From positions 1-58,350 of the forward strand of contig QHYK01000058.1 in assembly GCA_003224085.1 (NCBI GenBank): a stretch of 58,350 nucleotides of DNA, in the 5' to 3' direction. A program made the translations under genes and the position numbers. This DNA comes from Acidobacteriota bacterium. Its GTDB lineage: Bacteria > Acidobacteriota > Terriglobia > Acidiferrales > UBA7541. The stretch's first letter is position 1. Each line of letters begins with the position of its first letter. Below, piece by piece: positions 1 to 58,350 of the stretch. The notes below the pieces were generated by a model. That model searched no databases. It had not been told where the DNA came from and was given only the letters and a program-made list of their open reading frames with translations.

Positions 1-242
1 ATCTTCAACGAGAATTCCAGCTAGCTCGTGCCAAACCTCGGCATCTTGCTCCGCAACCGAGGACACCGTTCACCCCCCGAGCTGGCCTCGATGGGCTGAT
101 CGATTCTTTGCTCGCCGCCCAACATGTTCTCGAGATGTTTCGTCGGACGCTGCCAAACGGCACTTCCCGCCGTCGCCTCGACCGCCTCTCCAACCGGCTT
201 ACCAAAATCCTCAGCGAAGCGCGCAAGCTAGCGATACCCTGA
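1..242 (+). CDS. 3' end of an unrecognised gene (partial)
   Basis: The frame that starts at base 3 is open from the window edge to a TGA at 240-242, which gives about 79 C-terminal residues. The last 45 residues look helical and basic, with segments such as LLAAQHVLEMFRRTLPNG and LDRLSNRLTKILSEARKL. There is no diagnostic motif. The end of a DNA-binding or transposase-like protein is conceivable, but I do not recognise a family. The downstream neighbour is on the opposite strand and convergent, so this gene ends its own transcription unit. The start lies outside the window. Confidence 0.5.
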   Translation, partial: LQREFQLARAKPRHLAPQPRTPFTPRAGLDGLIDSLLAAQHVLEMFRRTLPNGTSRRRLDRLSNRLTKILSEARKLAIP

Positions 243-376
243 AAATGGGCAGAGATTGGCCGCTAATGCCCGACCATCCGCCCGCAATCGTCTGGTGTTG
301 GCGTCGACGCGTAGGGAGACGTTGCATGAGACTTCCCATGACTTTGCAGGGTTGTTTAGAGTTAAGCAAACTTAAC

Positions 377-2344
377 TTAGGGCAGTGCGAACGCCACAAT
401 CGAGTCGTTCTGCGGTTCCTCGGTAACGCCGCGGTGTCCTCCGGCTGCGATCACGAGAAACTGCTTGCCACTCTTCCGTGTCTGGTATGTCATTGGAGTA
501 GCACCGCCGCTGGTCGGGAGTTGAGTCTTCCAGAGTTCCTTCCCGGTCTCGGCGTCGAAGGCGCGCAGCGCGGGATCAATCAAGGTTCCGGCGATAAATA
601 CCAATCCGCCTGCTGTAACGATCGGGCCGCCCAGGCTCGGTGCTCCGACGGGAACTGCGGGATTGCCCGGCGCGAGAGAGCCCAGCGGAACCTGCCAGCG
701 AATCGTGCCAGTCGTCATGTCGACCGCGGTCAATGTTCCCCAGGGCGGCGGCGCGCAAGGCAGATGATGGGCCTTGGAAAAGATGAAGGTGCGAAACAGG
801 CCGTACGGCCCGCCGGACTGTTGGGTGTAGTCTGCGTCCTCTGTGTTCTTGTCTACTTCGTCCCAATATTTGTCCGCCGGAATCAACCCCATCCTGGCAG
901 GCAAGTTGTTGGTGTTAACCACGAGCAAGCTGTGTTGTGGATCGTAGGCGTAGCCGCTCCAGTTCATCCCGCCGATATTTCCGGGGACTGAGAGCGTTCC
1001 GCGCAAACTCGGCGGTGTGAAAAGCCCGTCGTTGCGGAGAGTCTTTAGACGCTCGTGGCAAACTTGGCGGTCTTCTGGAGTGATGCCCCAGGCGTCATCC
1101 GCGGAAAGCTTCTGCGGAACCAAGGCCGGGGGCGCCAGAGGAAACGGCTGGGTTGGCGAGGTCACTTCTCCGGGCACATCTGTCTGCGGCACCGGCCGCT
1201 CTTCCACGGGAAACACCGGGACGCCCGTGTCGCGATTCAACACGTAAAGGAAGCCGGTCTTATTGCCCTGAATTACCACAGGCACGGTTTTTCCATCGTG
1301 CTGCACAGTGGTCAGCAGCGGCGGCGAGGCCGAGTCGTAATCCCAAAGATCGTGATGCACCAACTGGAAGCCCCAGACGAATTCTCCGGTCTTCCCCCGC
1401 AGCGCCACCACGGAGTCTGCCCACTTGTCATCGCCGGGACGCAGGCCGCCGTAATAATCCGGGCTGGCGCTGCCGGTGGGGAGAAACACGAGATCGCGTT
1501 CCTGATCCACCACCATTACGGACCATGCGTTCCCTGCGCCGGTGCGCCAGGGTTTTCCGGAGGAGGCCGACGTCGATTCGGAATCGTTCGGCGGGAGCGG
1601 CTCCCATTTCCAGCGCAGCGCGCCGGTGCGCGCATCGAAGGCGCGAACCACGCCGCTCGGCATGTCGACACGCGAATTGTCGTCGATGGCCGAACCGACC
1701 ACCACAACGTCGTCAATTACTGCGGGCGGAGAAGTCATGTGATATTGGGCCGGGATGTAGCGCGCGACATCGCGAAGGCCGATTTGTCCGCGGTTGCCAA
1801 AGTCCCGGCACGGTTCGCCAGTGAGTGCGTCGAGCGCGATGAGCCGCGCATCCAAAGTGGTTTCAAAAATTCGCCGGCCGCAGGGTTTCCCTTTCGCTCG
1901 CGCCGGATCAAGCCAGGCGGCAACCCCGCGATTGATAAGCCCATCGCCGTAGTCTCCGGCGATTTCAATCATCGGGTCGTAGACCCAGCGCTGCGCTCCG
2001 GTTTCCGGATCGAGAGCGAACACGCGATTGAACCCGCTGGTCAGGTACAACGTTCCATCCACCAGGATCGGCGTGGTCTCAAGGCCGCTGCGCTTTTTAT
2101 GGCCGCTGCCGTCGGAGATATCGCCCACATGAAACGTCCATGCAACCTTCAGAGTCGTCACGTTCTGACGGCTGATCTGCGATAGCGGCGAATACCGCGT
2201 CCCGCCTGCGTCGTGACCGTAATATGGCCAATCGTCGACCGGTCCCCTGACATCACGCGATGACTGCGCCAGAAGTCCTTGGATGGCACTGCACACGATA
2301 CCTGCCAGGATGAATTGAGCCAGCTTCGGAAATAAGCTAATCAC
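377..2344 (-). CDS. PQQ-dependent quinoprotein glucose dehydrogenase-like enzyme
   Basis: A quinoprotein of about 655 residues that should oxidise a sugar or alcohol in the periplasm with pyrroloquinoline quinone and pass electrons to the respiratory chain. The mature N-terminus begins with the family pattern WPYYGHDAGGTRYSPLSQI. Further beta-propeller blades follow, including WGFQLVHHDLWDYDSA and the C-terminal GGPIVTAGGLVFIAGT segment. I chose the GTG at 2344 because AAGGAAGG lies a few bases upstream. The longer ATG at 2377 would put 11 odd residues before a clean signal peptide ending near LLAQ. There are no membrane helices like those of E. coli Gcd, so it is probably soluble or peripheral. 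No pqq biosynthesis gene is nearby, so the cofactor must come from elsewhere. The exact substrate is not decidable. Confidence 0.9.
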   Translation of the reverse strand: MISLFPKLAQFILAGIVCSAIQGLLAQSSRDVRGPVDDWPYYGHDAGGTRYSPLSQISRQNVTTLKVAWTFHVGDISDGSGHKKRSGLETTPILVDGTLYLTSGFNRVFALDPETGAQRWVYDPMIEIAGDYGDGLINRGVAAWLDPARAKGKPCGRRIFETTLDARLIALDALTGEPCRDFGNRGQIGLRDVARYIPAQYHMTSPPAVIDDVVVVGSAIDDNSRVDMPSGVVRAFDARTGALRWKWEPLPPNDSESTSASSGKPWRTGAGNAWSVMVVDQERDLVFLPTGSASPDYYGGLRPGDDKWADSVVALRGKTGEFVWGFQLVHHDLWDYDSASPPLLTTVQHDGKTVPVVIQGNKTGFLYVLNRDTGVPVFPVEERPVPQTDVPGEVTSPTQPFPLAPPALVPQKLSADDAWGITPEDRQVCHERLKTLRNDGLFTPPSLRGTLSVPGNIGGMNWSGYAYDPQHSLLVVNTNNLPARMGLIPADKYWDEVDKNTEDADYTQQSGGPYGLFRTFIFSKAHHLPCAPPPWGTLTAVDMTTGTIRWQVPLGSLAPGNPAVPVGAPSLGGPIVTAGGLVFIAGTLIDPALRAFDAETGKELWKTQLPTSGGATPMTYQTRKSGKQFLVIAAGGHRGVTEEPQNDSIVAFALP

Positions 2345-2646
2345 TGAGTTCCTTCCTTGCCGCGAAAACGACAGCAATTGTACCCTCAGTTCTGCTGCTC
2401 GAGATTAATGCAAAACCACCTCTATCTTGATCGGCTTTCAGAATTGGGGTGAGTGACGGGGAACCCTGAAGTTATGGCCAGGATGGACTGGCCACTGCCG
2501 GCCACGCGGTCCGGAAATCCGCTTGGAGGAAATGCGGTGCTGTGGAAGACTGCTCGCGCGCCGACCTCCGCGAACCCCGTTTCTGGACCGCAGCCCACTT
2601 GATGTGCGGTAATCCAGCCTATCGGGCACTTGCACATGCGTCGAGC

Positions 2647-3525
2647 CTACTCAGCCGTGTAAGTGATCTCCATCCGATGAATGAGGAAACATGATAGGGC
2701 AAGAATCGTGATGCTAAGAAGGAGCAATCCGAGGACGGCAACAAAAGGAGGGACGGGTTCTGCAACTATGGTGAAAATGGCCAAGGGGCCAGAGAGCGGC
2801 AAACTGACGGGGCATAGATGCTTCAGATAGAAAGTGACGGTGAGCATCTGGGCCCAGTCAGGAAAGATGGCGGCGATCGTTTCCCATCCCATGATCACGA
2901 CTCCTGGGACAATCGGATTCTTGAACAGAAGGCTGAGAGCAAGAAACACAGCGCCGTAGCCGATACAAGCGAGGGCCGTCACCAGGAGATAGGAACCCAA
3001 CTGGCCGAGGCCCGGCCCGCCAAAGACATACGATTTGCCCGTTGAACCAAAACGGCTGTACATGACGTAGAAGCAAGCAAGGACGGCTGTTTCGAAGAGC
3101 ACGATGGCAACGACCGAGCCGGCAAGAAACTTTCCTACGACCAAGACTTCTCTTCTTACGGGCACGAGAAATTGATAATGAAGAGTGCGTTCAACCATTT
3201 CGCCGCGAAATAGCCACGTAAAGATGGCCATACAAGCAAAGAAGATGCCCAGCCGGAAATAGTAGAGCTGCACTATTCCCGCAAGAACCTGTGTATCGGT
3301 CTCGATTTGCGCGGGGCCCGCGGGTTGGTTTCTGTCGAAGATGACGTGCGTCAGGATGATGAGCACGGGAACCCAAGCGAGGAGGTAGATCCCAATCCTG
3401 CGGCGCGTAAACAAGTTGCGGCGAAGCTCGTTGCGCACGAGGATCGAGATCTGGCTACCATAAAGCCGCCACGGCTGTTCCGTTGCCCACTTTTGGGCCC
3501 GCGCGACTAAATCTTGAGCGCTCAT
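2647..3525 (-). CDS. ABC-2 type transporter permease
   Basis: A 292-residue membrane protein with about six hydrophobic segments (roughly residues 45-65, 85-110, 130-152, 175-197, 200-222 and 255-285) and a cytoplasmic N-terminal helix. This is the usual build of an ABC-2 permease. Its start overlaps the stop of the ATPase gene at 3522-4472 by four bases, so the two are translationally coupled and probably form one transporter. It is the last gene of a six-gene minus-strand operon led by an ECF sigma factor. The transported substrate cannot be read from sequence. The 270 bases downstream, up to the dehydrogenase gene, hold only weak short frames. Confidence 0.85.
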   Translation of the reverse strand: MSAQDLVARAQKWATEQPWRLYGSQISILVRNELRRNLFTRRRIGIYLLAWVPVLIILTHVIFDRNQPAGPAQIETDTQVLAGIVQLYYFRLGIFFACMAIFTWLFRGEMVERTLHYQFLVPVRREVLVVGKFLAGSVVAIVLFETAVLACFYVMYSRFGSTGKSYVFGGPGLGQLGSYLLVTALACIGYGAVFLALSLLFKNPIVPGVVIMGWETIAAIFPDWAQMLTVTFYLKHLCPVSLPLSGPLAIFTIVAEPVPPFVAVLGLLLLSITILALSCFLIHRMEITYTAE

Positions 3526-4472
3526 GCCGGCCCCCCATCCGATCCGATCAGATACTGGTAGATGGAATCGACGTCATCATCGGCAGGCGCAACGGCGTCG
3601 ACTTCCACGAGGCCCCCGGAAACGATCTTGTTCAGCAAAAGATAAAACTGCTCCGCATCACGCGTGCGCACCAAAACGCCCTGACCATCATTGAGAATTT
3701 TGGCCTCCACAACGTGATCGAGTTCAAACGCGGCCGCCGCCAACCGCGCCGCATTCGAACAACGGACAAGTATCTGCATCGGATGGTCGCGGACTTCCCT
3801 GCGGACCTCGCGGATCTGTCCCTCGGCAACAACGTAGCCGCTGCTCATTAGTACCACGCGGTCGGAGATGCGGTCGACTTCCTCCAAAATATGGCTGGAA
3901 ATCATGACGTGCATCCCTTGCCTGGCAATCGCTTCAAAGAGCGCGATCGATTCCGCGCGGGCCATGGGATCAAGGCCGTTGAGCGGTTCGTCGAGAACCA
4001 GCACGCAGGGATGATGGGCGATGGCTTGCGCGAGGCGAATGCGCTGACGCATCCCTTTGCTATAGCCAGCTACCTTGCGCCGCGCCACTTGGGCCATGCC
4101 AGCGCGCTGCAGCGCTTCGTCCGTGAGCTTGGCAGCCTGATCGTGCGCAAAACCATGAAGACGCAGGGGCCAATAAATGAAGTCATAGCCCGTCGTGCCG
4201 GTAGGGAAAGAGTCAAACTGTGTGCAGTATCCCACGTGCCGAAAAAACTCTATGGGTTGTTGCGGGGTAAGGCCGAGGACGTAAATCGCACCTTGTGAAG
4301 GCCGGATCAGGCCCGTCATCAAGTTCATCAGCGTGGTCTTGCCCGAGCCGTTGGGGCCGACGAGGCTGGTAATCCCGGGTTGGAGAGTGAAGCTCACTTT
4401 GTTCACTCCGAGAACTTCTCCGTAAAACTTGGAGACGTTCTCGAAAACGATTTGGCGGGCGTCCGGTGTCAT
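3522..4472 (-). CDS. ABC transporter ATP-binding protein
   Basis: A 316-residue nucleotide-binding subunit. The Walker A motif GPNGSGKT is at residues 39-46, the signature YSKGMRQR is near 145 (the common LSGGQ is replaced by YSKGM, typical of the CcmA/YhaQ/bacitracin type), Walker B VLVLDEPLNG is near 165, and the H-loop is in MISSHILEE. The last 90 residues form the C-terminal extension seen in ABC-2 exporters. It overlaps the genes on both sides by four bases (4469-4472 and 3522-3525). Its likely partners are the downstream permease at 2647 and the upstream permease at 4469. It powers export or membrane remodelling; the substrate is unknown. Confidence 0.92.
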   Translation of the reverse strand: MTPDARQIVFENVSKFYGEVLGVNKVSFTLQPGITSLVGPNGSGKTTLMNLMTGLIRPSQGAIYVLGLTPQQPIEFFRHVGYCTQFDSFPTGTTGYDFIYWPLRLHGFAHDQAAKLTDEALQRAGMAQVARRKVAGYSKGMRQRIRLAQAIAHHPCVLVLDEPLNGLDPMARAESIALFEAIARQGMHVMISSHILEEVDRISDRVVLMSSGYVVAEGQIREVRREVRDHPMQILVRCSNAARLAAAAFELDHVVEAKILNDGQGVLVRTRDAEQFYLLLNKIVSGGLVEVDAVAPADDDVDSIYQYLIGSDGGPA

Positions 4473-5353
4473 CCGCGCACCACTTCACGTGCTTTCAAGC
4501 GCGCATTGAGAATGACAACCGAGAGCACGCAGACCAAAATGAGTACGCCCCAGGCCGCAGGAACTGGAATTTCGTTCCGGCTCAGCGGGCCGAGGAGCCC
4601 GGTTCGCTCACGAAACCCTTTTGCCAGGATAAGCCGGAACATTTCTGTGAAATTCAGCAGCCGGCCCCAGTAGCTGCCCATAATCGAGTTGTACATTTCA
4701 CCGAGGCCCGCAGGGATAAAAAATGAGATGAAGATTACGCCTGTAGCCACAATTCGCAGCTTGACCGATGCTGATACCGCAAGGGAAATGAGAGAAAGCA
4801 TCAGGATCCAAATCGCTGAGCAAAATATGATGGGCACGACCATCCACATGTGCGACCAGATCCATCCGTTCCTGGCCAACCCGGCCTGCAGGCTGAATAA
4901 AAGCAAGCCCGGAATCCAAGTGACCGCGGACAGCAGCAGACCCAACGCCGCGAGTTTTCCTAGAACATAATCGGCCCTGCTGAACGGCCGGCTGAGAAAA
5001 AGCGGAAGCGCGCCGTTGGTTAGGTCTCCAGCGATCAAGACCGGGCCAACCCAGCAGTTCAACAGAAAGGCTACCTGCGTCTGCGCGACCATGATCATGA
5101 TGAAATACTCGTTTTCCACTGAAAACAAACCAGCGGAGCGCATTTGCATCAGCAATTGAACCGTTTTGTTGTTGGCGACAAAAATGTAACCTGCGAAAAA
5201 CAGGATGGGAACGAGGCTAAGAATCAGCAGGATAACGAAAAAGCGAGATTTGAACAGCTCTGCGAATGCATATCTCGTCAGGACAAAAAACCGCGACCAC
5301 TGCGGCGTCAGAGTTCCACCGTAGGGATTGTACCTGCGCTTATATACGGCCAT
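4469..5353 (-). CDS. ABC-2 type transporter permease
   Basis: A membrane protein of about 294 residues with six predicted helices, starting [14 protein letters not shown] conserved-looking segment, [25 protein letters not shown], contains the DLxxG...SRPxSR pattern typical of ABC-2 permeases. I placed the start at 5353 because GGGAG lies six bases upstream. The upstream ATPase stop (5340) then overlaps this start by 14 bases, which implies coupling. A longer frame to 5398 exists but would overlap the ATPase more deeply and lacks a comparable SD. It probably pairs with the ATPase at 5340-6281. Its role in the sigma-factor operon is inferred from position only. Confidence 0.87.
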
Positions 5354-6281
5354 CAGCCGCTCCCGTCTGTTCCATCGCGTTGAGGAAAATGTCTTCAAGC
5401 GAATCGCGCCGGTGATTCATCCGGCGAATTTGCACGCCGCGGTCCGCCGCGACTTTGAACACCTCCCTGATTTCCACGCTGTCCGGCATAACCACCTTGA
5501 TGCGGCCGTTGCTGAAAACCGCGCACTCGCAACCAAGGCTCTCGAGCGTGGACGTAAATGTGGCCTGGGCGCCAATTGTTTCCAACTCCAGGAACTTGCG
5601 ATTGGCGCGCCGCTCCTCGGCGAGGTTACAAATGGAGGCGATTTGCCCGTTCCGCAGGATCAGCACCTCATCGCAGGTTTCCTCGACGTCGTGCAGAAGA
5701 TGCGAGGAAAGCAGCAGGCAGATATCACTGGCCTCGCGGATTTCGCGAATAAGTTCGATTAAGCGTTTGCGCGCAGGCGGGTCCATGCCATTCGTGGGTT
5801 CGTCCAGAATGAGCAACTTAGGTCCATGCGCGATCGCCTGCGCCAGCTTCGCCAGTTGTTTCATGCCGAGAGAATAGGTTCCCACCGGGCGATAGCGCGC
5901 TTCGCCTAATCCCACGTACACGAAAGCTTCGTGCGCACGCTCCATCGCTTGATCGGGTGGAAGACCGGAAATCTCCGCCATGTAACGAACAAAGCGCACG
6001 CCGGACATTTTTGAAATGAAGGCCTCGTTCTCAGGCATGTATCCGACAAGAGACCGAAGCGCATTCCCGTTGGCGTGAGAGTCGAGCCCGAGCACGCGGG
6101 CGCTCCCTTTCGACGGGGAGTGAAAACCTAAGAGGGTATTGATCAGTGTCGACTTGCCCGCGCCATTGGGTCCGAGCAGCCCAATGGCGCGGCTCTTCAA
6201 AACGCCTGTCAGACCATGAAGGATGGTTCGGTTGCCGAGTTGTACTTCGAGCCCATTGAGCTCGATTGTTGCGTTCATCAT
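5340..6281 (-). CDS. ABC transporter ATP-binding protein
   Basis: A 313-residue nucleotide-binding subunit. Walker A GPNGAGKS is at residues 37-44, the signature YSLGMKQL is near 141, Walker [11 protein letters not shown] is near 159, and the H-loop is in LLSSHLLHD. The C-terminal 85 residues form a regulatory or dimerisation tail. It lies ten bases after the stop-to-start junction with the FecR-like gene (6292) and overlaps the next permease, so it is the third gene of the operon. The two ATPases of the operon differ clearly in sequence, so they look like two transporters or a heterodimer rather than a recent duplication. Either of the first two ATG codons (6281, 6278) could be used. Confidence 0.92.
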
Positions 6282-6291
6282 CTACCAAGCA

Positions 6292-8925
6292 CTACGGATT
6301 GGCTTGGCGCGAAGTTCCATGATCCGACAAACCCAGCAAGTGGAACAAGGTCGGAAAACCTGGGTTCAAGTCAAAGAGCTTGGCGCTGCTGGCCACTTCG
6401 ATGCGATCGCTTTCCCCATAAGCACAGAATACGCTCGGTTTGGCGTCGGCTGCCATCTGCCGGAGGAGCGCCAACTGTTCGGAAGCAAGCTGCGAAGCGA
6501 GCGGTTTCAGGATCGGGCTGAGATTCTGATAAATCATTGCAGAAAAGTTCGCCTGGTTGTCGCTGGGGAGAAGCGCCCGAAACGATGCGGAGCGCGCCAG
6601 CGACATGCCATTTGCGTGCGTTTGCAGCGCCGCGAGCAGCAGTGCGCGTGAGGGTGCCATAATCATATACCCATCTGCGAAGGTGTAGTCGCACGCTGTC
6701 GAAAGCCCACCACTTTGCGATTGGATTGTGTAAAACGTTCGTCCACCGGACTGTGTTTGACTGAGTGTTGTGCCCGGCTGGTTCGACTTTTGCGCTTCGC
6801 GGTCAATAGCCTGCACCAGCTTATCTATGGCCACCTGAAGGGCTCCCGGATTGTTGACTTCAACAACCACTTTCCAAGAAGGTGTGGGAAGAACCGGGCC
6901 ATCAAGAGCCAGGGTCAGTTCCCCTCCCAGCGCGCTTGCCAAGTCGTTGCGAATGTCCAAGCCGAGTTCTGAATTTGTTTGCGCCAGACTTTTGCTGAAG
7001 GTGGCGTCGGAAGCGCCGATGGTGCTGAGAATGTCATCCAGCATGAGCGCTGGTTGTTTCGCAACGAAGGAAACCGCCGCACCCGCATTGGCCGAAACAT
7101 ACTCCAGCGAACCCATCGGAGCTGGCGCAGCCAGCCAGGAAGCGATGCCGTGCCTCGGGCCATTAAACTCCAAAGTAATCCGGTTGTCTTCCTGGCTGGA
7201 GGACTCGCCGCGTGCAGCGATCAAATACTTTATGTCATTAAAGCCGCTATTTTGCAGCGCCTTGGAATCTCCTTGCTGGGCATGCGTGCTGTTTATGATC
7301 TGGCCTAGATTCGCGGCCACCAGAGTTTCGGTCCCGCGGCTGTAGACGGTTGCGATTCGCTGGCCAAAATCCGTACCGGAGAAGGGAGTCGTACCGGCGT
7401 CGAGTTGTGCGCTCATCTGTCGAACCGAGTCAGCGTCCCCGCCGGCGACAAGCATGTTGGACCTGACAAGCATGATCATTCCGCGCTCATTGCCAGCAAG
7501 TGAAGAGAACGACTGCGCGTCCACGACGCGCAAATTGGCTGTGCCCTGCGGGCTCTTCAAGATATCAGCAAGATGATTCTGCAAATAATCCTTCAGTCCA
7601 GACTGCCTCACCTCGGCTAACAGGACGAGTCCATGCTCGTTGGAGGTGGAGCTTGCTGTGGCCGTAATCACCACTTCGTCGCCCAGATACTGGCTTATGG
7701 CTTGAATTTGGTCGATCAACTCCTGGGGAGTGGGGTGCTGATTCGAGTTGCCCCTCTGGTTCCACCATTCCTGCAGGACTTTGCTCTGCGAGAGCTGCTG
7801 CTGGAAGATTTTGTTTGCCTGTTGAAGTGCATCCCCAAGGTTGGGGATGCCGATATACAGGACAGTATCGGCAGGCAGCAAGGGAAGGATTTTGCTTTCA
7901 TAACGCGGACCAGGAGTCTGGATTTCCGCCAATTTCGTGCGAAGTTTTGAAAATTCTGCAAGCAGAGCGAGTTGGTGATCCAGGTCGCTGCTCCATGCAA
8001 TCTCTTCGCGGACGGGAACAACGCCGACACTCGGGGTTGTCGCCAGCACATCGCCGGAGTGCAGAATGGATTCCGCCCCGGCATGTTTTACGTGGACTTC
8101 TCCTTCAATCACCGCCACCCGCGAGCCTTTCGTGCCGGAATTCACGGAGAAAACAGTTCCGGTGACGGCTACCCTGCAATCCGGAGCAGTCACGTAAAGG
8201 TGCCCGGCGCGACGCCTCGCCGCTTGCACGATGATGCTCCCCTGGTCGAGATGAATGGTGGTGTCGCGACGCGTGGCGGTCACTGCCAATTCCGCGCGCT
8301 GATTCATTTCCACTTGGGAGCCCTCGAAGAGCCGCACCTTGGCACGGGAATTGGCGCCCGTGCGAATGAACTCACCCGCAGCGACTTCGTCACCGGCATT
8401 CAATGCGCGTTCGCCCGCGGGGCCAATGAGATACGCTTGCCCTTCGACGGAATCGATTCGCGCGCGACTGCCCGGAGGCCCTGCGAAGTACCAATTGCCC
8501 CAGGCCCAAACCAAGGCAACCAACAAGACCACTGATGCTGTCGCCATGGATAATCTGACAAAGCTCCACTGAAAGCCCCGGGACGCCGGCTCTATCCGCC
8601 ATCCCACGCTCGTCGCGCCATTAACCGCACGGCCAGAAGCATAAGAACGGCACGAGACACACTCCCTCAAGTGATCCTCCACGATGAGCACGCGAGCCGG
8701 CGGAAGCTCGTGCTGATGAAAAGCAGGCAGCAGAGAACGAATATCGGCGCAGCCACGGATAGGCTGCAGAGCATTGGCAGCGGCCTGTTGGCCTTCGCTA
8801 GTTTGTAACAGCTGCCACACGCGATCTGCTGACGCGGACAGAGTCTTGGCGTCGGGTTGTTCGCTGCGAAGTTCGCAAATCGCCCTGTCAAGATGGACGT
8901 CTTGTTTGGATCGAAATAATTTCAT
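6292..8925 (-). CDS. Fused zinc anti-sigma, FecR and DUF3352-like envelope sensor
   Basis: An 877-residue membrane protein. Residues 1-115 are cytoplasmic and carry H-x3-C-x2-C (EDHLRECVSCRSY), the zinc-binding motif of ZAS anti-sigma domains. One membrane segment follows near 125-147 (MATASVVLLVALVWAWGNW). Residues about 155-310 form a FecR domain, with the GQAYLIGPAGERALNAGDEV and VTGTVFSVNSGTKGSRVAVI patterns. The remaining 550 residues resemble DUF3352-type extracytoplasmic proteins (LLPADTVLYIGIPNL). Its start overlaps the sigma-factor stop by four bases, the classical arrangement of a sigma factor with its own anti-sigma. I infer that it holds the sigma factor inactive and reads an envelope signal through the FecR/DUF3352 part. 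The domain combination is unusual; the family match of the last part is from memory. Confidence 0.8.
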   Translation of the reverse strand: MKLFRSKQDVHLDRAICELRSEQPDAKTLSASADRVWQLLQTSEGQQAAANALQPIRGCADIRSLLPAFHQHELPPARVLIVEDHLRECVSCRSYASGRAVNGATSVGWRIEPASRGFQWSFVRLSMATASVVLLVALVWAWGNWYFAGPPGSRARIDSVEGQAYLIGPAGERALNAGDEVAAGEFIRTGANSRAKVRLFEGSQVEMNQRAELAVTATRRDTTIHLDQGSIIVQAARRRAGHLYVTAPDCRVAVTGTVFSVNSGTKGSRVAVIEGEVHVKHAGAESILHSGDVLATTPSVGVVPVREEIAWSSDLDHQLALLAEFSKLRTKLAEIQTPGPRYESKILPLLPADTVLYIGIPNLGDALQQANKIFQQQLSQSKVLQEWWNQRGNSNQHPTPQELIDQIQAISQYLGDEVVITATASSTSNEHGLVLLAEVRQSGLKDYLQNHLADILKSPQGTANLRVVDAQSFSSLAGNERGMIMLVRSNMLVAGGDADSVRQMSAQLDAGTTPFSGTDFGQRIATVYSRGTETLVAANLGQIINSTHAQQGDSKALQNSGFNDIKYLIAARGESSSQEDNRITLEFNGPRHGIASWLAAPAPMGSLEYVSANAGAAVSFVAKQPALMLDDILSTIGASDATFSKSLAQTNSELGLDIRNDLASALGGELTLALDGPVLPTPSWKVVVEVNNPGALQVAIDKLVQAIDREAQKSNQPGTTLSQTQSGGRTFYTIQSQSGGLSTACDYTFADGYMIMAPSRALLLAALQTHANGMSLARSASFRALLPSDNQANFSAMIYQNLSPILKPLASQLASEQLALLRQMAADAKPSVFCAYGESDRIEVASSAKLFDLNPGFPTLFHLLGLSDHGTSRQANP

Positions 8926-9470
8926 GATGCACCTTTCATAAAGCCACGAAGGCCTTTCTTTAGTCGTGCGCGAGTCCGATGCAGTGTAACTGCCACAACG
9001 GCCTGCGATGTGTTCATGGTCCGCGCAATTTCGGGGTTATCCAGCCCTTCGAGATAGCGGAGGACAAACATCTCGGCAGCCCGGGGATTCAGCGTTGCAA
9101 GCTCCCGGCGAAGCCAATTCTTGATTTCCAAGGAGGAGAGCACCCGTTCCGGGGAAATACCGGGATTCGATTCCAGCTTGTCGGCTGCTTCCACGGGCAC
9201 GTCCTCTCGATAGCCCCTTGAGCGGATTAGATCCAGGGCGGCGTTGACTGCCGACTTGTGTAAGTAGCTCTGTAGATTGGAGATACGGCTTGCGTCGACC
9301 GTCCCGCGGGCTAACCGGAGGAAGACGGATTGTAAGACGTCTTCAGCGTCCGACATGTTACCGGTCAGGCGGTAGGCCGCCCTGAGGACACAGGCTTGGT
9401 GTGCTCGAAAGACCTCCTCAAGCTGGGCGAACGCCTGCGTCACCATGATGTTTTCTATCGCGGCCGCCAA
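8922..9470 (-). CDS. ECF RNA polymerase sigma factor
   Basis: A 182-residue sigma-70 family protein of extracytoplasmic-function type, with region 2 (RLTGNMSDAEDVLQSVFLRL, about residues 34-55) and region 4 (LNPRAAEMFVLRYLEGLDNP and the helix-turn-helix EIARTMNTSQAVVAVTLHRT, about 120-165). The start is a TTG at 9470 with GGAGGG five bases upstream; the ATG at 9446 has no comparable SD. It heads a minus-strand operon with its putative anti-sigma partner and two ABC transporters and probably controls that operon. I could not identify a convincing autoregulatory -35/-10 pair upstream. The family subgroup cannot be assigned without alignment. Confidence 0.92.
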   Translation of the reverse strand: MAAAIENIMVTQAFAQLEEVFRAHQACVLRAAYRLTGNMSDAEDVLQSVFLRLARGTVDASRISNLQSYLHKSAVNAALDLIRSRGYREDVPVEAADKLESNPGISPERVLSSLEIKNWLRRELATLNPRAAEMFVLRYLEGLDNPEIARTMNTSQAVVAVTLHRTRARLKKGLRGFMKGAS

Positions 9471-9679
9471 GCGTCCCTCCTCGGCTCTTCTACAACCTAA
9501 GACGCGATAGCTAGAAACTTCTTAACACACAATCTGAATTCCGAGGCCATTTGGTCGGCGGCACTTCCCAGTTTTGAAAATTGTCTCTTGTTTGTGGCCT
9601 CCAACGGTCGAGCCCAACCGAACACCGCACTCCTGCCCCCTTTCAAAGAGATTCGAAACCGCCTTGGAGATGAGCCGTG

Positions 9680-9894
9680 ATGTCGGTGACCAGCCCCCTG
9701 CTCCCTGCGCCCCGGAGCTCAATCCCGACGAAGGGGTTGGGTCCCTGGCCAAACGAGAACTCGCCAACAGCTGCCCGCTGGACGTTGACGGCTTGATGGA
9801 AGATGTCATCGGTTCGATCAACAGGGTGCGAACCTCTCCAGAGAAATTGCGTGGCCGCATTCTGCAATCCGATCTACTAAAATTTTTGTCCTAA
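9680..9894 (+). pseudogene. C-terminal remnant of an IS630-family transposase
   Basis: The plus frame ending at the TAA 9892-9894 reads APELNPDEGVGSLAKRELAN, then LMEDVIGSINRVRTSPEKLR and ILQSDLLKFLS. This is the C-terminal end of IS630/DDE-superfamily transposases, which normally read PPYAPELNPxEGVWSxLKR, with the catalytic Glu in NPxEG. The N-terminal two thirds, including the other two catalytic Asp residues, are absent. The Tyr of YAPELNP is Cys and the Trp of GVWS is Gly. No intact inverted repeat was recognised around it. It is a dead fragment left between the sigma operon and the hydrolase gene. The 5' boundary is approximate. Confidence 0.7.
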
Positions 9895-10134
9895 TCCATT
9901 TGCATTATTTATGCAGAAAGCAATAGGGCAGCCGGACGGCATGGCCTGGGCCGTGAGGAAATAGAACACCACCTGCCAGACATTCACGTTTGCAAGGTGG
10001 TGGCAAGGCCATCGTCGGAGTAAGTCCTGGTTCCGATCTGAGATTCCGCGACGCCCTAGGGTTGAGATAGACTCCCCGACCGAGGTGGTGTCATGCCGAT
10101 CGCCGGTCCGTTCGTCGGGCAGTGTGCTTATCGA
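9895..10134. other. Intergenic tail after the IS630 remnant
   Basis: About 240 bases between the transposase remnant and the hydrolase gene. It contains no convincing reading frame. The last 60 bases (about 10075-10134) must hold the hydrolase leader. I saw no clear sigma-70 promoter and no remaining IS end. Confidence 0.4.
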
Positions 10135-11247
10135 ATGCGAATGCACGTCCTGTTTGTTTTCCTTGCGACTTTTGCCTGCGTGTCGTCCCTCTCTGCGCAG
10201 CAAAACAGCCTTGCGAGGGAAAAGCGCGCGGCCATCGAAAAAGCGGTTTCGAGTTTCATGTCTCGGGACAGCATCCCGGGTCTTTCTGCCGCCGTCGTCC
10301 TCGATGGCGAACCTCGCTGGGCCCAGGGTTTTGGCATGGCCGATCTGGAGAACTACTCGCCGGCAACTTCTTCCACGCTCTTCCGTCTGGGTTCTGTTTC
10401 CAAACCGATTTCCGCAACCGCGGTCTTGCAGCTTTGGGAGCGCGGCAAACTAGACCTTCACGCACCGGTGCAAAGATACTGTCCGGAATTTCCCGAGAAA
10501 GAATGGCCCATCACCACGCGGCAGTTGCTCGGCCACCTCGGCGGCATCCGCCATTACCGCCCCGACGGGAAAGGCGACGTTCCCGAGGACAGCGCGCGAC
10601 ATTTTTCCAGCATGCGCGAGTCGCTCGAGCTGTTTGCCAACGATCCGTTGGTCGCCAAGCCGGGCACGAAATTCAATTACTCGACTTACGGCTACACGGT
10701 CGTTGGCTGCGTTTTGGAAGCCGCCGCCTCGGAAAAATTCATCGACTTCGTGCGGAAGAACGTTTTTCAACCGGCAGGGATGGACGAGACGCGGGACGAC
10801 GATTTTTTCACCGTGATCCCGCACCGTGCCCGTTGGTACCACAAGGACAAATCCGGCATCGTCCAAAACGCCGGAGTTCTCGACTCCAGCTATAAAATTC
10901 CCGGCGGCGGGATTCTCTCTTCCGCCGACGACATGGCCAATTTCGAAGCCGCTCTGCTCGCCGACAAGCTTATCAAGCGCAGCACCCGGGATCTCATGTG
11001 GACTTCCTCAAAAACGGCGGATGGAAAAGAAACCGGCTACGGCCTCGGCTGGGGAATCATGGACAAGTTTGGCCTGCACATTCTGGCGCACACCGGCGGG
11101 CAGCAGGGAACCAGCACTGCCTTTGCTGTCGTGCCCGACCGCAACGCCGGCGTTGTGGTGCTGTGCAATCTGGACAGCGCAAACGTGGAACAGCTTGCCA
11201 TGCAAATCCTGCGCATCTCGCTCGACCTTCCAAGCGGTATCCCGTGA
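10135..11247 (+). CDS. Secreted serine hydrolase of the beta-lactamase / PBP (S12) family
   Basis: A protein of about 370 residues with an N-terminal signal peptide (MRMHVLFVFLATFACVSSLS, cleavage near AQ). The active-site SxxK is SVSK at residues 87-90. The second motif is Y182-S-T-Y-G-Y, where the Asn of the usual YxN is Thr, and the third element is HTGG near residue 325. These fit the broad class C beta-lactamase / D-Ala-D-Ala carboxypeptidase / esterase family. The YST variant is common among esterase-like members, so it should not be called a resistance enzyme. I prefer ATG 10135 over the frame's first ATG (10093), which would add 14 residues before the signal peptide. It is monocistronic; the SDR gene converges from the other side. 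Confidence 0.88.
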   Translation: MRMHVLFVFLATFACVSSLSAQQNSLAREKRAAIEKAVSSFMSRDSIPGLSAAVVLDGEPRWAQGFGMADLENYSPATSSTLFRLGSVSKPISATAVLQLWERGKLDLHAPVQRYCPEFPEKEWPITTRQLLGHLGGIRHYRPDGKGDVPEDSARHFSSMRESLELFANDPLVAKPGTKFNYSTYGYTVVGCVLEAAASEKFIDFVRKNVFQPAGMDETRDDDFFTVIPHRARWYHKDKSGIVQNAGVLDSSYKIPGGGILSSADDMANFEAALLADKLIKRSTRDLMWTSSKTADGKETGYGLGWGIMDKFGLHILAHTGGQQGTSTAFAVVPDRNAGVVVLCNLDSANVEQLAMQILRISLDLPSGIP

Positions 11248-11281
11248 GACCGGAGACGGCCCGGCATCGCCCAGCTTGGAG

Positions 11282-12304
11282 TTACGGCCAATTCGCGTAC
11301 AGCGCATCCATCGGGCCGCCGAACCAGTGTTCATAGAACGCATCGCCGCACGGTTTCATGCAATCGCCGTACTTTTTCGTGAAGTGCCTGCCCCAGTGGG
11401 GACGCCGGCCGTCCGCATCAGAGAAACCGTATTCATCGGAGAGATCCCACGAACTGAACACCCGCCCGGTCTTTTTCATCACCTTTGCGTCCGCCGCGAG
11501 CGCCGCGATCGCGCGCCCCGCAAACAGCGGTGTCTCCGAACTGCCGTAATCGGGGTTTTTCTTGGTGGCGTCTTCCCAATTCGCTTCGGTGACGCCGAAA
11601 TATTCCAGCATCGCCTCCGAACGCAGAAATCCAGGCGTAAGCGCCACGCTCGAGACGTTTTTCCGCCGCAGCTCGCGCGCCGTCGCGAACGCTAGGCGAA
11701 TTACTGTCGTTTTCACAAGGTCGTAGAACAGGTGTCCGCGGTAGGTGTACGAATCGCCGTCGCCGATTCCCACGAGCAACCCTGAAAACGCGGTTTTTTT
11801 TGCCGTCTCGATCAGGAGGGGCGCCGCGTAGTGGTTTGTGAGGATGTGAGAGTGGATTACGTTGCGAAAATTCGCCAAGCCGTCTTCCAGGTTAAGCTGC
11901 CAAAAGGTCTTTCCGAAATCCGCCGGCTTTAGTTCGGAAACGTCGTTGACGACAATATGCAGGCTGCCTTGTTCGGTGCGGATCCGCTCGACCAATTCTT
12001 CAACTTTCTTGGCGTCCGTGTGATCGACGACCGCAGCGATTCCCGTGCCCCCTCGCGCCGTGACCATCTCCGCTGTCTCTTCGATGGTCTCAGGCCGCCG
12101 AGCGTGATCAAACGGCGAGATTTTCTTGGCGGCCTCTCTCGGCAAACGGTTTGCGCGGGTGCTTCGCCCCGAACAGTATACCGTCGCGCCCGCTTCGCCC
12201 AGCGCCAGTGCCGCGCCCCGTCCCACGCCGCGCGTGGCGCCTGCCACGAGCGCCACGCGTCCTTTCAGATCCGGAGGCTGGTATAAAGCGTTAGTGGAAG
12301 TCAT
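11282..12304 (-). CDS. Short-chain dehydrogenase/reductase (SDR family)
   Basis: A protein of about 340 residues with the Rossmann nucleotide motif GATRGVGRG near residues 21-29 and a candidate Y-x3-K catalytic pair in YDLVK. It should reduce or oxidise a carbonyl or alcohol with NAD(P)H; the substrate is unknown. It is longer than a typical SDR (about 250) because of a C-terminal extension rich in aromatic residues. The start at 12304 follows GGAGG by six bases. The first ATG of the frame at 12334 would overlap the cupin gene. It lies 26 bases after the cupin stop in the same direction, so the two genes are probably co-transcribed from the promoter at 12710-12737. Confidence 0.85.
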   Translation of the reverse strand: MTSTNALYQPPDLKGRVALVAGATRGVGRGAALALGEAGATVYCSGRSTRANRLPREAAKKISPFDHARRPETIEETAEMVTARGGTGIAAVVDHTDAKKVEELVERIRTEQGSLHIVVNDVSELKPADFGKTFWQLNLEDGLANFRNVIHSHILTNHYAAPLLIETAKKTAFSGLLVGIGDGDSYTYRGHLFYDLVKTTVIRLAFATARELRRKNVSSVALTPGFLRSEAMLEYFGVTEANWEDATKKNPDYGSSETPLFAGRAIAALAADAKVMKKTGRVFSSWDLSDEYGFSDADGRRPHWGRHFTKKYGDCMKPCGDAFYEHWFGGPMDALYANWP

Positions 12305-12330
12305 GATTGCCCTCCGGGACGCGGCGCTGG

Positions 12331-12681
12331 TCACGGGGAGTCGTCTTCGGGCTGTGGTTCCGCATCGGAACGATCCAGAAAGAAGGTTACGATCTCCTCG
12401 AAGGGTTGGGTGCCAACATTCACGGCGCGGTGGACGCGATCGCTCGGCTCCACCCAGCCCACTTCCCCGGGAGTGACTTTCCAGGTCAAAGTGTCTCCGC
12501 CATCGCGGAACTCAATGCTGATCAGGTCCCCGCTCAACACCACGGTCACCCGATGATAGGGATCACGGTGCCACCGCGTCGCCTCTCCCGGGTCCAGCCG
12601 TTGCCGCCGAACCAGGCAATTCCCGCGATGATGCAATACTTCCTGGGTTCCCAGCGCTCGTTTCGCTGCTTGTTCCCTCAT
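12331..12681 (-). CDS. Small cupin-fold protein
   Basis: A protein of about 116 residues with a single cupin barrel. Metal-ligand-like residues are present in EATRWHRDPYHRV (H...H spacing), followed by the second cupin motif PGEVGWVEPSDRVHRAVNVG. Such proteins bind metal and act as small isomerases, dioxygenases or effector-binding proteins; the activity is not decidable. I placed the start at 12681 although GGAGG directly abuts the ATG, because the longer frame to 12756 would begin upstream of the probable promoter. It is divergent from a TetR regulator, with two palindromes between them, and is followed by the SDR gene. Confidence 0.75.
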   Translation of the reverse strand: MREQAAKRALGTQEVLHHRGNCLVRRQRLDPGEATRWHRDPYHRVTVVLSGDLISIEFRDGGDTLTWKVTPGEVGWVEPSDRVHRAVNVGTQPFEEIVTFFLDRSDAEPQPEDDSP

Positions 12682-12709
12682 CCTCCACCCCGGCGAGCCG
12701 ACGGGCTTA

Positions 12710-12737
12710 ATTGTAAACGTCCATTCAGTAATGTCAA
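12710..12737 (-). promoter_or_regulatory. Sigma-70-type promoter of the cupin-SDR genes
   Basis: On the minus strand TTGACA (12737-12732) and TACAAT (12715-12710) are separated by 16 bases, a near-consensus promoter. The predicted start of transcription near 12703 lies upstream of the chosen cupin start (12681). Confidence 0.75.
12714..12727. promoter_or_regulatory. Palindromic TetR operator candidate 1
   Basis: TAAACGTCCATTCA, an imperfect copy of the palindrome at 12746. It overlaps the -10 element of the cupin promoter, so a bound repressor would block RNA polymerase. The two sites start 32 bases apart, close to three helical turns. Confidence 0.6.
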
Positions 12738-12745
12738 GTGGAAAA

Positions 12746-12759
12746 TAAACGGCCATTTA
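12746..12759. promoter_or_regulatory. Palindromic TetR operator candidate 2
   Basis: TAAACGGCCATTTA is a near-perfect palindrome (12 of 14 bases self-complementary). It sits just upstream of the cupin -35 element and about 70 bases ahead of the divergent TetR gene at 12831, so it could serve both genes. Confidence 0.6.
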
Positions 12760-12830
12760 GTTATTCTGAATCCCGCGCTTGGCGGCGAAGCTGTCCCGGG
12801 CTGGCAAGCGTTTGAGAAATTCTCAGGAAA

Positions 12831-13439
12831 ATGTCGCCTCGTCCTCGCGAAACGTCGGATGAAGAAATCCTGGCTGCCACCGGCCGCGCCATGCAAAACT
12901 ACAGCCCCACGCAGCTCACCCTGGCGCACGTCGCCAAAGAAGCCGGCGTGGTCCCGGCCACGCTCATCCAGCGCTTTGGCACCAAGCGAAACTTGCTGCT
13001 GGCCGCTTGCCGCACGGCTCCCGCCGGCGTCCGGCGACAGTTCGACGCCGCACGGGCAAAATACAAGTCCCCGCTGAAGACGCTGCTCGAACTTTATGTC
13101 GCCTGCAGCAGTTTTGCTTCGACGCCGGAGTCCATGGCCAATGGGCTGGCCTACCTCCAGAATGACCTGACCGATCCCGAGTTTCACGCCATTACTCTCG
13201 CCCAATTCACAGCGCTGCGCGCGGAAACGCGGAAACTGCTTGACCAAGCCGTCGCCGGGCGCGAATTGGTCAAGTGTGACACCGCCGAACTTGCCCGGCT
13301 GATCCAGCAAGTCCGTGGCGGCTCGATGCTGGATTGGGCCGTCTTCCGCGAAGGCTCGCTCGCTTCTTGGCTCCGCCGCGACCTCGAAGCTTTGCTTCGG
13401 CCCTACCGGCGATCCGGCAAGACGTTGCGGCACAAATGA
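12831..13439 (+). CDS. TetR/AcrR family transcriptional regulator
   Basis: A 202-residue regulator with the N-terminal helix-turn-helix of TetR proteins (LTLAHVAKEAGVVPATLIQR, about residues 29-48), then a variable ligand-binding helical domain. The start ATG at 12831 has a weak AGGAA just before it. It is divergent from the cupin-SDR pair, and two copies of a TAAACGKCCATTYA palindrome lie between them. It most likely represses that pair and perhaps itself. The ligand is unknown; a substrate of the SDR or cupin protein is a reasonable guess. Confidence 0.88.
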   Translation: MSPRPRETSDEEILAATGRAMQNYSPTQLTLAHVAKEAGVVPATLIQRFGTKRNLLLAACRTAPAGVRRQFDAARAKYKSPLKTLLELYVACSSFASTPESMANGLAYLQNDLTDPEFHAITLAQFTALRAETRKLLDQAVAGRELVKCDTAELARLIQQVRGGSMLDWAVFREGSLASWLRRDLEALLRPYRRSGKTLRHK

Positions 13440-13554
13440 AATGCAGGCAGCGAAAAGCGCTCTTTGCGGCTTGCCAATAGGAGCGAAGCTATCGATTCCC
13501 CACCAGTCGCCAATCCTCGATCACGGATCACTTCTCGGATAACCCTCCTGCCAA

Positions 13555-13581
13555 GACCAGAAAGACCAGAAAGACCAGAAA
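13555..13581. repeat. Tandem 9-base repeat, 3 copies
   Basis: GACCAGAAA occurs three times head to tail without mismatch. It has no evident function, sits just upstream of the promoter-like element at 13589, and may vary in copy number between strains. Confidence 0.85.
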
Positions 13582-13588
13582 GAAACCA

Positions 13589-13618
13589 TTGGTAATTCAC
13601 CCTAATCCGTGTTACGAT
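13589..13618 (+). promoter_or_regulatory. Promoter candidate upstream of the cold-shock gene
   Basis: TTGGTA (13589-13594) and TACGAT (13613-13618) with an 18-base spacer. Transcription from about 13625 would run into the hairpin at 13667-13698 within about 75 nucleotides. Confidence 0.45.
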
Positions 13619-13666
13619 AAACTTGCGTTTGTTGCTCTTGTTTGTATCGCCTTTAGGTAAGGAAGC

Positions 13667-13698
13667 GGTCGCAAGGTCACACTTGCGGCCTTTTTTTT
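13667..13698 (+). terminator. Intrinsic terminator or attenuator in the cold-shock leader
   Basis: GGTCGCAAG (13667-13675) pairs with CTTGCGGCC (13682-13690) around a six-base loop, followed by eight T. It lies 135 bases before the cold-shock start codon. It therefore either ends a small RNA or attenuates the leader. Confidence 0.75.
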
Positions 13699-13833
13699 GC
13701 GCGGTTGACCGCTTTGCAGCCAGCCGGGCGAAGCTTGAAGACGGCCGCGGCTCTGTTGAGGGGCTCGGAACCTGGGCATCAGATAGCTTAAAGTAGTGCT
13801 CAGTCGAAAGGCTGACGGAAACGAGTAAATGCA

Positions 13834-14040
13834 GTGAGTAAAGAACAGGGTACAGTGAAGTGGTTCAATGCCAGCAAGGGCTTTGGGTTCATCCAGCGCC
13901 AGAGCGGGGAGGACGTTTTCGTCCATTTCTCCGCCATTCTGGCTGATGGCTACAAGACTCTCAACGACGGCCAGGCGGTTGAATTCGAAGTGACCAAGGG
14001 TCCGAAAGGACTGCAGGCCACCAACGTACAGCCCCTCTAA
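13834..14040 (+). CDS. Cold-shock domain protein (CspA family)
   Basis: A 68-residue OB-fold nucleic-acid chaperone covering the whole cold-shock domain. RNP1 is KGFGFIQ and RNP2 is DVFVHFSAI. It binds single-stranded RNA and DNA and melts secondary structure. The start is GTG at 13834; an ATG just upstream runs into a stop in its own frame. It is monocistronic, with a strong terminator 20 bases after the stop and a leader of more than 130 bases that contains a terminator-like hairpin. Long structured leaders are common in this family. Confidence 0.95.
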
Positions 14041-14055
14041 TTCAGCTTCAAATAA

Positions 14056-14090
14056 AAAAGGGCGGCGCGCCTCGGTGCGCCGCCCTTTTT
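14056..14090. terminator. Bidirectional terminator between the cold-shock gene and asd
   Basis: GGGCGGCGC (14060-14068) pairs with GCGCCGCCC (14077-14085). A run of A precedes it and five T follow, so it can stop transcription of both convergent genes. Confidence 0.85.
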
Positions 14091-14128
14091 GCGTCGGTGA
14101 GGAGGATTCGGACGAAATCTTGTCGCCG

Positions 14129-15268
14129 TTACCTAACGGCTGGTTCCGCGACTTCCGCCGCTCTTTTTGCCGGGCGGTGCTTCAGGAATCCGCGCGCTGC
14201 CAGCAATTCCGCATTCAAGAGCGCCGCGCCCGCTGCCCCGCGTACCAGGTTGTGCGACAGCAGCGTGAGCTTTACGTCATGCAGCGGGCATTCCCGGATC
14301 CGCCCGACCACCGCCGCCATACCTTCTCCGGCTTCCACGTCGCGCCTCGGCTGCGGACGGTTTTCTTCGTCCACCACGACCACGGGATGCCGCAATGCCG
14401 TTGGCAACGAAGCAAGCTCTTCGTCCACTTCAAACGTTCGCAGAGCTTCGCGGACCTCATCGAGGGAAGCAATTTTTTTCAGCCCCAAGGACACGCATTC
14501 CAGGTGCCCATCGAGCACCGGAACCCGATTGCAGTGCGCGCTGATGCCCAATCCCGCTTCGACAAATCGCCTCCCGTCCCACTTGCCCAGCAGCTTTTGT
14601 GGTTCCGCCTCCATCTTTTCCTCTTCGCCGCTGATGAACGGCACCACGTTCGCTTGAATATCCATCGAAGCTACGCCCGGATAGCCTGCGCCGGAAATAG
14701 CCTGCAACGTCACCACAAAAATTTTCTCCAGCCCGAACGCGTCCACGAGCGGCTTCAGCACCAGAACCAATCCCGCCGTCGAGCAATTTGGGTTAGTCAC
14801 GATGAATCCGGTGTCGTAACCGCGGTTCTTCTGTTGCATCGGAATCGCCTCCAAGTGGGAGGCATTTACCTCTGGAATCAACAGCGGCACGTCCGCATCC
14901 ATCCGATGGTTGCTCGAATTGCTGACCACCGGATAACCCGCCCGTGCAAAATCCTCTTCCACCGGCCCGGCTACGGAAGAATCCAGCGCCGAAAAAACAA
15001 AGTCGCATTCGAGCGCCGGCTCCACGCCTTTCACCACCAGTTCTCGCCCCACCCTGGGAATCGGCGTCTCCAGGTGCCAGCGAACCGCTTCGGCAAAGGT
15101 TCTCCCCGAGGACCGTTCCGACGCCGCAACTTCGGTCAACTCGAACCACGGGTGTTCGGCAAGCAGGTTCACCAGTCGCTGCCCGACGATGCCGGTTGCG
15201 CCCAGCACTCCGGCCCGCCATTTCTTCTCCACCTTCTTCACCCGCTTCTTTTGCTCGCCTGGCTCCAT
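14129..15268 (-). CDS. asd: Aspartate-semialdehyde dehydrogenase
   Basis: A protein of about 379 residues that reduces aspartyl phosphate to aspartate semialdehyde with NADPH, the second step toward lysine, diaminopimelate, threonine and methionine. The NADP motif GATGIVGQRLV lies near the N-terminus, the active-site Cys is in NPNCSTAGLVL, and GAGYPGVASMDIQANVVPF and the late CNRVPVLDGH match the archaeal/fungal-type branch of the family. The start at 15268 is preceded by GGGAGG nine bases upstream. The open frame continues to 15397 inside lysC but without support. It follows lysC by 32 bases in the same direction, so it is in the operon controlled by the leader at 16405-16582. Confidence 0.95.
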   Translation of the reverse strand: MEPGEQKKRVKKVEKKWRAGVLGATGIVGQRLVNLLAEHPWFELTEVAASERSSGRTFAEAVRWHLETPIPRVGRELVVKGVEPALECDFVFSALDSSVAGPVEEDFARAGYPVVSNSSNHRMDADVPLLIPEVNASHLEAIPMQQKNRGYDTGFIVTNPNCSTAGLVLVLKPLVDAFGLEKIFVVTLQAISGAGYPGVASMDIQANVVPFISGEEEKMEAEPQKLLGKWDGRRFVEAGLGISAHCNRVPVLDGHLECVSLGLKKIASLDEVREALRTFEVDEELASLPTALRHPVVVVDEENRPQPRRDVEAGEGMAAVVGRIRECPLHDVKLTLLSHNLVRGAAGAALLNAELLAARGFLKHRPAKRAAEVAEPAVR

Positions 15269-15300
15269 TTCCTCATTCCTCCCATCTTGAATTTGCGAGC

Positions 15301-16344
15301 TCACACGGCACCTCCGGAGGGAAGCGCGCTGGAGCATTCGCTTGCAGGCCCAATCCGCGTGCCGCGCGCTTGCGGGTTGAACGTATTGCGTACCCACACC
15401 ACCATTTCACTTTCCGCGGCTAGCGGGAGCACTTTGGGGTGCAGCACTTTCGCACCGCCGGCAGCGAGCGCATGCGCTTCCTCGTAACTCAATTCATGGA
15501 GCAGCCGCGCTTCGGCCGACTCTTGCGGATTCGCCGTATAAATGCCGTCCACGTCGGTCCAGATCACCAGCTCATCGGCATCCACCACCTGCGCAACGAT
15601 CGCGCCTGAAAAATCTGAACTATTGCGGCCCAGCGTGGTAATCCGCCCATCCGGAGTAGCGCCGATGAAGCCGGTCACTACCGGCACGGTCCCCTCTTTC
15701 AGCAGCGGCAGAAGAATTTTGCGCCCGCGCAACTTGCTTTGTTCCAGGTGCGGCTGGGCATCGCGAAACGTATCGCAGGTCAGGACAAATTCCGACGAAG
15801 TCACCGGCACGGACGCAACCTCCAGCTTTTCCAGGGCCGCCGCGAAGAGCCGGGCACTGAACCGTTCGCCAAAAGAAGCCAGCCGGTCGGAAAACTCGGC
15901 CCTGTTCGTGCTCTGCCTCCAGCCCGCCACTTCATGCAGCAGGTCGTGTTCGAGCAATTGCAATTCATGACGCACGCGGCGGTCGCTCTCTTCGTCGAGC
16001 CGCAGGTTCTCGAGCACTTCCAGATGCATCTCCAGGACCACTTCCGCTTCCCGCCGCGCGTAAGGCACCTTGCCCGCTGCCAGCGCCTTCTCAATGGTCA
16101 GCAGATGGTCGGTTACGCCTTTCATGGCGGAAACCACCACGACCACTTTCGATTTCTGAGCCGCTTCCCGCACCAGCCGCGCTGCGTGGAGCATGCGCTC
16201 CGCCCCCAGCAGGGAGCTGCCGCCAAACTTGAAAGCCACTACCTTGCTGCATCTCTTACCGTCCCCGCCGCTCCAAAGCGCCGCGCCTGGCTGTGCGGCG
16301 GGGCGCCGTTCGGCTGCTTCTTCTGGCACGTTTTCCTGGTTCAT
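15301..16344 (-). CDS. lysC: Aspartate kinase catalytic domain without ACT domains
   Basis: A 347-residue protein that phosphorylates aspartate, the first committed step of the aspartate family. The nucleotide motif KFGGSS is near residue 38. Later come the substrate-binding TLGRNSSDFSGA and DVDGIYTANP, and the last catalytic-domain block KVLHPKVLPLAAE to VRNTFNP. Normal aspartate kinases continue with two ACT domains (about 120 more residues) that bind lysine or threonine; here the protein stops about 15 residues after the kinase domain. Feedback inhibition through ACT domains should therefore be absent. The 30-residue N-terminal extension rich in Ala, Glu and Pro precedes the fold. The first gene of the lysC-asd operon, it sits 60 bases after an attenuator terminator. 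Confidence 0.92.
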   Translation of the reverse strand: MNQENVPEEAAERRPAAQPGAALWSGGDGKRCSKVVAFKFGGSSLLGAERMLHAARLVREAAQKSKVVVVVSAMKGVTDHLLTIEKALAAGKVPYARREAEVVLEMHLEVLENLRLDEESDRRVRHELQLLEHDLLHEVAGWRQSTNRAEFSDRLASFGERFSARLFAAALEKLEVASVPVTSSEFVLTCDTFRDAQPHLEQSKLRGRKILLPLLKEGTVPVVTGFIGATPDGRITTLGRNSSDFSGAIVAQVVDADELVIWTDVDGIYTANPQESAEARLLHELSYEEAHALAAGGAKVLHPKVLPLAAESEMVVWVRNTFNPQARGTRIGPASECSSALPSGGAV

Positions 16345-16404
16345 GGCCTGCGCTCCCGGTTTCCATTCTCGAGTCCGGCGGCTGGAGCGTCTCTCGCGGA
16401 GGGC

Positions 16405-16451
16405 TCAAAAAACAAAAAACCCACCGCCAGGTTTGCTTCCGGCGGTGGGTT
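16405..16451 (-). terminator. Attenuator terminator upstream of lysC
   Basis: On the minus strand AACCCACCGCC (16451-16441) pairs perfectly with GGCGGTGGGTT (16428-16418) around a 12-base loop, followed by a run of T broken by one G. It stands between a Thr/Lys-rich leader peptide and the lysC start and would stop transcription before lysC. Its 5' arm is also complementary to 16484-16498 in the leader. Confidence 0.85.
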
Positions 16452-16498
16452 GGAAACTCTTTTCTATCTTGCTAGCTGTTTTTCCCATCGCCGGAAGC
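16435..16498 (-). promoter_or_regulatory. Antiterminator pairing of the lysC leader
   Basis: The leader-peptide segment GCTTCCGGCGATGGG (16498-16484) is complementary at 14 of 15 positions to CCCACCGCCGGAAGC (16449-16435), which contains the 5' arm of the terminator. The two helices exclude each other. The upstream partner begins at the codon right after the last Thr codon, so a ribosome paused in the Thr codons would leave it free, and a ribosome at the stop codon would cover its 3' half. Confidence 0.75.
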
Positions 16499-16582
16499 GG
16501 TAATAGTCTTCTTCATAGTCGTAGTCGAGGTAGTCGACTTGGACGATTTGGAAGTAATTCGCTTCTTGGCGATGGACATCAT
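16472..16582 (-). CDS. Aspartate-family leader peptide (36 residues)
   Basis: A small open frame ATG 16582 to TAG 16472-16474. Of 36 residues, eight are Thr (10, 17, 18, 20-22, 26, 28), seven Lys (6, 7, 12, 15, 24, 25, 34), three Ile and three Met, all aspartate-family amino acids. The core reads SKSTTSTTTMKKTITASG and resembles the thr operon leader of enterobacteria (alternating Thr/Ile, then a Gly-rich end). It is followed after about 20 bases by an intrinsic terminator and contains the upstream half of an antiterminator helix. Its role would be to sense charged tRNA-Thr and tRNA-Lys by ribosome stalling and to set lysC-asd transcription. The SD is weak (GGGGAAAAAGG lies far upstream), and a second ATG at 16579 is possible. 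No homolog is known to me in this phylum. Confidence 0.75.
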   Translation of the reverse strand: MMSIAKKRITSKSSKSTTSTTTMKKTITASGDGKNS

Positions 16583-16717
16583 CACAAACCAGAGCCTACC
16601 ATGCCTTTTTCCCCAAGGAAAGGTATTTTTCGCCGCCCTTTACTCTTAAGTGCGTTCACCTTATGTTTTGCCCTGTATCGTCGCATTTTGCGCTCACAAT
16701 GAGGAGGGACGCGGGGT

Positions 16718-17119
16718 GTGCCGGTCGAAAGTTCCCGAACTCTCGAGGTTCCCGAACCGCGTGTGTTCCTGGCGGAGACAAGTTGGCCGATGCGGGAAAA
16801 TAGCTCCAGACGCTTCCCGGTAAGGACCGCCGTAGTCCTGTTGTTGTTCGCGGTGGCGGGTTTATCGACGGTCTCGAAAAGCAGCAAATACCTGCCCCAT
16901 TCGAATCCCCTCCACTGCTTCGCGAAACAGGCCAAGATGAATGTGGCGGATCATCCAGTCCACTTCATTCCCACCCAGGCTTACCTGGTCTCAGGAATTG
17001 TTCCCCCGCAACCAGAGTTTATGGCCGCACCCCAGTTCCAGTCCGAAGGGCTTGCCCTTCGGCGGATCGATCTGGCGGCTTCTTCGCAGCATCGCGCTCC
17101 TCCGTCCGTCGACGCCTAG
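16718..17119 (+). CDS. Small hypothetical protein with one membrane segment
   Basis: A 133-residue frame starting with GTG at 16718, ten bases after a strong GAGGAGG. Residues about 36-52 are hydrophobic (RTAVVLLLFAVAGLSTV) and could be a signal anchor. The following segment, SSKYLPHSNPLHCFAKQAKM, resembles short secreted proteins I associate with Acidobacteriota, but I cannot name a family. It is divergent from the lysC leader, so their promoters share about 130 bases. An overlapping minus frame (16582-16935) is the alternative reading of this DNA and is less likely. Confidence 0.5.
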   Translation: MPVESSRTLEVPEPRVFLAETSWPMRENSSRRFPVRTAVVLLLFAVAGLSTVSKSSKYLPHSNPLHCFAKQAKMNVADHPVHFIPTQAYLVSGIVPPQPEFMAAPQFQSEGLALRRIDLAASSQHRAPPSVDA

Positions 17120-17327
17120 AGCGTCAGCGTCTCCAAAACAGCGTCGCCTTCGTTCCAAAGCCATGAGGCAGTCCGATGGGCTAGGCATAGGCCCATTCGA
17201 CTTGCGGTGACCGTTAGGAAGAACGATCAGCCCATACCGTACCAGTCAGAGGAACCTTCATCCCGGCTCCTCCGGTTTGGGGCCGGTTTGGCGAGTGCCG
17301 CTCCAAAAGCAGAAAGGAAATGGTAGC

Positions 17328-17552
17328 ATGGGGCAAATCGTAAAATGTGACGTTTGCGGCAAAATTTACAATCAGAGCCATCTCAGTGCGCACAAGCGTA
17401 TGTCCCACGGCCAGCGCGAGAAGCTTCGCTCCAACAAGAATGAGCCAGCGAGCGTGGCGGCCATTGTTTCGATGTACGAACAATTGCCCGAGGAGGGCAA
17501 AAAGGAAGTCCTCAACCGGCTTTTAGCCGGTGAAGGTCGGCCAAAATCCTAG
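17328..17552 (+). CDS. Small C2H2-type zinc-finger protein (74 residues)
   Basis: The protein starts MGQIVKCDVCGKIY and carries a single finger of the form C-x2-C-x11-H-x4-H (CDVCGKIYNQSHLSAHKRMS followed by His). An Arg/Lys-rich stretch follows, then an amphipathic C-terminal helix with YEQLPEEGKKEVLNRLLAG. AAGGAAATGG lies before the ATG at 17328. Classical C2H2 fingers are uncommon in bacteria outside the Ros/MucR group, whose spacing (C-x2-C-x9-H) differs. It may bind DNA, RNA or protein; no function can be assigned. It is flanked by the hypothetical gene at 16718 and the convergent pilT. Confidence 0.75.
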   Translation: MGQIVKCDVCGKIYNQSHLSAHKRMSHGQREKLRSNKNEPASVAAIVSMYEQLPEEGKKEVLNRLLAGEGRPKS

Positions 17553-17611
17553 GCTGCGGAAGGGAGCCCGTCATACTTCCTTAGCCCGAACTCGCCGAAG
17601 TCGTCTTGAGC

Positions 17612-18763
17612 TCAACTGTGCCCCGCGGCCGACTTCAGCAGGATATTCAAATCATCCGGATGAATCGCGCAAAGTTGCGCTTCTTCGCGCTGGATATCAC
17701 CGTTGCGGATCAGCGTCACCAGGGATTCTTCCAGTGTAAACGATCCCTTTTTCTTGGTGAGCGGAATCTCCTGGTGAAGATACTGAAGGTTGTTCCTGCG
17801 AATGTGATGCCGCGCGCCGTGTCCCACCATCAGGAGTTCCGACGCCGGCATACGCGCGCCGTTCCTGGCCGGCAGCAGAATTTGCGTCAATACGGCGGCA
17901 AGCGCCATCGCCAGTTCCTGTCGGATGGCGTTCTGGCGTTCCACCGGGAAGGAATCCACGATGCGCGCCACCGTCGAGGCCATGTCGGTCGTGTGCAGCG
18001 TGGAAAGCACCAAGTGTCCTGTTTCCGCCGCTACCACGGCAATGCGCATGGTCTCCGGGTCCCGCATTTCTCCAACGACGATGATGTCGGGCGCCTGCCG
18101 CAGGGCAGCACGCAATGCCGTCGGGAAATCCGGAGCATCGGTCCCAATTTCCACCTGCTCGACCACGCTTCGAACGTGCTTGTGCTCGTACTCGATAGGA
18201 TCTTCGATGGTTACGATGTGCCTCGGCTCCCGCATATTGATTTCATGGATCAACGCGGAGAGCGTTGTGGACTTGCCCGAGCCTGCCGGGCCGCCAATCA
18301 GCACGAGTCCCCGCGGCAGATGTGCCAGGTTGGCCACCGATGGCGGCAAGTGCAGCTCTTCGAGTTTCGGCACGCTGGTCGGCAGGGCACGAATGGCTGC
18401 CGCCGCACGCCCGCGTTCGCGGTGGAGATTGATTCGGAAGCGCGCGAGGCCTTCCACTCGATAGGAGGAGTCCGCAATCAGGGTTTCTCGGTACCGCCCG
18501 AGCGCGTGCGGTGAAAGCGCTGGAAGCACCGCCGCCTCAATCTCCGCCCCATCCAGAGGGGTGGCCTCCAATTTGCGCACTTCGCCTTGCACCCGCACGC
18601 ACGGCGGCGCGTTTTCCACCAATAGCAGGTCGCTTGCGCCTTTGTCGATTAGCGTCTTCAGCCACTGGTCCAGCCGCGCCGTCGCACCCGAGTCCGCGGT
18701 TTCGGCGTCCCGCCTGGCGGCGGGTTCCTGCGGCCATGGATTCCGTTCTTCCCGATTCTCCAT
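17612..18763 (-). CDS. pilT: PilT-type pilus retraction ATPase
   Basis: A 383-residue hexameric secretion ATPase. Walker A GPAGSGKST is at 158-166, the Asp box IEDPIEYEH is near 186-194, Walker B DIIVVGEMRDPE is near 226-237, and the His box ETGHLVLSTLHT is near 247-258. It would power retraction of type IV pili at the inner membrane (twitching, DNA uptake). The N-terminal 30 residues are polar and extra relative to standard PilT. No other pilus gene is in the window, so pilT stands alone. The start is at 18763 with GAGGCGGGG directly upstream. PilU or another PilT paralog is possible because these are close relatives. Confidence 0.9.
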   Translation of the reverse strand: MENREERNPWPQEPAARRDAETADSGATARLDQWLKTLIDKGASDLLLVENAPPCVRVQGEVRKLEATPLDGAEIEAAVLPALSPHALGRYRETLIADSSYRVEGLARFRINLHRERGRAAAAIRALPTSVPKLEELHLPPSVANLAHLPRGLVLIGGPAGSGKSTTLSALIHEINMREPRHIVTIEDPIEYEHKHVRSVVEQVEIGTDAPDFPTALRAALRQAPDIIVVGEMRDPETMRIAVVAAETGHLVLSTLHTTDMASTVARIVDSFPVERQNAIRQELAMALAAVLTQILLPARNGARMPASELLMVGHGARHHIRRNNLQYLHQEIPLTKKKGSFTLEESLVTLIRNGDIQREEAQLCAIHPDDLNILLKSAAGHS

Positions 18764-18946
18764 CCCCGCCTCGTGTTCCCAGTTGGCATAATCCCAATTT
18801 GCAGAAGGAAGTGGCGCGCCATGTCAGTCTGGATGACCGGTTTGTTAAAGTCCAGCCTTAGAACTTGCTTGCGGGAAACAGCCCGCATGGTCTAACTTGC
18901 CTGGCTTCGAGAACGCCATCCCAACTCAAACGCAGGAGGAATGTCC

Positions 18947-19459
18947 ATGATGAGCCTACCGAAGACCGCAGGGAGAGTCGCCATCGCTCGACTGCTTGTC
19001 GCAGGAATGCTGGTCACTGCCCCCACACTGCTGCTCAAGGCGCAGATGCCTAATCCCTACGGCCCGTCGATCAGCCTTGAGAATGCGAAGAAGGCTGCCG
19101 CGCCCGCGCTGGCCGAAGCGGAGAAGAACCACTGGAACATGGCGGTGGCCATCGTCGATCCCTCCGGCAACCTCGTTTATTACGAGAAAATGGACAACAC
19201 GCAGCTCGGCAGCGCTAACGTGGCCATTGACAAGGCGCGCTCGGCAGCTTTGTTCAAGCGGCCCACCAAAGCCCTGCAAGATGCGCTAGCGGGCGGTGGA
19301 GACGGGCTCCGGCTCCTTCGCGTGCAAGGGGCTGTGCCCGTCGAAGGAGGTATCCCGCTCATAATGGAAGGAAAGATTGTAGGTGCTATCGGCGTCTCGG
19401 GAGCCGCCAGCGCGCAGGACGCCCAGTGCGCCAAGGCCGGAGCCGACGCCATCAAGTAA
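18947..19459 (+). CDS. Secreted GlcG/HbpS family protein
   Basis: A protein of about 170 residues with a signal peptide (residues about 1-33, ending LLLKAQ), then the GlcG/HbpS (DUF336) fold: ISLENAKKAAAPALAEAEK, AVAIVDPSGNLVYYEKMD, and the C-terminal GGIPLIMEGKIVGAIGVSGA. Members bind haem or cobalamin-like ligands or act with glycolate or diol enzymes; the role here is unknown. Three ATG codons lie close together (18941, 18947, 18950). AGGAGG at 18934-18939 gives the best spacing for 18947. folK follows 18 bases after the stop and may be co-transcribed, though the functions do not suggest a link. Confidence 0.88.
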   Translation: MMSLPKTAGRVAIARLLVAGMLVTAPTLLLKAQMPNPYGPSISLENAKKAAAPALAEAEKNHWNMAVAIVDPSGNLVYYEKMDNTQLGSANVAIDKARSAALFKRPTKALQDALAGGGDGLRLLRVQGAVPVEGGIPLIMEGKIVGAIGVSGAASAQDAQCAKAGADAIK

Positions 19460-19477
19460 GCTTCCTGACGGTGAGAA

Positions 19478-19972
19478 GTGGCGGAAACCGTTTATCTTTC
19501 GCTCGGTTCGAATCTTGGCGACCGCGAGAAAAATCTGCGCAGTGCCATTGCGACACTTGCTGATGGGAAAGTCCGCGTGACGCGTGTCTCATCGTTTTAC
19601 GAAACCGAACCCGTGGATTTGCTCGAGCAACCATGGTTCTTGAATTGTGTCGTGCAAGGGGAGACCGACGTTTCTCCGCTGGACTTGTTGCGCGCGCTGC
19701 GCGGAATCGAAGCGCGCCTGGGCAGTAACAAGCTTGTGCCCAAAGGTCCCCGGCTAATTGATCTGGATATTCTTCTTTACGGGGACCAAGTTATCGATAC
19801 GCAGGAATTGCAGGTCCCGCATCCCCGCATGCTTCTTCGCAAATTTGTGCTCGTTCCACTGGCCGAAATCGCGCCAAACTTGAAGCATCCCTCCTGGAGC
19901 CGAGCGGTAGCGCAGCTTCTTTTGGAGACGCAGGATAACCGTCAGGTGCGAAGGCTGAATCAACCGGTGTAG
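19478..19972 (+). CDS. folK: 2-amino-4-hydroxy-6-hydroxymethyldihydropteridine pyrophosphokinase
   Basis: A 164-residue enzyme (HPPK) that transfers pyrophosphate from ATP to 6-hydroxymethyl-7,8-dihydropterin in folate synthesis. The N-terminal YLSLGSNLGDRE and the catalytic GPRLIDLDILLYGD (the two metal-binding Asp residues) are intact, followed by the conserved VPHPRMLLRKFVLVPLAEI. Length is normal. The start is GTG at 19478, 18 bases after the GlcG-family gene. No folB or folP neighbour is in the window. Confidence 0.96.
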   Translation: MAETVYLSLGSNLGDREKNLRSAIATLADGKVRVTRVSSFYETEPVDLLEQPWFLNCVVQGETDVSPLDLLRALRGIEARLGSNKLVPKGPRLIDLDILLYGDQVIDTQELQVPHPRMLLRKFVLVPLAEIAPNLKHPSWSRAVAQLLLETQDNRQVRRLNQPV

Positions 19973-20032
19973 GGCGATAGAGGGGCGCGGCATCCCGCGC
20001 CCTCCTGCAAGAGCGGCAGTTAAGTTTTTGGT

Positions 20033-20064
20033 TCAACTCAACTCAACTCAACTCAACTCAACTC
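20033..20064. repeat. Pentanucleotide microsatellite (TCAAC), about 6.4 copies
   Basis: Six perfect copies of TCAAC plus two bases in the convergent gap between folK and the DUF6569 gene. The stop codon of the DUF6569 gene (20058-20060) lies in the first unit it meets, so copy-number change would leave the protein intact. No T-run hairpin accompanies it. Confidence 0.95.
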
Positions 20065-21302
20065 GTGCGGTGCAGCATGAGGCGGTGAAGCCTCATGGGC
20101 TTCGGCTGCAGGGCCTCGAGCTCGATCTCGGCCAGGTGACCCTCACTGACCTCGCTCCAGCGATAAACGCCGGGCTCGGTTTCCATCGTTTCGCGGCCAT
20201 TCAACCGGCGCAGGAATTCGCTGGCGGCCTCGCGCGAAGCCACGGCCCTCACCGTCGGACGAGCCAGCGCTTCGACCGCGTAACTGCGCAGGAGTTTGTG
20301 CCAGTAATGATCGAACAGCTCGCCGGAAGCGAAAATGTCGCTCCAGGCGACTTCGCCTCCGTAAGCTACAACGACACCGACCACGCGCTCACCCTTCAGC
20401 CCGGACGTTCGATCGGCGAAGCGGCGCTGCACTTCGGCAACGAAATCGTCGATGGACACGCCAACCGCGCTCGACTGATAAATCTTTTCGTAGGCTTCCG
20501 TATGCGCGTTGCCGGCAATGGCGGTTTGGAGGTCGCTCCCGGAAATCCTTGGCCGAGGTGCCCCGGCCGGTGTGAGAGCGGTTGACCCGCTGCGAACCGC
20601 GCTCCAAACCTCCGCTTGCTTCTGATCGACGGCGGCCTTCTCACGTACGCTAGGATGAACAATGGTTTGGGCCGCTGCGAATTGTGAACTGCCCGTCCAG
20701 CGGCCATGCTCGACGCAGAAGACATCCAACGGAAGCGGTGGCGCGCCTGCGGGCACGATGCGGTCCTTGCCGATGACGCGGTCCTGTTTGCCGCCGCTCA
20801 CAAGTTCGCCCGCGAGCAACAGCAGCGGCCGCTTGCTGCGGTTGAGCAGCATGAGCTGGTTCACGGAAGCCCCGGTTGGCTGGGGAATGTAGATTGGACG
20901 GCCATCCCGTCCGCGCACCATCTCTTCCGAGCCGCGCTCCCGCACCACGACTTCCCCGGTCGACAGGCCTTCTTCCAAAGTCAGAAAGGCGCTGGTGTCC
21001 TGGCCAAAAGAAGCGACCACGGGAAATACGGAAATATTTTCGTAGGTTGCGGGATCTAGAATTCGCCAATCGCCTTCCGGGCTGGGCTGCCGCGCGGGCG
21101 GCGAGGTGCACGCCAGAATTGGCTCCGGATTCGAATCGAACTCAGACCCACATGGTTTGCTCGGCTGAGCATTCAAGCTGGGGGGCGTAGTGGGCTGGCC
21201 ATTCGAACCGGGGTTGGCCTCCGGATGAACGAAGGCCGAACCGCCAAGTGTGATGATTCCAAGCAGTCCGCCAACAAGGGCGGCAAAAATCGAGCGCTCC
21301 AT
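20058..21302 (-). CDS. Secreted DUF6569 (ARPP-1 domain) protein
   Basis: A protein of about 414 residues starting MERSIFAALVGGLLG with a hydrophobic signal segment; GGAAGGAG lies eight bases before the ATG at 21302. After a Pro/Asn-rich linker the ARPP-1-like domain shows VNQLMLLNRSKRPLLLLAGE and SGGKQDRVIGKDRIVPAGA, then VFCVEHGRW. The function of this domain is not established. It is probably periplasmic or surface-bound. The C-terminal 60 residues are rich in charged side chains. It is monocistronic on the minus strand; the stop falls in a TCAAC repeat. Family assignment is from recalled motif patterns, not a search. Confidence 0.75.
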   Translation of the reverse strand: MERSIFAALVGGLLGIITLGGSAFVHPEANPGSNGQPTTPPSLNAQPSKPCGSEFDSNPEPILACTSPPARQPSPEGDWRILDPATYENISVFPVVASFGQDTSAFLTLEEGLSTGEVVVRERGSEEMVRGRDGRPIYIPQPTGASVNQLMLLNRSKRPLLLLAGELVSGGKQDRVIGKDRIVPAGAPPLPLDVFCVEHGRWTGSSQFAAAQTIVHPSVREKAAVDQKQAEVWSAVRSGSTALTPAGAPRPRISGSDLQTAIAGNAHTEAYEKIYQSSAVGVSIDDFVAEVQRRFADRTSGLKGERVVGVVVAYGGEVAWSDIFASGELFDHYWHKLLRSYAVEALARPTVRAVASREAASEFLRRLNGRETMETEPGVYRWSEVSEGHLAEIELEALQPKPMRLHRLMLHRTS

Positions 21303-21492
21303 AAATTGCTCCTTCCGTGAACTTGAACCGCGTCGCGGCCGGTCGCCACGATCACGACTCAGGGTTAGAACGAAGCGCTTGGAATTTCTTGCAGAGATGT
21401 TTTGCAAAACGGCCAAGAGCAGCCAAGGGGAGGAAAGGAACTTCTTTCAACGCGGCTAGTCGATCCGAGCGGCGGTAGGCCGCCGATTCGGA

Positions 21493-22110
21493 CTAGCCGT
21501 TAGGATCGCCAAGGTTAATCCGGGTCTTGCGTTTGTTCTTGTTGGCTGCGTCCTCTTCGCGCTCGTACTCGGCGATTTCCTCTTCGGTGTAAGAAAAAGT
21601 GTCTCGCGCGGCGAACATGGAATTGCGGCCTGCCTGTCTTTTTTTCTTGCGCATCGCGCCAAATTCGCGGCGCACCAGGCGGATGGGTGCCTCAATCACC
21701 TTTATCTCAACAAGAAGATCGCTGACTTTTTCGAGAAAGTCGTGAAGGTGATAGGGCCGGACCACGTAAGGCAAACGCGAGGCCTCGATTTGCTGGGTGA
21801 ACTGCCGCTCGCCCGTTTCCGGAATGAGGAAAAGTGCGCGAATGCGCCCGCCGGCGTCTTGCGGGACAGTGGCGATTTCGCGAAGGGTAAAAAAAACAGG
21901 GCTCTCGAGGTCGATGGCGGCGGCGTTGGCCACGACGAGCGACCAGTCCGCGTTTTTCAGCTCGGATAGGAGCATTTTCGCGTCAGCAACAATCCGAACT
22001 CGCCAGCCTTCCGAGTCCAGAACCTGCTTCACGGCGCTGGCGCCATGGGGGTCATTGTCGAGCACAAGAATCCCCACCTGACGGGGAGTGGCCGTAGGAC
22101 TGGTGCCCAT
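21493..22110 (-). CDS. Receiver-like domain protein with a basic tail
   Basis: A protein of about 205 residues. Residues 12-135 look like a response-regulator receiver fold (VGILVLDNDPHGASAVKQVL, then LKNADWSLVVANAAAIDLES and the late VVRPYHLHDFLEKV that places Pro after the Lys/Arg position). The usual phospho-acceptor Asp at the end of the third strand is not obvious: the strand reads WSLVVANAA, with Asn where Asp is expected. It may therefore be a pseudo-receiver. The C-terminus is rich in Lys, Arg and Glu. I start it at the ATG 22110; the longer frame to 22371 overlaps the beta-propeller gene. No histidine kinase is nearby. Confidence 0.65.
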   Translation of the reverse strand: MGTSPTATPRQVGILVLDNDPHGASAVKQVLDSEGWRVRIVADAKMLLSELKNADWSLVVANAAAIDLESPVFFTLREIATVPQDAGGRIRALFLIPETGERQFTQQIEASRLPYVVRPYHLHDFLEKVSDLLVEIKVIEAPIRLVRREFGAMRKKKRQAGRNSMFAARDTFSYTEEEIAEYEREEDAANKNKRKTRINLGDPNG

Positions 22111-22228
22111 AAAGATAGTGTACCTGCTGGCCGCCATCGGAAATGGGGCAGTCAAATTCTTGAACCTTATGGAGCAACTGACCGCCAGGACAGCTCGCCG
22201 CTTGGAAGTGCCAGGGTACTCGTTGAAG

Positions 22229-23638
22229 CTAGAGGCCCACCACAAGGGAGGTCCCGGGGGCATACTTTTGCAGGCCAATGCCATCCCAAAAGACACGGTA
22301 GGTCGTCCTACGCTTGGCCGAATCGGTGCCCGTAAAGAGGATTTGGAAGCCATCGCGCGACCATTCCCCATCCGTTGCCGATAGGTTGGGGAGGGTCAGG
22401 ACAGAGCGGCGTTTCGAGTGAAATTCATAGAAAAATAAAGCCCCGGCTTGGCCATTCTCAACCGCCGGAGTTCCGGTTGGTGGGCGGAGGAAAGCAGCAG
22501 AAACAAGCACAAGGTCGGGGTTGGTGGGATGCAGCCGCGCCGTGAGCATGCCTCCACAGGCAAAATCGGGCTCGCACAGATCCTTGATGGGAAGCGTTTG
22601 CGTGGCCCGGCCATCCTCTGCAATCCAGGCTAAAGCAACCTGATTTGGAGTCGTTCCGAGCAAAGTGTGCGGGTCGGCCCAGTCTTGAATGCTTTCGAAA
22701 GAGTCTGAGCTTAGGACCGCTGCCTTGGTTGAATCGCTCGAGGGAAAAGCCCAGATCTGCCATTTTCCGCCTTGTTGATTCAAATAGGCGATGCGGGAAT
22801 CGTCTGGAGACCACCTTGGGCTTCGAACATCGCCGCGAAGCAGTTCCTTGACGCTATGGGAATCGTAATCGTACTCGTTGATGGTGCGGACGGCGCCCCC
22901 TTGGCGAACGAAGAGCAGCCGCTTGCCATCATGGGAGGCCGACAAATCAGAGCCCGACCCTCCCGGAACGGTTCGAACGATGGAACCGCGCTTGAAAACG
23001 ATCTGCTGGCTGGCATCCAGGTAGGCAATAGAGATAGGGGATTGAAACTTGCTGACGCTCGAAACCGGAACGGGCGGCTTCTTCTTGGCGTCGTCATCGT
23101 CTTGCTGCTCAGGCCGGTTGTTAATTTTGGGGAAAAGCTCCGTCGCGATGCGGCCGCAACCCTTCAGCGAGCCGATTTGGGCATGATCGATGGAAATCTT
23201 GAAGGAGTACTTGCCGCCAAGCGGGGAAGTGGTGGTTAAAGTGTCGTTGGTGGCGTCGGTGCAGGCTTCCCGGGATAGATGCACGGCGACGAGCGCACCG
23301 GTGGCCGAATCCTTGGCATGATAGGTCCAGCCTTGCCCTGAGGGTTCATGCGTGACGTCGGCCGGTTCCAGAGGAATCGGAGGGTAGCCTTCGCGGTCGA
23401 AGCGTTCCGGACCCTTCAGCCCGATACGCACGCTCCAATTGGGCTGATTGCCAAACCCAAGCAGCAGAATGGGATAGTGCGTGGACTGCGGCGCAGGCGG
23501 CCCTGCGGGAAGGGGTTTTTGCGTTTGCGTCTGTACCGGACTCGGGGCGGGCCCCGCCTTCCCTTGCCAAAAGGAAGGCAGCAGAAAGGTCCAGGACAGC
23601 ACCAACCGACCGAGCACGACTTGAAGCCGCTGGGCCAT
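22229..23638 (-). CDS. Secreted beta-propeller (TolB/WD40-like) protein
   Basis: A 469-residue protein with a signal peptide in the first 27 residues (LVLSWTFLLPSFWQG) and a Pro/Gln linker. An N-terminal domain follows with YPILLLGFGNQPNWSVRIG, a pattern of uncharacterised periplasmic proteins. From about residue 200 there are propeller-like repeats with S-x-D-G and SPDDSRIAYL (SASHDGKRLLFVRQGG, SPRWSPDDSRIAYLNQQGGK, DGEWSRDGFQILFTG). This suggests a periplasmic scaffold or binding protein. The start ATG at 23638 lies just upstream of the convergent gap with the radical SAM gene. The downstream receiver-like gene starts about 120 bases later. Confidence 0.7.
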   Translation of the reverse strand: MAQRLQVVLGRLVLSWTFLLPSFWQGKAGPAPSPVQTQTQKPLPAGPPAPQSTHYPILLLGFGNQPNWSVRIGLKGPERFDREGYPPIPLEPADVTHEPSGQGWTYHAKDSATGALVAVHLSREACTDATNDTLTTTSPLGGKYSFKISIDHAQIGSLKGCGRIATELFPKINNRPEQQDDDDAKKKPPVPVSSVSKFQSPISIAYLDASQQIVFKRGSIVRTVPGGSGSDLSASHDGKRLLFVRQGGAVRTINEYDYDSHSVKELLRGDVRSPRWSPDDSRIAYLNQQGGKWQIWAFPSSDSTKAAVLSSDSFESIQDWADPHTLLGTTPNQVALAWIAEDGRATQTLPIKDLCEPDFACGGMLTARLHPTNPDLVLVSAAFLRPPTGTPAVENGQAGALFFYEFHSKRRSVLTLPNLSATDGEWSRDGFQILFTGTDSAKRRTTYRVFWDGIGLQKYAPGTSLVVGL

Positions 23639-23774
23639 GCTCTAGAGATTCCTCCGGATGCAAAAGCATACCGTCCCCACCGAGAGTAGGCAATTGGTCT
23701 TACTGGCAGCATGCCGTTATTTCCACAGGGCTGGTCACCAGCAAGAGAGACACGGGCAGCTGTATGCGAAAAAA

Positions 23775-23819
23775 AAGCGAAAATTTACGCTTGACAAAGC
23801 GAACAAAAAGCGAAATACT
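23775..23819 (+). promoter_or_regulatory. Promoter with repeated AAAGCGAA motifs before the radical SAM gene
   Basis: TTGACA (23791-23796) and AATACT (23814-23819) with a 17-base spacer form a near-ideal promoter. AAAGCGAA-like elements occur three times over and just upstream of it (near 23775, 23797 and 23808), candidates for a repressor site. Confidence 0.65.
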
Positions 23820-23842
23820 GCGAACCTGCTTCGAGGCGGGCT

Positions 23843-25171
23843 ATGTCTCCAGTTCACTCCACTATGGCGCTCGATTCTCCGATTCGGCGCCGCCGCGTTT
23901 CACCAACTCCCGAATCACTCTTTCCTGAGTGTCCTGACGACCTGAGCCCAAAGCAAGTGGCTGGCAACCTTGCCCCGGTTGCCGGCCAACGCGGCACCAT
24001 TTCGGATCGCACCACGCCGGATTGCCCCCCGGCGTCACCGGCCAAACAGCGGACCCCAGACCGCTCCCATAGCCCGGTCCGAAATTTTGCCGCGGACCCC
24101 AGTGACCGCGCTCGCGCGCGGCTGGTCGGCATCGCCCGCCTTGCTGCAGCTTCGCCGCCGGCGGAGACAAGAAGAAAATCGGCGGAGCGGCCGGAATATT
24201 TTGTTTTGCCGGTGAAATCGATTCTCAATCGCTGCGATTCCGAGCGCGTGCCATTTGAGTGGACCATCAATCCATACCGGGGATGCGAATTTGCCTGCAA
24301 ATACTGCTACGCACGCTACACGCACGAATACATGGAACTGGACGGCGGGGAATTCGAAAAAAAGATTTATGTGAAAAAAGACGCGGGTCCGCTGCTGGCC
24401 TGGGACGTGGCGCACAAATATTCGTACGCCCGAGCGGCATCGGGCGGAACGCATGCCGAGCACATTGCCATCGGCACGGCGACCGATCCTTATCAGCCGG
24501 CTGAACGCGAACATGGCGTGACGCGCGCATGCTTGGAGGAGCTCGCAAAGCGAGAAGGGCTCAGCGTTTCGATCATCACGAAGTCGGACCAGATTGTGCG
24601 CGATATTGACGTGCTGCAGCGCATCGGGGAGCGCTCCAACCTGGCCATCGACATTACCATTACAACGCTGCGAACGCGCCTGGCGCGCATGCTGGAACCT
24701 CGCGCGCCGCGGCCAGACTTGCGCCTGGCGGCGGTAAAGCAATTGAGCGAGGCGGGGCTCGCCGTGGGGGTGTCCGCTTCGCCGCTCATTCCGGGAATCA
24801 CAGACCGCGAAGGAGATTTGGAAGCAGTAGCCGCCGCGGGAAAACAGGCTGGCGCGCAATGGTTCTTCTCCGGAGTGCTATTCCTGATGCCCTCGTCGGC
24901 AAAACAGTTCTTTCCGTTTTTGGAATCGAAATTCCCGCGGCTAGTCCAGCAGTACGAGAAATGGTTTGGCAGGAACGTCTATGCGCCGGAAGACTACAGG
25001 AAGAAAGTTGCCGAGCGCGTGGCGCGGATCCGCCAAACGTATGGTTTTCGTTCGGGCCCGCGGTTCGAAAACAAGCATGCGATGGGTTGCACGCAAATGT
25101 CGCTCGAGTGGGATGCCGCCGCGGCAGCCAAGGAGATGGAGCGGACCGCCGACACAAGAGGATATTCCTAG
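23843..25171 (+). CDS. PA0069/Rv2578c-type radical SAM protein
   Basis: A 442-residue enzyme with the radical SAM cluster C148-x3-C152-x2-C155 (GCEFACKYCYARYTHEYM) and downstream elements IAIGTATDPYQPAE and IITKSDQIVRDIDVLQRI that typify the group related to spore photoproduct lyase. It should cleave SAM to form a 5'-deoxyadenosyl radical; the substrate is unknown, though a nucleic-acid-related role is often proposed. The first 110 residues are Pro/Arg-rich and probably disordered. A later ATG at 23864 is possible. It is transcribed alone from the promoter at 23791-23819; the genes on either side are on the opposite strand. Confidence 0.9.
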   Translation: MSPVHSTMALDSPIRRRRVSPTPESLFPECPDDLSPKQVAGNLAPVAGQRGTISDRTTPDCPPASPAKQRTPDRSHSPVRNFAADPSDRARARLVGIARLAAASPPAETRRKSAERPEYFVLPVKSILNRCDSERVPFEWTINPYRGCEFACKYCYARYTHEYMELDGGEFEKKIYVKKDAGPLLAWDVAHKYSYARAASGGTHAEHIAIGTATDPYQPAEREHGVTRACLEELAKREGLSVSIITKSDQIVRDIDVLQRIGERSNLAIDITITTLRTRLARMLEPRAPRPDLRLAAVKQLSEAGLAVGVSASPLIPGITDREGDLEAVAAAGKQAGAQWFFSGVLFLMPSSAKQFFPFLESKFPRLVQQYEKWFGRNVYAPEDYRKKVAERVARIRQTYGFRSGPRFENKHAMGCTQMSLEWDAAAAAKEMERTADTRGYS

Positions 25172-25200
25172 ACCGTCCGAGCGCCCCCGGCGAGGGATTT

Positions 25201-25839
25201 TCACGGGATGATGATGCGGGATTCTTCGCGCCTCAATTCGGGAGCTTCCGGGAATTGGCCGCGCAGGAATTCGATGAACAGACGCGAGCGCGGCCGGGCG
25301 TTGGTCCGCAGCAGACCCATGCGGTAAAGGAAGACCAGCAAATAGAAGATCTCCATGTCTTTGAAAGAGGCGGAATTGGCGCTCTCAGCCTGGTGCTCTC
25401 TGATTTCTTCAAGGAATGCTGCGAGCGCGGCGTAAAGTTCACGCCGCAGAGGAGCCTGTGGCGGTTTTTCATAGATGAGACCGGAGCTTAGCGTTTTGTA
25501 GGTCTGCGCAAGAGCCTCGAGAGCAGCAAGGACGTCGTTGTCCGTGGCCGAAGGCTGGGCCGCGCAGAACTTCGCAATCGAAAACGCCAGCGCAGCCATG
25601 AGTTGTTGATGAGTGTGAAGGATGTCCCGAGGGATGGTTTCCTCGAGCAAGGGAGTGTCGTCCGGGATGTCGCGCGGATGCTCGCTTTCGTAGCGATGCG
25701 CGGCGATGAGGTACGGGCAGTCGGCAGGGCAGTCCATCGCGACTTCGCGCTCGGTGCCGCAGCAGACCGCACAAATCTTTTCCCCCTTGGCGGGGCAGAA
25801 GCGCGAAGCCTTGCGTTTTTCACAGACCGGGCAGGACAC
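25201..25839 (-). CDS. Hypothetical protein with an N-terminal Cys-rich knuckle
   Basis: A protein of about 212 residues starting with GTG at 25839 after GAGGAG. The first 40 residues carry a Cys pattern (CPVCEKRKASRFCPAKG, ICAVCCGTEREV, then DCPADCPYL), likely a zinc site. Residues 60-150 are helical and Ala/Leu-rich, and the C-terminus reads EIFYLLVFLYRMGLLRTN. I do not recognise a named family. It lies 117 bases downstream of the ABC permease gene in the same direction, so it may be read through from the efflux operon. The frame stays open to 26367 inside the permease gene but has no supported start there. Confidence 0.7.
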   Translation of the reverse strand: MSCPVCEKRKASRFCPAKGEKICAVCCGTEREVAMDCPADCPYLIAAHRYESEHPRDIPDDTPLLEETIPRDILHTHQQLMAALAFSIAKFCAAQPSATDNDVLAALEALAQTYKTLSSGLIYEKPPQAPLRRELYAALAAFLEEIREHQAESANSASFKDMEIFYLLVFLYRMGLLRTNARPRSRLFIEFLRGQFPEAPELRREESRIIIP

Positions 25840-25955
25840 CGACACTCCTCGAGCGAGACAAGACCGTCCAGCAGAATACGCCCGTACCAGCCAAATCGCA
25901 AAAAGACAGGAGAGGCTTCTCGCTACGGCGAACACAAAACGGGACTCTAAAAAAA

Positions 25956-27080
25956 TCACGCCATGATGACTTTGTTGTGGAAACGGCGGGCGGCCACCAC
26001 GAGCAGAAACGTGCCCATGGCCGTAAGCGCAAGAGCGTCGAACCAGAGATGCTGTATCCCCGCGCCGCGCAGAATGATGCCGCGAGTGATGTTGATGAAA
26101 TAGGTTGCGGGAATGAAGTTGCTGAGCCAGTAGAAGATCCAAGGCATGGTTTCGCGAGGGAAGATGTAACCGGAAAAGAAAATGCTGGGCAGAAAGGTGA
26201 GGAAGGAAAGCTGCATGGCTTCCGACTGCGTGGTGGCCTTGCTCGACACAAGAATCCCGATGGACAGGGACACAAACAAATAAGGCAGAGAGAAAAGTGC
26301 AAGCAACAAGACGTTGCCGTGAATCGGAACCAAAAAAACAAAGCGCATAAAGGCGAGAATCATGCACAGTTCAAAAAAGCCGATGCCAAGATAGGGAAGC
26401 AATTTGCCAAAAAGCAGCCCCATGGGGCGGACCGGGGTAACGAAAAGCTGCTCGAGCGTACCGCGCTCTTTTTCTCGAACGATCGAAAAAGCCGTGAGAA
26501 ACGTGGTGACGTTGAGGAGCAGGACGGCGGTCAGGCCGGGCAAAAAGAAATTAGGCGAGCGAGAGTCGGGATTAAAGAGAATTTTCGGTCGCATGTCCAC
26601 CGGGAACGCAGCGGAGCGGTCCTGGAGAACGCGGCGCAGCGATTCATCGAGGCCGATGGCGGTGGTGACATTGATGGCTTGGCCGGCTACCGAGGAATCG
26701 GAGCCGTCAATGAGCACCAGGACCTGGGCGCTCATTTGGTGGAGAAGGCGGTCGGAATAGTCGACGGGAATCTTGACGCCCACGCGCGCGCGGCCGGAGA
26801 TGATGGCGTCGTTGAGGTCCTTGTCGTTCTCCACATAGCGGATAATGTGAAACGTGTCGGAATTTTTCAGGCGGTCCAGCAGTTCCCGACTCTCCTGGCG
26901 GCCGTCGGCGTTGTAAACGACGGTATGGACTTGGCGAATGTTGGTGTCGATCGCGAAGCCAAGAACGGTCATCTGGAGCAGCGGAATAATCAGCGAAAAA
27001 AACAGGGTCGCCGCATCCCGGCGAACGTGCAGGACTTCCTTGTAAAAGACGGCGGCGAAGCCGCGGAAGATGTTAGTCAC
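25956..27080 (-). CDS. ABC-2 type efflux permease (YbhS/YbhR-like)
   Basis: A 374-residue inner-membrane protein. One helix lies at about residues 24-44, a large extracytoplasmic domain at 45-180 (with VVYNADGRQESRELLDRL and VLIDGSDSSVAGQAI), and five helices from 185 on, including FFLPGLTAVLLLNVTTFLTA and the conserved SIVREKERGTLEQLFVTPVR. This is the architecture of YhhJ/YbhR-type drug or stress exporters. Its start overlaps the ATPase gene by eight bases. Only one permease is present, whereas E. coli ybhGFSR has two, so it presumably forms a homodimer. It works with the ATPase at 27073 and the HlyD adaptor at 28062. Confidence 0.9.
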   Translation of the reverse strand: MTNIFRGFAAVFYKEVLHVRRDAATLFFSLIIPLLQMTVLGFAIDTNIRQVHTVVYNADGRQESRELLDRLKNSDTFHIIRYVENDKDLNDAIISGRARVGVKIPVDYSDRLLHQMSAQVLVLIDGSDSSVAGQAINVTTAIGLDESLRRVLQDRSAAFPVDMRPKILFNPDSRSPNFFLPGLTAVLLLNVTTFLTAFSIVREKERGTLEQLFVTPVRPMGLLFGKLLPYLGIGFFELCMILAFMRFVFLVPIHGNVLLLALFSLPYLFVSLSIGILVSSKATTQSEAMQLSFLTFLPSIFFSGYIFPRETMPWIFYWLSNFIPATYFINITRGIILRGAGIQHLWFDALALTAMGTFLLVVAARRFHNKVIMA

Positions 27081-28056
27081 TGGCGGCCTCCAGAAGCGCC
27101 TGATGCTTGTAGGTGAGTTCTACGAAAACGTCCTCCAGACTTGGCGCAAGCGGGCGGATTTCCGTCACGGCAATGCCATGGTTCCCGAGCTGATGGCGCA
27201 GGCTCTCCATATCAAAACTCTCGTCAACGAGCGCATGGATGGATTGCCCGAAAATCGTGGCGCTGCGAATCCCGGGAATATGGCGGGCCAGCCGCAGGGC
27301 GCGGGTAACTTCGGGCGCGGTGATTTCCACGCGCATCGTCCCGGCCGGCTGGACGTCAGGAAGCTGGCGAAGCGAATCGGGCGTGCCGTCAGCAATGAGC
27401 TTGCCATAATAAATGTACGCGACATGGCTGCAGCGTTCCGCTTCATCCATGTAGTGCGTGGTCACGAAAAAAGTGATGCCGTGCCCGGAGAGCTCGAACA
27501 ACAAATCCCAAAGCTGGCGCCGCGCCACCGGATCGATGCCGGCGGTGGGCTCGTCGAGAAAAAGCAGCTTCGGCTGATGCAACATGGCGCAGCCGAGGGC
27601 CAGGCGCTGCTTCCACCCTCCGGACAGCTGGGCCGCTAACCGGTTCAAGTAAGGCGCAAGCCCGTTTAACTCGATGATTTCTTTTATTCGCTGTTTGAGC
27701 CGGGCCGGTTCGAGGCCGTAGATCCTGCCGTAGAACCTCAGATTCTCCATGACCGTCAAATCGTAATATAGACTGAAATTCTGCGACATGTAGCCGATCT
27801 GCTCGCGCACAGCTTCGGATTCGGTGCCAACATCGAGGCCTTCCACTCGAGCGGAGCCGCCGCTGAGCGGCAGCAGGCCGGTGAGCATCTTGATGACCGT
27901 CGTTTTTCCGCTGCCGTTGGGACCCAGGAACCCGAAGATTTCGCCTTTTTCGACCCGGAAGCTTACGTCATTGACGGCCGTGAAGTTCCCAAACCGCCGC
28001 AGGAGATGCTCGGCAGAAATGGCCGGCTCGTTCGTGGTTTGCACCGGGGTTGCCAT
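27073..28056 (-). CDS. ABC efflux transporter ATP-binding protein (YbhF-like)
   Basis: A 327-residue nucleotide-binding subunit. Walker A GPNGSGKT is near residues 45-52, the Q-loop near GYMSQNFSLYYDL, the signature LSGGWKQRL near 144, Walker B LLFLDEPTAG near 165, and the H-loop in VTTHYMDEA. The C-terminal 90 residues form the extension typical of ABC-2 exporters. E. coli YbhF has two fused nucleotide-binding domains, whereas this one has a single domain. It is placed between the HlyD gene (5 bases upstream) and the permease (eight-base overlap). Confidence 0.93.
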   Translation of the reverse strand: MATPVQTTNEPAISAEHLLRRFGNFTAVNDVSFRVEKGEIFGFLGPNGSGKTTVIKMLTGLLPLSGGSARVEGLDVGTESEAVREQIGYMSQNFSLYYDLTVMENLRFYGRIYGLEPARLKQRIKEIIELNGLAPYLNRLAAQLSGGWKQRLALGCAMLHQPKLLFLDEPTAGIDPVARRQLWDLLFELSGHGITFFVTTHYMDEAERCSHVAYIYYGKLIADGTPDSLRQLPDVQPAGTMRVEITAPEVTRALRLARHIPGIRSATIFGQSIHALVDESFDMESLRHQLGNHGIAVTEIRPLAPSLEDVFVELTYKHQALLEAASD

Positions 28057-28061
28057 TTCTG

Positions 28062-29159
28062 TCAGCTCGCTGATTTGAGCTTCACGTCGGCCGCCATGCC
28101 CGGACGCACGTGGCCTGTCGGATCGTTGATGCGGATCTTCACGCCGAAGACCTGGTGGACGCGTTCCTCGAGGGTTTGCACATTGCGCGGAAGAAATTCG
28201 GCTTGCTGGTTGATCTGCTCCACTTCGCCGTCGAAAACCGTGTTGGGAAAAGAATCGACGCGAACTTCTGCCTTTTGGCCCACCTTCACGCGGCCAAACT
28301 CGGTTTCGGGAATATAAATTCGGACGTAAATCTGGTCTTTTTCGAGAAGCGTGGCGACCGGAGTGTTTGGGGCGATCAAGTCTCCGGGGCGGACATCGAG
28401 AACCTCGACAAGTGCCGCGGAGGGCGCAACGACCTGGCGTTCGCGGAATCGAGCGAGGTCGTAGGCGTAGGCCGCTTTGGCCTGCTCGATGTCTTCAGGG
28501 CGATTGCCGTGCTCCATCTTTTCGAGGGTCGCCTGGGCCTGAAGATAGCGCGCCTCGGCGGAGGCGATTTCTTCAGGCCGATAACCCCGCCTCATTTCAT
28601 CGTACTTGTGCTGGGCCATTTCTCTTTGCGCCAGCGCCATTTTCCAATTCGCTTCGGAGGTGTCGCGCTGCTGCTGGGAGACCAGGTCTTTTTTGGCCAG
28701 GGCGTCGTAGCGCTCAAAATCGAGGCGCGTGCGGATTTCGTCGGCCTTGGCGCGTTCCAGATCGTCTTCGGCGGCGTCGACGTCCTCTTTGCGGTAACCG
28801 TTTCTTCTCAGTTCGTAATCAGCCTTGGCCTGTTCGGCGGCGGCGCGCGCTTCGGCAATTTCTTCCCGGCGGTAGCCGCGTTCGGCTTTTTGCGCATTGG
28901 CCCGCGATTGCTCGAGCGAAGCTTTCAGTTCCTGGTCATCAAAGGTGAGCAGGATCTGCCCGGGCTCGACCGCATCGCCCTCGCGAACCAGAACTTGGTC
29001 AATGCGCCCGCCAACCTTCGAGCCAACGCGAATGTTGCGCGCCTCGACGGTTCCGGAGCCCAGGAGGGTGGTGTCCCGGTGGAACCAATTCGCGTAAAGA
29101 GCGGTGGCCGCCACCACGGCCGCCACTCCAACAATGAGGAAGAGGCGCTTCCGTTTCAT
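28062..29159 (-). CDS. HlyD-family membrane fusion protein (YbhG-like)
   Basis: A periplasmic adaptor of about 365 residues. It has an N-terminal anchor (residues about 5-22, LFLIVGVAAVVAATALY), a split biotinyl-lipoyl-like domain (GSKVGGRIDQVLVREGDAV and later PGQILLTFDDQELKA), a long coiled coil from about 85-225 with imperfect repeats of the YRREEIAEA / YRKEDVDAA / YRPEEIASA type, and a C-terminal barrel (VKVGQKAEVRVDSFPN). It joins the inner-membrane pump to an outer-membrane channel not encoded here. The start at 29159 follows GGAG by about ten bases and lies four bases past the regulator stop. Other starts up to 29264 overlap the regulator. Confidence 0.92.
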   Translation of the reverse strand: MKRKRLFLIVGVAAVVAATALYANWFHRDTTLLGSGTVEARNIRVGSKVGGRIDQVLVREGDAVEPGQILLTFDDQELKASLEQSRANAQKAERGYRREEIAEARAAAEQAKADYELRRNGYRKEDVDAAEDDLERAKADEIRTRLDFERYDALAKKDLVSQQQRDTSEANWKMALAQREMAQHKYDEMRRGYRPEEIASAEARYLQAQATLEKMEHGNRPEDIEQAKAAYAYDLARFRERQVVAPSAALVEVLDVRPGDLIAPNTPVATLLEKDQIYVRIYIPETEFGRVKVGQKAEVRVDSFPNTVFDGEVEQINQQAEFLPRNVQTLEERVHQVFGVKIRINDPTGHVRPGMAADVKLKSAS

Positions 29160-29163
29160 AAGA

Positions 29164-29877
29164 CTAGGCTCCTCGAATCGAAGACCGGCCTGCGGAGGGA
29201 TCCGTGACATGGTTGTCGTTGCGCGGCGCCATGCCCGTCCAGAGCAGGTTAAAAGCGGCCTCAATGCGAGAATGCAGCGTGGCGTCCCCGTAGAGGGACC
29301 AAATCAAAAGCGTTCCGAAGATGGTTTGTCGAAACACGTAGGCCATCTGTTCGGCGGGGACGTCTTTCCGAATGGCCCCTTGTTCCTGGCCGATCCGAAT
29401 CAACTCGGTGTGCACGGCCAGCACGCGGTTCTGCAAATCCACCATCGCCTGTCGCACCGGTGTGGTCGAAAGATAAGCCTGAAGAAGCGCGCGGATAATC
29501 TCGGGATTGCGCGTGGGTTCCTGGGTCATGCGAACGCCCAAGGCGCGCAGAAATTGCGGTATGGGCGCGTTGGTGCGGCGGGCCTGTTTCACAGCCGCTT
29601 CCAGTTTGCCAAATTGCATCTCGGCGAAGGCGATGAGGAGGTGATCCTTGCTTGGGAAATAGTTGAAAAAAGTGCCCTTGCCGAGGTCGGCAGCTTCGGT
29701 GATGTCCTCGATGGTGGTTTCGGCAAAGCCTTTCTTGCCGAACTGGGCGAGCGCGGCGCGAAAGAGCCGTTCACGGATTTCGGCGCTGCGACGCTGACGG
29801 CGATCGGAGGCGGGAACCCGGACGGCGGACTTTGGATGGCCCCTTGGCTTCGCTGTGGGTCTCATTGTGACCATCAC
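29164..29877 (-). CDS. TetR/AcrR family regulator of the efflux operon (CecR-like)
   Basis: A 237-residue regulator. After a basic 28-residue leader, the helix-turn-helix reads TIEDITEAADLGKGTFFNYF (about residues 55-74), typical of the AcrR/CecR group. The C-terminal ligand domain is all helical. It is the first gene of the efflux operon, as cecR is in some enterobacteria, and an ATGAC-N5-GTCAT palindrome lies seven bases before the start codon, so autorepression is likely. ATG 29877, 29874 and 29862 are all possible starts. The ligand is unknown. Confidence 0.9.
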   Translation of the reverse strand: MMVTMRPTAKPRGHPKSAVRVPASDRRQRRSAEIRERLFRAALAQFGKKGFAETTIEDITEAADLGKGTFFNYFPSKDHLLIAFAEMQFGKLEAAVKQARRTNAPIPQFLRALGVRMTQEPTRNPEIIRALLQAYLSTTPVRQAMVDLQNRVLAVHTELIRIGQEQGAIRKDVPAEQMAYVFRQTIFGTLLIWSLYGDATLHSRIEAAFNLLWTGMAPRNDNHVTDPSAGRSSIRGA

Positions 29878-29883
29878 TCATAA

Positions 29884-29898
29884 ATGACCATAAGTCAT
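29884..29898. promoter_or_regulatory. Palindromic operator candidate for the efflux-operon TetR
   Basis: ATGAC (29884-29888) and GTCAT (29894-29898) form an inverted repeat with a five-base centre immediately upstream of the regulator gene, in the position expected for an autoregulatory site. Confidence 0.6.
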
Positions 29899-30030
29899 AT
29901 TCAGGCGAAAGGCAAGCGCCATCTTTCAGCCGCCCCGGGGCAAGCACCAAGAAGGGACTGGCTTGGAAATAAAACCACTACCCCGGCAGCACCCCGGGGT
30001 ACGCGCTTGAGAGCAACGGCATACCGAGGG

Positions 30031-30750
30031 CTATTCTTGGAGCGAAGCGGGATCGGAAAGGTTCTTCGGCGACTTTTTGTTAAGAACGGAAATCAGTTCC
30101 TGCGCCGCAGGAGGCACGGCAACGGCGCCTTTCCGCACGATGGCCACAGCGTCTACTTTCTTGCCGTAAATTTTCTCGTTTGCGCCATTATCCGGGCGCA
30201 ACGTCGACCCTTCCAGGGAGAGGCCCGCAAACAGGCCGCGGGCTCTGGAATAGCTCAACACCTCCGAGCGTAACGTCACGTCCGTGGCCGCCTCGGCATC
30301 CCGGCCTTTGGGACCGGCGGCCGCCGAGGCGTCCGCACCGAGCTTAACCTTGTTGTTGAGGATGGCCTTGGCGCCGCGCGGATTCATAACCAGGAGGACA
30401 AAATCCGTGGCTTGGCCGCCAAGTTGGAGCCCGAAGCTGCCACCTTCCAGGGCCATCATCGTTGGCGCGCCCCAAGGACCGGTAAAGTGTTCCCCCGTGC
30501 GGCAGGTCATCGCTCCGCGGCCAAAGCTTCCGCCAAAGATGAAAGCCGCCTTAAGCACCGACGGATAAATGATGACGCATTCGGCCTTGTCGAGCAGGTC
30601 TTGCGGAATGTCGTCGGGAATATCCAAAATCTCCTTGAGAACCGTACCGCAGTTTTCCAGACGATCGGCTTCTTTTTTGCTGTCTTTTGCGGTGAGGGGT
30701 AAAGCGACCAGGGAAAACGCCATCAGGAAACACGTCATGCGCTTCAACAC
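30031..30750 (-). CDS. SYLF-domain lipid-binding protein (YSC84 family)
   Basis: A 239-residue secreted protein with a signal peptide (MLKRMTCFLMAFSLVALPLT, cleavage near AKD). The SYLF domain covers residues about 45-235: VIIYPSVLKAAFIFGGSFGR, GGSFGLQLGGQATDFVLLVM and the late SRARGLFAGLSLEG. In other organisms SYLF domains bind phosphoinositides or associate with membranes; a bacterial role is not established. It is monocistronic on the minus strand, with the dacB cluster divergent. The C-terminal VLNKKSPKNLSDPASLQE is polar. Confidence 0.9.
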   Translation of the reverse strand: MLKRMTCFLMAFSLVALPLTAKDSKKEADRLENCGTVLKEILDIPDDIPQDLLDKAECVIIYPSVLKAAFIFGGSFGRGAMTCRTGEHFTGPWGAPTMMALEGGSFGLQLGGQATDFVLLVMNPRGAKAILNNKVKLGADASAAAGPKGRDAEAATDVTLRSEVLSYSRARGLFAGLSLEGSTLRPDNGANEKIYGKKVDAVAIVRKGAVAVPPAAQELISVLNKKSPKNLSDPASLQE

Positions 30751-30929
30751 GATTCACCTCGTCATAGTTTTCTGGGCCACGAGCATCATAGAGCGCAACA
30801 AATCTTCGCGCAACTTTGGAAAATGACGGGGTTGAGAGAGGGCCTAACTTGTAATTACGAGGCCGCAAGCGCGGAAGGGGTTGCCTTTCGACTATAATTT
30901 CGCAGAGCGGAATTCCGGCCGAGACAAAA

Positions 30930-32552
30930 ATGAACAAGAGAAAAATAATCCGGCGATGTGCGGCAGGGATCCTTGCGACGACAGCCAGCGCGGGCGTGGG
31001 ATTCGCCCAAAAAAAGGAGGAGCCGCGAAAAACGGCGAATCAACAAACGGCTGCTGGACGGCAGAAACAGAATGCGCTCGCGAAAAAACAAGCCGCAAAA
31101 TTTGCCGCGCGCGCCGAGCAACTGCTTGGCACAGGTCCCGCCGGAAAAGGCCAGTGGGGCTTGCTGATCGTGGACCCGGCGACCAGCGAAGTACTTTACC
31201 AGCAGAACGCGGACCGCTACTTCGTACCGGCTTCGAACATGAAACTGTTCACCACCGCGCTGGCGCTCGGGAAACTCGGCCCCGATTACCGGTTTCACAC
31301 CACGCTCGAGACCAGCGGAAGCATCGCGAATGGAATTTTGAATGGGAATCTGACGCTGGTCGGCCGCGGCGATCCGAATCTTTCCAACCGCAAATTTCCC
31401 TACAACCTGAAAGAAGAGTTCGACGGGCCGCCGGAAAAAACGCTTGCCGAATTGGCGGATGCGGTGGTGGCCAAAGGCGTGAAAGAAATTTCGGGGGACG
31501 TGATTGGGGATGACAGTTATTTCCCGCGCGAACGCTATCCGAGCGGCTGGGAAATTGACGACATGGTCTGGGAGTATGGCGCGGCCATTTCCTCGATCGT
31601 TGTGGACGACAATACCGTCGCGCTGACCCTGACTCCGGGCGACCAGCCGGGCAGCCCGGTGCAGGCCAGCGAAAGTCCCGCCACGGGGGACTTTGCGGTG
31701 GAAAACGATGTGACCACTTCGGCCCCGGACGTGAAGTCGGACCTGACCCTGACGCGCGAGCCGGGAGCAAGCCTCGTCGTGACCAAGGGCACGATGCCGG
31801 CGGGCGGCGCGCCCCGGAAATTGGTCCTGGCCGTGGAAGAGCCGGCGCAGCACGCGGCGACGGTGTTGAAGCATCTGCTCGAAGACCGCGGTGTGCGAGT
31901 GGACGGCGTTGCGCGCGCCCGCCACGAAGCCGCGAAAAAGCAGGAAGATCCAATGGTTTTGGCGGAGCACGTTTCGGTTCCCTTGAGCGATTCCGTCAAA
32001 CTCATCAACAAGATCAGCCAGAACCTGCACGCGGAAATGCTGCTGCGAGCCGTGGCGCGGCAGAGCGGAACATGGGCCACCACGGACGAGTTGATGAAAG
32101 TCCCGCAGGATTTTTATGCTTCGGCGGGAATCTCGCCCGACGACGTGATGCAATCCGACGCTTCCGGATTGTCGCGGCACGATTTGGTGACGCCGCGCGC
32201 CGTCGTTGCTCTGTTAACGTTTGCGCAAAGCCAGCCGTGGTTTGAGATCTATTACCATTCGCTGCCCGTAGCCGGAGTGGATGGCACGCTGGAAGATCGC
32301 ATGAAAAATACTCCGGCGGCCGGCCACATTCATGCAAAGACGGGTTCGGTCGAGCACGTGCGCACGCTTTCCGGCTTTGCCGAAACTCCCGCCGGGCGAC
32401 GGCTGATTTTTTCTTTCCTGAGCAACAATCAGGCTGGAAAGAATCATGAGGCCGCCGATGCGCTGACGGGACTGTGCGTCGCAATGCTCGAAGAATTCAA
32501 CCCGTCGCCGCCGAAGCCCAAGCACGCTCCCGAACGCAAGCGCGCGCATTGA
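30930..32552 (+). CDS. dacB: D-alanyl-D-alanine carboxypeptidase/endopeptidase (PBP4 type, S13)
   Basis: A 540-residue periplasmic enzyme that trims peptidoglycan cross-links. There is a signal segment in residues 1-27 and a basic linker to 60. The active-site SxxK is SNMK at 102-105, the SxN motif is SQN (in LINKISQNLHAEMLL), and the KTG motif is in HAKTGSVEHVRTLSG. A large inserted domain lies between SxxK and SxN, as in PBP4. It is followed by a LOG-like gene 16 bases later and by mutS2, so it heads a three-gene plus-strand cluster. The C-terminus is Pro/Lys-rich. Confidence 0.93.
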   Translation: MNKRKIIRRCAAGILATTASAGVGFAQKKEEPRKTANQQTAAGRQKQNALAKKQAAKFAARAEQLLGTGPAGKGQWGLLIVDPATSEVLYQQNADRYFVPASNMKLFTTALALGKLGPDYRFHTTLETSGSIANGILNGNLTLVGRGDPNLSNRKFPYNLKEEFDGPPEKTLAELADAVVAKGVKEISGDVIGDDSYFPRERYPSGWEIDDMVWEYGAAISSIVVDDNTVALTLTPGDQPGSPVQASESPATGDFAVENDVTTSAPDVKSDLTLTREPGASLVVTKGTMPAGGAPRKLVLAVEEPAQHAATVLKHLLEDRGVRVDGVARARHEAAKKQEDPMVLAEHVSVPLSDSVKLINKISQNLHAEMLLRAVARQSGTWATTDELMKVPQDFYASAGISPDDVMQSDASGLSRHDLVTPRAVVALLTFAQSQPWFEIYYHSLPVAGVDGTLEDRMKNTPAAGHIHAKTGSVEHVRTLSGFAETPAGRRLIFSFLSNNQAGKNHEAADALTGLCVAMLEEFNPSPPKPKHAPERKRAH

Positions 32553-32568
32553 GGTCGAGAAAGGCAAC

Positions 32569-33120
32569 GTGCCGACGGAAATCATCGTTACGGTGTTTGG
32601 AAGCTCGCGGCCGCGCGAAGGCAGCACGGACTATGAAGAAGCGCGTGTGCTTGGGCGGGCTTTGGCGAAGCACGGCTTTGCGGTCTGCAGCGGCGGCTAT
32701 GGCGGGGTAATGGAGGCCGTCTCCCGCGGAGCCAAGGAAGGTGGCGGGAAAACCTATGGTGTGACCGCCTCGTTCTTCAAATCGGCGAAGCTCAACCGGT
32801 GGGTGGACGTGGAAGTCCGCAAAGAAACCTGGGAAGAGCGGTTGTTCGAATTAATCCGCCTGGCGCACGGTTTTGTGGCATGCAAAGGCGGCACGGGAAC
32901 GCTTGTCGAGCTTGCCGTGGTTTGGGAGATGCTCAACAAGTCGGTTATGCCCGCGAAACCGTTCGCCGTTCTGGGACATTTCTGGGCGCCGATTCTCGAT
33001 CGCGTGAGGGAAGTGGAGTTGGGGCATCCCGCGTCCTGGAGCGAGGCGAACGGCCGGCTCGTGTATATTGCGGAATCACCGGGAGAAGCGGCGCAGCATC
33101 TCCACAACAACGTCAAATAG
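32569..33120 (+). CDS. LOG-like Rossmann-fold protein
   Basis: A 183-residue protein of the 'lysine decarboxylase-like' / TIGR00725 superfamily. It has VFGSSRPREG near the N-terminus, CSGGYGGVMEAVSRGAKEGG and, in place of the LOG hallmark PGGxGTxxE, KGGTGTLVE. LOG enzymes release cytokinin-type bases from nucleotides, and other members bind nucleotides or molybdopterin; the activity here is open. The missing Pro argues against a canonical phosphoribohydrolase. The start is GTG at 32569. It sits between dacB and mutS2 with short gaps (16 and 9 bases). Confidence 0.8.
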   Translation: MPTEIIVTVFGSSRPREGSTDYEEARVLGRALAKHGFAVCSGGYGGVMEAVSRGAKEGGGKTYGVTASFFKSAKLNRWVDVEVRKETWEERLFELIRLAHGFVACKGGTGTLVELAVVWEMLNKSVMPAKPFAVLGHFWAPILDRVREVELGHPASWSEANGRLVYIAESPGEAAQHLHNNVK

Positions 33121-33129
33121 AAAATCAAA

Positions 33130-35550
33130 ATGGCACGCACGGCGCAAGAAGTCCTCGAGTTCGACAAGCTGCGGGAATTGCTGCGGCGGCGCACTACGTG
33201 TGCGCCGGGACGGCGCGCGGTGGATGCGCTTGAGCCGGGAACCAGTCGCGTCACGCTGGAATCCGCGTTCGCCCTGATTCGCGAAGCGCGCGAATGGCTG
33301 CGCGGTGGCGGCGAACTCGGGTTTGGCGCGCTGGCCGACCCGCAAGGCTGGCTCGAAAGCATGGAAGGGCCGGGCGCAGTGCTGGAGCCGGGAGAATTGC
33401 TCGATGCGGCGTCGCTGCTGGAAACCGCGGGCTGGCTCGGTCAGCAATTTCGCGAGGAAGCGGCGAAGTTTCCCCTGCTTGCGGCACGCGCCGCTTCGAC
33501 GGGCGATTTTCGCGACGTGCACGCCGCGATTCGCCGCTGCCTGTTGCCGAACGGCGGGATCAGCGACGACGCATCGACGGCGCTAAAGCGCATTCGCGCC
33601 AGCATCACCGAGACGCGGGAATCCATTCAAAAAACGCTGCAGCAGATTCTGCGCGCGCGGAACGGGGAGCCGGGAGAGGACTACGTTACGCTGCGCAACG
33701 AACGATTCGTAATTCCTGTGCGTGCGGAGCACCGGCGCAGCGTGCCCGGCTTGGTGCACGGCGTCAGCGCGACCGGCCAAACGGTGTTCCTGGAGCCGTT
33801 TGAAACCGTGGAGGCCAACAATCAACTCGTGCAGCTGGCCGAGGACGAGGCCGCGGAGATGGCGCGGATTTTGCGCGAACTCACGGAGAGGCTGCAGGCC
33901 ATTCGCGGACCGCTAGAAGCCGCCGCTCGGACGATCGCGGAATTGGACGGCGTTTTTGCGCGTGCGCGATTTGCGCGCGATTTCGATGCCCACAGGCCGG
34001 AATTTTCCGAGGCCAATGAGTTGCGGCTGGAGGCCGCGCGCCACCCCGTGCTGGAAGACAAGCTCAAAAAAGAAAATCGCGCGATTGTTCCGATGACGCT
34101 TTCGCTCGGTGGACAAGAGCGAGTACTGGTGATCAGCGGGCCGAATACCGGCGGCAAAACGGTGGCACTGAAAACTGTGGGGATGGCCGCGCTGGCCGCG
34201 CAAGCGGGGATTCCCGTGGCCGCCGAACGGGCGGTTTTGCCGATCTTCGACCGCGTACTGGTGGACATTGGCGATGAACAATCGATTGCCGCCGACCTCT
34301 CCACGTTTTCCGCGCACATGTTGAATCTGAAAAGCATGCTCGAAGCCGCTACGCCGCTATCACTCGCGCTTGTGGATGAAATGGGAACGGGAACGGCCCC
34401 CGAAGAGGGTGCGGCGCTCGCGGTGGCGCTGCTCGATGAATTTCGCGCCAGAAATTGCTTCGTCTTGGCGACTACGCATCACGACCGGCTGAAAACTTAC
34501 GCTGCCACGACGCCCGGTGTCGTGAATGCCGCGGTTGAATTCGACGACGTGAACCTGCGGCCGACCTACCGCTTGATGGTGGGTGTCCCGGGCGGCTCGA
34601 GTGGCATTGCCATGGCGCAGCGGCTGGGGATGGCCAAGGGCATCATTGAACGCGCCCGCTCGTTGTTGACCCCGGAATCGCGCGAAGCCGCAGACCTCAT
34701 CGCCTATTTGCACCGCAGCCGCGACGAACTCGGCCGCCTGCAGCAGCAAATGACGGCGGAGCGGCATGCCCTGGAAGAGGAACGCAAGAAATTGCGGACG
34801 GAGTGGGTGGAACGCCAGCAAAAGCGCATCAAAGAACTCGAAGCGCAGTTTGCACAGATGCAGAGGCGCTTTGATGAAAACGTCGCGCGTGTCGTCGAAG
34901 CGGTGAAGGAACGCGAACTGCGCGCGCACCTCGAAAAGAGCGCGCGGCGGAAGATGCAAGATGCCCGCAGCGAGGCGCGCGAAGAATGGAATGCCGCGGT
35001 GGCGCAGACGATTTCGGATGCCCAAGCCGATCTTGGCGCCCCTGGAGCGTCTTGGGAAGCCGTCAGCCCGGACCGGTTGCAGGCCGGCACGAAAATTCGG
35101 GTGCGAGGATTCCGCAAGCCGGTGATTTTTCGGCGACTGGACGGCTCTTCCGCGGAAATCGAAGCCGGGCCGCTGCGCATGAAAGTGGCGCTGGAGGAAA
35201 TCACCGGCATCGAGGGCCCAACCGCTCAAGCCGTCGCCGCCGCGAAGCTTCCGCGCGTTTCCGGCGTCACCGTGCATGCGCCGTCGCGCAACGCTCTGGC
35301 CACCGACGAAATCAAGGTGATCGGAATGACGGTGGAAGAGGCTACCGATCGCCTGGACAAATTCCTGGATGACGCGGCGCTGGAGCACAAACCGCGAGTG
35401 CGCATCATTCACGGCCACGGCACCGGCGCTCTAAGGAAGGGAATTGGCGAATTTCTGGACGCCCATCCTCTGGTTGAGACCCATGCGTTCGAATCGGAAG
35501 AGCACGGGGGCAAGGCCATCACGGTGGTGGAGCTGCGAAACTCGAAATAA
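33130..35550 (+). CDS. mutS2: MutS2 family ATPase/endonuclease
   Basis: An 806-residue protein. The MutS-type ATPase domain has Walker A GPNTGGKT (residues 337-344), STFSAHM, Walker [12 protein letters not shown] and the ATTHHDRLK switch. A long coiled coil lies near residues 530-620, then a KOW/OB-like segment. The C-terminal Smr nuclease domain has the [12 protein letters not shown] motif near 761. MutS2 proteins suppress homologous recombination or rescue collided ribosomes, depending on the organism. Length is normal. It follows the LOG-like gene by nine bases, with no clear SD, so it may be translationally coupled. Confidence 0.96.
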
Positions 35551-35737
35551 AATACGAACTTCGGTAATCGAAGCTCGAAAATCGAGGGTCGAAGCCCGGA
35601 AAATGAAAGCCCAAGGCCAGAGCCGAAAGACAAACGGAACGCGAATTTCGATTTTCGAATTTCCAATTTCCAATTTCGATTCTCTTGTTTACTATACTCC
35701 CCGCATCCGCTTCACCAGTTCGCGACGAGGTGGCTTG

Positions 35738-37102
35738 ATGAGAATTCCTGGACATGCCGCGGCTCCCGGGAGAAGTAGGTGTGGAACCAGCGGATCCGGG
35801 GCCTGGCTCGCTTTCTTGTTGGCAGTGCTGTCTTGCTTGACGGTCCCGGCGCGCTCCCCTGCGCAAGCCGCAAAGCGCAGCGTCGTTCGCCCGGGCCGGG
35901 TGCTCGACGTGCGCACAGGAGAATTGCGCCCGAGTCAAGCCATCGTCATCGAAGGCGAAAAGATCTTGCAGATGGGGCCCGCCGGCGAAGTGAAACCAGC
36001 CGCTGGCGATACCACGATCGATTTGCCCGAAGCTACCTTGCTTCCGGGCTTGATCGATGCTCACACGCACCTGACCTTCGACCTGAACTCGCTCGGATAT
36101 ACGGGGCTCGGCATCTCCACAGCGCGCGAAGCTTTGCACGGTGCGAGGAACGCGCGGCGCACTTTGGAAGCGGGCTTCACCACCGTGCGCAATGTCGGCG
36201 CTCGCGATTACGCGGACATCGCGTTGCGCGACGCCATCAATGACGGCGACGTGGTCGGCCCGCGCATGGTTGCCTCGGGACCGGCGCTTGGCATTACCGG
36301 CGGTCACTGCGATGAGAACCTGTTGCCGCCCGCGTTTCATTTTTTCTCCAGCGGAGTTGCTGACGGCATCGAAGCTGTGCAACACAAAGTGCGCGAAGTC
36401 ATCAAGTACGGGGCGGAGGTGATCAAGATTTGCGCCACCGGCGGTGTGCTCTCGAAGGGCGATGATCCGAACGCGTCGCAGTTCACGCTGGAAGAAATGA
36501 AGGCCATTGTCGCCGATGCCCATCGGCTCGGACGGCGCGTGGCTGCGCACGCGCACGGCGCCGAAGGCGTGCGCTGGGCTTCGGAGGCCGGAGTGGACTC
36601 CGTGGAGCACGGCCACTTGATGGACGACGCGGCCATCGCCACGCTGAAGAAAAATGGAACGTGGCTCGTGCCGACGCTTTTTCTGACCGAGTACATGCAG
36701 CAAAACATGGAGCGCAGCGAGGTGCCGGAGTTTTCCAGACAAAAAATGCGCTGGATCGCCGGCGCTGCTCAGCAAAATGTAAAAAAGGCGTTCGATGCCG
36801 GCGTGAAAGTGGCGTTCGGCACGGACGCGGCGGTTTACCCGCATGGTTTGAACGCCGGTGAGTTTCACGTCTACGTGAAACTGGGCATGACTCCGTTGGC
36901 GGCCATTCAGACGGCGACAATTAACGCAGCGGATCTGCTCGGCGGGACATGGACGAAGCAGGTCGGCACGGTGGAGCCGGGCAAATTTGCCGACTTGGTT
37001 GCCGTAGACGGCGATCCGACCAAGGACGTCACCCTTCTGGAGCACGTGAAATTCGTGATGAAGGGCGGCGTGGTGTACAAGAACGATTACACGAAGCGCT
37101 GA
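35738..37102 (+). CDS. Secreted metal-dependent amidohydrolase
   Basis: A protein of about 454 residues with a signal peptide after a basic N-terminus ([20 protein letters not shown], cleavage near AQA). The amidohydrolase metal site is intact: DAHTHL, the probable carbamylated Lys in [15 protein letters not shown] and VEHGHL, and the catalytic Asp in FGTDAAVYP. It belongs to the imidazolonepropionase-like / Xaa-Pro dipeptidase group. The substrate is probably a peptide or cyclic amide. GAGG lies seven bases before the ATG 35738; the open frame extends upstream without support. It lies three bases ahead of dnaG and may be co-transcribed with it. Confidence 0.9.
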
Positions 37103-37105
37103 GAA

Positions 37106-38872
37106 ATGGCAGAAGCGGGATCCGTTGCGGAGCGAGTGAAGCAGCAAGCCGACATTGTTCGGGTTGTTGGCGAATACGTGCGCCTCAAAAAGACGGGCAA
37201 GGATCTTAGCGGGCTCTGTCCGTTTCACCAGGAAAAGACACCGTCGTTCACCGTTTCCCCCAGCAAGCAGATTTTTTACTGCTTCGGCTGCCACAAGGGC
37301 GGCGACGTCTTCAACTTCGTGATGGACATGGAGAAGTGCGAGTTTCCGGAAGCAATGAAACTCGTCGCGGAGAAATGCGGAATCTCTATTCCTCAGCCCA
37401 AGGAAAGTTCTGCGGAAGGACGCAAAGAAAATCAACAGCGCGCGACGCTTGTGGAAATGCACCGCGAAGCGCAAGCGTTCTTCGTGAAGCAATTGGAAGG
37501 AACGCTGGAAGGCAAGGCGGCGCGAGCGTACCTCGAAGACCGCGGCTTGGATAAAGAGGCCATGTTGCGATTTGGCATCGGCTATGCACCGAGCGGCGGG
37601 GACTTGCTTTTGCGGCATTGGAAAGCGAAGTACCCTGAAAAACTGCTGGTCGAGTCCGGCTTAATTGCGCGAGATCAGCAGGGCGGAAAATTATTCGATC
37701 GTTTCCGCCGGCGCATCACGTTTCCGATTGCAAACGAATCGGGGAAAATCGTGGCCTTTGGGTGCCGCGCACTGGGCGACGACCAACCGAAATATCTGAA
37801 TTCGCCCGAATCGCCCATCTATTCCAAAAGCAACGTGCTGTATCACCTGGACCGCGCGAAAGAGGGCATCCGCCGCCAGGACTTCGTGATATTGGTCGAA
37901 GGTTACATGGACGCGATTGCCGTGGCGCGCGCGGGAATCAGTAACGTGGCGGCCAGTTGCGGAACCAGTCTCGCGGAGCAGCAAATCAAGTTGCTCAGCC
38001 GCTTCACCAAGCGCGTCGTAGTGAACTACGACCCCGATGCCGCTGGCCAATCCGCCACCGAGCGGTCGCTCGCGCTGCTGCTGGAGCGCGATTTTGAAGT
38101 GCGGGTTCTTGCGCTTCCGCCCATTGGCGACAAAAAAGCCGACCCCGATCTCTACATCCGCGAAAAGGGTGCGGAGGAATATCAAAAGCGCCTGAAGGAA
38201 GCGCCGTCTTACGTGGATTACCTGATCTCGCGCGCCCGGCAGATGGATTTGAGCACCGGCGAAGGCAAAAGCCGCGCGGTGAATTTTCTCTTGCCGTACG
38301 TCCAGAAAATCCCGAATCGCATTTTGCGCTCCGAGTGGGCCACACGAATCGCGCAGCAGCTCCGCCTCGAGGAGCCCGTCTTGCGCGCGGCGCTGAGCAA
38401 AGCTGCGGCCGAGCGGCGCAGCGAGTTGAAGCTCCAGCCGGAATTAGTGGCTAGAACGGCAAAGCCGGTTGAGCGGCGGCTGATTCGCATGCTGGCGGAG
38501 GCGGAAGGATTCCGCCAGGAGCTGGCGCAGCGTCTGCAAAACGTGCGGCTCTACCAGGGACTGGAGACGGAAAAGATTTTCGCGGCGCTGCTTATGGCCA
38601 ACCTTTCCCCCCAACCGGTCGAAGCGACAGAAGTAGCGGCAAGGCTGGAAGAGCGCGACCGGCGGCTGCTGTTCGAGATCCTGTTCGAGGAAGCCAGCGA
38701 ACCGACCTGGGAAGAGGCGCTAAGCTGTATCGAAGCGCTAGAGCATCGTCAAGCCGAGCAAGAACTGGCTGAAGTGCAGCGCAGCATCGAGGCTAACCCG
38801 GCGGGCCCCGGGTTGCGCGATTTGCTGACCCGCAAGCAAGAACTGATGCGCCGGCTGGCCGCCGCGCGGTGA
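37106..38872 (+). CDS. dnaG: DNA primase
   Basis: A 588-residue replication primase. The N-terminal CHC2 zinc ribbon is complete (CPFHQEKTPSFTVSPSKQ to FYCFGC), then the catalytic core with YLEDRGLDKEAMLRFGIGY and RRRITFPI. The TOPRIM domain has VEGYMDAIAVARAG and VVNYDPDAAGQSA (the metal-binding Asp residues), and the C-terminal DnaB-interaction helices follow. It lies three bases after the amidohydrolase stop and is followed, after 440 bases, by rpoD. This is the old rpsU-dnaG-rpoD order without rpsU. Confidence 0.97.
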   Translation: MAEAGSVAERVKQQADIVRVVGEYVRLKKTGKDLSGLCPFHQEKTPSFTVSPSKQIFYCFGCHKGGDVFNFVMDMEKCEFPEAMKLVAEKCGISIPQPKESSAEGRKENQQRATLVEMHREAQAFFVKQLEGTLEGKAARAYLEDRGLDKEAMLRFGIGYAPSGGDLLLRHWKAKYPEKLLVESGLIARDQQGGKLFDRFRRRITFPIANESGKIVAFGCRALGDDQPKYLNSPESPIYSKSNVLYHLDRAKEGIRRQDFVILVEGYMDAIAVARAGISNVAASCGTSLAEQQIKLLSRFTKRVVVNYDPDAAGQSATERSLALLLERDFEVRVLALPPIGDKKADPDLYIREKGAEEYQKRLKEAPSYVDYLISRARQMDLSTGEGKSRAVNFLLPYVQKIPNRILRSEWATRIAQQLRLEEPVLRAALSKAAAERRSELKLQPELVARTAKPVERRLIRMLAEAEGFRQELAQRLQNVRLYQGLETEKIFAALLMANLSPQPVEATEVAARLEERDRRLLFEILFEEASEPTWEEALSCIEALEHRQAEQELAEVQRSIEANPAGPGLRDLLTRKQELMRRLAAAR

Positions 38873-39311
38873 CCACCTAAGGCGGCTGCCGCAGGGGAGA
38901 ATCCGGATGCCAAATCGTACCTCCGGGCTGATTTGCCGGCATTCTTGGAGGGGACAGCGTACCGGGGCTAGCTTGCCTTCTTCCGCACATTTCCACGAAC
39001 TAATGGATTGACGGAAAGGCCAGGAAACAGGTAACGTACAAAGGTTTCGCGAGTAACAGTTTTGCCGTTAAATGCATCTATATCTATGTACTTAGCGGCA
39101 GGGGGCCGAGCCCCGAAGGTGCGGGAATCCGGGCAACGCACGGTGGGCGGCGGCGAATGAGCAGCGCGGCACAGAACGATTCAAACAAAAAAGCGAGCGA
39201 TCTTGTGGGGATATCCCCGTGGTTTGCGCCATTGCGCGCCTTTGGCTGTTCGTCCGCCAATAGGCGCACATTGCCTGGAAGGAGTGCGCAGTACGATTGC
39301 GGGAGGAATTT
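38873..39311. other. Intergenic region upstream of rpoD
   Basis: About 440 bases with no credible gene. It contains a possible promoter, TTGACG (39008-39013) and TAACGT (39032-39037) spaced by 18 bases, and a perfect 12-base palindrome GGGGATATCCCC at 39207-39218. Promoters for the housekeeping sigma gene must lie here or upstream in dnaG. The promoter call is weak. Confidence 0.5.
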
Positions 39312-41042
<1,731 letters not shown>

Positions 41043-41214
41043 AAAGAATCTGACATGGAATACAGGCGGCTTTCCGGCATGTTCCGCTAAAGCTCGTCCA
41101 CCGTCCGGCTCGGAGTGAAAATATCCTCGCCCATTCCCCGAGCACACCGTGGGTCGCCGTCGTTCGAGGCGCCAATTTTTGACCGGGCATATGGACACCC
41201 GGATTCCCATCGAT

Positions 41215-41727
41215 TCAATTGCCGGGCTGGCGCGGCCGGAGGAACTTTGCCAGCATTGGTATCGTCCAAACGATGACGAATACCAGAAAAGCTGCGAGGA
41301 TGTACCAAAAGCGCGCCGGACTCGGCGGGTTCTGGGGATGCAGATTGATTTGAATGGCGTAATCAAACACCAGGACATTGAAGAGAAACAGGGCGCAGGC
41401 GAACCACGCAAAATGCGCATTGAGGAAGGCCGTCGTCTCCGCGAGACGCTCGGGTGCAAGCCAATAGTTTTTGTTTGGCAGATTAATCCGTTGTGGCGGG
41501 AGAACCGCAATCATCTTTGGTATCGCGAATCCAATCACCGCAACCACGACGCTTACAACCACCAAAACTCCGAAGAACGCCGGCTTGGGCTGCCAGCCAT
41601 TGGGAACGCCACGCGCGTCAAAGTGAGAGGCCACCACCCCGGGTAACCGAGGATAGACGAGCGAAAAGTGGACGGCTGCGTAAAGCAAAAGCAGCGCAAA
41701 AACCAGCCTGGGCCATCGCGAATCCAA
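41215..41727 (-). CDS. DUF1648-type membrane protein
   Basis: A 170-residue protein with four predicted helices (about residues 8-24, 50-72, 103-125 and 138-160). The segment between helix 1 and 2, YPRLPGVVASHFDARGVPNG, is the DUF1648 pattern found in SdpI-like immunity proteins and related membrane proteins. Function unknown. It converges with rpoD and is divergent from the MscS gene (41868), 140 bases away. Only weak hints of an SD are visible. Confidence 0.75.
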   Translation of the reverse strand: MDSRWPRLVFALLLLYAAVHFSLVYPRLPGVVASHFDARGVPNGWQPKPAFFGVLVVVSVVVAVIGFAIPKMIAVLPPQRINLPNKNYWLAPERLAETTAFLNAHFAWFACALFLFNVLVFDYAIQINLHPQNPPSPARFWYILAAFLVFVIVWTIPMLAKFLRPRQPGN

Positions 41728-41867
41728 GTGCCATCCTCAATCCAAGATTACCGCGCCCTGGGGGGGCAGAGAAAATCCCCAATGGCCAAGGCGAGACCAT
41801 CAAGCTGGTCCGCCTTCGTTGTGCCGAGCCCTTCACCTCATTAGAATGGGAGCTATCACCCCGACCT

Positions 41868-43658
41868 ATGAGACGAGTCCAAAAGATCTTCGCCGTTACC
41901 ATCGTGCTTTTGTTGGGCGCGACGGTCTACGGCCTGATGCGCACGGCCCAGCCTTCTGATGCGCGTCGAAGCGCTGCCAGCGCTTCAGGAACGGCTGCCG
42001 CTCCCAGTGTTGACCAGACCCCCATTCTTACCGCGCAACGATTGGCGAAGATGCCGACGACCCAGGACGAAACGCCGTTCGCGCAAGATGCTCTCGAGAA
42101 GGCTGACAAGGAGATGGATTTAGCCTATGCGGCGGCGGAACGCCAGATGGAGGAGAACCCTCCTCGTCTGAGCGCGGAGGCCAAACAGATCCAGGCGCGG
42201 CTGAAGCAAGCCGAAGACGCCTTGGCTGCGGACAACGCGCTGGTTGAGCGACTGAACGCAGACGAGACCAAAGCCACCGGAGCAAAAAAAGACAGCCTGC
42301 ACGACCAGCTGGTTTTAGCAAAGGCTAACCAGCAGGAGCAGCAGGACGAAGTCGACGATGCGAAGGAAGACCTGGAGCGAGCCGGAGGAGATTCGAGCAG
42401 CCGCATCGAAGCGATGATTCAGGAGCACGATGCCTCTTCGAAGGTGATCGACAATTTCAAAATCAATGTAAGCGCAGCCATCGATCAGCCGGGCCTGGTT
42501 CATCGCTTCTCCGAATGGTGGACGCTTCATCAAAAGCAGCTTCTTCTGTGGGATGCGAAGCGGCAGGCGGAATCCGCAGCTCGAGAGCTTGCCTCCAAGC
42601 ACAAAGCGCTCGAGGCGCAGTCCGACGCGAAGCAACAAAAGGGTGCGCCGGGAGCGCGTGCGAACTCTAGCCAGCCCGCTAATTCGAATGGGCCGAGTTC
42701 CGCGGAATTGGTAAAAGCGGCGAATCAACGCGCGGCGCGGAAGAAGACCCTCGCTTCGCTGGACAAGAGAATCGACAATGAAAAGCAACTTGCCGATACC
42801 TATGCGGGATGGATCGGCGTGGTCGCCGCCAACCAACGCGCGGTCCTCCGCCGCATACTGACGGGCCTCACCATCATTCTTCTGATCGCGCTGTTTGTCA
42901 TTTATTTCGCCACTTTGATGGACAAGCTGGTTGGCCGGCTCAACATGGACCGCCGCCAGATCCAGAGCCTGCACACGGTCACTCATGTGGCGGTGCGCCT
43001 GGCTGGCTTCCTGTTGATTTTGCTGGTGATTATCGGCCCGCCGGGACAGCTTGGAACGTTTCTAGGGCTGGCCGGCGCCGGCCTGACCGTGGCATTGAAA
43101 GATTTCATCGTTGGATTCATCGGCTGGTTTGTGTTGATGGGGAAAAACGGCATTCGCCTGGGAGATTGGGTGGAAATCAACGGCGTAACCGGCGAGGTGG
43201 TCGAGATTGGCCCGTTTCACACCGTTTTGCTGGAAACGGGCAACTGGACCGATTCTGGGCATCCCACCGGGCGGCGCGTTACGTTCACGAACAGTTTCGC
43301 CATTGAGGGCCACTACTTTAATTTTTCCACCACCGGCCAGTGGCTCTGGGATGAATTGCAATTGGTTCTTCCGGCGGGACAGGATCCTTACCCGATCGTC
43401 CAGGAAATCCGAAAAAGAGTTTCGGAAGCTACCAAGGACGGCGCCAAACAGGCCGAGGAAGAATGGCGGCTCGCCACGCGGTCGCGCGAGATGAGTTCGT
43501 TCTCGGTTGAGCCGGCCATCAGCCTGAAGCCGGTGGTCGGCGGCGTCGAACTGGCGGTGCGATACATCACGCGCGCGAATGAACGGTATCAATTGCGCGC
43601 CCAATTGTATCAAGACGCCGTAGAAATGCTGGGCGGAAAAAAAGTCCCCGTGACATAA
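41868..43658 (+). CDS. MscS-family mechanosensitive channel with long coiled coil
   Basis: A protein of about 596 residues. There is an N-terminal signal or anchor helix (VTIVLLLGATVYGLM), then about 260 residues of Glu/Lys/Ala-rich coiled coil. A membrane region from about 320 follows (ILTGLTIILLIALFVIYFA and others), the MscS pore helix with LGLAGAGLTVALKDFIVGFI, and the beta domain (GIRLGDWVEINGVTGEVVEI). It probably releases solutes under hypo-osmotic stress. The periplasmic coiled coil resembles MscK/MscM-like large MscS proteins. The start ATG at 41868 has only a distant GGGAG, so the true start could be elsewhere in the long upstream frame. Confidence 0.88.
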   Translation: MRRVQKIFAVTIVLLLGATVYGLMRTAQPSDARRSAASASGTAAAPSVDQTPILTAQRLAKMPTTQDETPFAQDALEKADKEMDLAYAAAERQMEENPPRLSAEAKQIQARLKQAEDALAADNALVERLNADETKATGAKKDSLHDQLVLAKANQQEQQDEVDDAKEDLERAGGDSSSRIEAMIQEHDASSKVIDNFKINVSAAIDQPGLVHRFSEWWTLHQKQLLLWDAKRQAESAARELASKHKALEAQSDAKQQKGAPGARANSSQPANSNGPSSAELVKAANQRAARKKTLASLDKRIDNEKQLADTYAGWIGVVAANQRAVLRRILTGLTIILLIALFVIYFATLMDKLVGRLNMDRRQIQSLHTVTHVAVRLAGFLLILLVIIGPPGQLGTFLGLAGAGLTVALKDFIVGFIGWFVLMGKNGIRLGDWVEINGVTGEVVEIGPFHTVLLETGNWTDSGHPTGRRVTFTNSFAIEGHYFNFSTTGQWLWDELQLVLPAGQDPYPIVQEIRKRVSEATKDGAKQAEEEWRLATRSREMSSFSVEPAISLKPVVGGVELAVRYITRANERYQLRAQLYQDAVEMLGGKKVPVT

Positions 43659-43681
43659 ACCAGCCGGGCTGGCCGGGAATT

Positions 43682-45004
43682 CTAGCTCGAAGCCCGGCGC
43701 ATGAGCTGGCGCGCGCGGATGGCCGAAATGGTCGAGCCGGTGTACAGCAGCGCGAGCAAGGCGTAACCCGCAATGAGCCCGGCGCCCTGGGATACCCAAC
43801 CGAGCGCGAAGCTCATCAGCAATTGCACTACGGTTGTGAAAATGGCCATCGCCGACTGCGTGCGCCCCATGAAATGTTTCGGGACGATGGACATCAGAGA
43901 AGACTGAGCGATCACGCCGCCCAGCGCGCGACAGAATCCGAAAATCAGCTGCATCGTCACCGCGCCCAGGAGGAAGGCGACGAATGGAGTGGCCATATGT
44001 CCAGCCGCCAATACGGCGCAAGCGGCAACGTACAGCGGCATGCGCTTGGCGCCCGGAAGCTGGCTGGCGATCAGCCCGCCACAAACCGCGCCGGTGGCCC
44101 AGCCTGCTTCCAGAAAACCCAGTCCCGGCGCGCCGGCATGAAGGATGTCGTTGGCCAAAGCGACTAGAACGACGTTGGCGCTGACGACTCCCGCCATCAT
44201 GATCGAGTGCGTAATTCCCAGCGCCCGCACCAAGGGCTGCTCCCTCAGATATACGAACCCTTCCCTCATGTCGGCATACACCGCGAGCGAGAGGCCCGCC
44301 TCCGCGATCTCCGGCATCTCTCCGCTTTCCAGCGCTTCGGCCGTTGCTTCGGTGGCTTCGTTGAACTCGCGCGGATACTTTTGCCGGTCGCGCGGCGAAA
44401 CGTATCCCTGCCGCACGCGGTACAGGCAATACGCGGAAACAAAATAAGTCGCGCCGTCAATGGCTAGGATGCCCGCGATCCCGGCGGTGTTATAAAGGAA
44501 GCCCACACACGCGCCGGCGATCAGCATGCCGCTTTGCACGCCTATCAAAACGGCGGCATTGGCTCCGGTGAACTGGCTCGGCGGAATCACTTCCTGCACC
44601 AGCGCGTTCACGGTGGCCCAGTACATCGCGGAGCCCGTGCCGGTAATCAGCGTCATGCCGTAGAGGTGCCAGAGTTGCAGATGCCCTCGCCACGCGATGT
44701 ACGCCGCGAGCAATACGAACAACCCGCGCACGAGGTCCAGCAGGACGCCCAGGTAGCGCCGGTCGAAGCGGTCGATGAGCACGCCGCCGAGGAACGGCAC
44801 GAACAGCCCGGGAATGGTCATGACGATGACCTGCCAACTGACTTTGACGGTTGAATGCGTGGCCGCGAGGATGTACCAGCTCACGCCGGCGAAGTTCATG
44901 CCGCTGCCAAAGAGCGACACGAACATGGCCACAAAAAAATAGCGGAATCCGCGCTGGGCCCAGATGAGGTTCCAATCGACTCGAGGTGCGGTTGCCGTGG
45001 CCAT
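43682..45004 (-). CDS. MFS transporter (MFS_3-type exporter)
   Basis: A protein of about 440 residues with 12 hydrophobic segments. Helix 1 contains FVAMFVSLFGSGMNFAGVSW; the loop 2-3 motif is FLGGVLIDRFDRRYLGVLLD, close to the MFS signature G-x3-D-R-x2-R; a charged linker lies between helices 6 and 7. It resembles enterobactin-exporter or macrolide-efflux type MFS proteins, so it probably exports a small molecule. The start is at 45004; an extra 17 residues to 45055 are possible. It is convergent with the MscS gene and divergent from the DUF3052-like gene. Confidence 0.9.
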   Translation of the reverse strand: MATATAPRVDWNLIWAQRGFRYFFVAMFVSLFGSGMNFAGVSWYILAATHSTVKVSWQVIVMTIPGLFVPFLGGVLIDRFDRRYLGVLLDLVRGLFVLLAAYIAWRGHLQLWHLYGMTLITGTGSAMYWATVNALVQEVIPPSQFTGANAAVLIGVQSGMLIAGACVGFLYNTAGIAGILAIDGATYFVSAYCLYRVRQGYVSPRDRQKYPREFNEATEATAEALESGEMPEIAEAGLSLAVYADMREGFVYLREQPLVRALGITHSIMMAGVVSANVVLVALANDILHAGAPGLGFLEAGWATGAVCGGLIASQLPGAKRMPLYVAACAVLAAGHMATPFVAFLLGAVTMQLIFGFCRALGGVIAQSSLMSIVPKHFMGRTQSAMAIFTTVVQLLMSFALGWVSQGAGLIAGYALLALLYTGSTISAIRARQLMRRASS

Positions 45005-45101
45005 AAAACTCTTTAGCTTACTATTGTGGCTGAAATTGCAGCCGACGCATGCCAAGAAGAGTTAAACTCTTCCAACAATTTGGCCGGGGAAGGCGGGCTC
45101 G

Positions 45102-45710
45102 ATGGGGAACGAAGCGACGTGCAAGGCGCGGTTTGGCAAGCAGGAATCGGAAGGGAAGGCGTTACTCGAAACGAGTGAAGTTCTCTTTCGCGGCGACTTC
45201 CGGCTGAAGATTCCTTTTTCCAGCATCAAATCGGCGAAGACGGTGAACGGTGAGCTGCGTTTGCAGACGGCCGAAGGTCTTGCGGTTTTCCAGCTTGGCG
45301 CGACGTCGGCGAAGTGGTGTGAAAAAATTCTTCATCCTAAATCGCGCATCGAAAAGCTTGGCGTCAAGTCCGGAGCAAAGGTTTCGTTGATCGGCAAATT
45401 GGACTCGGAGTTCCTTCGAGAGGTCGGCGAGCTCACTAAATCCGTTATGCAAGGCAAAGTTGCATCGGACGCCGAGCACCTCTTCTTCGCGGCAGATTCG
45501 AAAGGAGATTTTTCGGCGCTATCCAAAATCGCAAAAGGCCTATCTGGCGCGACGGCTCTCTGGATCGTCTACCCCAAGGGCCAGAAACACATCACGGAAA
45601 ACGATGTCCTGGCCGCCGGCCGCAAGTCCGGCCTGAAGGACGTAAAAGTCGTGGGCTTCTCCGCCACGCACACTGCATTGAAATTTGTGATTCCTGCAGA
45701 TCGGCGATGA
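45102..45710 (+). CDS. DUF3052-like hypothetical protein
   Basis: A 202-residue soluble protein. The N-terminal part (residues 20-85) looks like a small beta-rich fold (VLFRGDFRLKIPFSSIKSAK). The C-terminal half carries ATALWIVYPKGQ and KDVKVVGFSATHTALKFV, resembling the DUF3052 pattern. No activity is known. It is divergent from the MFS gene; a weak hairpin follows the stop at 45747-45763. ATG 45102 is the likely start, with no strong SD. Family assignment is tentative. Confidence 0.7.
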   Translation: MGNEATCKARFGKQESEGKALLETSEVLFRGDFRLKIPFSSIKSAKTVNGELRLQTAEGLAVFQLGATSAKWCEKILHPKSRIEKLGVKSGAKVSLIGKLDSEFLREVGELTKSVMQGKVASDAEHLFFAADSKGDFSALSKIAKGLSGATALWIVYPKGQKHITENDVLAAGRKSGLKDVKVVGFSATHTALKFVIPADRR

Positions 45711-45746
45711 ATCTTAAGGCAGCGGTGATGGTGGCTTCGATAGGCC

Positions 45747-45766
45747 AGGTCGCAAAACGACCTTTC
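45747..45766 (+). terminator. Weak terminator-like hairpin
   Basis: AGGTCG (45747-45752) pairs with CGACCT (45758-45763) around a five-base loop, with only three T following. It may end the DUF3052-like transcript. Confidence 0.35.
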
Positions 45767-45903
45767 AATTTAAAGGGTTAGGAGAAAACTGGCAGCGTCA
45801 TCCCTTCCCACCCACTTGAGGAGGTATCTCTTTGATTTCTTGATTTCCTAAATGTAACGAGTCGCGGTTTCGCTCCGGTGGCCAGGGCCGCTATGATGTT
45901 TCG

Positions 45904-46869
45904 GTGCAGGCAGGGCTTGAAGTTCGAGAACTTACCGTGGAGTTGCCGACCGGGGCCGGCTGGGTGCGGCCTGTCAGCGAAGTCTCTGCGCGCATCAACG
46001 CGGGCGAATCGCTGGGACTCGTGGGCGAATCCGGCAGCGGCAAAACCATGCTTTCGCTTGCCCTCATGGGACTGCTTCCTCCCGGTGCCCGCGTCCGCGG
46101 CGAAGCGACGCTCGCGTTCGAGTCGACGGCCATCCAACTCACTGGCCTGGCCGAGCGCGACTGGTGCGACGTCCGCGGCGGGAAAATCGCCATGATTTTT
46201 CAAGAGCCAATGACTTCGCTGAACCCCGTGCTGCGCATCGGCGCGCAAATCGAAGAAGCCATCCGCGCCCATCCTCCGCAACGGAATTCCGGCGAGGTGA
46301 AACGCAAGGCCATCGATTCGCTGCGCCTCGCGGCAATTCCCGAACCTGAAATCCGCGCCGAACAATTTCCGCACCAACTCTCCGGCGGCCTGCGCCAGCG
46401 GGCCATGATTGCCATGGCCCTTTCCGCGGGCCCACGCCTGCTCATCGCCGACGAGCCGACGACCGCCCTCGATGTCACCGTGCAAAAGCAAATCCTGGAT
46501 TTGCTCGATCGCTTGCGGCGCGAATTGAAACTGGGCCTGCTGTTCATCACCCACGATCTCGCGGTCGTCGCAGAAGTCGCCGACCGCGTCGCGGTGATGT
46601 ACGCGGGCCGCATTGTCGAGGAAGGCCCCGCGCACGAAGTCCTGGCCAAGCCGCGGCATCCTTACACGCAAGGGTTATTGAAAGCTTCGCCGACGCGGAA
46701 GCGCGGCGCGCTTACGCCGATTCCCGGCACGGCTCCGCAGCTCGCCGCGCTGCCCCCCGGCTGCGCGTTCGAACCGCGCTGTGAACTGCGGCGCGAGGAA
46801 TGCACCGCGGCGGTCCCGGCGTTGCGCGTGATTGATCCCGCGCACGCCGCCCGCTGCATCTTGGTTTGA
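45904..46869 (+). CDS. Oligopeptide-type ABC transporter ATPase (DppD/OppD-like)
   Basis: A 321-residue nucleotide-binding subunit of the peptide/nickel uptake family. Walker A GESGSGKT is near residues 42-49, the signature LSGGLRQRA near 160, Walker [13 protein letters not shown] near 180, and the H-loop in FITHDLAVV. The C-terminal oligopeptide-transporter tail has the Cys pattern [14 protein letters not shown], which in some members binds an iron-sulfur cluster. The start is GTG at 45904. It pairs with the ATPase starting 22 bases after its stop. No permease or binding protein is in the window. Confidence 0.92.
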
Positions 46870-46891
46870 CGAGAAAGGCGATGGCATCCCG

Positions 46892-47695
46892 ATGGAACCG
46901 CTGCTCGCCGTTCGCGATTTGCGCAAGACCTTTCCAAGGGGCGGCGGCCTGTTTGCACAAGACTCGCAGGGCGCGCGCTTCACGGCAGTTGCCGGCGTAA
47001 GCTTCGATGTCTCTCGCGGCGAAACCTTCGCCATCGTCGGCGAAAGCGGCTGCGGCAAGACCACGCTTGCGCGGATGCTCCTGCGCCTCATCGAGCCGGA
47101 TGGCGGCGCGATTCAATTCCAGAACCGTGACCTCCTGGCTCTTCGCGGCAGGGAACTGCGCTCCGAGCGTCGCCGCATGCAAATGGTTTTTCAGGATCCT
47201 TTTGCCTCGCTGAACCCGCGCATGCGCGTGGGCGAGATCGTTGCCGAGCCGCTGGCCATCCACGAACGCGCGCTTTCCACAAGACAGCGCCTCGCGCGTG
47301 CCACCGCCATTCTCGAGCGCGTGGGCCTCAACCGTGACGCGCTCGGCCGCTATCCCCACGAATTTTCCGGAGGCCAGCGCCAGCGCATCGGCATCGCCCG
47401 CGCCCTGATTCTTCAGCCCGGGCTCATTGTGGCCGACGAACCCGTTTCCGCGCTCGACGTTTCCGTCGGCGCGCAAGTGCTTCTGCTTCTTCAGGAACTC
47501 CAACGCGAATTCGCGCTCACATACATTTTTATTTCTCACAGCCTTCCCGTCGTCGCCCAGTTAGCCACGCGCATCGCGGTCATGCGCGCCGGTCAGTTCG
47601 TTGAAACCGGCCCCGCCGAAGAAATCCTTGGCCAGCCGAAAAATCCCTATACCCGCGAACTCCTCGCTGCCGTTCCTGAGCTTCCCCGCGCTTAG
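46892..47695 (+). CDS. Oligopeptide-type ABC transporter ATPase (DppF/OppF-like)
   Basis: A subunit of about 267 residues. The N-terminal [18 protein letters not shown] is typical of DppF/OppF. Walker A GESGCGKT is near 50-57, followed by [20 protein letters not shown], the signature [15 protein letters not shown] near 162, and Walker [13 protein letters not shown]. It is about 50 residues shorter than usual OppF because the C-terminal tail is nearly absent (it ends AVPELPRA). The start at 46892 avoids the overlap of the longer frame. Permeases and the substrate-binding protein are missing, so this pair is orphaned in this window. Confidence 0.92.
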
Positions 47696-47716
47696 AATTT
47701 GCCGAAGATGCAACGG

Positions 47717-47746
47717 CGTGTCATCCCGAGCGGAGCGAGGGATCTG
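47717..47746. repeat. Dispersed REP-like element
   Basis: The sequence around ATCCCGAGCGGAGCGAGGGAT can fold imperfectly on itself. It matches a short element I recall as scattered in intergenic regions of Acidobacteriota and other genomes. Only this copy is in the window, so the repeat status is from memory. Confidence 0.5.
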
Positions 47747-47901
47747 CTTTGGTCTTTTCCGCGCATCTCCTCTGGAGCGGCTGACTGTCGACTGTCAACT
47801 TCCTCCGCGCTACAATTTCTGCGCTGAAATTTTCTCAGGCTCCGGTGCGTATTCCTAAACCAGCAGCTGTAATTTCAAATCTTGTGGTGGAGGAGTCCTC
47901 G

Positions 47902-48647
47902 ATGGCTACCGTCCCTGCCCCTGTGCCCGAAGCGTCGGCTGCAGCCCTCAGCCCTTTTGGCCGTGTTATGGGCGTCCTTTTTACACCCCAGAGCACTTTT
48001 GAAGACATCGTTAGAAAGCCCAGTTGGTTATTGCCGGTCGCTATCTCCATCATCCTCGGTCTCCTCGTTGGTGTGGCCATCAATCAGCGTGTGAATTGGC
48101 GCGTTTTCATGAGCCAGCAGATGGAAAAGAGTCCTAGGGCAGCTCAGTTGTCTTCTGAGCAAAAAGAGCAGCAAATCGAAGCCGGCGCCAAGTTTGGGCC
48201 CATCTCCACGTCTTTGGCACTTTAGGTCCGCTTCTCCTGGGATTGATTGTGAGCCTCATTATGTGGGGCGCGTATAGTCTGCTCGGTGGAATCAGTACGA
48301 ATTTCAGCACCGCCTTCGGCATCACGACGCATGCTTTTCTTACCGGAATAGTCAGCAGCCCGCTGTTCATCCTCATTCTTTATCTCAAGCCGTTTGGCAC
48401 CGCCGACCTCGATAATCCCCTGGCCGCCAACTTGGCCGCTATTCTTCCCGAAGATTCGGCAAAGTGGCTGGTTGCGCTATGCAAGTCTTTCGATATTTTT
48501 GTTTTTTGGACGCTGATTTTGCTGGCCATTGGGTTCGCGGCGGTAAATCCCAAAAAGCTGAAGGGCGCTAAGTCCTTCACTATCGCCTTCAGTGTCTGGG
48601 CCCTCTATATTGTCTGTCGCGTAGGTTGGGCCTTGCTCTTCTCCTGA
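47902..48647 (+). pseudogene. YIP1-family membrane protein gene with a frameshift
   Basis: Two adjacent frames form one protein of about 245 residues. The first starts ATG 47902 (GGAGGAG six bases upstream) and reads a cytoplasmic N-terminus and one helix (FTPQSTFEDIVRKPSWLLPV), ending at TAG 48223-48225. The second, in another frame, reads VFGTLGPLLLGLIVSLIMWG and three more helices, ending at 48647. The join is near 48207-48215, where one missing base (or a minus-one shift) would restore VFGTLGP. YIP1 proteins have four to five helices. Without the shift neither half is a complete membrane protein. A sequencing error is as likely as a real mutation; no slippery heptamer is evident. Confidence 0.75.
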
Positions 48648-48659
48648 TACACTGAGCGG

Positions 48660-49802
48660 GTGCCTTTTTCCTTTGAAGTCCTGAAAACGGACCCTGCCGG
48701 CGCGCGCCGCGGCCGTCTCAGAACGCCGCACGGCACGGTCGAGACTCCGTTCTTTCTGCCCGTCGGCACGCAAGCCACTGTCAAAGCGCTCACGCAGGAA
48801 GCGCTCGAGGAGCTCGGCGCCGAAATCATCCTTGCGAACACCTATCATCTGTATTTGCGTCCGGGCCATGAACTGATTCGCCGCCTCGGCGGCTTGCATC
48901 CATTTATGTCCTGGCCCCGCGCCATCCTGACTGATTCTGGCGGCTACCAGGTCTTCAGCCTTTCCGAACTTCGCAAAGTCACCGACGAAGGCGTGCGCTT
49001 CCGGTCGCATCTGGACGGCTCCGAACATTTGCTCACTCCCGAAAAAGCAGCCGAGATTCAGCTCGCGTTGGGTTCGGACATCGCCATGGTGCTCGACCAA
49101 TGCATTGAAACTCCCGCCCCTCGCGAACAAGCCGAAGCTGCGCTCCGGCGCACTACCGCTTGGGCGCGCCGCGCCCGCGAATATTTTCAACAATCCGCCA
49201 AGCGGAACGGCGATTCCCGAGCGCAATGGCAATTTGGCATCGTGCAAGGCGCTACCTTCCCCGACTTGCGCCGCGAAAGCGCCCGCCAGCTTCTCGATCT
49301 CGACTTTCCCGGTTACGCCGTGGGCGGCCTCGCCGTCGGCGAGCCGCACGAAGTTACTTGCGAAATGACCGCCGAAGTCACCGCGCTGCTCCCCAAGGAT
49401 CGTCCGCGCTATCTCATGGGCGCCGGCCGCCCGGAGCAAATTGCGGACTACTTCGCTCTAGGCATCGACATGATGGATTGTGTCTTGCCCACGCGCGCGG
49501 CGCGACACGCCTGTCTCTACACCAGTGAAGGCCGCGTGCTCATCAAGAACTCGCGCTACGCCGAAGACCGGCGGCCCATCGATTCGAATTGTTCCTGCAG
49601 CGTTTGCCGCCGCTACACGCGCGCCTATCTCCGCCATCTGTTTGCCGCTGGCGAGATGACCGCGGCTATTCTTGCGACCCACCACAACGTCCACTTTTAC
49701 CTTGACATCATGCGAGGAATCCGAGAGGCTATCGAGTTTGGGAACCTGGCGAATTTTTCGTCTGAGATGCACGCGCGTTACGCTGCCGACCCAGCCCTGT
49801 AG
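48660..49802 (+). CDS. tgt: Queuine/preQ1 tRNA-ribosyltransferase
   Basis: A 380-residue enzyme that swaps guanine 34 of tRNAs with GUN anticodons for preQ1. The active-site regions are DSGGYQVFSLSEL near residue 95, the base-recognition segment with GGLAVGEP, and the nucleophile region GIDMMDCVLPTRAARHA. The zinc ligands are in CSCSVCRRYTRAYLRHLF plus the late His. The start is GTG at 48660, 12 bases after the YIP1 stop. It leads the conserved tgt-yajC-secD-secF order. Its stop codon lies in a long inverted repeat (49792-49855). Confidence 0.96.
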   Translation: MPFSFEVLKTDPAGARRGRLRTPHGTVETPFFLPVGTQATVKALTQEALEELGAEIILANTYHLYLRPGHELIRRLGGLHPFMSWPRAILTDSGGYQVFSLSELRKVTDEGVRFRSHLDGSEHLLTPEKAAEIQLALGSDIAMVLDQCIETPAPREQAEAALRRTTAWARRAREYFQQSAKRNGDSRAQWQFGIVQGATFPDLRRESARQLLDLDFPGYAVGGLAVGEPHEVTCEMTAEVTALLPKDRPRYLMGAGRPEQIADYFALGIDMMDCVLPTRAARHACLYTSEGRVLIKNSRYAEDRRPIDSNCSCSVCRRYTRAYLRHLFAAGEMTAAILATHHNVHFYLDIMRGIREAIEFGNLANFSSEMHARYAADPAL

Positions 49803-49855
49803 CTCAGGCCTGCGGGTTTTCTAGCTCGGCTACGGCCTTGAGCTTTGCAGGGCTG
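49792..49855. repeat. Long imperfect inverted repeat across the tgt stop codon
   Basis: CAGCCCTG (49792-49799) and AGCTCAGGCC (49801-49810) are complementary to GGCCTTGAGCT (49835-49845, one bulge) and CAGGGCTG (49848-49855). A small inner stem (TAGC/GCTA) is possible. No T-run follows, so it is not a classical terminator; it may stabilise or process the mRNA between tgt and yajC. Confidence 0.7.
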
Positions 49856-50136
49856 GGGGAGGGAAGCTGTCGGCTCAAAGCCAACGGCCTCCGCGGGGCA
49901 CCAAGTCGATTCCGGCTTTGTCGGAGTTGCCCATAAAGAAGAAGTCCGCCCGAGTAGGGAAGCCGGCCATTTCGGCCTGCCGTCGAGTTGGCTTTTTCTT
50001 CTGGCGTGGGACGACCGCGCCGAGGGCCTCTTAGCTTGCAAAATCGCAAGGAACGGACGGAAACTGAGAGTTTAGAGTAACGGTAGAGAGAAAGTTTTTG
50101 ATGGAGAGCCGAGAACGGATAACCGAAAAACAGGTC
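49803..50136 (+). other. Intergenic region between tgt and yajC
   Basis: About 330 bases. It holds the 3' half of the inverted repeat and a GGCC-ATTTC-GGCC hairpin near 49965-49980. Frames on both strands here (for example the minus-strand one with VGFEPTASLPQ) follow from the repeat structure and have no gene-like start. No tRNA could be folded. The final 40 bases may be the N-terminal extension of yajC if an earlier start (50101) is used. Confidence 0.5.
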
Positions 50137-50448
50137 ATGACGGCGGCAACCCTTTTTCAAACATCAAGCGGCGGCTTCGGCACCTTCCTGGTCCCGCTGG
50201 CGCTCATGTTTGGCATCATGTATTTCATGGTGATCATGCCTCAGCAGCGCCAGCGCAAAAAGACACAGGCGATGCTCTCCGCCCTTAAGACCGGCGACAA
50301 GGTCATTACCGGCAGCGGCATTTACGGCACCATCAGCGGCCTCGATGGAGAAGCAGTTATTCTGAAGATCTCCTCGGAGCCGCAAGTTAAAATTCGAGTC
50401 GCGCGTGCGGCGATTGCACAGGTGGAGACATCGGAAGATGCAAAATAA
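50137..50448 (+). CDS. yajC: Preprotein translocase subunit YajC
   Basis: A protein of about 103 residues with one membrane helix (FLVPLALMFGIMYFMVIM) followed by PQQRQRKKTQAMLSALKTGD and the conserved GDKVITGSGIYGTI. It is an accessory of SecDF-YajC at the inner membrane. The start is uncertain (ATG 50101 or 50137); neither has a strong SD, and I prefer the shorter because it matches usual lengths. secD follows 36 bases later. Confidence 0.92.
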   Translation: MTAATLFQTSSGGFGTFLVPLALMFGIMYFMVIMPQQRQRKKTQAMLSALKTGDKVITGSGIYGTISGLDGEAVILKISSEPQVKIRVARAAIAQVETSEDAK

Positions 50449-50484
50449 TCCCACCGTTCGCCGCAGGCGCCCGATTTTCCAACC

Positions 50485-52113
50485 ATGAAACCCCATCTCA
50501 AATGGAAAGCGCTGTTCATTCTTGTTGTTATCGTCTTGTGCATTTATTTCCTTTTCGGCTATCCGACCTTCCCCACTTCGTTCGCGCAGGTGAAAGACAA
50601 TTTCAAGAATCAGATTAAGCTTGGCCTGGACCTCCAGGGTGGGAGCCACTTGGTTCTTCAGGTTCAGGTGCGGGAAGCCATCGCGCAGGAAACCGACACT
50701 ACCGTCGACCGCATCACCACCATGCTGCGCAGCAAAAATGTCCACTACGACGAAGTTCGCCGCATCGACGACCTGCACATCCTGGTCAAGAATATTGACC
50801 CCGCCCAATACAGCACGTTGAGCGACCTCATCAGCGCGCAATACAACAATGTTTGGGATGTCTCCCCCGCCGCGGGGGAGCCCAACAGCTACACTTTGAC
50901 CCTTCGCCCCAGCGCCATCGCCGCCATTCAAGAACAAACGATGACGCAGGCGAGAGAAACCATCGAGCAGCGCATCAATGCTTTGGGACTTACCGAACCC
51001 ACGGTTGTGCCGCGCGGAGGCCGCGACGCCAATGAAATCCTGGTGCAGTTGCCTGGCGTCGGCGATACCGCCGAAGCCAAAGCAGTAATTCAGGCTGGCG
51101 GCCAGTTGGAGCTGCGCCTGGTCAGGGATCCCGCCACGTATCCCTCCGTTGCCGCTTATATGGCACAGCACACCGTGCTTCCTGCTGGTGCCGAACTGCT
51201 GCCGGCCTGCCCGGACAACCGCGTTCGCACTTCTGACACGGGAGACGTTTGGTATGTCCTGGATCGCGCCCCGATCGTAACTGGCCGCGATTTGCGCACT
51301 GCGGTTGAGAATCGCAACGCTCGGAATCCCGGTAGCTGGCAAGTGGATTTCACGCTCTCGCCGGAAGCCGCCCGGCGGTTCGGCCCCTTCACGCAACAGA
51401 ACATCGGTAATAGCATGGCCATTGTCCTCGACCATTGCGTCAAGTCCGCCCCGGTCATCAACGGCCGCATCGACGATTCGGGAATGATTGAAGGGAGTTT
51501 CAGTCAGCAGAGCGCCCACGACTTGGCCCTGGTGCTTCGCGCCGGCGCGCTTCCCGCGTCCATTAAATATCTCGAAGAGCGTACCGTTGGGCCTTCGCTT
51601 GGCGCAGACTCCATCCGGCACGGCGTACAAGCTTCGGTCCTAAGCCTCCTCGTCGTGATGATTTTCATGCTGATCTATTACCGGATGTCAGGTGGCAATG
51701 CCGTCCTGGCCTTGATCCTCAACCTCATCATTCTCCTTGCCGTCATGGCGCTATTTGGCGCCGTGCTGACCCTCCCGGGCATCGCGGGCGTCATCCTTAC
51801 CATCGGCATGGGCGTGGACTCCAACGTGCTGGTCTTTGAGCGGATCCGCGAAGAAATCCGCAACGGCAAATCCTCGGCCGCGGCGGTGGATGCCGGTTTC
51901 GACAATGCCTTCCGGACCATCATCGACACGCACGTCACCACCGTCGTTTCCGCCGCCTTCTTGGGCTTCTTCGGAACGGGCCCCATCCGCGGCTTTGCCA
52001 TCACCCTGGTCGTTGGTTTGGTTGCCAATATCTTTACCGCGGTCTACGTGTCCAAGACGATTTTCCAGTATCACCTGACCAAGATGGACCGTCAGGCGGA
52101 ATTGAGTATTTAG
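50485..52113 (+). CDS. secD: Protein translocase subunit SecD
   Basis: A 542-residue subunit that uses the proton motive force to help pull proteins out of SecYEG. Helix 1 is KALFILVVIVLCIYFLFGY, then LGLDLQGGSHLVLQV (the GLDLxGG signature), a large periplasmic P1 domain of about 300 residues, and five C-terminal helices with VTTVVSAAFLGFFGTGPIRG. The stop TAG is followed immediately by the ATG of a 48-residue frame that ends inside secF. Confidence 0.97.
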   Translation: MKPHLKWKALFILVVIVLCIYFLFGYPTFPTSFAQVKDNFKNQIKLGLDLQGGSHLVLQVQVREAIAQETDTTVDRITTMLRSKNVHYDEVRRIDDLHILVKNIDPAQYSTLSDLISAQYNNVWDVSPAAGEPNSYTLTLRPSAIAAIQEQTMTQARETIEQRINALGLTEPTVVPRGGRDANEILVQLPGVGDTAEAKAVIQAGGQLELRLVRDPATYPSVAAYMAQHTVLPAGAELLPACPDNRVRTSDTGDVWYVLDRAPIVTGRDLRTAVENRNARNPGSWQVDFTLSPEAARRFGPFTQQNIGNSMAIVLDHCVKSAPVINGRIDDSGMIEGSFSQQSAHDLALVLRAGALPASIKYLEERTVGPSLGADSIRHGVQASVLSLLVVMIFMLIYYRMSGGNAVLALILNLIILLAVMALFGAVLTLPGIAGVILTIGMGVDSNVLVFERIREEIRNGKSSAAAVDAGFDNAFRTIIDTHVTTVVSAAFLGFFGTGPIRGFAITLVVGLVANIFTAVYVSKTIFQYHLTKMDRQAELSI

Positions 52114-52260
52114 ATGCGTACTACAACTGCCAAAGCGGGTGTCCTGCCGGCCTCTACACCAACGGGCGGTAGGTTCAACGGCCCGGTCCGGACCGGGAAC
52201 ATTCTGCCGCCGGCGGTGTCTAAGGGAAGGAAGCTAGGAAGGCATGATCGAGCTCTTTAA
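52114..52260 (+). CDS. Possible 48-residue ORF linking secD and secF
   Basis: A frame starting with ATG directly after the secD stop and ending with TAA 52258-52260, sixteen bases inside secF. It is basic and Gly/Pro/Thr-rich (MRTTTAKAGVLPASTPTGG at the start, VSKGRKLGRHDRAL at the end) and lacks membrane segments. It might be translated by termination-reinitiation and so couple secD to secF, or be chance. The same stretch contains the palindrome at 52182-52197. There is no family match. Confidence 0.3.
   Translation: MRTTTAKAGVLPASTPTGGRFNGPVRTGNILPPAVSKGRKLGRHDRAL
52182..52197. repeat. Perfect 16-base palindrome between secD and secF
   Basis: CCCGGTCCGGACCGGG is fully self-complementary and GC-rich. 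It could act as an mRNA hairpin or a protein-binding site in the 130-base gap of the sec operon. Confidence 0.7.
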
Positions 52261-53488
52261 GCAGCCCAATCTCGATTGGATGGGCAAGGCCAAGTATTTC
52301 TACGCCCTGAGCGGTATTCTTCTTCTCGCCGGATGGACTTCGATTCTCTTCGGACGCGGCATTAAGTACGGAATCGACTTTAGCGGTGGCGCAAACGTGG
52401 ACGTTCGCTTCGCAAATCCGCCCAATCTTGACAAGCTCCGCAGCGGTCTTTCGGCCCAGGGGATTGGCAACAGCGAAATCCAGCCCATCCGCGATATCGG
52501 CAGTTCCAGCAACAGCGAGGTGCTCATCTTTGTGGAAAGCAAAGGGCAGGATGAGAATGTAGCCAGGGCTAAAGTGCTGGATGCTCTGAATGCCACGTAC
52601 GGAGTAGGAAGCTCGGGCAAGCCGGACTTTAACTTCGCCACACCCTCCTCTCTCGCGGCTGTGCTTACAGAAAAAGATCCTTTGTTCCTCTCCGTCAATG
52701 CGGGTGATCGTTACCGCCAGCTTGCCAAGGCCATTCTCGACTATCGCGACACCAACGCGAACGGCATCGTCACGAATTTCGATGATCTGGGGAAAGTTCC
52801 CGGTGTAACGCCCGCTGTTCTGAGCGTCATCAAGTCAAGTTTTTCTCAGGGTCCTTTCGCCATTCGTAAGACGGAGGTTGTCGGGCCTAAGGTTGGCGCC
52901 GAGCTTCGGAAGCAGGCCGTCCTGGTTACCCTCTATGCGCTCGGCGGCATGCTGGTATATATTGCCTTCCGATTCGAATGGGTCTACGGAGCTGCCGCGG
53001 TTCTTGCCGTGTTTCACGACGTGCTGATCACTTTGGGATTTTTCTCGCTGCTGCGTTTCGAGATTTCCCTAACGGTGATCGCGGCGCTCCTTACGCTGGT
53101 TGGTTATTCCATGAACGACACCATTGTTATCTTCGATCGCATTCGTGAGAACAACCGCTTGCTGCGCAGAGAGCCGTTCGACGTCGTGGTCAACAAGTCC
53201 ATCAACCAAACTCTTTCGCGAACCATCTTAACGAGTGGTCTGACTTTCCTTACCGTGCTCGTCCTGTTCCTGATGGGCGGCCAGGTGCTTCGTGCTTTCT
53301 CCTTTGCCCTGGTGGTAGGGATTATAGTAGGAACATATTCCAGTTTTGGTATTGCCGCTCCCATAGTGGTCGCCTGGAATCGCTGGCGCGGCCATGGCGT
53401 GGTGGCAGGCAGCGGTCCCGCAGCCGGCAACAAGAACCGGGGAAGTGAAAACGTCACCGCGCGTCTCGCTCCCGCCGGCAGGAGGTAA
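52244..53488 (+). CDS. secF: Protein translocase subunit SecF
   Basis: A 414-residue partner of SecD. Helix 1 is FYALSGILLLAGWTSILFG, followed by the hallmark YGIDFSGGANVDVRF. Later helices include FRFEWVYGAAAVLAVFHDVL and the motif LLTLVGYSMNDTIVIFDRIR. It is about 100 residues longer than a standard SecF, the extra length lying in the periplasmic domain (residues about 115-205). Its C-terminal tail is basic and Gly/Asn-rich. The stop lies seven bases before the tonB-like gene, whose SD begins just upstream of that stop. Confidence 0.96.
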   Translation: MIELFKQPNLDWMGKAKYFYALSGILLLAGWTSILFGRGIKYGIDFSGGANVDVRFANPPNLDKLRSGLSAQGIGNSEIQPIRDIGSSSNSEVLIFVESKGQDENVARAKVLDALNATYGVGSSGKPDFNFATPSSLAAVLTEKDPLFLSVNAGDRYRQLAKAILDYRDTNANGIVTNFDDLGKVPGVTPAVLSVIKSSFSQGPFAIRKTEVVGPKVGAELRKQAVLVTLYALGGMLVYIAFRFEWVYGAAAVLAVFHDVLITLGFFSLLRFEISLTVIAALLTLVGYSMNDTIVIFDRIRENNRLLRREPFDVVVNKSINQTLSRTILTSGLTFLTVLVLFLMGGQVLRAFSFALVVGIIVGTYSSFGIAAPIVVAWNRWRGHGVVAGSGPAAGNKNRGSENVTARLAPAGRR

Positions 53489-53494
53489 GCATCC

Positions 53495-54232
53495 ATGTTT
53501 GAAGAGATGGTCGTTTCGAGCCCGCATCCCACAAAGACAAAGAAGCCGGTCACGGTTTTGCTGTCTGCGGTGTTTCAGTTGGTCTTTTTGGGAATCCTGA
53601 TGCTCATCCCGCTGATTTACACCGAAGGGCTGCCCAAAACAATGATGGCCACTATGCTGACCGCGCCGCCTCCTCCGCCGCCCCCGCCACCCCCGCCAGC
53701 GGCCGTTCAGATCGTCAAGGTGCGGCCGCAGGTCCACTTGATGGATGCCGGCAAACTGATGCAGCCCAAGGTGATCCCGAAGGAAGTCAAGATTATTAAG
53801 GAAGAGGCGGAGCCCGACATGGGCGCGGTAGGCGCCGTGGGCGGCGTTCCCGGCGGTGTGGCCGGTGGTTCGATGGGCGGCGTTCTTGGCGGTGTTCTCG
53901 GTGGTGTGGGTACCGCGCCGCCGCCAAAGCCCAAGCCAACTGGTCCGGTTCGCATCGGCGGAAACGTGCAGGCGGCCAAACTGGTGAATCGCATCACGCC
54001 CATCTATCCGCCGTTGGCGCGTCAAACTCGCATTTCGGGCACGGTCCGCTTGCATGCCATCATCAGCAAGGATGGCTCGATTCAGCAACTGGAAGTGATA
54101 TCCGGCCACCCGCTCTTGCAGCAGGCGGCGCTTGACGCCGTTCGTCAGTGGCGCTATCAGCCGACTCTTCTCAACGGCGAGCCGGTGGAAGTGGACACCA
54201 CGATCGACGTTATCTTTTCTTTGAACCAGTAG
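53495..54232 (+). CDS. TonB-family energy-transducing protein
   Basis: A 245-residue protein with a cytoplasmic N-terminus, one helix (VTVLLSAVFQLVFLGILMLI), then eleven consecutive Pro residues near 59-69, a Gly/Val-rich spacer (GGVPGGVAGGSMGGVLGGVL), and the TonB C-terminal domain (ITPIYPPLARQTRISGTVRL, then ALDAVRQWRYQPTLLNGEPV). It should couple proton motive force to outer-membrane receptors together with the ExbB/ExbD genes that follow. GGAGG lies nine bases before the ATG. The polyPro segment is shorter than in enterobacterial TonB and the spacer is unusual in being Gly-rich. Confidence 0.93.
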   Translation: MFEEMVVSSPHPTKTKKPVTVLLSAVFQLVFLGILMLIPLIYTEGLPKTMMATMLTAPPPPPPPPPPPAAVQIVKVRPQVHLMDAGKLMQPKVIPKEVKIIKEEAEPDMGAVGAVGGVPGGVAGGSMGGVLGGVLGGVGTAPPPKPKPTGPVRIGGNVQAAKLVNRITPIYPPLARQTRISGTVRLHAIISKDGSIQQLEVISGHPLLQQAALDAVRQWRYQPTLLNGEPVEVDTTIDVIFSLNQ

Positions 54233-54352
54233 TACGGTCTGGCGCGCCGGCCGTGGGCATGCGCGCCAGCCCGCGCAGTAAATTAGAGCAAACACTCTCG
54301 CGTATCCTCCAGCCACCGCCGGAGGGTCGCTTGAAACTTAAGGAGCAAACGA

Positions 54353-55069
54353 ATGGTAGCCACTCTCAATCTCTTCTCGGCCCTGCTCCTGCAGGGCGGT
54401 AACTGGGACCTCCGCGGCATGATCCACAACATGGGGACGCTGGCGCTGACCGTGGTCGTCATCCTCTTTCTTCTATCCGTTTATTCTTTCGGAGTCATGA
54501 TCGACCGCGCCTTGATGTACAGCGCGGCGCGCAAGCAGTCGCGCATATTTGTGCAGCAGGTGGCCGGCGCGCTCAAGGACGGCAAGCTCGATGAAGCCAT
54601 CGCCATTGCCGAACGCAACAAGAAGAGCCACATCGCCAAGGTCGTGGCCACCGGGCTCTCGGAATTTCAGTCGGCTTCGCAGCAGGTTTCGGACTCCGAC
54701 GTGATCGACGCCGCCAAGCGCGGTCTCGAGCGCTCCGTCGCCATCGTCCATGCCGAAATGAAGCGCGGCCTTTCCGCTCTCGCCACCATCGGTTCCACAG
54801 CGCCGTTCGTCGGCTTGTTTGGCACCGTGGTAGGCATCTTGAACGCGTTTAAGGGCATCGAGACGCAGAAGGCCACCGGTCTGTCGGCCGTCGCGGGCGG
54901 TATCGCGGAAGCCCTGGTCACCACCGCTTTCGGTCTTCTCGTGGCCGTCCCTGCCGTCTGGGCTTACAACTATTTCACCAACAAGGTGGAAGCCTTCGAC
55001 GTGGAGATGGACAACTCTTCGATGGAGCTGATCAACTACTTCATCCTGCGGCGCGGCGCCAAGCGGTAG
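54353..55069 (+). CDS. exbB: ExbB/TolQ/MotA-family proton channel protein
   Basis: A 238-residue membrane protein. Helix 1 is in MIHNMGTLALTVVVILFLLS, then a cytoplasmic helical domain, and helices 2-3 contain TIGSTAPFVGLFGTVVGILN and VTTAFGLLVAVPAVWAYNYF, the conserved MotA/TolQ/ExbB block. With ExbD it forms the stator that powers TonB. AAGGAGCAAACGA precedes the ATG. It lies between tonB (120 bases) and the first exbD (12 bases). Confidence 0.95.
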   Translation: MVATLNLFSALLLQGGNWDLRGMIHNMGTLALTVVVILFLLSVYSFGVMIDRALMYSAARKQSRIFVQQVAGALKDGKLDEAIAIAERNKKSHIAKVVATGLSEFQSASQQVSDSDVIDAAKRGLERSVAIVHAEMKRGLSALATIGSTAPFVGLFGTVVGILNAFKGIETQKATGLSAVAGGIAEALVTTAFGLLVAVPAVWAYNYFTNKVEAFDVEMDNSSMELINYFILRRGAKR

Positions 55070-55081
55070 CGGGAGTTAACC

Positions 55082-55525
55082 ATGGCTTACAAGCCTGTAG
55101 TCGGCGCGCAGATGGCGTCCCCCAATGTGATCCCCATGGCGGACATCATGCTTGTGCTGCTGATCATCTTCATGGTGGTCACTCCGCTGCTCACCAAGGA
55201 CATTCCGGTGGACTTGGCCGCGGCAATGAATTCTCGCGACATGCAGGATGCGGATAAGGACGATGCCATCGTCGTTGCCGTCACCCGCGATGGCCGGATT
55301 TATCTGGGCAGCACCAAGGTGGACAAGGACGACCTCACCGGCCAGATTAAGGATAGGCTGTCCAGCCGGCTCGATAAAACCGTTTATGTTCGAAGCGATT
55401 CCCGCGCCAAGTATGGCGACGTCGTTGCCGTCGTGGACGAGATTCGTTCGGCGGGTGTGGATCAGCTGGGGTTGCTCACCCAGAGGTTGGAGAAAGCCGC
55501 GGCGGGTCGTCCGGCAGGAGACTGA
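55082..55525 (+). CDS. exbD: ExbD/TolR family protein (copy 1)
   Basis: A 147-residue protein with a short cytoplasmic N-terminus, one helix starting PNVIPMADIMLVLLIIFMVV (the conserved pore Asp is present), and a periplasmic domain ending DEIRSAGVDQLGLLTQRLE. GGGAG is located just upstream of the ATG. It is the first of three tandem paralogs and the closest to exbB. Identity between the copies is moderate, so the duplication is not recent. Confidence 0.93.
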   Translation: MAYKPVVGAQMASPNVIPMADIMLVLLIIFMVVTPLLTKDIPVDLAAAMNSRDMQDADKDDAIVVAVTRDGRIYLGSTKVDKDDLTGQIKDRLSSRLDKTVYVRSDSRAKYGDVVAVVDEIRSAGVDQLGLLTQRLEKAAAGRPAGD

Positions 55526-55536
55526 GCTATGGTGCC

Positions 55537-55560
55537 CGGCGGCTTCCTGGTAGGCCGCCG
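55537..55560 (+). repeat. Intercistronic hairpin 1 between exbD copies
   Basis: CGGCGGC (55537-55543) and GCCGCCG (55554-55560) form a seven-base GC stem with a ten-base loop, with no T-run. Likely an mRNA stability element. Confidence 0.55.
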
Positions 55561-55597
55561 AATGTACCTGGTTTGCCATGGGTTTGCTGGTGGATTA

Positions 55598-55626
55598 AGC
55601 CGCGCCGGATCCCACCCGGCGCGGCT
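55598..55626 (+). repeat. Intercistronic hairpin 2 between exbD copies
   Basis: AGCCGCGCCGG (55598-55608) pairs perfectly with CCGGCGCGGCT (55616-55626) around a seven-base loop. There is no T-run, so it is more a processing or stability structure than a terminator. It may set different levels for the upstream exbB-exbD and the downstream exbD genes. Confidence 0.7.
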
Positions 55627-55674
55627 AGGTGGCCCTCGGAGACGCTCTGCCCTGGGCCTACAGGAGACCTCGCT

Positions 55675-56100
55675 ATGGGGATGGAAGTTGGAGAAGGCCA
55701 CGGCGCGTTATCGACGCCGAACGTGGTGCCGCTAATTGATATTTTGCTGGTGCTGATCATCATTTTCATGGTCATCACGCCGCGCACGCCGAACGGTTTG
55801 GATGCCATGGTTCCTCAGCCATCGCCGAACCAGCAGCAAAACGTCGAGCTGGAGAATAAGACCGTCGTCGTCCAGGTGTTCATGAACGGCAAGCTCAAGA
55901 TCAATCAGGATGACACCACCTGGGACGCTCTTGGACCGCGCATGGAGACCATTTTCAAGGAGCGCGCGGACAAAATTGCCTTCGTCAAGGGCGATAACGA
56001 CGTCCTGTTCATGGACGTGGCCCGCGCCATTGACATCATGCGCGGCGCGGGAATCGACAAGATCGGTCTGATCACCGCCAAGCTCGAGGCCGGTCAGTAA
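55675..56100 (+). CDS. exbD: ExbD/TolR family protein (copy 2)
   Basis: A protein of about 141 residues starting MGMEVGEGHGALSTPNVVPL. The membrane helix holds the conserved Asp (PLIDILLVLIIIFMVITP), and the C-terminal domain ends DIMRGAGIDKIGLITAKLE. GGAG lies eight bases upstream of the ATG. The frame extends upstream to 55573 without support. It is closer to copy 3 than to copy 1 at the N-terminus. Confidence 0.93.
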   Translation: MGMEVGEGHGALSTPNVVPLIDILLVLIIIFMVITPRTPNGLDAMVPQPSPNQQQNVELENKTVVVQVFMNGKLKINQDDTTWDALGPRMETIFKERADKIAFVKGDNDVLFMDVARAIDIMRGAGIDKIGLITAKLEAGQ

Positions 56101-56157
56101 GTTCGCGGGTTGTGAAAGTCCTCCTCGCAGAAGATTTGCTCTTCGACGAGGTGGCTC

Positions 56158-56586
56158 ATGGGAATCGCAGTAGGCGGCAAGCATGGTGTAGTTTCCGACC
56201 CGAACGTCGTTCCATTAATCGATATTCTGCTGGTGCTCCTGGTAATTTTTATGCTGCTTCCCCACTCGACGGGGCTCCAGGCGCAAATTCCGCAGCCGTG
56301 CGTGGCTCAGGGTCCCGAGAATTGTTCTGGGGGAGACAAAAGCCGCACAGTTGTGATACAAGTTCTCGCGAACGGTTCCCTCTGCATCAACCAGGAACCT
56401 GTGTCTTGGGAAAGCCTGGACAATCGGTTGGGAGAAATTTTCAAGGTGCGGGACGACCGGACTGCGTTTATCTGGGGCCATGCGTCGTTGCAATTCGCTG
56501 TGGTGGCCCGCGTCATCGACGCAATGCGCACTGCCGGAATTGCCTCCATCGGGTTGTTGACGCAGCCACCGGGAAATGATTCTTAA
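56158..56586 (+). CDS. exbD: ExbD/TolR family protein (copy 3)
   Basis: A 142-residue protein starting MGIAVGGKHGVVSDPNVVPL. The membrane Asp is retained (PLIDILLVLLVIFMLLPHST). Its periplasmic part differs from the others by carrying three Cys residues (IPQPCVAQGPENCSGGDK and later LCINQEP), which could form a disulfide. The C-terminal IDAMRTAGIASIGLLTQPP matches the family. GAGG lies seven bases before the ATG. It may serve a different partner from copies 1 and 2. Confidence 0.9.
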   Translation: MGIAVGGKHGVVSDPNVVPLIDILLVLLVIFMLLPHSTGLQAQIPQPCVAQGPENCSGGDKSRTVVIQVLANGSLCINQEPVSWESLDNRLGEIFKVRDDRTAFIWGHASLQFAVVARVIDAMRTAGIASIGLLTQPPGNDS

Positions 56587-56678
56587 GCATTTCGTTTTTG
56601 CCCTTCGCGGGGCGGGACTGAACATTTGGCGCCGGGTCGGCTACTTCGGCCTCGCGCCCAGCAGGGATGGATGCCTCG

Positions 56679-57548
56679 ATGACTCAAGCTTCATCGGTCA
56701 GACAAAATAGATCATTGCTCTCGAAACCTGCGTTTCGCCGGGCTTTGGCTTGCGCAGCTCTTCTTTTTCTCGCCGTCGGAGTTTCCGGGTGCAGCAAACT
56801 GAAGGCTCGCGATGACCTCAATAAGGGCGTCGGCGCCTTCAAGAATGGCCAGTACGATACGGCCATCGAGTTTTTCAAGCAAGCCAGGGAACTTGATCCC
56901 TCCCTGATGAATGCCCGCCTTTACCTGGCCACCGCGTATGCCAGCCAGTACATTCCCGGCGCGCCGTCTGACGCCAACATGAAGCTGGGCAATCAGGCAA
57001 TTGCTGAATTTAAGGACGTGCTCAGCATCGCTCCGGACAACCTGAGCGCCATTGACGGCATCGGTTCGATGCTCTATCAAATGGCCAGCACGCCCTACGA
57101 TCCCAAGAAGTTCGAGGAGTCCAAGTCCTACCATCAAAAGCACATCGAGATAAAGCCGAATGACCCGGAGCCTTACTATTGGGTTGGGGTCATTGACTGG
57201 GCGCTGTGCTTCCGCATGAACAACGAAATGCGCGCCGAGTACAACAAGAACAACATCAAGAAGCAGGTCAAGGACACCGATCCGCTCCCCGCCAGTATCC
57301 GAAGCGAGTACGCCGCCAAGTGCAGCGCCCTCGTTGACGAGGGCATTGCAGCTCTCCAGAAATCCATCCAGCTCAAGCCCGATTACGACGACGCCATGGC
57401 CTATCTGAACCTGCTGTATCGCCGCAAGGGGGACCTGGTCGAGTCCGCTGACGAACGGGATAGTTACTTGAAGCAAGCCGACGACCTGGTCGACAAGGTC
57501 AAGGAAATCAAGCAAAAGCGCGCCGAGCAGCCCCAGCCGGCCAATTAA
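56679..57548 (+). CDS. TPR-repeat lipoprotein
   Basis: A protein of about 289 residues with a lipoprotein signal peptide (CAALLFLAVGVSGCSKL; the lipobox is VSGC). It has tetratricopeptide repeats, visible as GVGAFKNGQYDTAIEFFKQA with ARELDPSLMNARLYLATAYA, and later AALQKSIQLKPDYDDAMAYL. It should lie in the periplasm or outer membrane as a protein-interaction scaffold. The ATG 56679 has AGGGATGG eight bases upstream; the earlier ATG 56667 abuts it. It is the last gene of the sec/ton block and could support the Ton system, an inference from position only. Confidence 0.88.
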   Translation: MTQASSVRQNRSLLSKPAFRRALACAALLFLAVGVSGCSKLKARDDLNKGVGAFKNGQYDTAIEFFKQARELDPSLMNARLYLATAYASQYIPGAPSDANMKLGNQAIAEFKDVLSIAPDNLSAIDGIGSMLYQMASTPYDPKKFEESKSYHQKHIEIKPNDPEPYYWVGVIDWALCFRMNNEMRAEYNKNNIKKQVKDTDPLPASIRSEYAAKCSALVDEGIAALQKSIQLKPDYDDAMAYLNLLYRRKGDLVESADERDSYLKQADDLVDKVKEIKQKRAEQPQPAN

Positions 57549-57574
57549 TCAAAGGACCTTTCCTTTCGACCGGA

Positions 57575-57595
57575 GGGGCGGCGGCCCGCCGTCCC
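57575..57595 (+). repeat. GC-rich hairpin after the TPR gene
   Basis: GGGGCGGCG (57575-57583) pairs with CGCCGTCCC (57587-57595) with one G-U pair and a three-base loop. No T-run follows; it may be a weak terminator or an mRNA end structure. Confidence 0.45.
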
Positions 57596-57765
57596 TGGAG
57601 TGGAGACCTTCTTCCCCTCGGGGCGATTTTTACCTGGAGAAATCCCCCTTCCCCTTTCCAAGGCGGGTTCGCAGTCGCTTAGCCGCTAGCGGGAGTTTAC
57701 TGCGGGTTCGGTGGGCAGATTCCCTAAGAGTTCTTTTTTGTGCAGTTTAAGGCGTCCGGTTGGTA

Positions 57766-58350
57766 TTACCCACGGTGGGTAATCTGCAGCTCGTCCAGCT
57801 TCAGCGCCTTGGCCAAAGCCTGCTGCACCAAAGTTTGCTTCGAAAGCACCTGGGCCGCGCGATCCGGGCCTTTCTCGCCTTGCCGTGGGTAGAGCAGAAT
57901 GAACTGCTGAATCTGTTGCAACTCTTCGATGAGTTGCTCCATGGAAAGATCGCTCCAAGCGGCTTTGGCCTGGCGATGCACATACTGCAATAGAGAGATG
58001 CCCAGCATGCAGTAAAACGCATGGATGCGGATCTTGCTGTCGGTCCAGTGATGCATCGGTCCCCGGCCTAGCCACTCTCCGTCTTTCAGGCCGCGGAAGA
58101 CGCGCTCCACCTGTTGCTGGCCGGCATAACCGGCCACCACTTGTTCCGCCGTCCAGTCCAGGCGGTTGGCGAGCAACACGGTGCGGCCTAAACGACGACC
58201 GAGCAGGCGCTCAAACGCCGCCTGATCGAAATCAAACTGGAGCCGCCATGGGCCGTCGCGAGATTCCAATTGACAGCGAATTACGTCCCCCAGGAACTGC
58301 CCGGACAACCACTTCTCGATCTTGCGCGTGATGCCTTCCTTGGTCCAACG
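57766..58350 (-). CDS. Transposase, IS1634-like, C-terminal part (runs off the right edge)
   Basis: About 194 residues are visible and the frame is open to the window end. It contains the DDE region QQQVERVFRGLKDGEWLGRG, with the Glu of VERVFR as the likely catalytic residue, and MHHWTDSKIRIHAFYCMLGI, typical of IS1634/IS4-group transposases. The C-terminus is helical (LSMEQLIEELQQIQQFILLY). The stop at 57766 is about 200 bases from the TPR gene. The terminal inverted repeat of the element should lie between 57600 and 57766, but I could not define it without the other end. Confidence 0.85.
   Translation of the reverse strand, partial: RWTKEGITRKIEKWLSGQFLGDVIRCQLESRDGPWRLQFDFDQAAFERLLGRRLGRTVLLANRLDWTAEQVVAGYAGQQQVERVFRGLKDGEWLGRGPMHHWTDSKIRIHAFYCMLGISLLQYVHRQAKAAWSDLSMEQLIEELQQIQQFILLYPRQGEKGPDRAAQVLSKQTLVQQALAKALKLDELQITHRG

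Follow-up and report, generated by a model that had tools for sequence, protein, structure and literature searches.

A predicted threonine-sensing leader-peptide attenuator before lysC-asd in an Acidobacteriota bacterium, one of a wider set of candidate attenuators in the phylum

The lysC-asd operon in the window, the 58,350-nucleotide stretch of Acidobacteriota DNA analysed here, is very probably controlled by a ribosome-mediated transcription attenuator that senses charged tRNA-Thr. This reading rests on sequence comparison, as translation and termination were not measured and there are no expression or reporter data. The leader frame, the four pairing regions, their conservation, the covariation between regions 2 and 3, and a promoter-like box with its position are present in the sequences themselves. 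The attenuation geometry proposed in an earlier note on this DNA is supported, with a Thr-rich frame, a terminator, a covarying antiterminator and a protector all in place, and the leader belongs to a large group found across the phylum rather than being an isolated case. The window forms contig C10 in a genome of 6.8 Mb; within a named collection, the nearest relatives of this genome are Candidatus Acidiferrum typicum and Acidobacteria 'gp2' genomes, class Terriglobia. The features, in the order of transcription, are as follows.

16593 to 16601, minus strand: extended -10 box TGGTAGGCT, the predicted leader promoter, 10 nt from the ATG and 7 nt from an in-frame GTG (16585)
16472 to 16582, minus strand: leader peptide frame MMSIAKKRITSKSSKSTTSTTTMKKTITASGDGKNS, 36 aa, with homologous leaders in relatives
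16560 to 16576, minus strand: region 1 (protector arm) TCCATCGCCAAGAAGCG, codons SIAKKR, paired with region 2 in the full-length fold
16500 to 16558, minus strand: sensor stretch carrying the Thr codons, Thr-rich in 31/31 genus leaders before lysC
16483 to 16499, minus strand: region 2 (antiterminator 5' arm) CGCTTCCGGCGATGGGA, codons for ASGDG, supported by a 2:3 pairing z of -7.9 and by covariation
16435 to 16453, minus strand: region 3 (antiterminator 3' arm, containing the terminator 5' arm), placed by folding and alignment
16418 to 16429, minus strand: region 4 (terminator 3' arm) TGGCGGTGGGTT, with alignment pair 67-92 changed from A-U to G-C in 5 rows
16407 to 16419, minus strand: T-run TTTTTTGTTTTTT of the intrinsic terminator, read from the sequence
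16384 to 16391, minus strand: possible anti-Shine-Dalgarno arm GACGCTCC before lysC, its role inferred
16347 to 16357, minus strand: Shine-Dalgarno region of lysC GGGAGCGCAGG, read from the sequence
15301 to 16344, minus strand: lysC, a 347-aa aspartate kinase with the catalytic domain only (Pfam AA_kinase only; TIGR00657 above cut-off, aligned over 3-288 of 442)
14129 to 15397, minus strand: asd, aspartate-semialdehyde dehydrogenase (Pfam; TIGR00978 above cut-off), start codon not settled

The 36-codon frame described in the earlier note was found as stated on the minus strand from 16582 to 16472, MMSIAKKRITSKSSKSTTSTTTMKKTITASGDGKNS carrying 8 Thr, 7 Lys, 3 Ile and 3 Met in its 36 residues. 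That note had named a lack of conservation of the frame or of its pairing in relatives as grounds for refutation; this was computed and did not refute the leader. In the genus, 34 of 36 genomes carry a Thr-rich leader: in 31 it lies before the ACT-less lysC and in three (G014, G030 and G031, loci L169, L170 and L171) directly before asd, where a family search found only the long paralogous kinase and not the ACT-less lysC. The frame recurs in all 31 genus lysC loci read, and a diverged version is found in both genomes searched of genus g9 (L031 and L113). The leader was not found in G003 (63% complete) or G021 (77% complete) of the 36 genus genomes. At 28 of 33 loci, the gene after lysC is asd-like and in the same orientation; the other five loci end inside or soon after lysC.

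Comparison of the leaders identifies threonine as the conserved sensor, so that the 'Thr/Lys' of the earlier note should read 'Thr'. The threonine half of that claim is upheld, with 6-14 Thr in the 31 genus leaders and 4-5 in the two g9 leaders, while lysine numbers only 1-3 in 24 of the 33. Lysine is not maintained across the leaders and was rejected as the sensor. Summed over all 33, the residues are Thr 283, Ser 234, Ile 112, Lys 100 and Met 83. Leader length within the genus ranges from 30 to 42 aa and the middle is variable; the distance between the region 1 and region 2 motifs takes ten values from 48 to 87 nt and is a multiple of 3 at 31/31 genus loci, although these represent fewer than 31 independent events because the loci are related. 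No synonymous excess was seen in the sensor among 15 equal-length genus leaders, with 121 synonymous vs 620 nonsynonymous codon differences and no third-position concentration (323/416/342 by codon position). Since the sensor changes are mostly nonsynonymous, it is the Thr-rich stretch between two pairing elements that is kept and not the individual residues. Conservation within the leader is highest at its two ends, with KRIT, ASGAWRNS and similar residues strongly kept in the genus, because these ends encode base-pairing regions 1 and 2. A second minus-strand frame over the leader (16590-16464) encodes the Tyr/Asp-rich VDYLDYDYEEDYYRF, has no start codon in the stretch scanned and is probably a by-product of the Thr and Ser codons.

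The pairing order is region 1 (TCCATCGCC..GAAGCG) with region 2 (CGCTTC.GGCGATGGGA), region 2 with region 3, and region 3 with region 4. The terminator and T-run claimed earlier were borne out (stem 16451-16418, T-run 16419-16407), the stem alone folding at -26.0 kcal/mol, as was the 14-of-15 complementarity between 16498-16484 and 16449-16435. Region 1, at 16576-16560, is the protector for region 2 and had been overlooked. The 2:3 pairing exceeded base shuffles of region 2 at 33/33 loci, with z from -3.4 to -7.9. The 1:2 pairing has weaker support than 2:3, since its z against base shuffles runs only from 0.0 to -4.9 over the 33 loci and is weak in some. The compensatory changes that the earlier note had proposed seeking in relatives exist: across 32 distinct rows, both partners are altered in 5 of the 19 antiterminator pairs, a level reached by 0/500 shuffles. 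The terminator has such double changes in 2 of its 12 pairs, which 223/500 shuffles reached, although its 6 cells with a double change were reached by only 2/500. A T-rich tract after the stem is kept in 30/31 genus rows, the exception being L030, which is without a T-run. The stretch between the leader stop codon and region 3 (window 16478-16464, genus consensus AGCTAGCAAGCTAG) is also conserved and sits in the antiterminator loop.

Folding of the two states, also proposed earlier, gave a divided result. The full-length fold forms the terminator at 27/33 loci and a 1:2 pairing of at least 8 positions at 25/33, the window's locus included, the latter being wanting at 8/33. When region 1 is masked but region 4 is there to compete, the equilibrium fold is the antiterminator at only 10/33 loci and the terminator at 23/33, and the window's locus folds as the antiterminator with a longer 3' tail and as the terminator with a shorter one. 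Equilibrium folding is thus ambiguous and was rejected as proof of the antiterminator state. Given that the terminator is favoured at equilibrium, antitermination has to be kinetic, as known attenuators are likewise kinetic switches. Until region 4 has been made, the folding energy of the antiterminator stretch is -25.4 to -39.9 kcal/mol.

From these parts the following sequence of events is inferred. Transcription would start a few nucleotides from the leader start codon, as judged by the promoter position, and a ribosome would load on a near-leaderless mRNA. With ample threonine, the ribosome would reach the UAG at 16474-16472 and cover region 2, leaving the 3:4 terminator to form and the polymerase to stop near 16407. 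When threonine is short, the ribosome would stall in the Thr stretch and disrupt the 1:2 pairing; the freed region 2 would pair with region 3 before region 4 is made, and lysC-asd would be transcribed. Without translation, 1:2 is expected to form, leading to termination.

The start of the leader mRNA was inferred from an extended -10 box. At 31/31 genus loci, a TGnTAnnnT box is separated from the leader start codon by 6-12 nt, the chance rate of the motif being 0.00083 per position in shuffles. At the two g9 loci, a TAnnGT box stands 9 nt ahead of the ATG, and TTGACA another 17 nt upstream of it, so that a -10 box is placed 6-12 nt before the start codon at 33/33 Thr loci. The three loci with a 12-nt gap have an in-frame GTG 6 nt past the box. 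As a rule, transcription starts 7 nt after the -10 box; applied to the box positions, this predicts a 5' UTR of 0-6 nt for the Thr leaders. The poor Shine-Dalgarno sequence of the leader reported in the earlier note is real, as a match of at least 4 nt occurs in only 1/33 Thr leaders, and a conventional Shine-Dalgarno sequence was rejected on this count. It is probably not the weak point it was taken for, with the predicted transcript start 0-6 nt before the start codon: the predicted promoter lies just ahead of the start codon and the mRNA is probably near-leaderless, which would account for the absence. We consider a near-leaderless start quite likely, although the promoter is a consensus match only and no 5' end has been mapped. 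At the other loci described below, a promoter score of at least 8 at 5-14 nt was found in 53/76, compared to a mean of 6.9 in shuffles treated alike, and a Shine-Dalgarno match in 4/76, where 76 is the 80 loci fetched minus L175, L220 and two without a usable start-codon window.

The controlled genes lie close together, the open frame of asd overlapping the end of lysC. The leader stop codon is separated from the lysC ATG (16344) by 127 nt that hold the terminator and the lysC Shine-Dalgarno region. No ACT domain was detected in LysC with Pfam, from which we infer that attenuation may be a main end-product control of the operon. An aspartate kinase paralogue in the same genome (G000:C58, a 502-codon open frame, not tested for ACT domains) showed no such leader, and a leader of this kind was not seen at the 17 loci of long paralogues, a limited control in that several of these genes seem, by eye, to follow another gene of the same operon. 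At one of them (L128), a 22-aa frame with 5 Thr lies, by eye, inside the upstream gene and has no model match.

Other readings of the leader were weighed against this attenuator. The nearest is the same device with a mixed signal, in which Ile, Ser, Met or Lys codons stall the ribosome as well as Thr codons. The E. coli thrL signal is Thr plus Ile, the residues Ser, Ile, Lys and Met are common beside Thr in the 33 leaders, and a leader placed at lysC and asd would make sense for the aspartate family as a whole. The low lysine counts already given speak against this, as does the recurrence of Thr-rich leaders elsewhere, in g9 and at L202, L209, L212 and L276; we regard a mixed signal as unlikely. 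A mainly translational control, with the lysC Shine-Dalgarno sequence concealed in a GCTCC/GGAGC hairpin on which the leader acts, draws on real features, since GCTCC lies upstream of GGAGC in 27/29 genus rows examined and the minimum-energy fold pairs 4-5 nt of the Shine-Dalgarno sequence in 20/30 rows run. The hairpin, however, lies beyond an intrinsic terminator whose T-rich tract is conserved, and it needs no leader, which makes it a very improbable main mechanism. The same pair may still add a second, translational layer to the predicted attenuator by hiding the Shine-Dalgarno sequence.

That the short frame encodes a functional small protein followed by an ordinary leader terminator could be argued from the strong conservation of KRIT and ASGAWRNS, but these residues are the ones encoded by base-pairing regions 1 and 2, the length and middle of the frame vary, and leaders before other genes are alike mainly in the pairing part. 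We find this reading hardly tenable. Least of all do we credit a metabolite-binding riboswitch or T-box with an incidental frame, to which we give almost no weight. Lysine riboswitches precede lysC in other bacteria, and the conserved AGCTAGCAAGCTAG stretch has no assigned role, but no Rfam family was matched at gathering score in the window, and a permissive Rfam list for 16300-16700 contained neither class, its sole amino-acid leader family being His_leader at E 3, far below the cut-off.

The antiterminator-terminator part was used as a probe for further leaders in the class. Covariance model R1, for which the 33 Thr leaders supplied regions 2-4 and only 8 nt of sensor upstream of region 2, matched 123 of 399 class genomes. 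From the matches listed, 80 that do not precede this lysC, including the three leaders before asd, were examined; reverse-strand model matches over the lysC terminator (e.g., L237) were set aside. In the 25 codons before region 2, at least 3 Cys were present at 68 of the 80 loci (background 12.2%), at least 4 at 57 (3.9%) and at least 5 at 45 (1.4%), and at least 6 Thr at 8 (1.4%). Only L161 and L220 fell below both 3 Cys and 5 Thr, and at L161 a short Cys-rich frame does occur, stopping where the match begins or ends. Next genes, identified by similarity to Pfam-named examples, were nitrite/sulfite reductase (23), rhodanese-type sulfurtransferase (21), CysD or CysH (12), asd (5), aspartate kinase (4), solute-binding protein (4), outer-membrane or porin-like protein (4), siroheme-synthase-like (2), TauE-type (2, L223 by Pfam only) and hisG (1), with L180 and L220 unassigned. 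In all, 64/80 loci precede genes connected to sulfur; the connection is certain in part of them and merely likely in the rest, the solute-binding proteins among these. Of the nine loci before asd or aspartate kinase, eight reach 5 Thr or more, the Thr-rich L202, L209 and L212 lying before aspartate kinase; the ninth, L231, precedes an asd-type gene with a short frame that is not Thr-rich. Leaders before other genes have little in common beyond the pairing part. At L229, L204 and L159, Cys-rich leaders precede outer-membrane or porin-like proteins, perhaps for uptake of sulfur compounds, and tRNA genes lie near rhodanese genes with Cys leaders (L164:286-419, L164:729-799 and L166:1826-1890).

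Covariation was also assessed in alignment A4, whose 84 rows omit L175, L215, L220, L221 and L231 from the 80 and include only 9 of the 33 Thr-leader loci. Here, 13/19 antiterminator pairs changed on both sides, with 164 double-changed cells vs 53.9 in shuffles (0/500 as high) and at most 47 when the pairing was slid. This alignment was fitted to the structure, which favours its covariation score.

Model R2, built from these 84 rows, recovered the window's own site (16410-16506) in its genome and pointed to further leaders there. Cys-rich leaders with terminators precede a rhodanese-type sulfurtransferase gene (L233, hit 1501-1608; G000:C54:41369-41476), cysD (L234; G000:C122:52483-52585, minus strand) and a nitrite/sulfite-reductase-type gene (L235; G000:C64:32049-32151). 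A His leader, MERKRTFRAHRHHHHHGHTPRPLRCA, precedes hisG (L238; G000:C117:65403-65497, minus strand), and MKAQRANGYYWHRFTWHPSGWRASL, with Tyr, Trp and Phe codons, precedes a DAHP synthase gene (L239; G000:C45:2838-2923) at an E of only 0.02. A match at C129:64481 before an outer-membrane protein gene was without a clear sensor, and weaker matches in this genome, with E of about 0.1 and above, showed nothing, the last four not having been read.

Across the phylum, R2 matched 85 of 396 genomes at E up to 0.01, and 40 of the matches listed were examined. At least 4 Cys were present at 22 of these 40 loci (background 3.5%), and the next genes included cysH-like (7), cysteine-synthase-like (4), short rhodanese (4), AhpC-type peroxiredoxin (4), nitrite/sulfite reductase (3) and tetrapyrrole methylase (1). 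At other loci the apparent sensor fits the gene behind it: ilvD follows a branched-chain sensor (L266), homoserine dehydrogenase a Thr sensor (L276), an O-acetylhomoserine-sulfhydrylase-like gene a Met sensor (L287 and L273), DAHP synthase a Trp/Tyr sensor (L274), trpE a Trp-Trp sensor (L278) and a class II tRNA-synthetase-like gene an Asn sensor (L279). Those that are neither Thr nor Cys were chosen by eye and are without statistical control. Among the phylum loci examined, L272, L280 and L285 had no convincing sensor, and the leaders before asd-type genes at L283 and L284 are Arg-rich, not Thr-rich. The AhpC-type peroxiredoxin genes (L262 by Pfam; L275, L282 and L288 by similarity) are redox genes behind Cys-rich leaders, that is, behind a cysteine sensor.

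As a control, R2 was run on 77 aspartate-kinase loci, 60 of them nearly all titled as other phyla and 17 of them long-paralogue loci, and gave 3 matches at E up to 1. Two are gammaproteobacterial Thr-rich leaders just before the kinase gene, one from Shewanella fodinae (L089, MMYVSVVITTIITTTTITGVGAG, E 5e-4) and a second (MIITTTTHIEMVVAG, E 0.25); the third (L129, E 8e-12) is acidobacterial and, by eye, before an asd-type gene, with a short frame that is not Thr-rich. R2 thus detects attenuators by their architecture, and a match alone is no proof that the Thr and Cys cores have a common origin. Many Cys leaders do share with the genus Thr consensus CTTCxGGCGCGxGGAG or a near form in region 2 and CCCACCGCCAG in region 3. 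This likeness suggests that the two cores descend from one scaffold, although convergence on a good terminator is open.

Each part of the predicted switch is of a known kind; as far as our searches show, the phylum, the operon with an ACT-less kinase, the size of the set and the range of sensors are new. The likely sensors can be read from sequence, those for Thr and Cys with statistical controls and those for His, aromatic residues, Met, branched-chain residues and Asn as single candidates, and they are likely to offer direct, testable control points for a major soil phylum. They also suggest a route by which an ACT-less aspartate kinase can still be regulated and provide a naturally occurring series of attenuators whose cores are alike while their sensors differ, and leaderless initiation, if true, would be a second entry for the state of translation into the switch. 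Whether Acidobacteriota run much of their amino-acid supply by near-leaderless leader-peptide attenuators, of which at least the Thr and Cys ones in Terriglobia share one portable terminator-antiterminator scaffold with exchanged sensor codons, is in our judgment an evenly balanced proposition.

The predicted leader resembles the thrL leader of gammaproteobacteria, which we take to be Rfam RF00506, in its Thr-rich peptide, an antiterminator formed from the end of the frame, an intrinsic terminator and a position before an aspartate kinase gene. It differs from thrL in preceding lysC-asd with an ACT-less kinase rather than thrABC, in its predicted near-leaderless start and in having no Rfam Thr_leader match. 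Neither RF00506 (Thr_leader) nor the lysine riboswitch nor the T-box matched the window leader, at gathering score or in the permissive list, and no Rfam element at gathering score was found at the leaders examined, only tRNAs elsewhere in three loci. The Thr_leader miss says little because the Shewanella Thr-rich locus is also unmatched at gathering score.

Among the literature matches listed, no Acidobacteriota leader-peptide attenuators with assigned sensors were found; subscription journals were mostly uncovered, and the attenuation survey of Lopatovskaya et al. 2010 may hold some. From the portion of one paper available to us, short leader genes have a spacing peak in Acidobacteria among other groups (PMC4833913). 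In Actinobacteria, RNA-level control by attenuators is described for amino-acid genes, including cysteine genes, which like the window's leader places such control outside Proteobacteria; in the text available, no conserved RNA structures are reported for the actinobacterial threonine and histidine operons, unlike the Thr leader here (PMC1262725). Mycobacterial polycysteine short ORFs, Cys-rich like the Cys leaders here and leaderless as these are predicted to be, answer to cysteine supply (Canestrari 2020, cited in PMC13236596 and PMC9031893); as far as the excerpts of these sources go, the control described there is translational, whereas the Cys leaders here are followed by an intrinsic terminator. 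The closest parallel to the predicted start is the trpL attenuator RNA of Sinorhizobium meliloti, which, according to the part of the report accessible to us, begins with the ATG of the leader frame and combines a leaderless leader peptide with a classical attenuator (PMC7298713). The S. meliloti attenuator is an experimentally studied Trp sensor of an alphaproteobacterium (PMC7298713); the one before lysC-asd is a predicted sensor of Thr with a predicted near-leaderless start.
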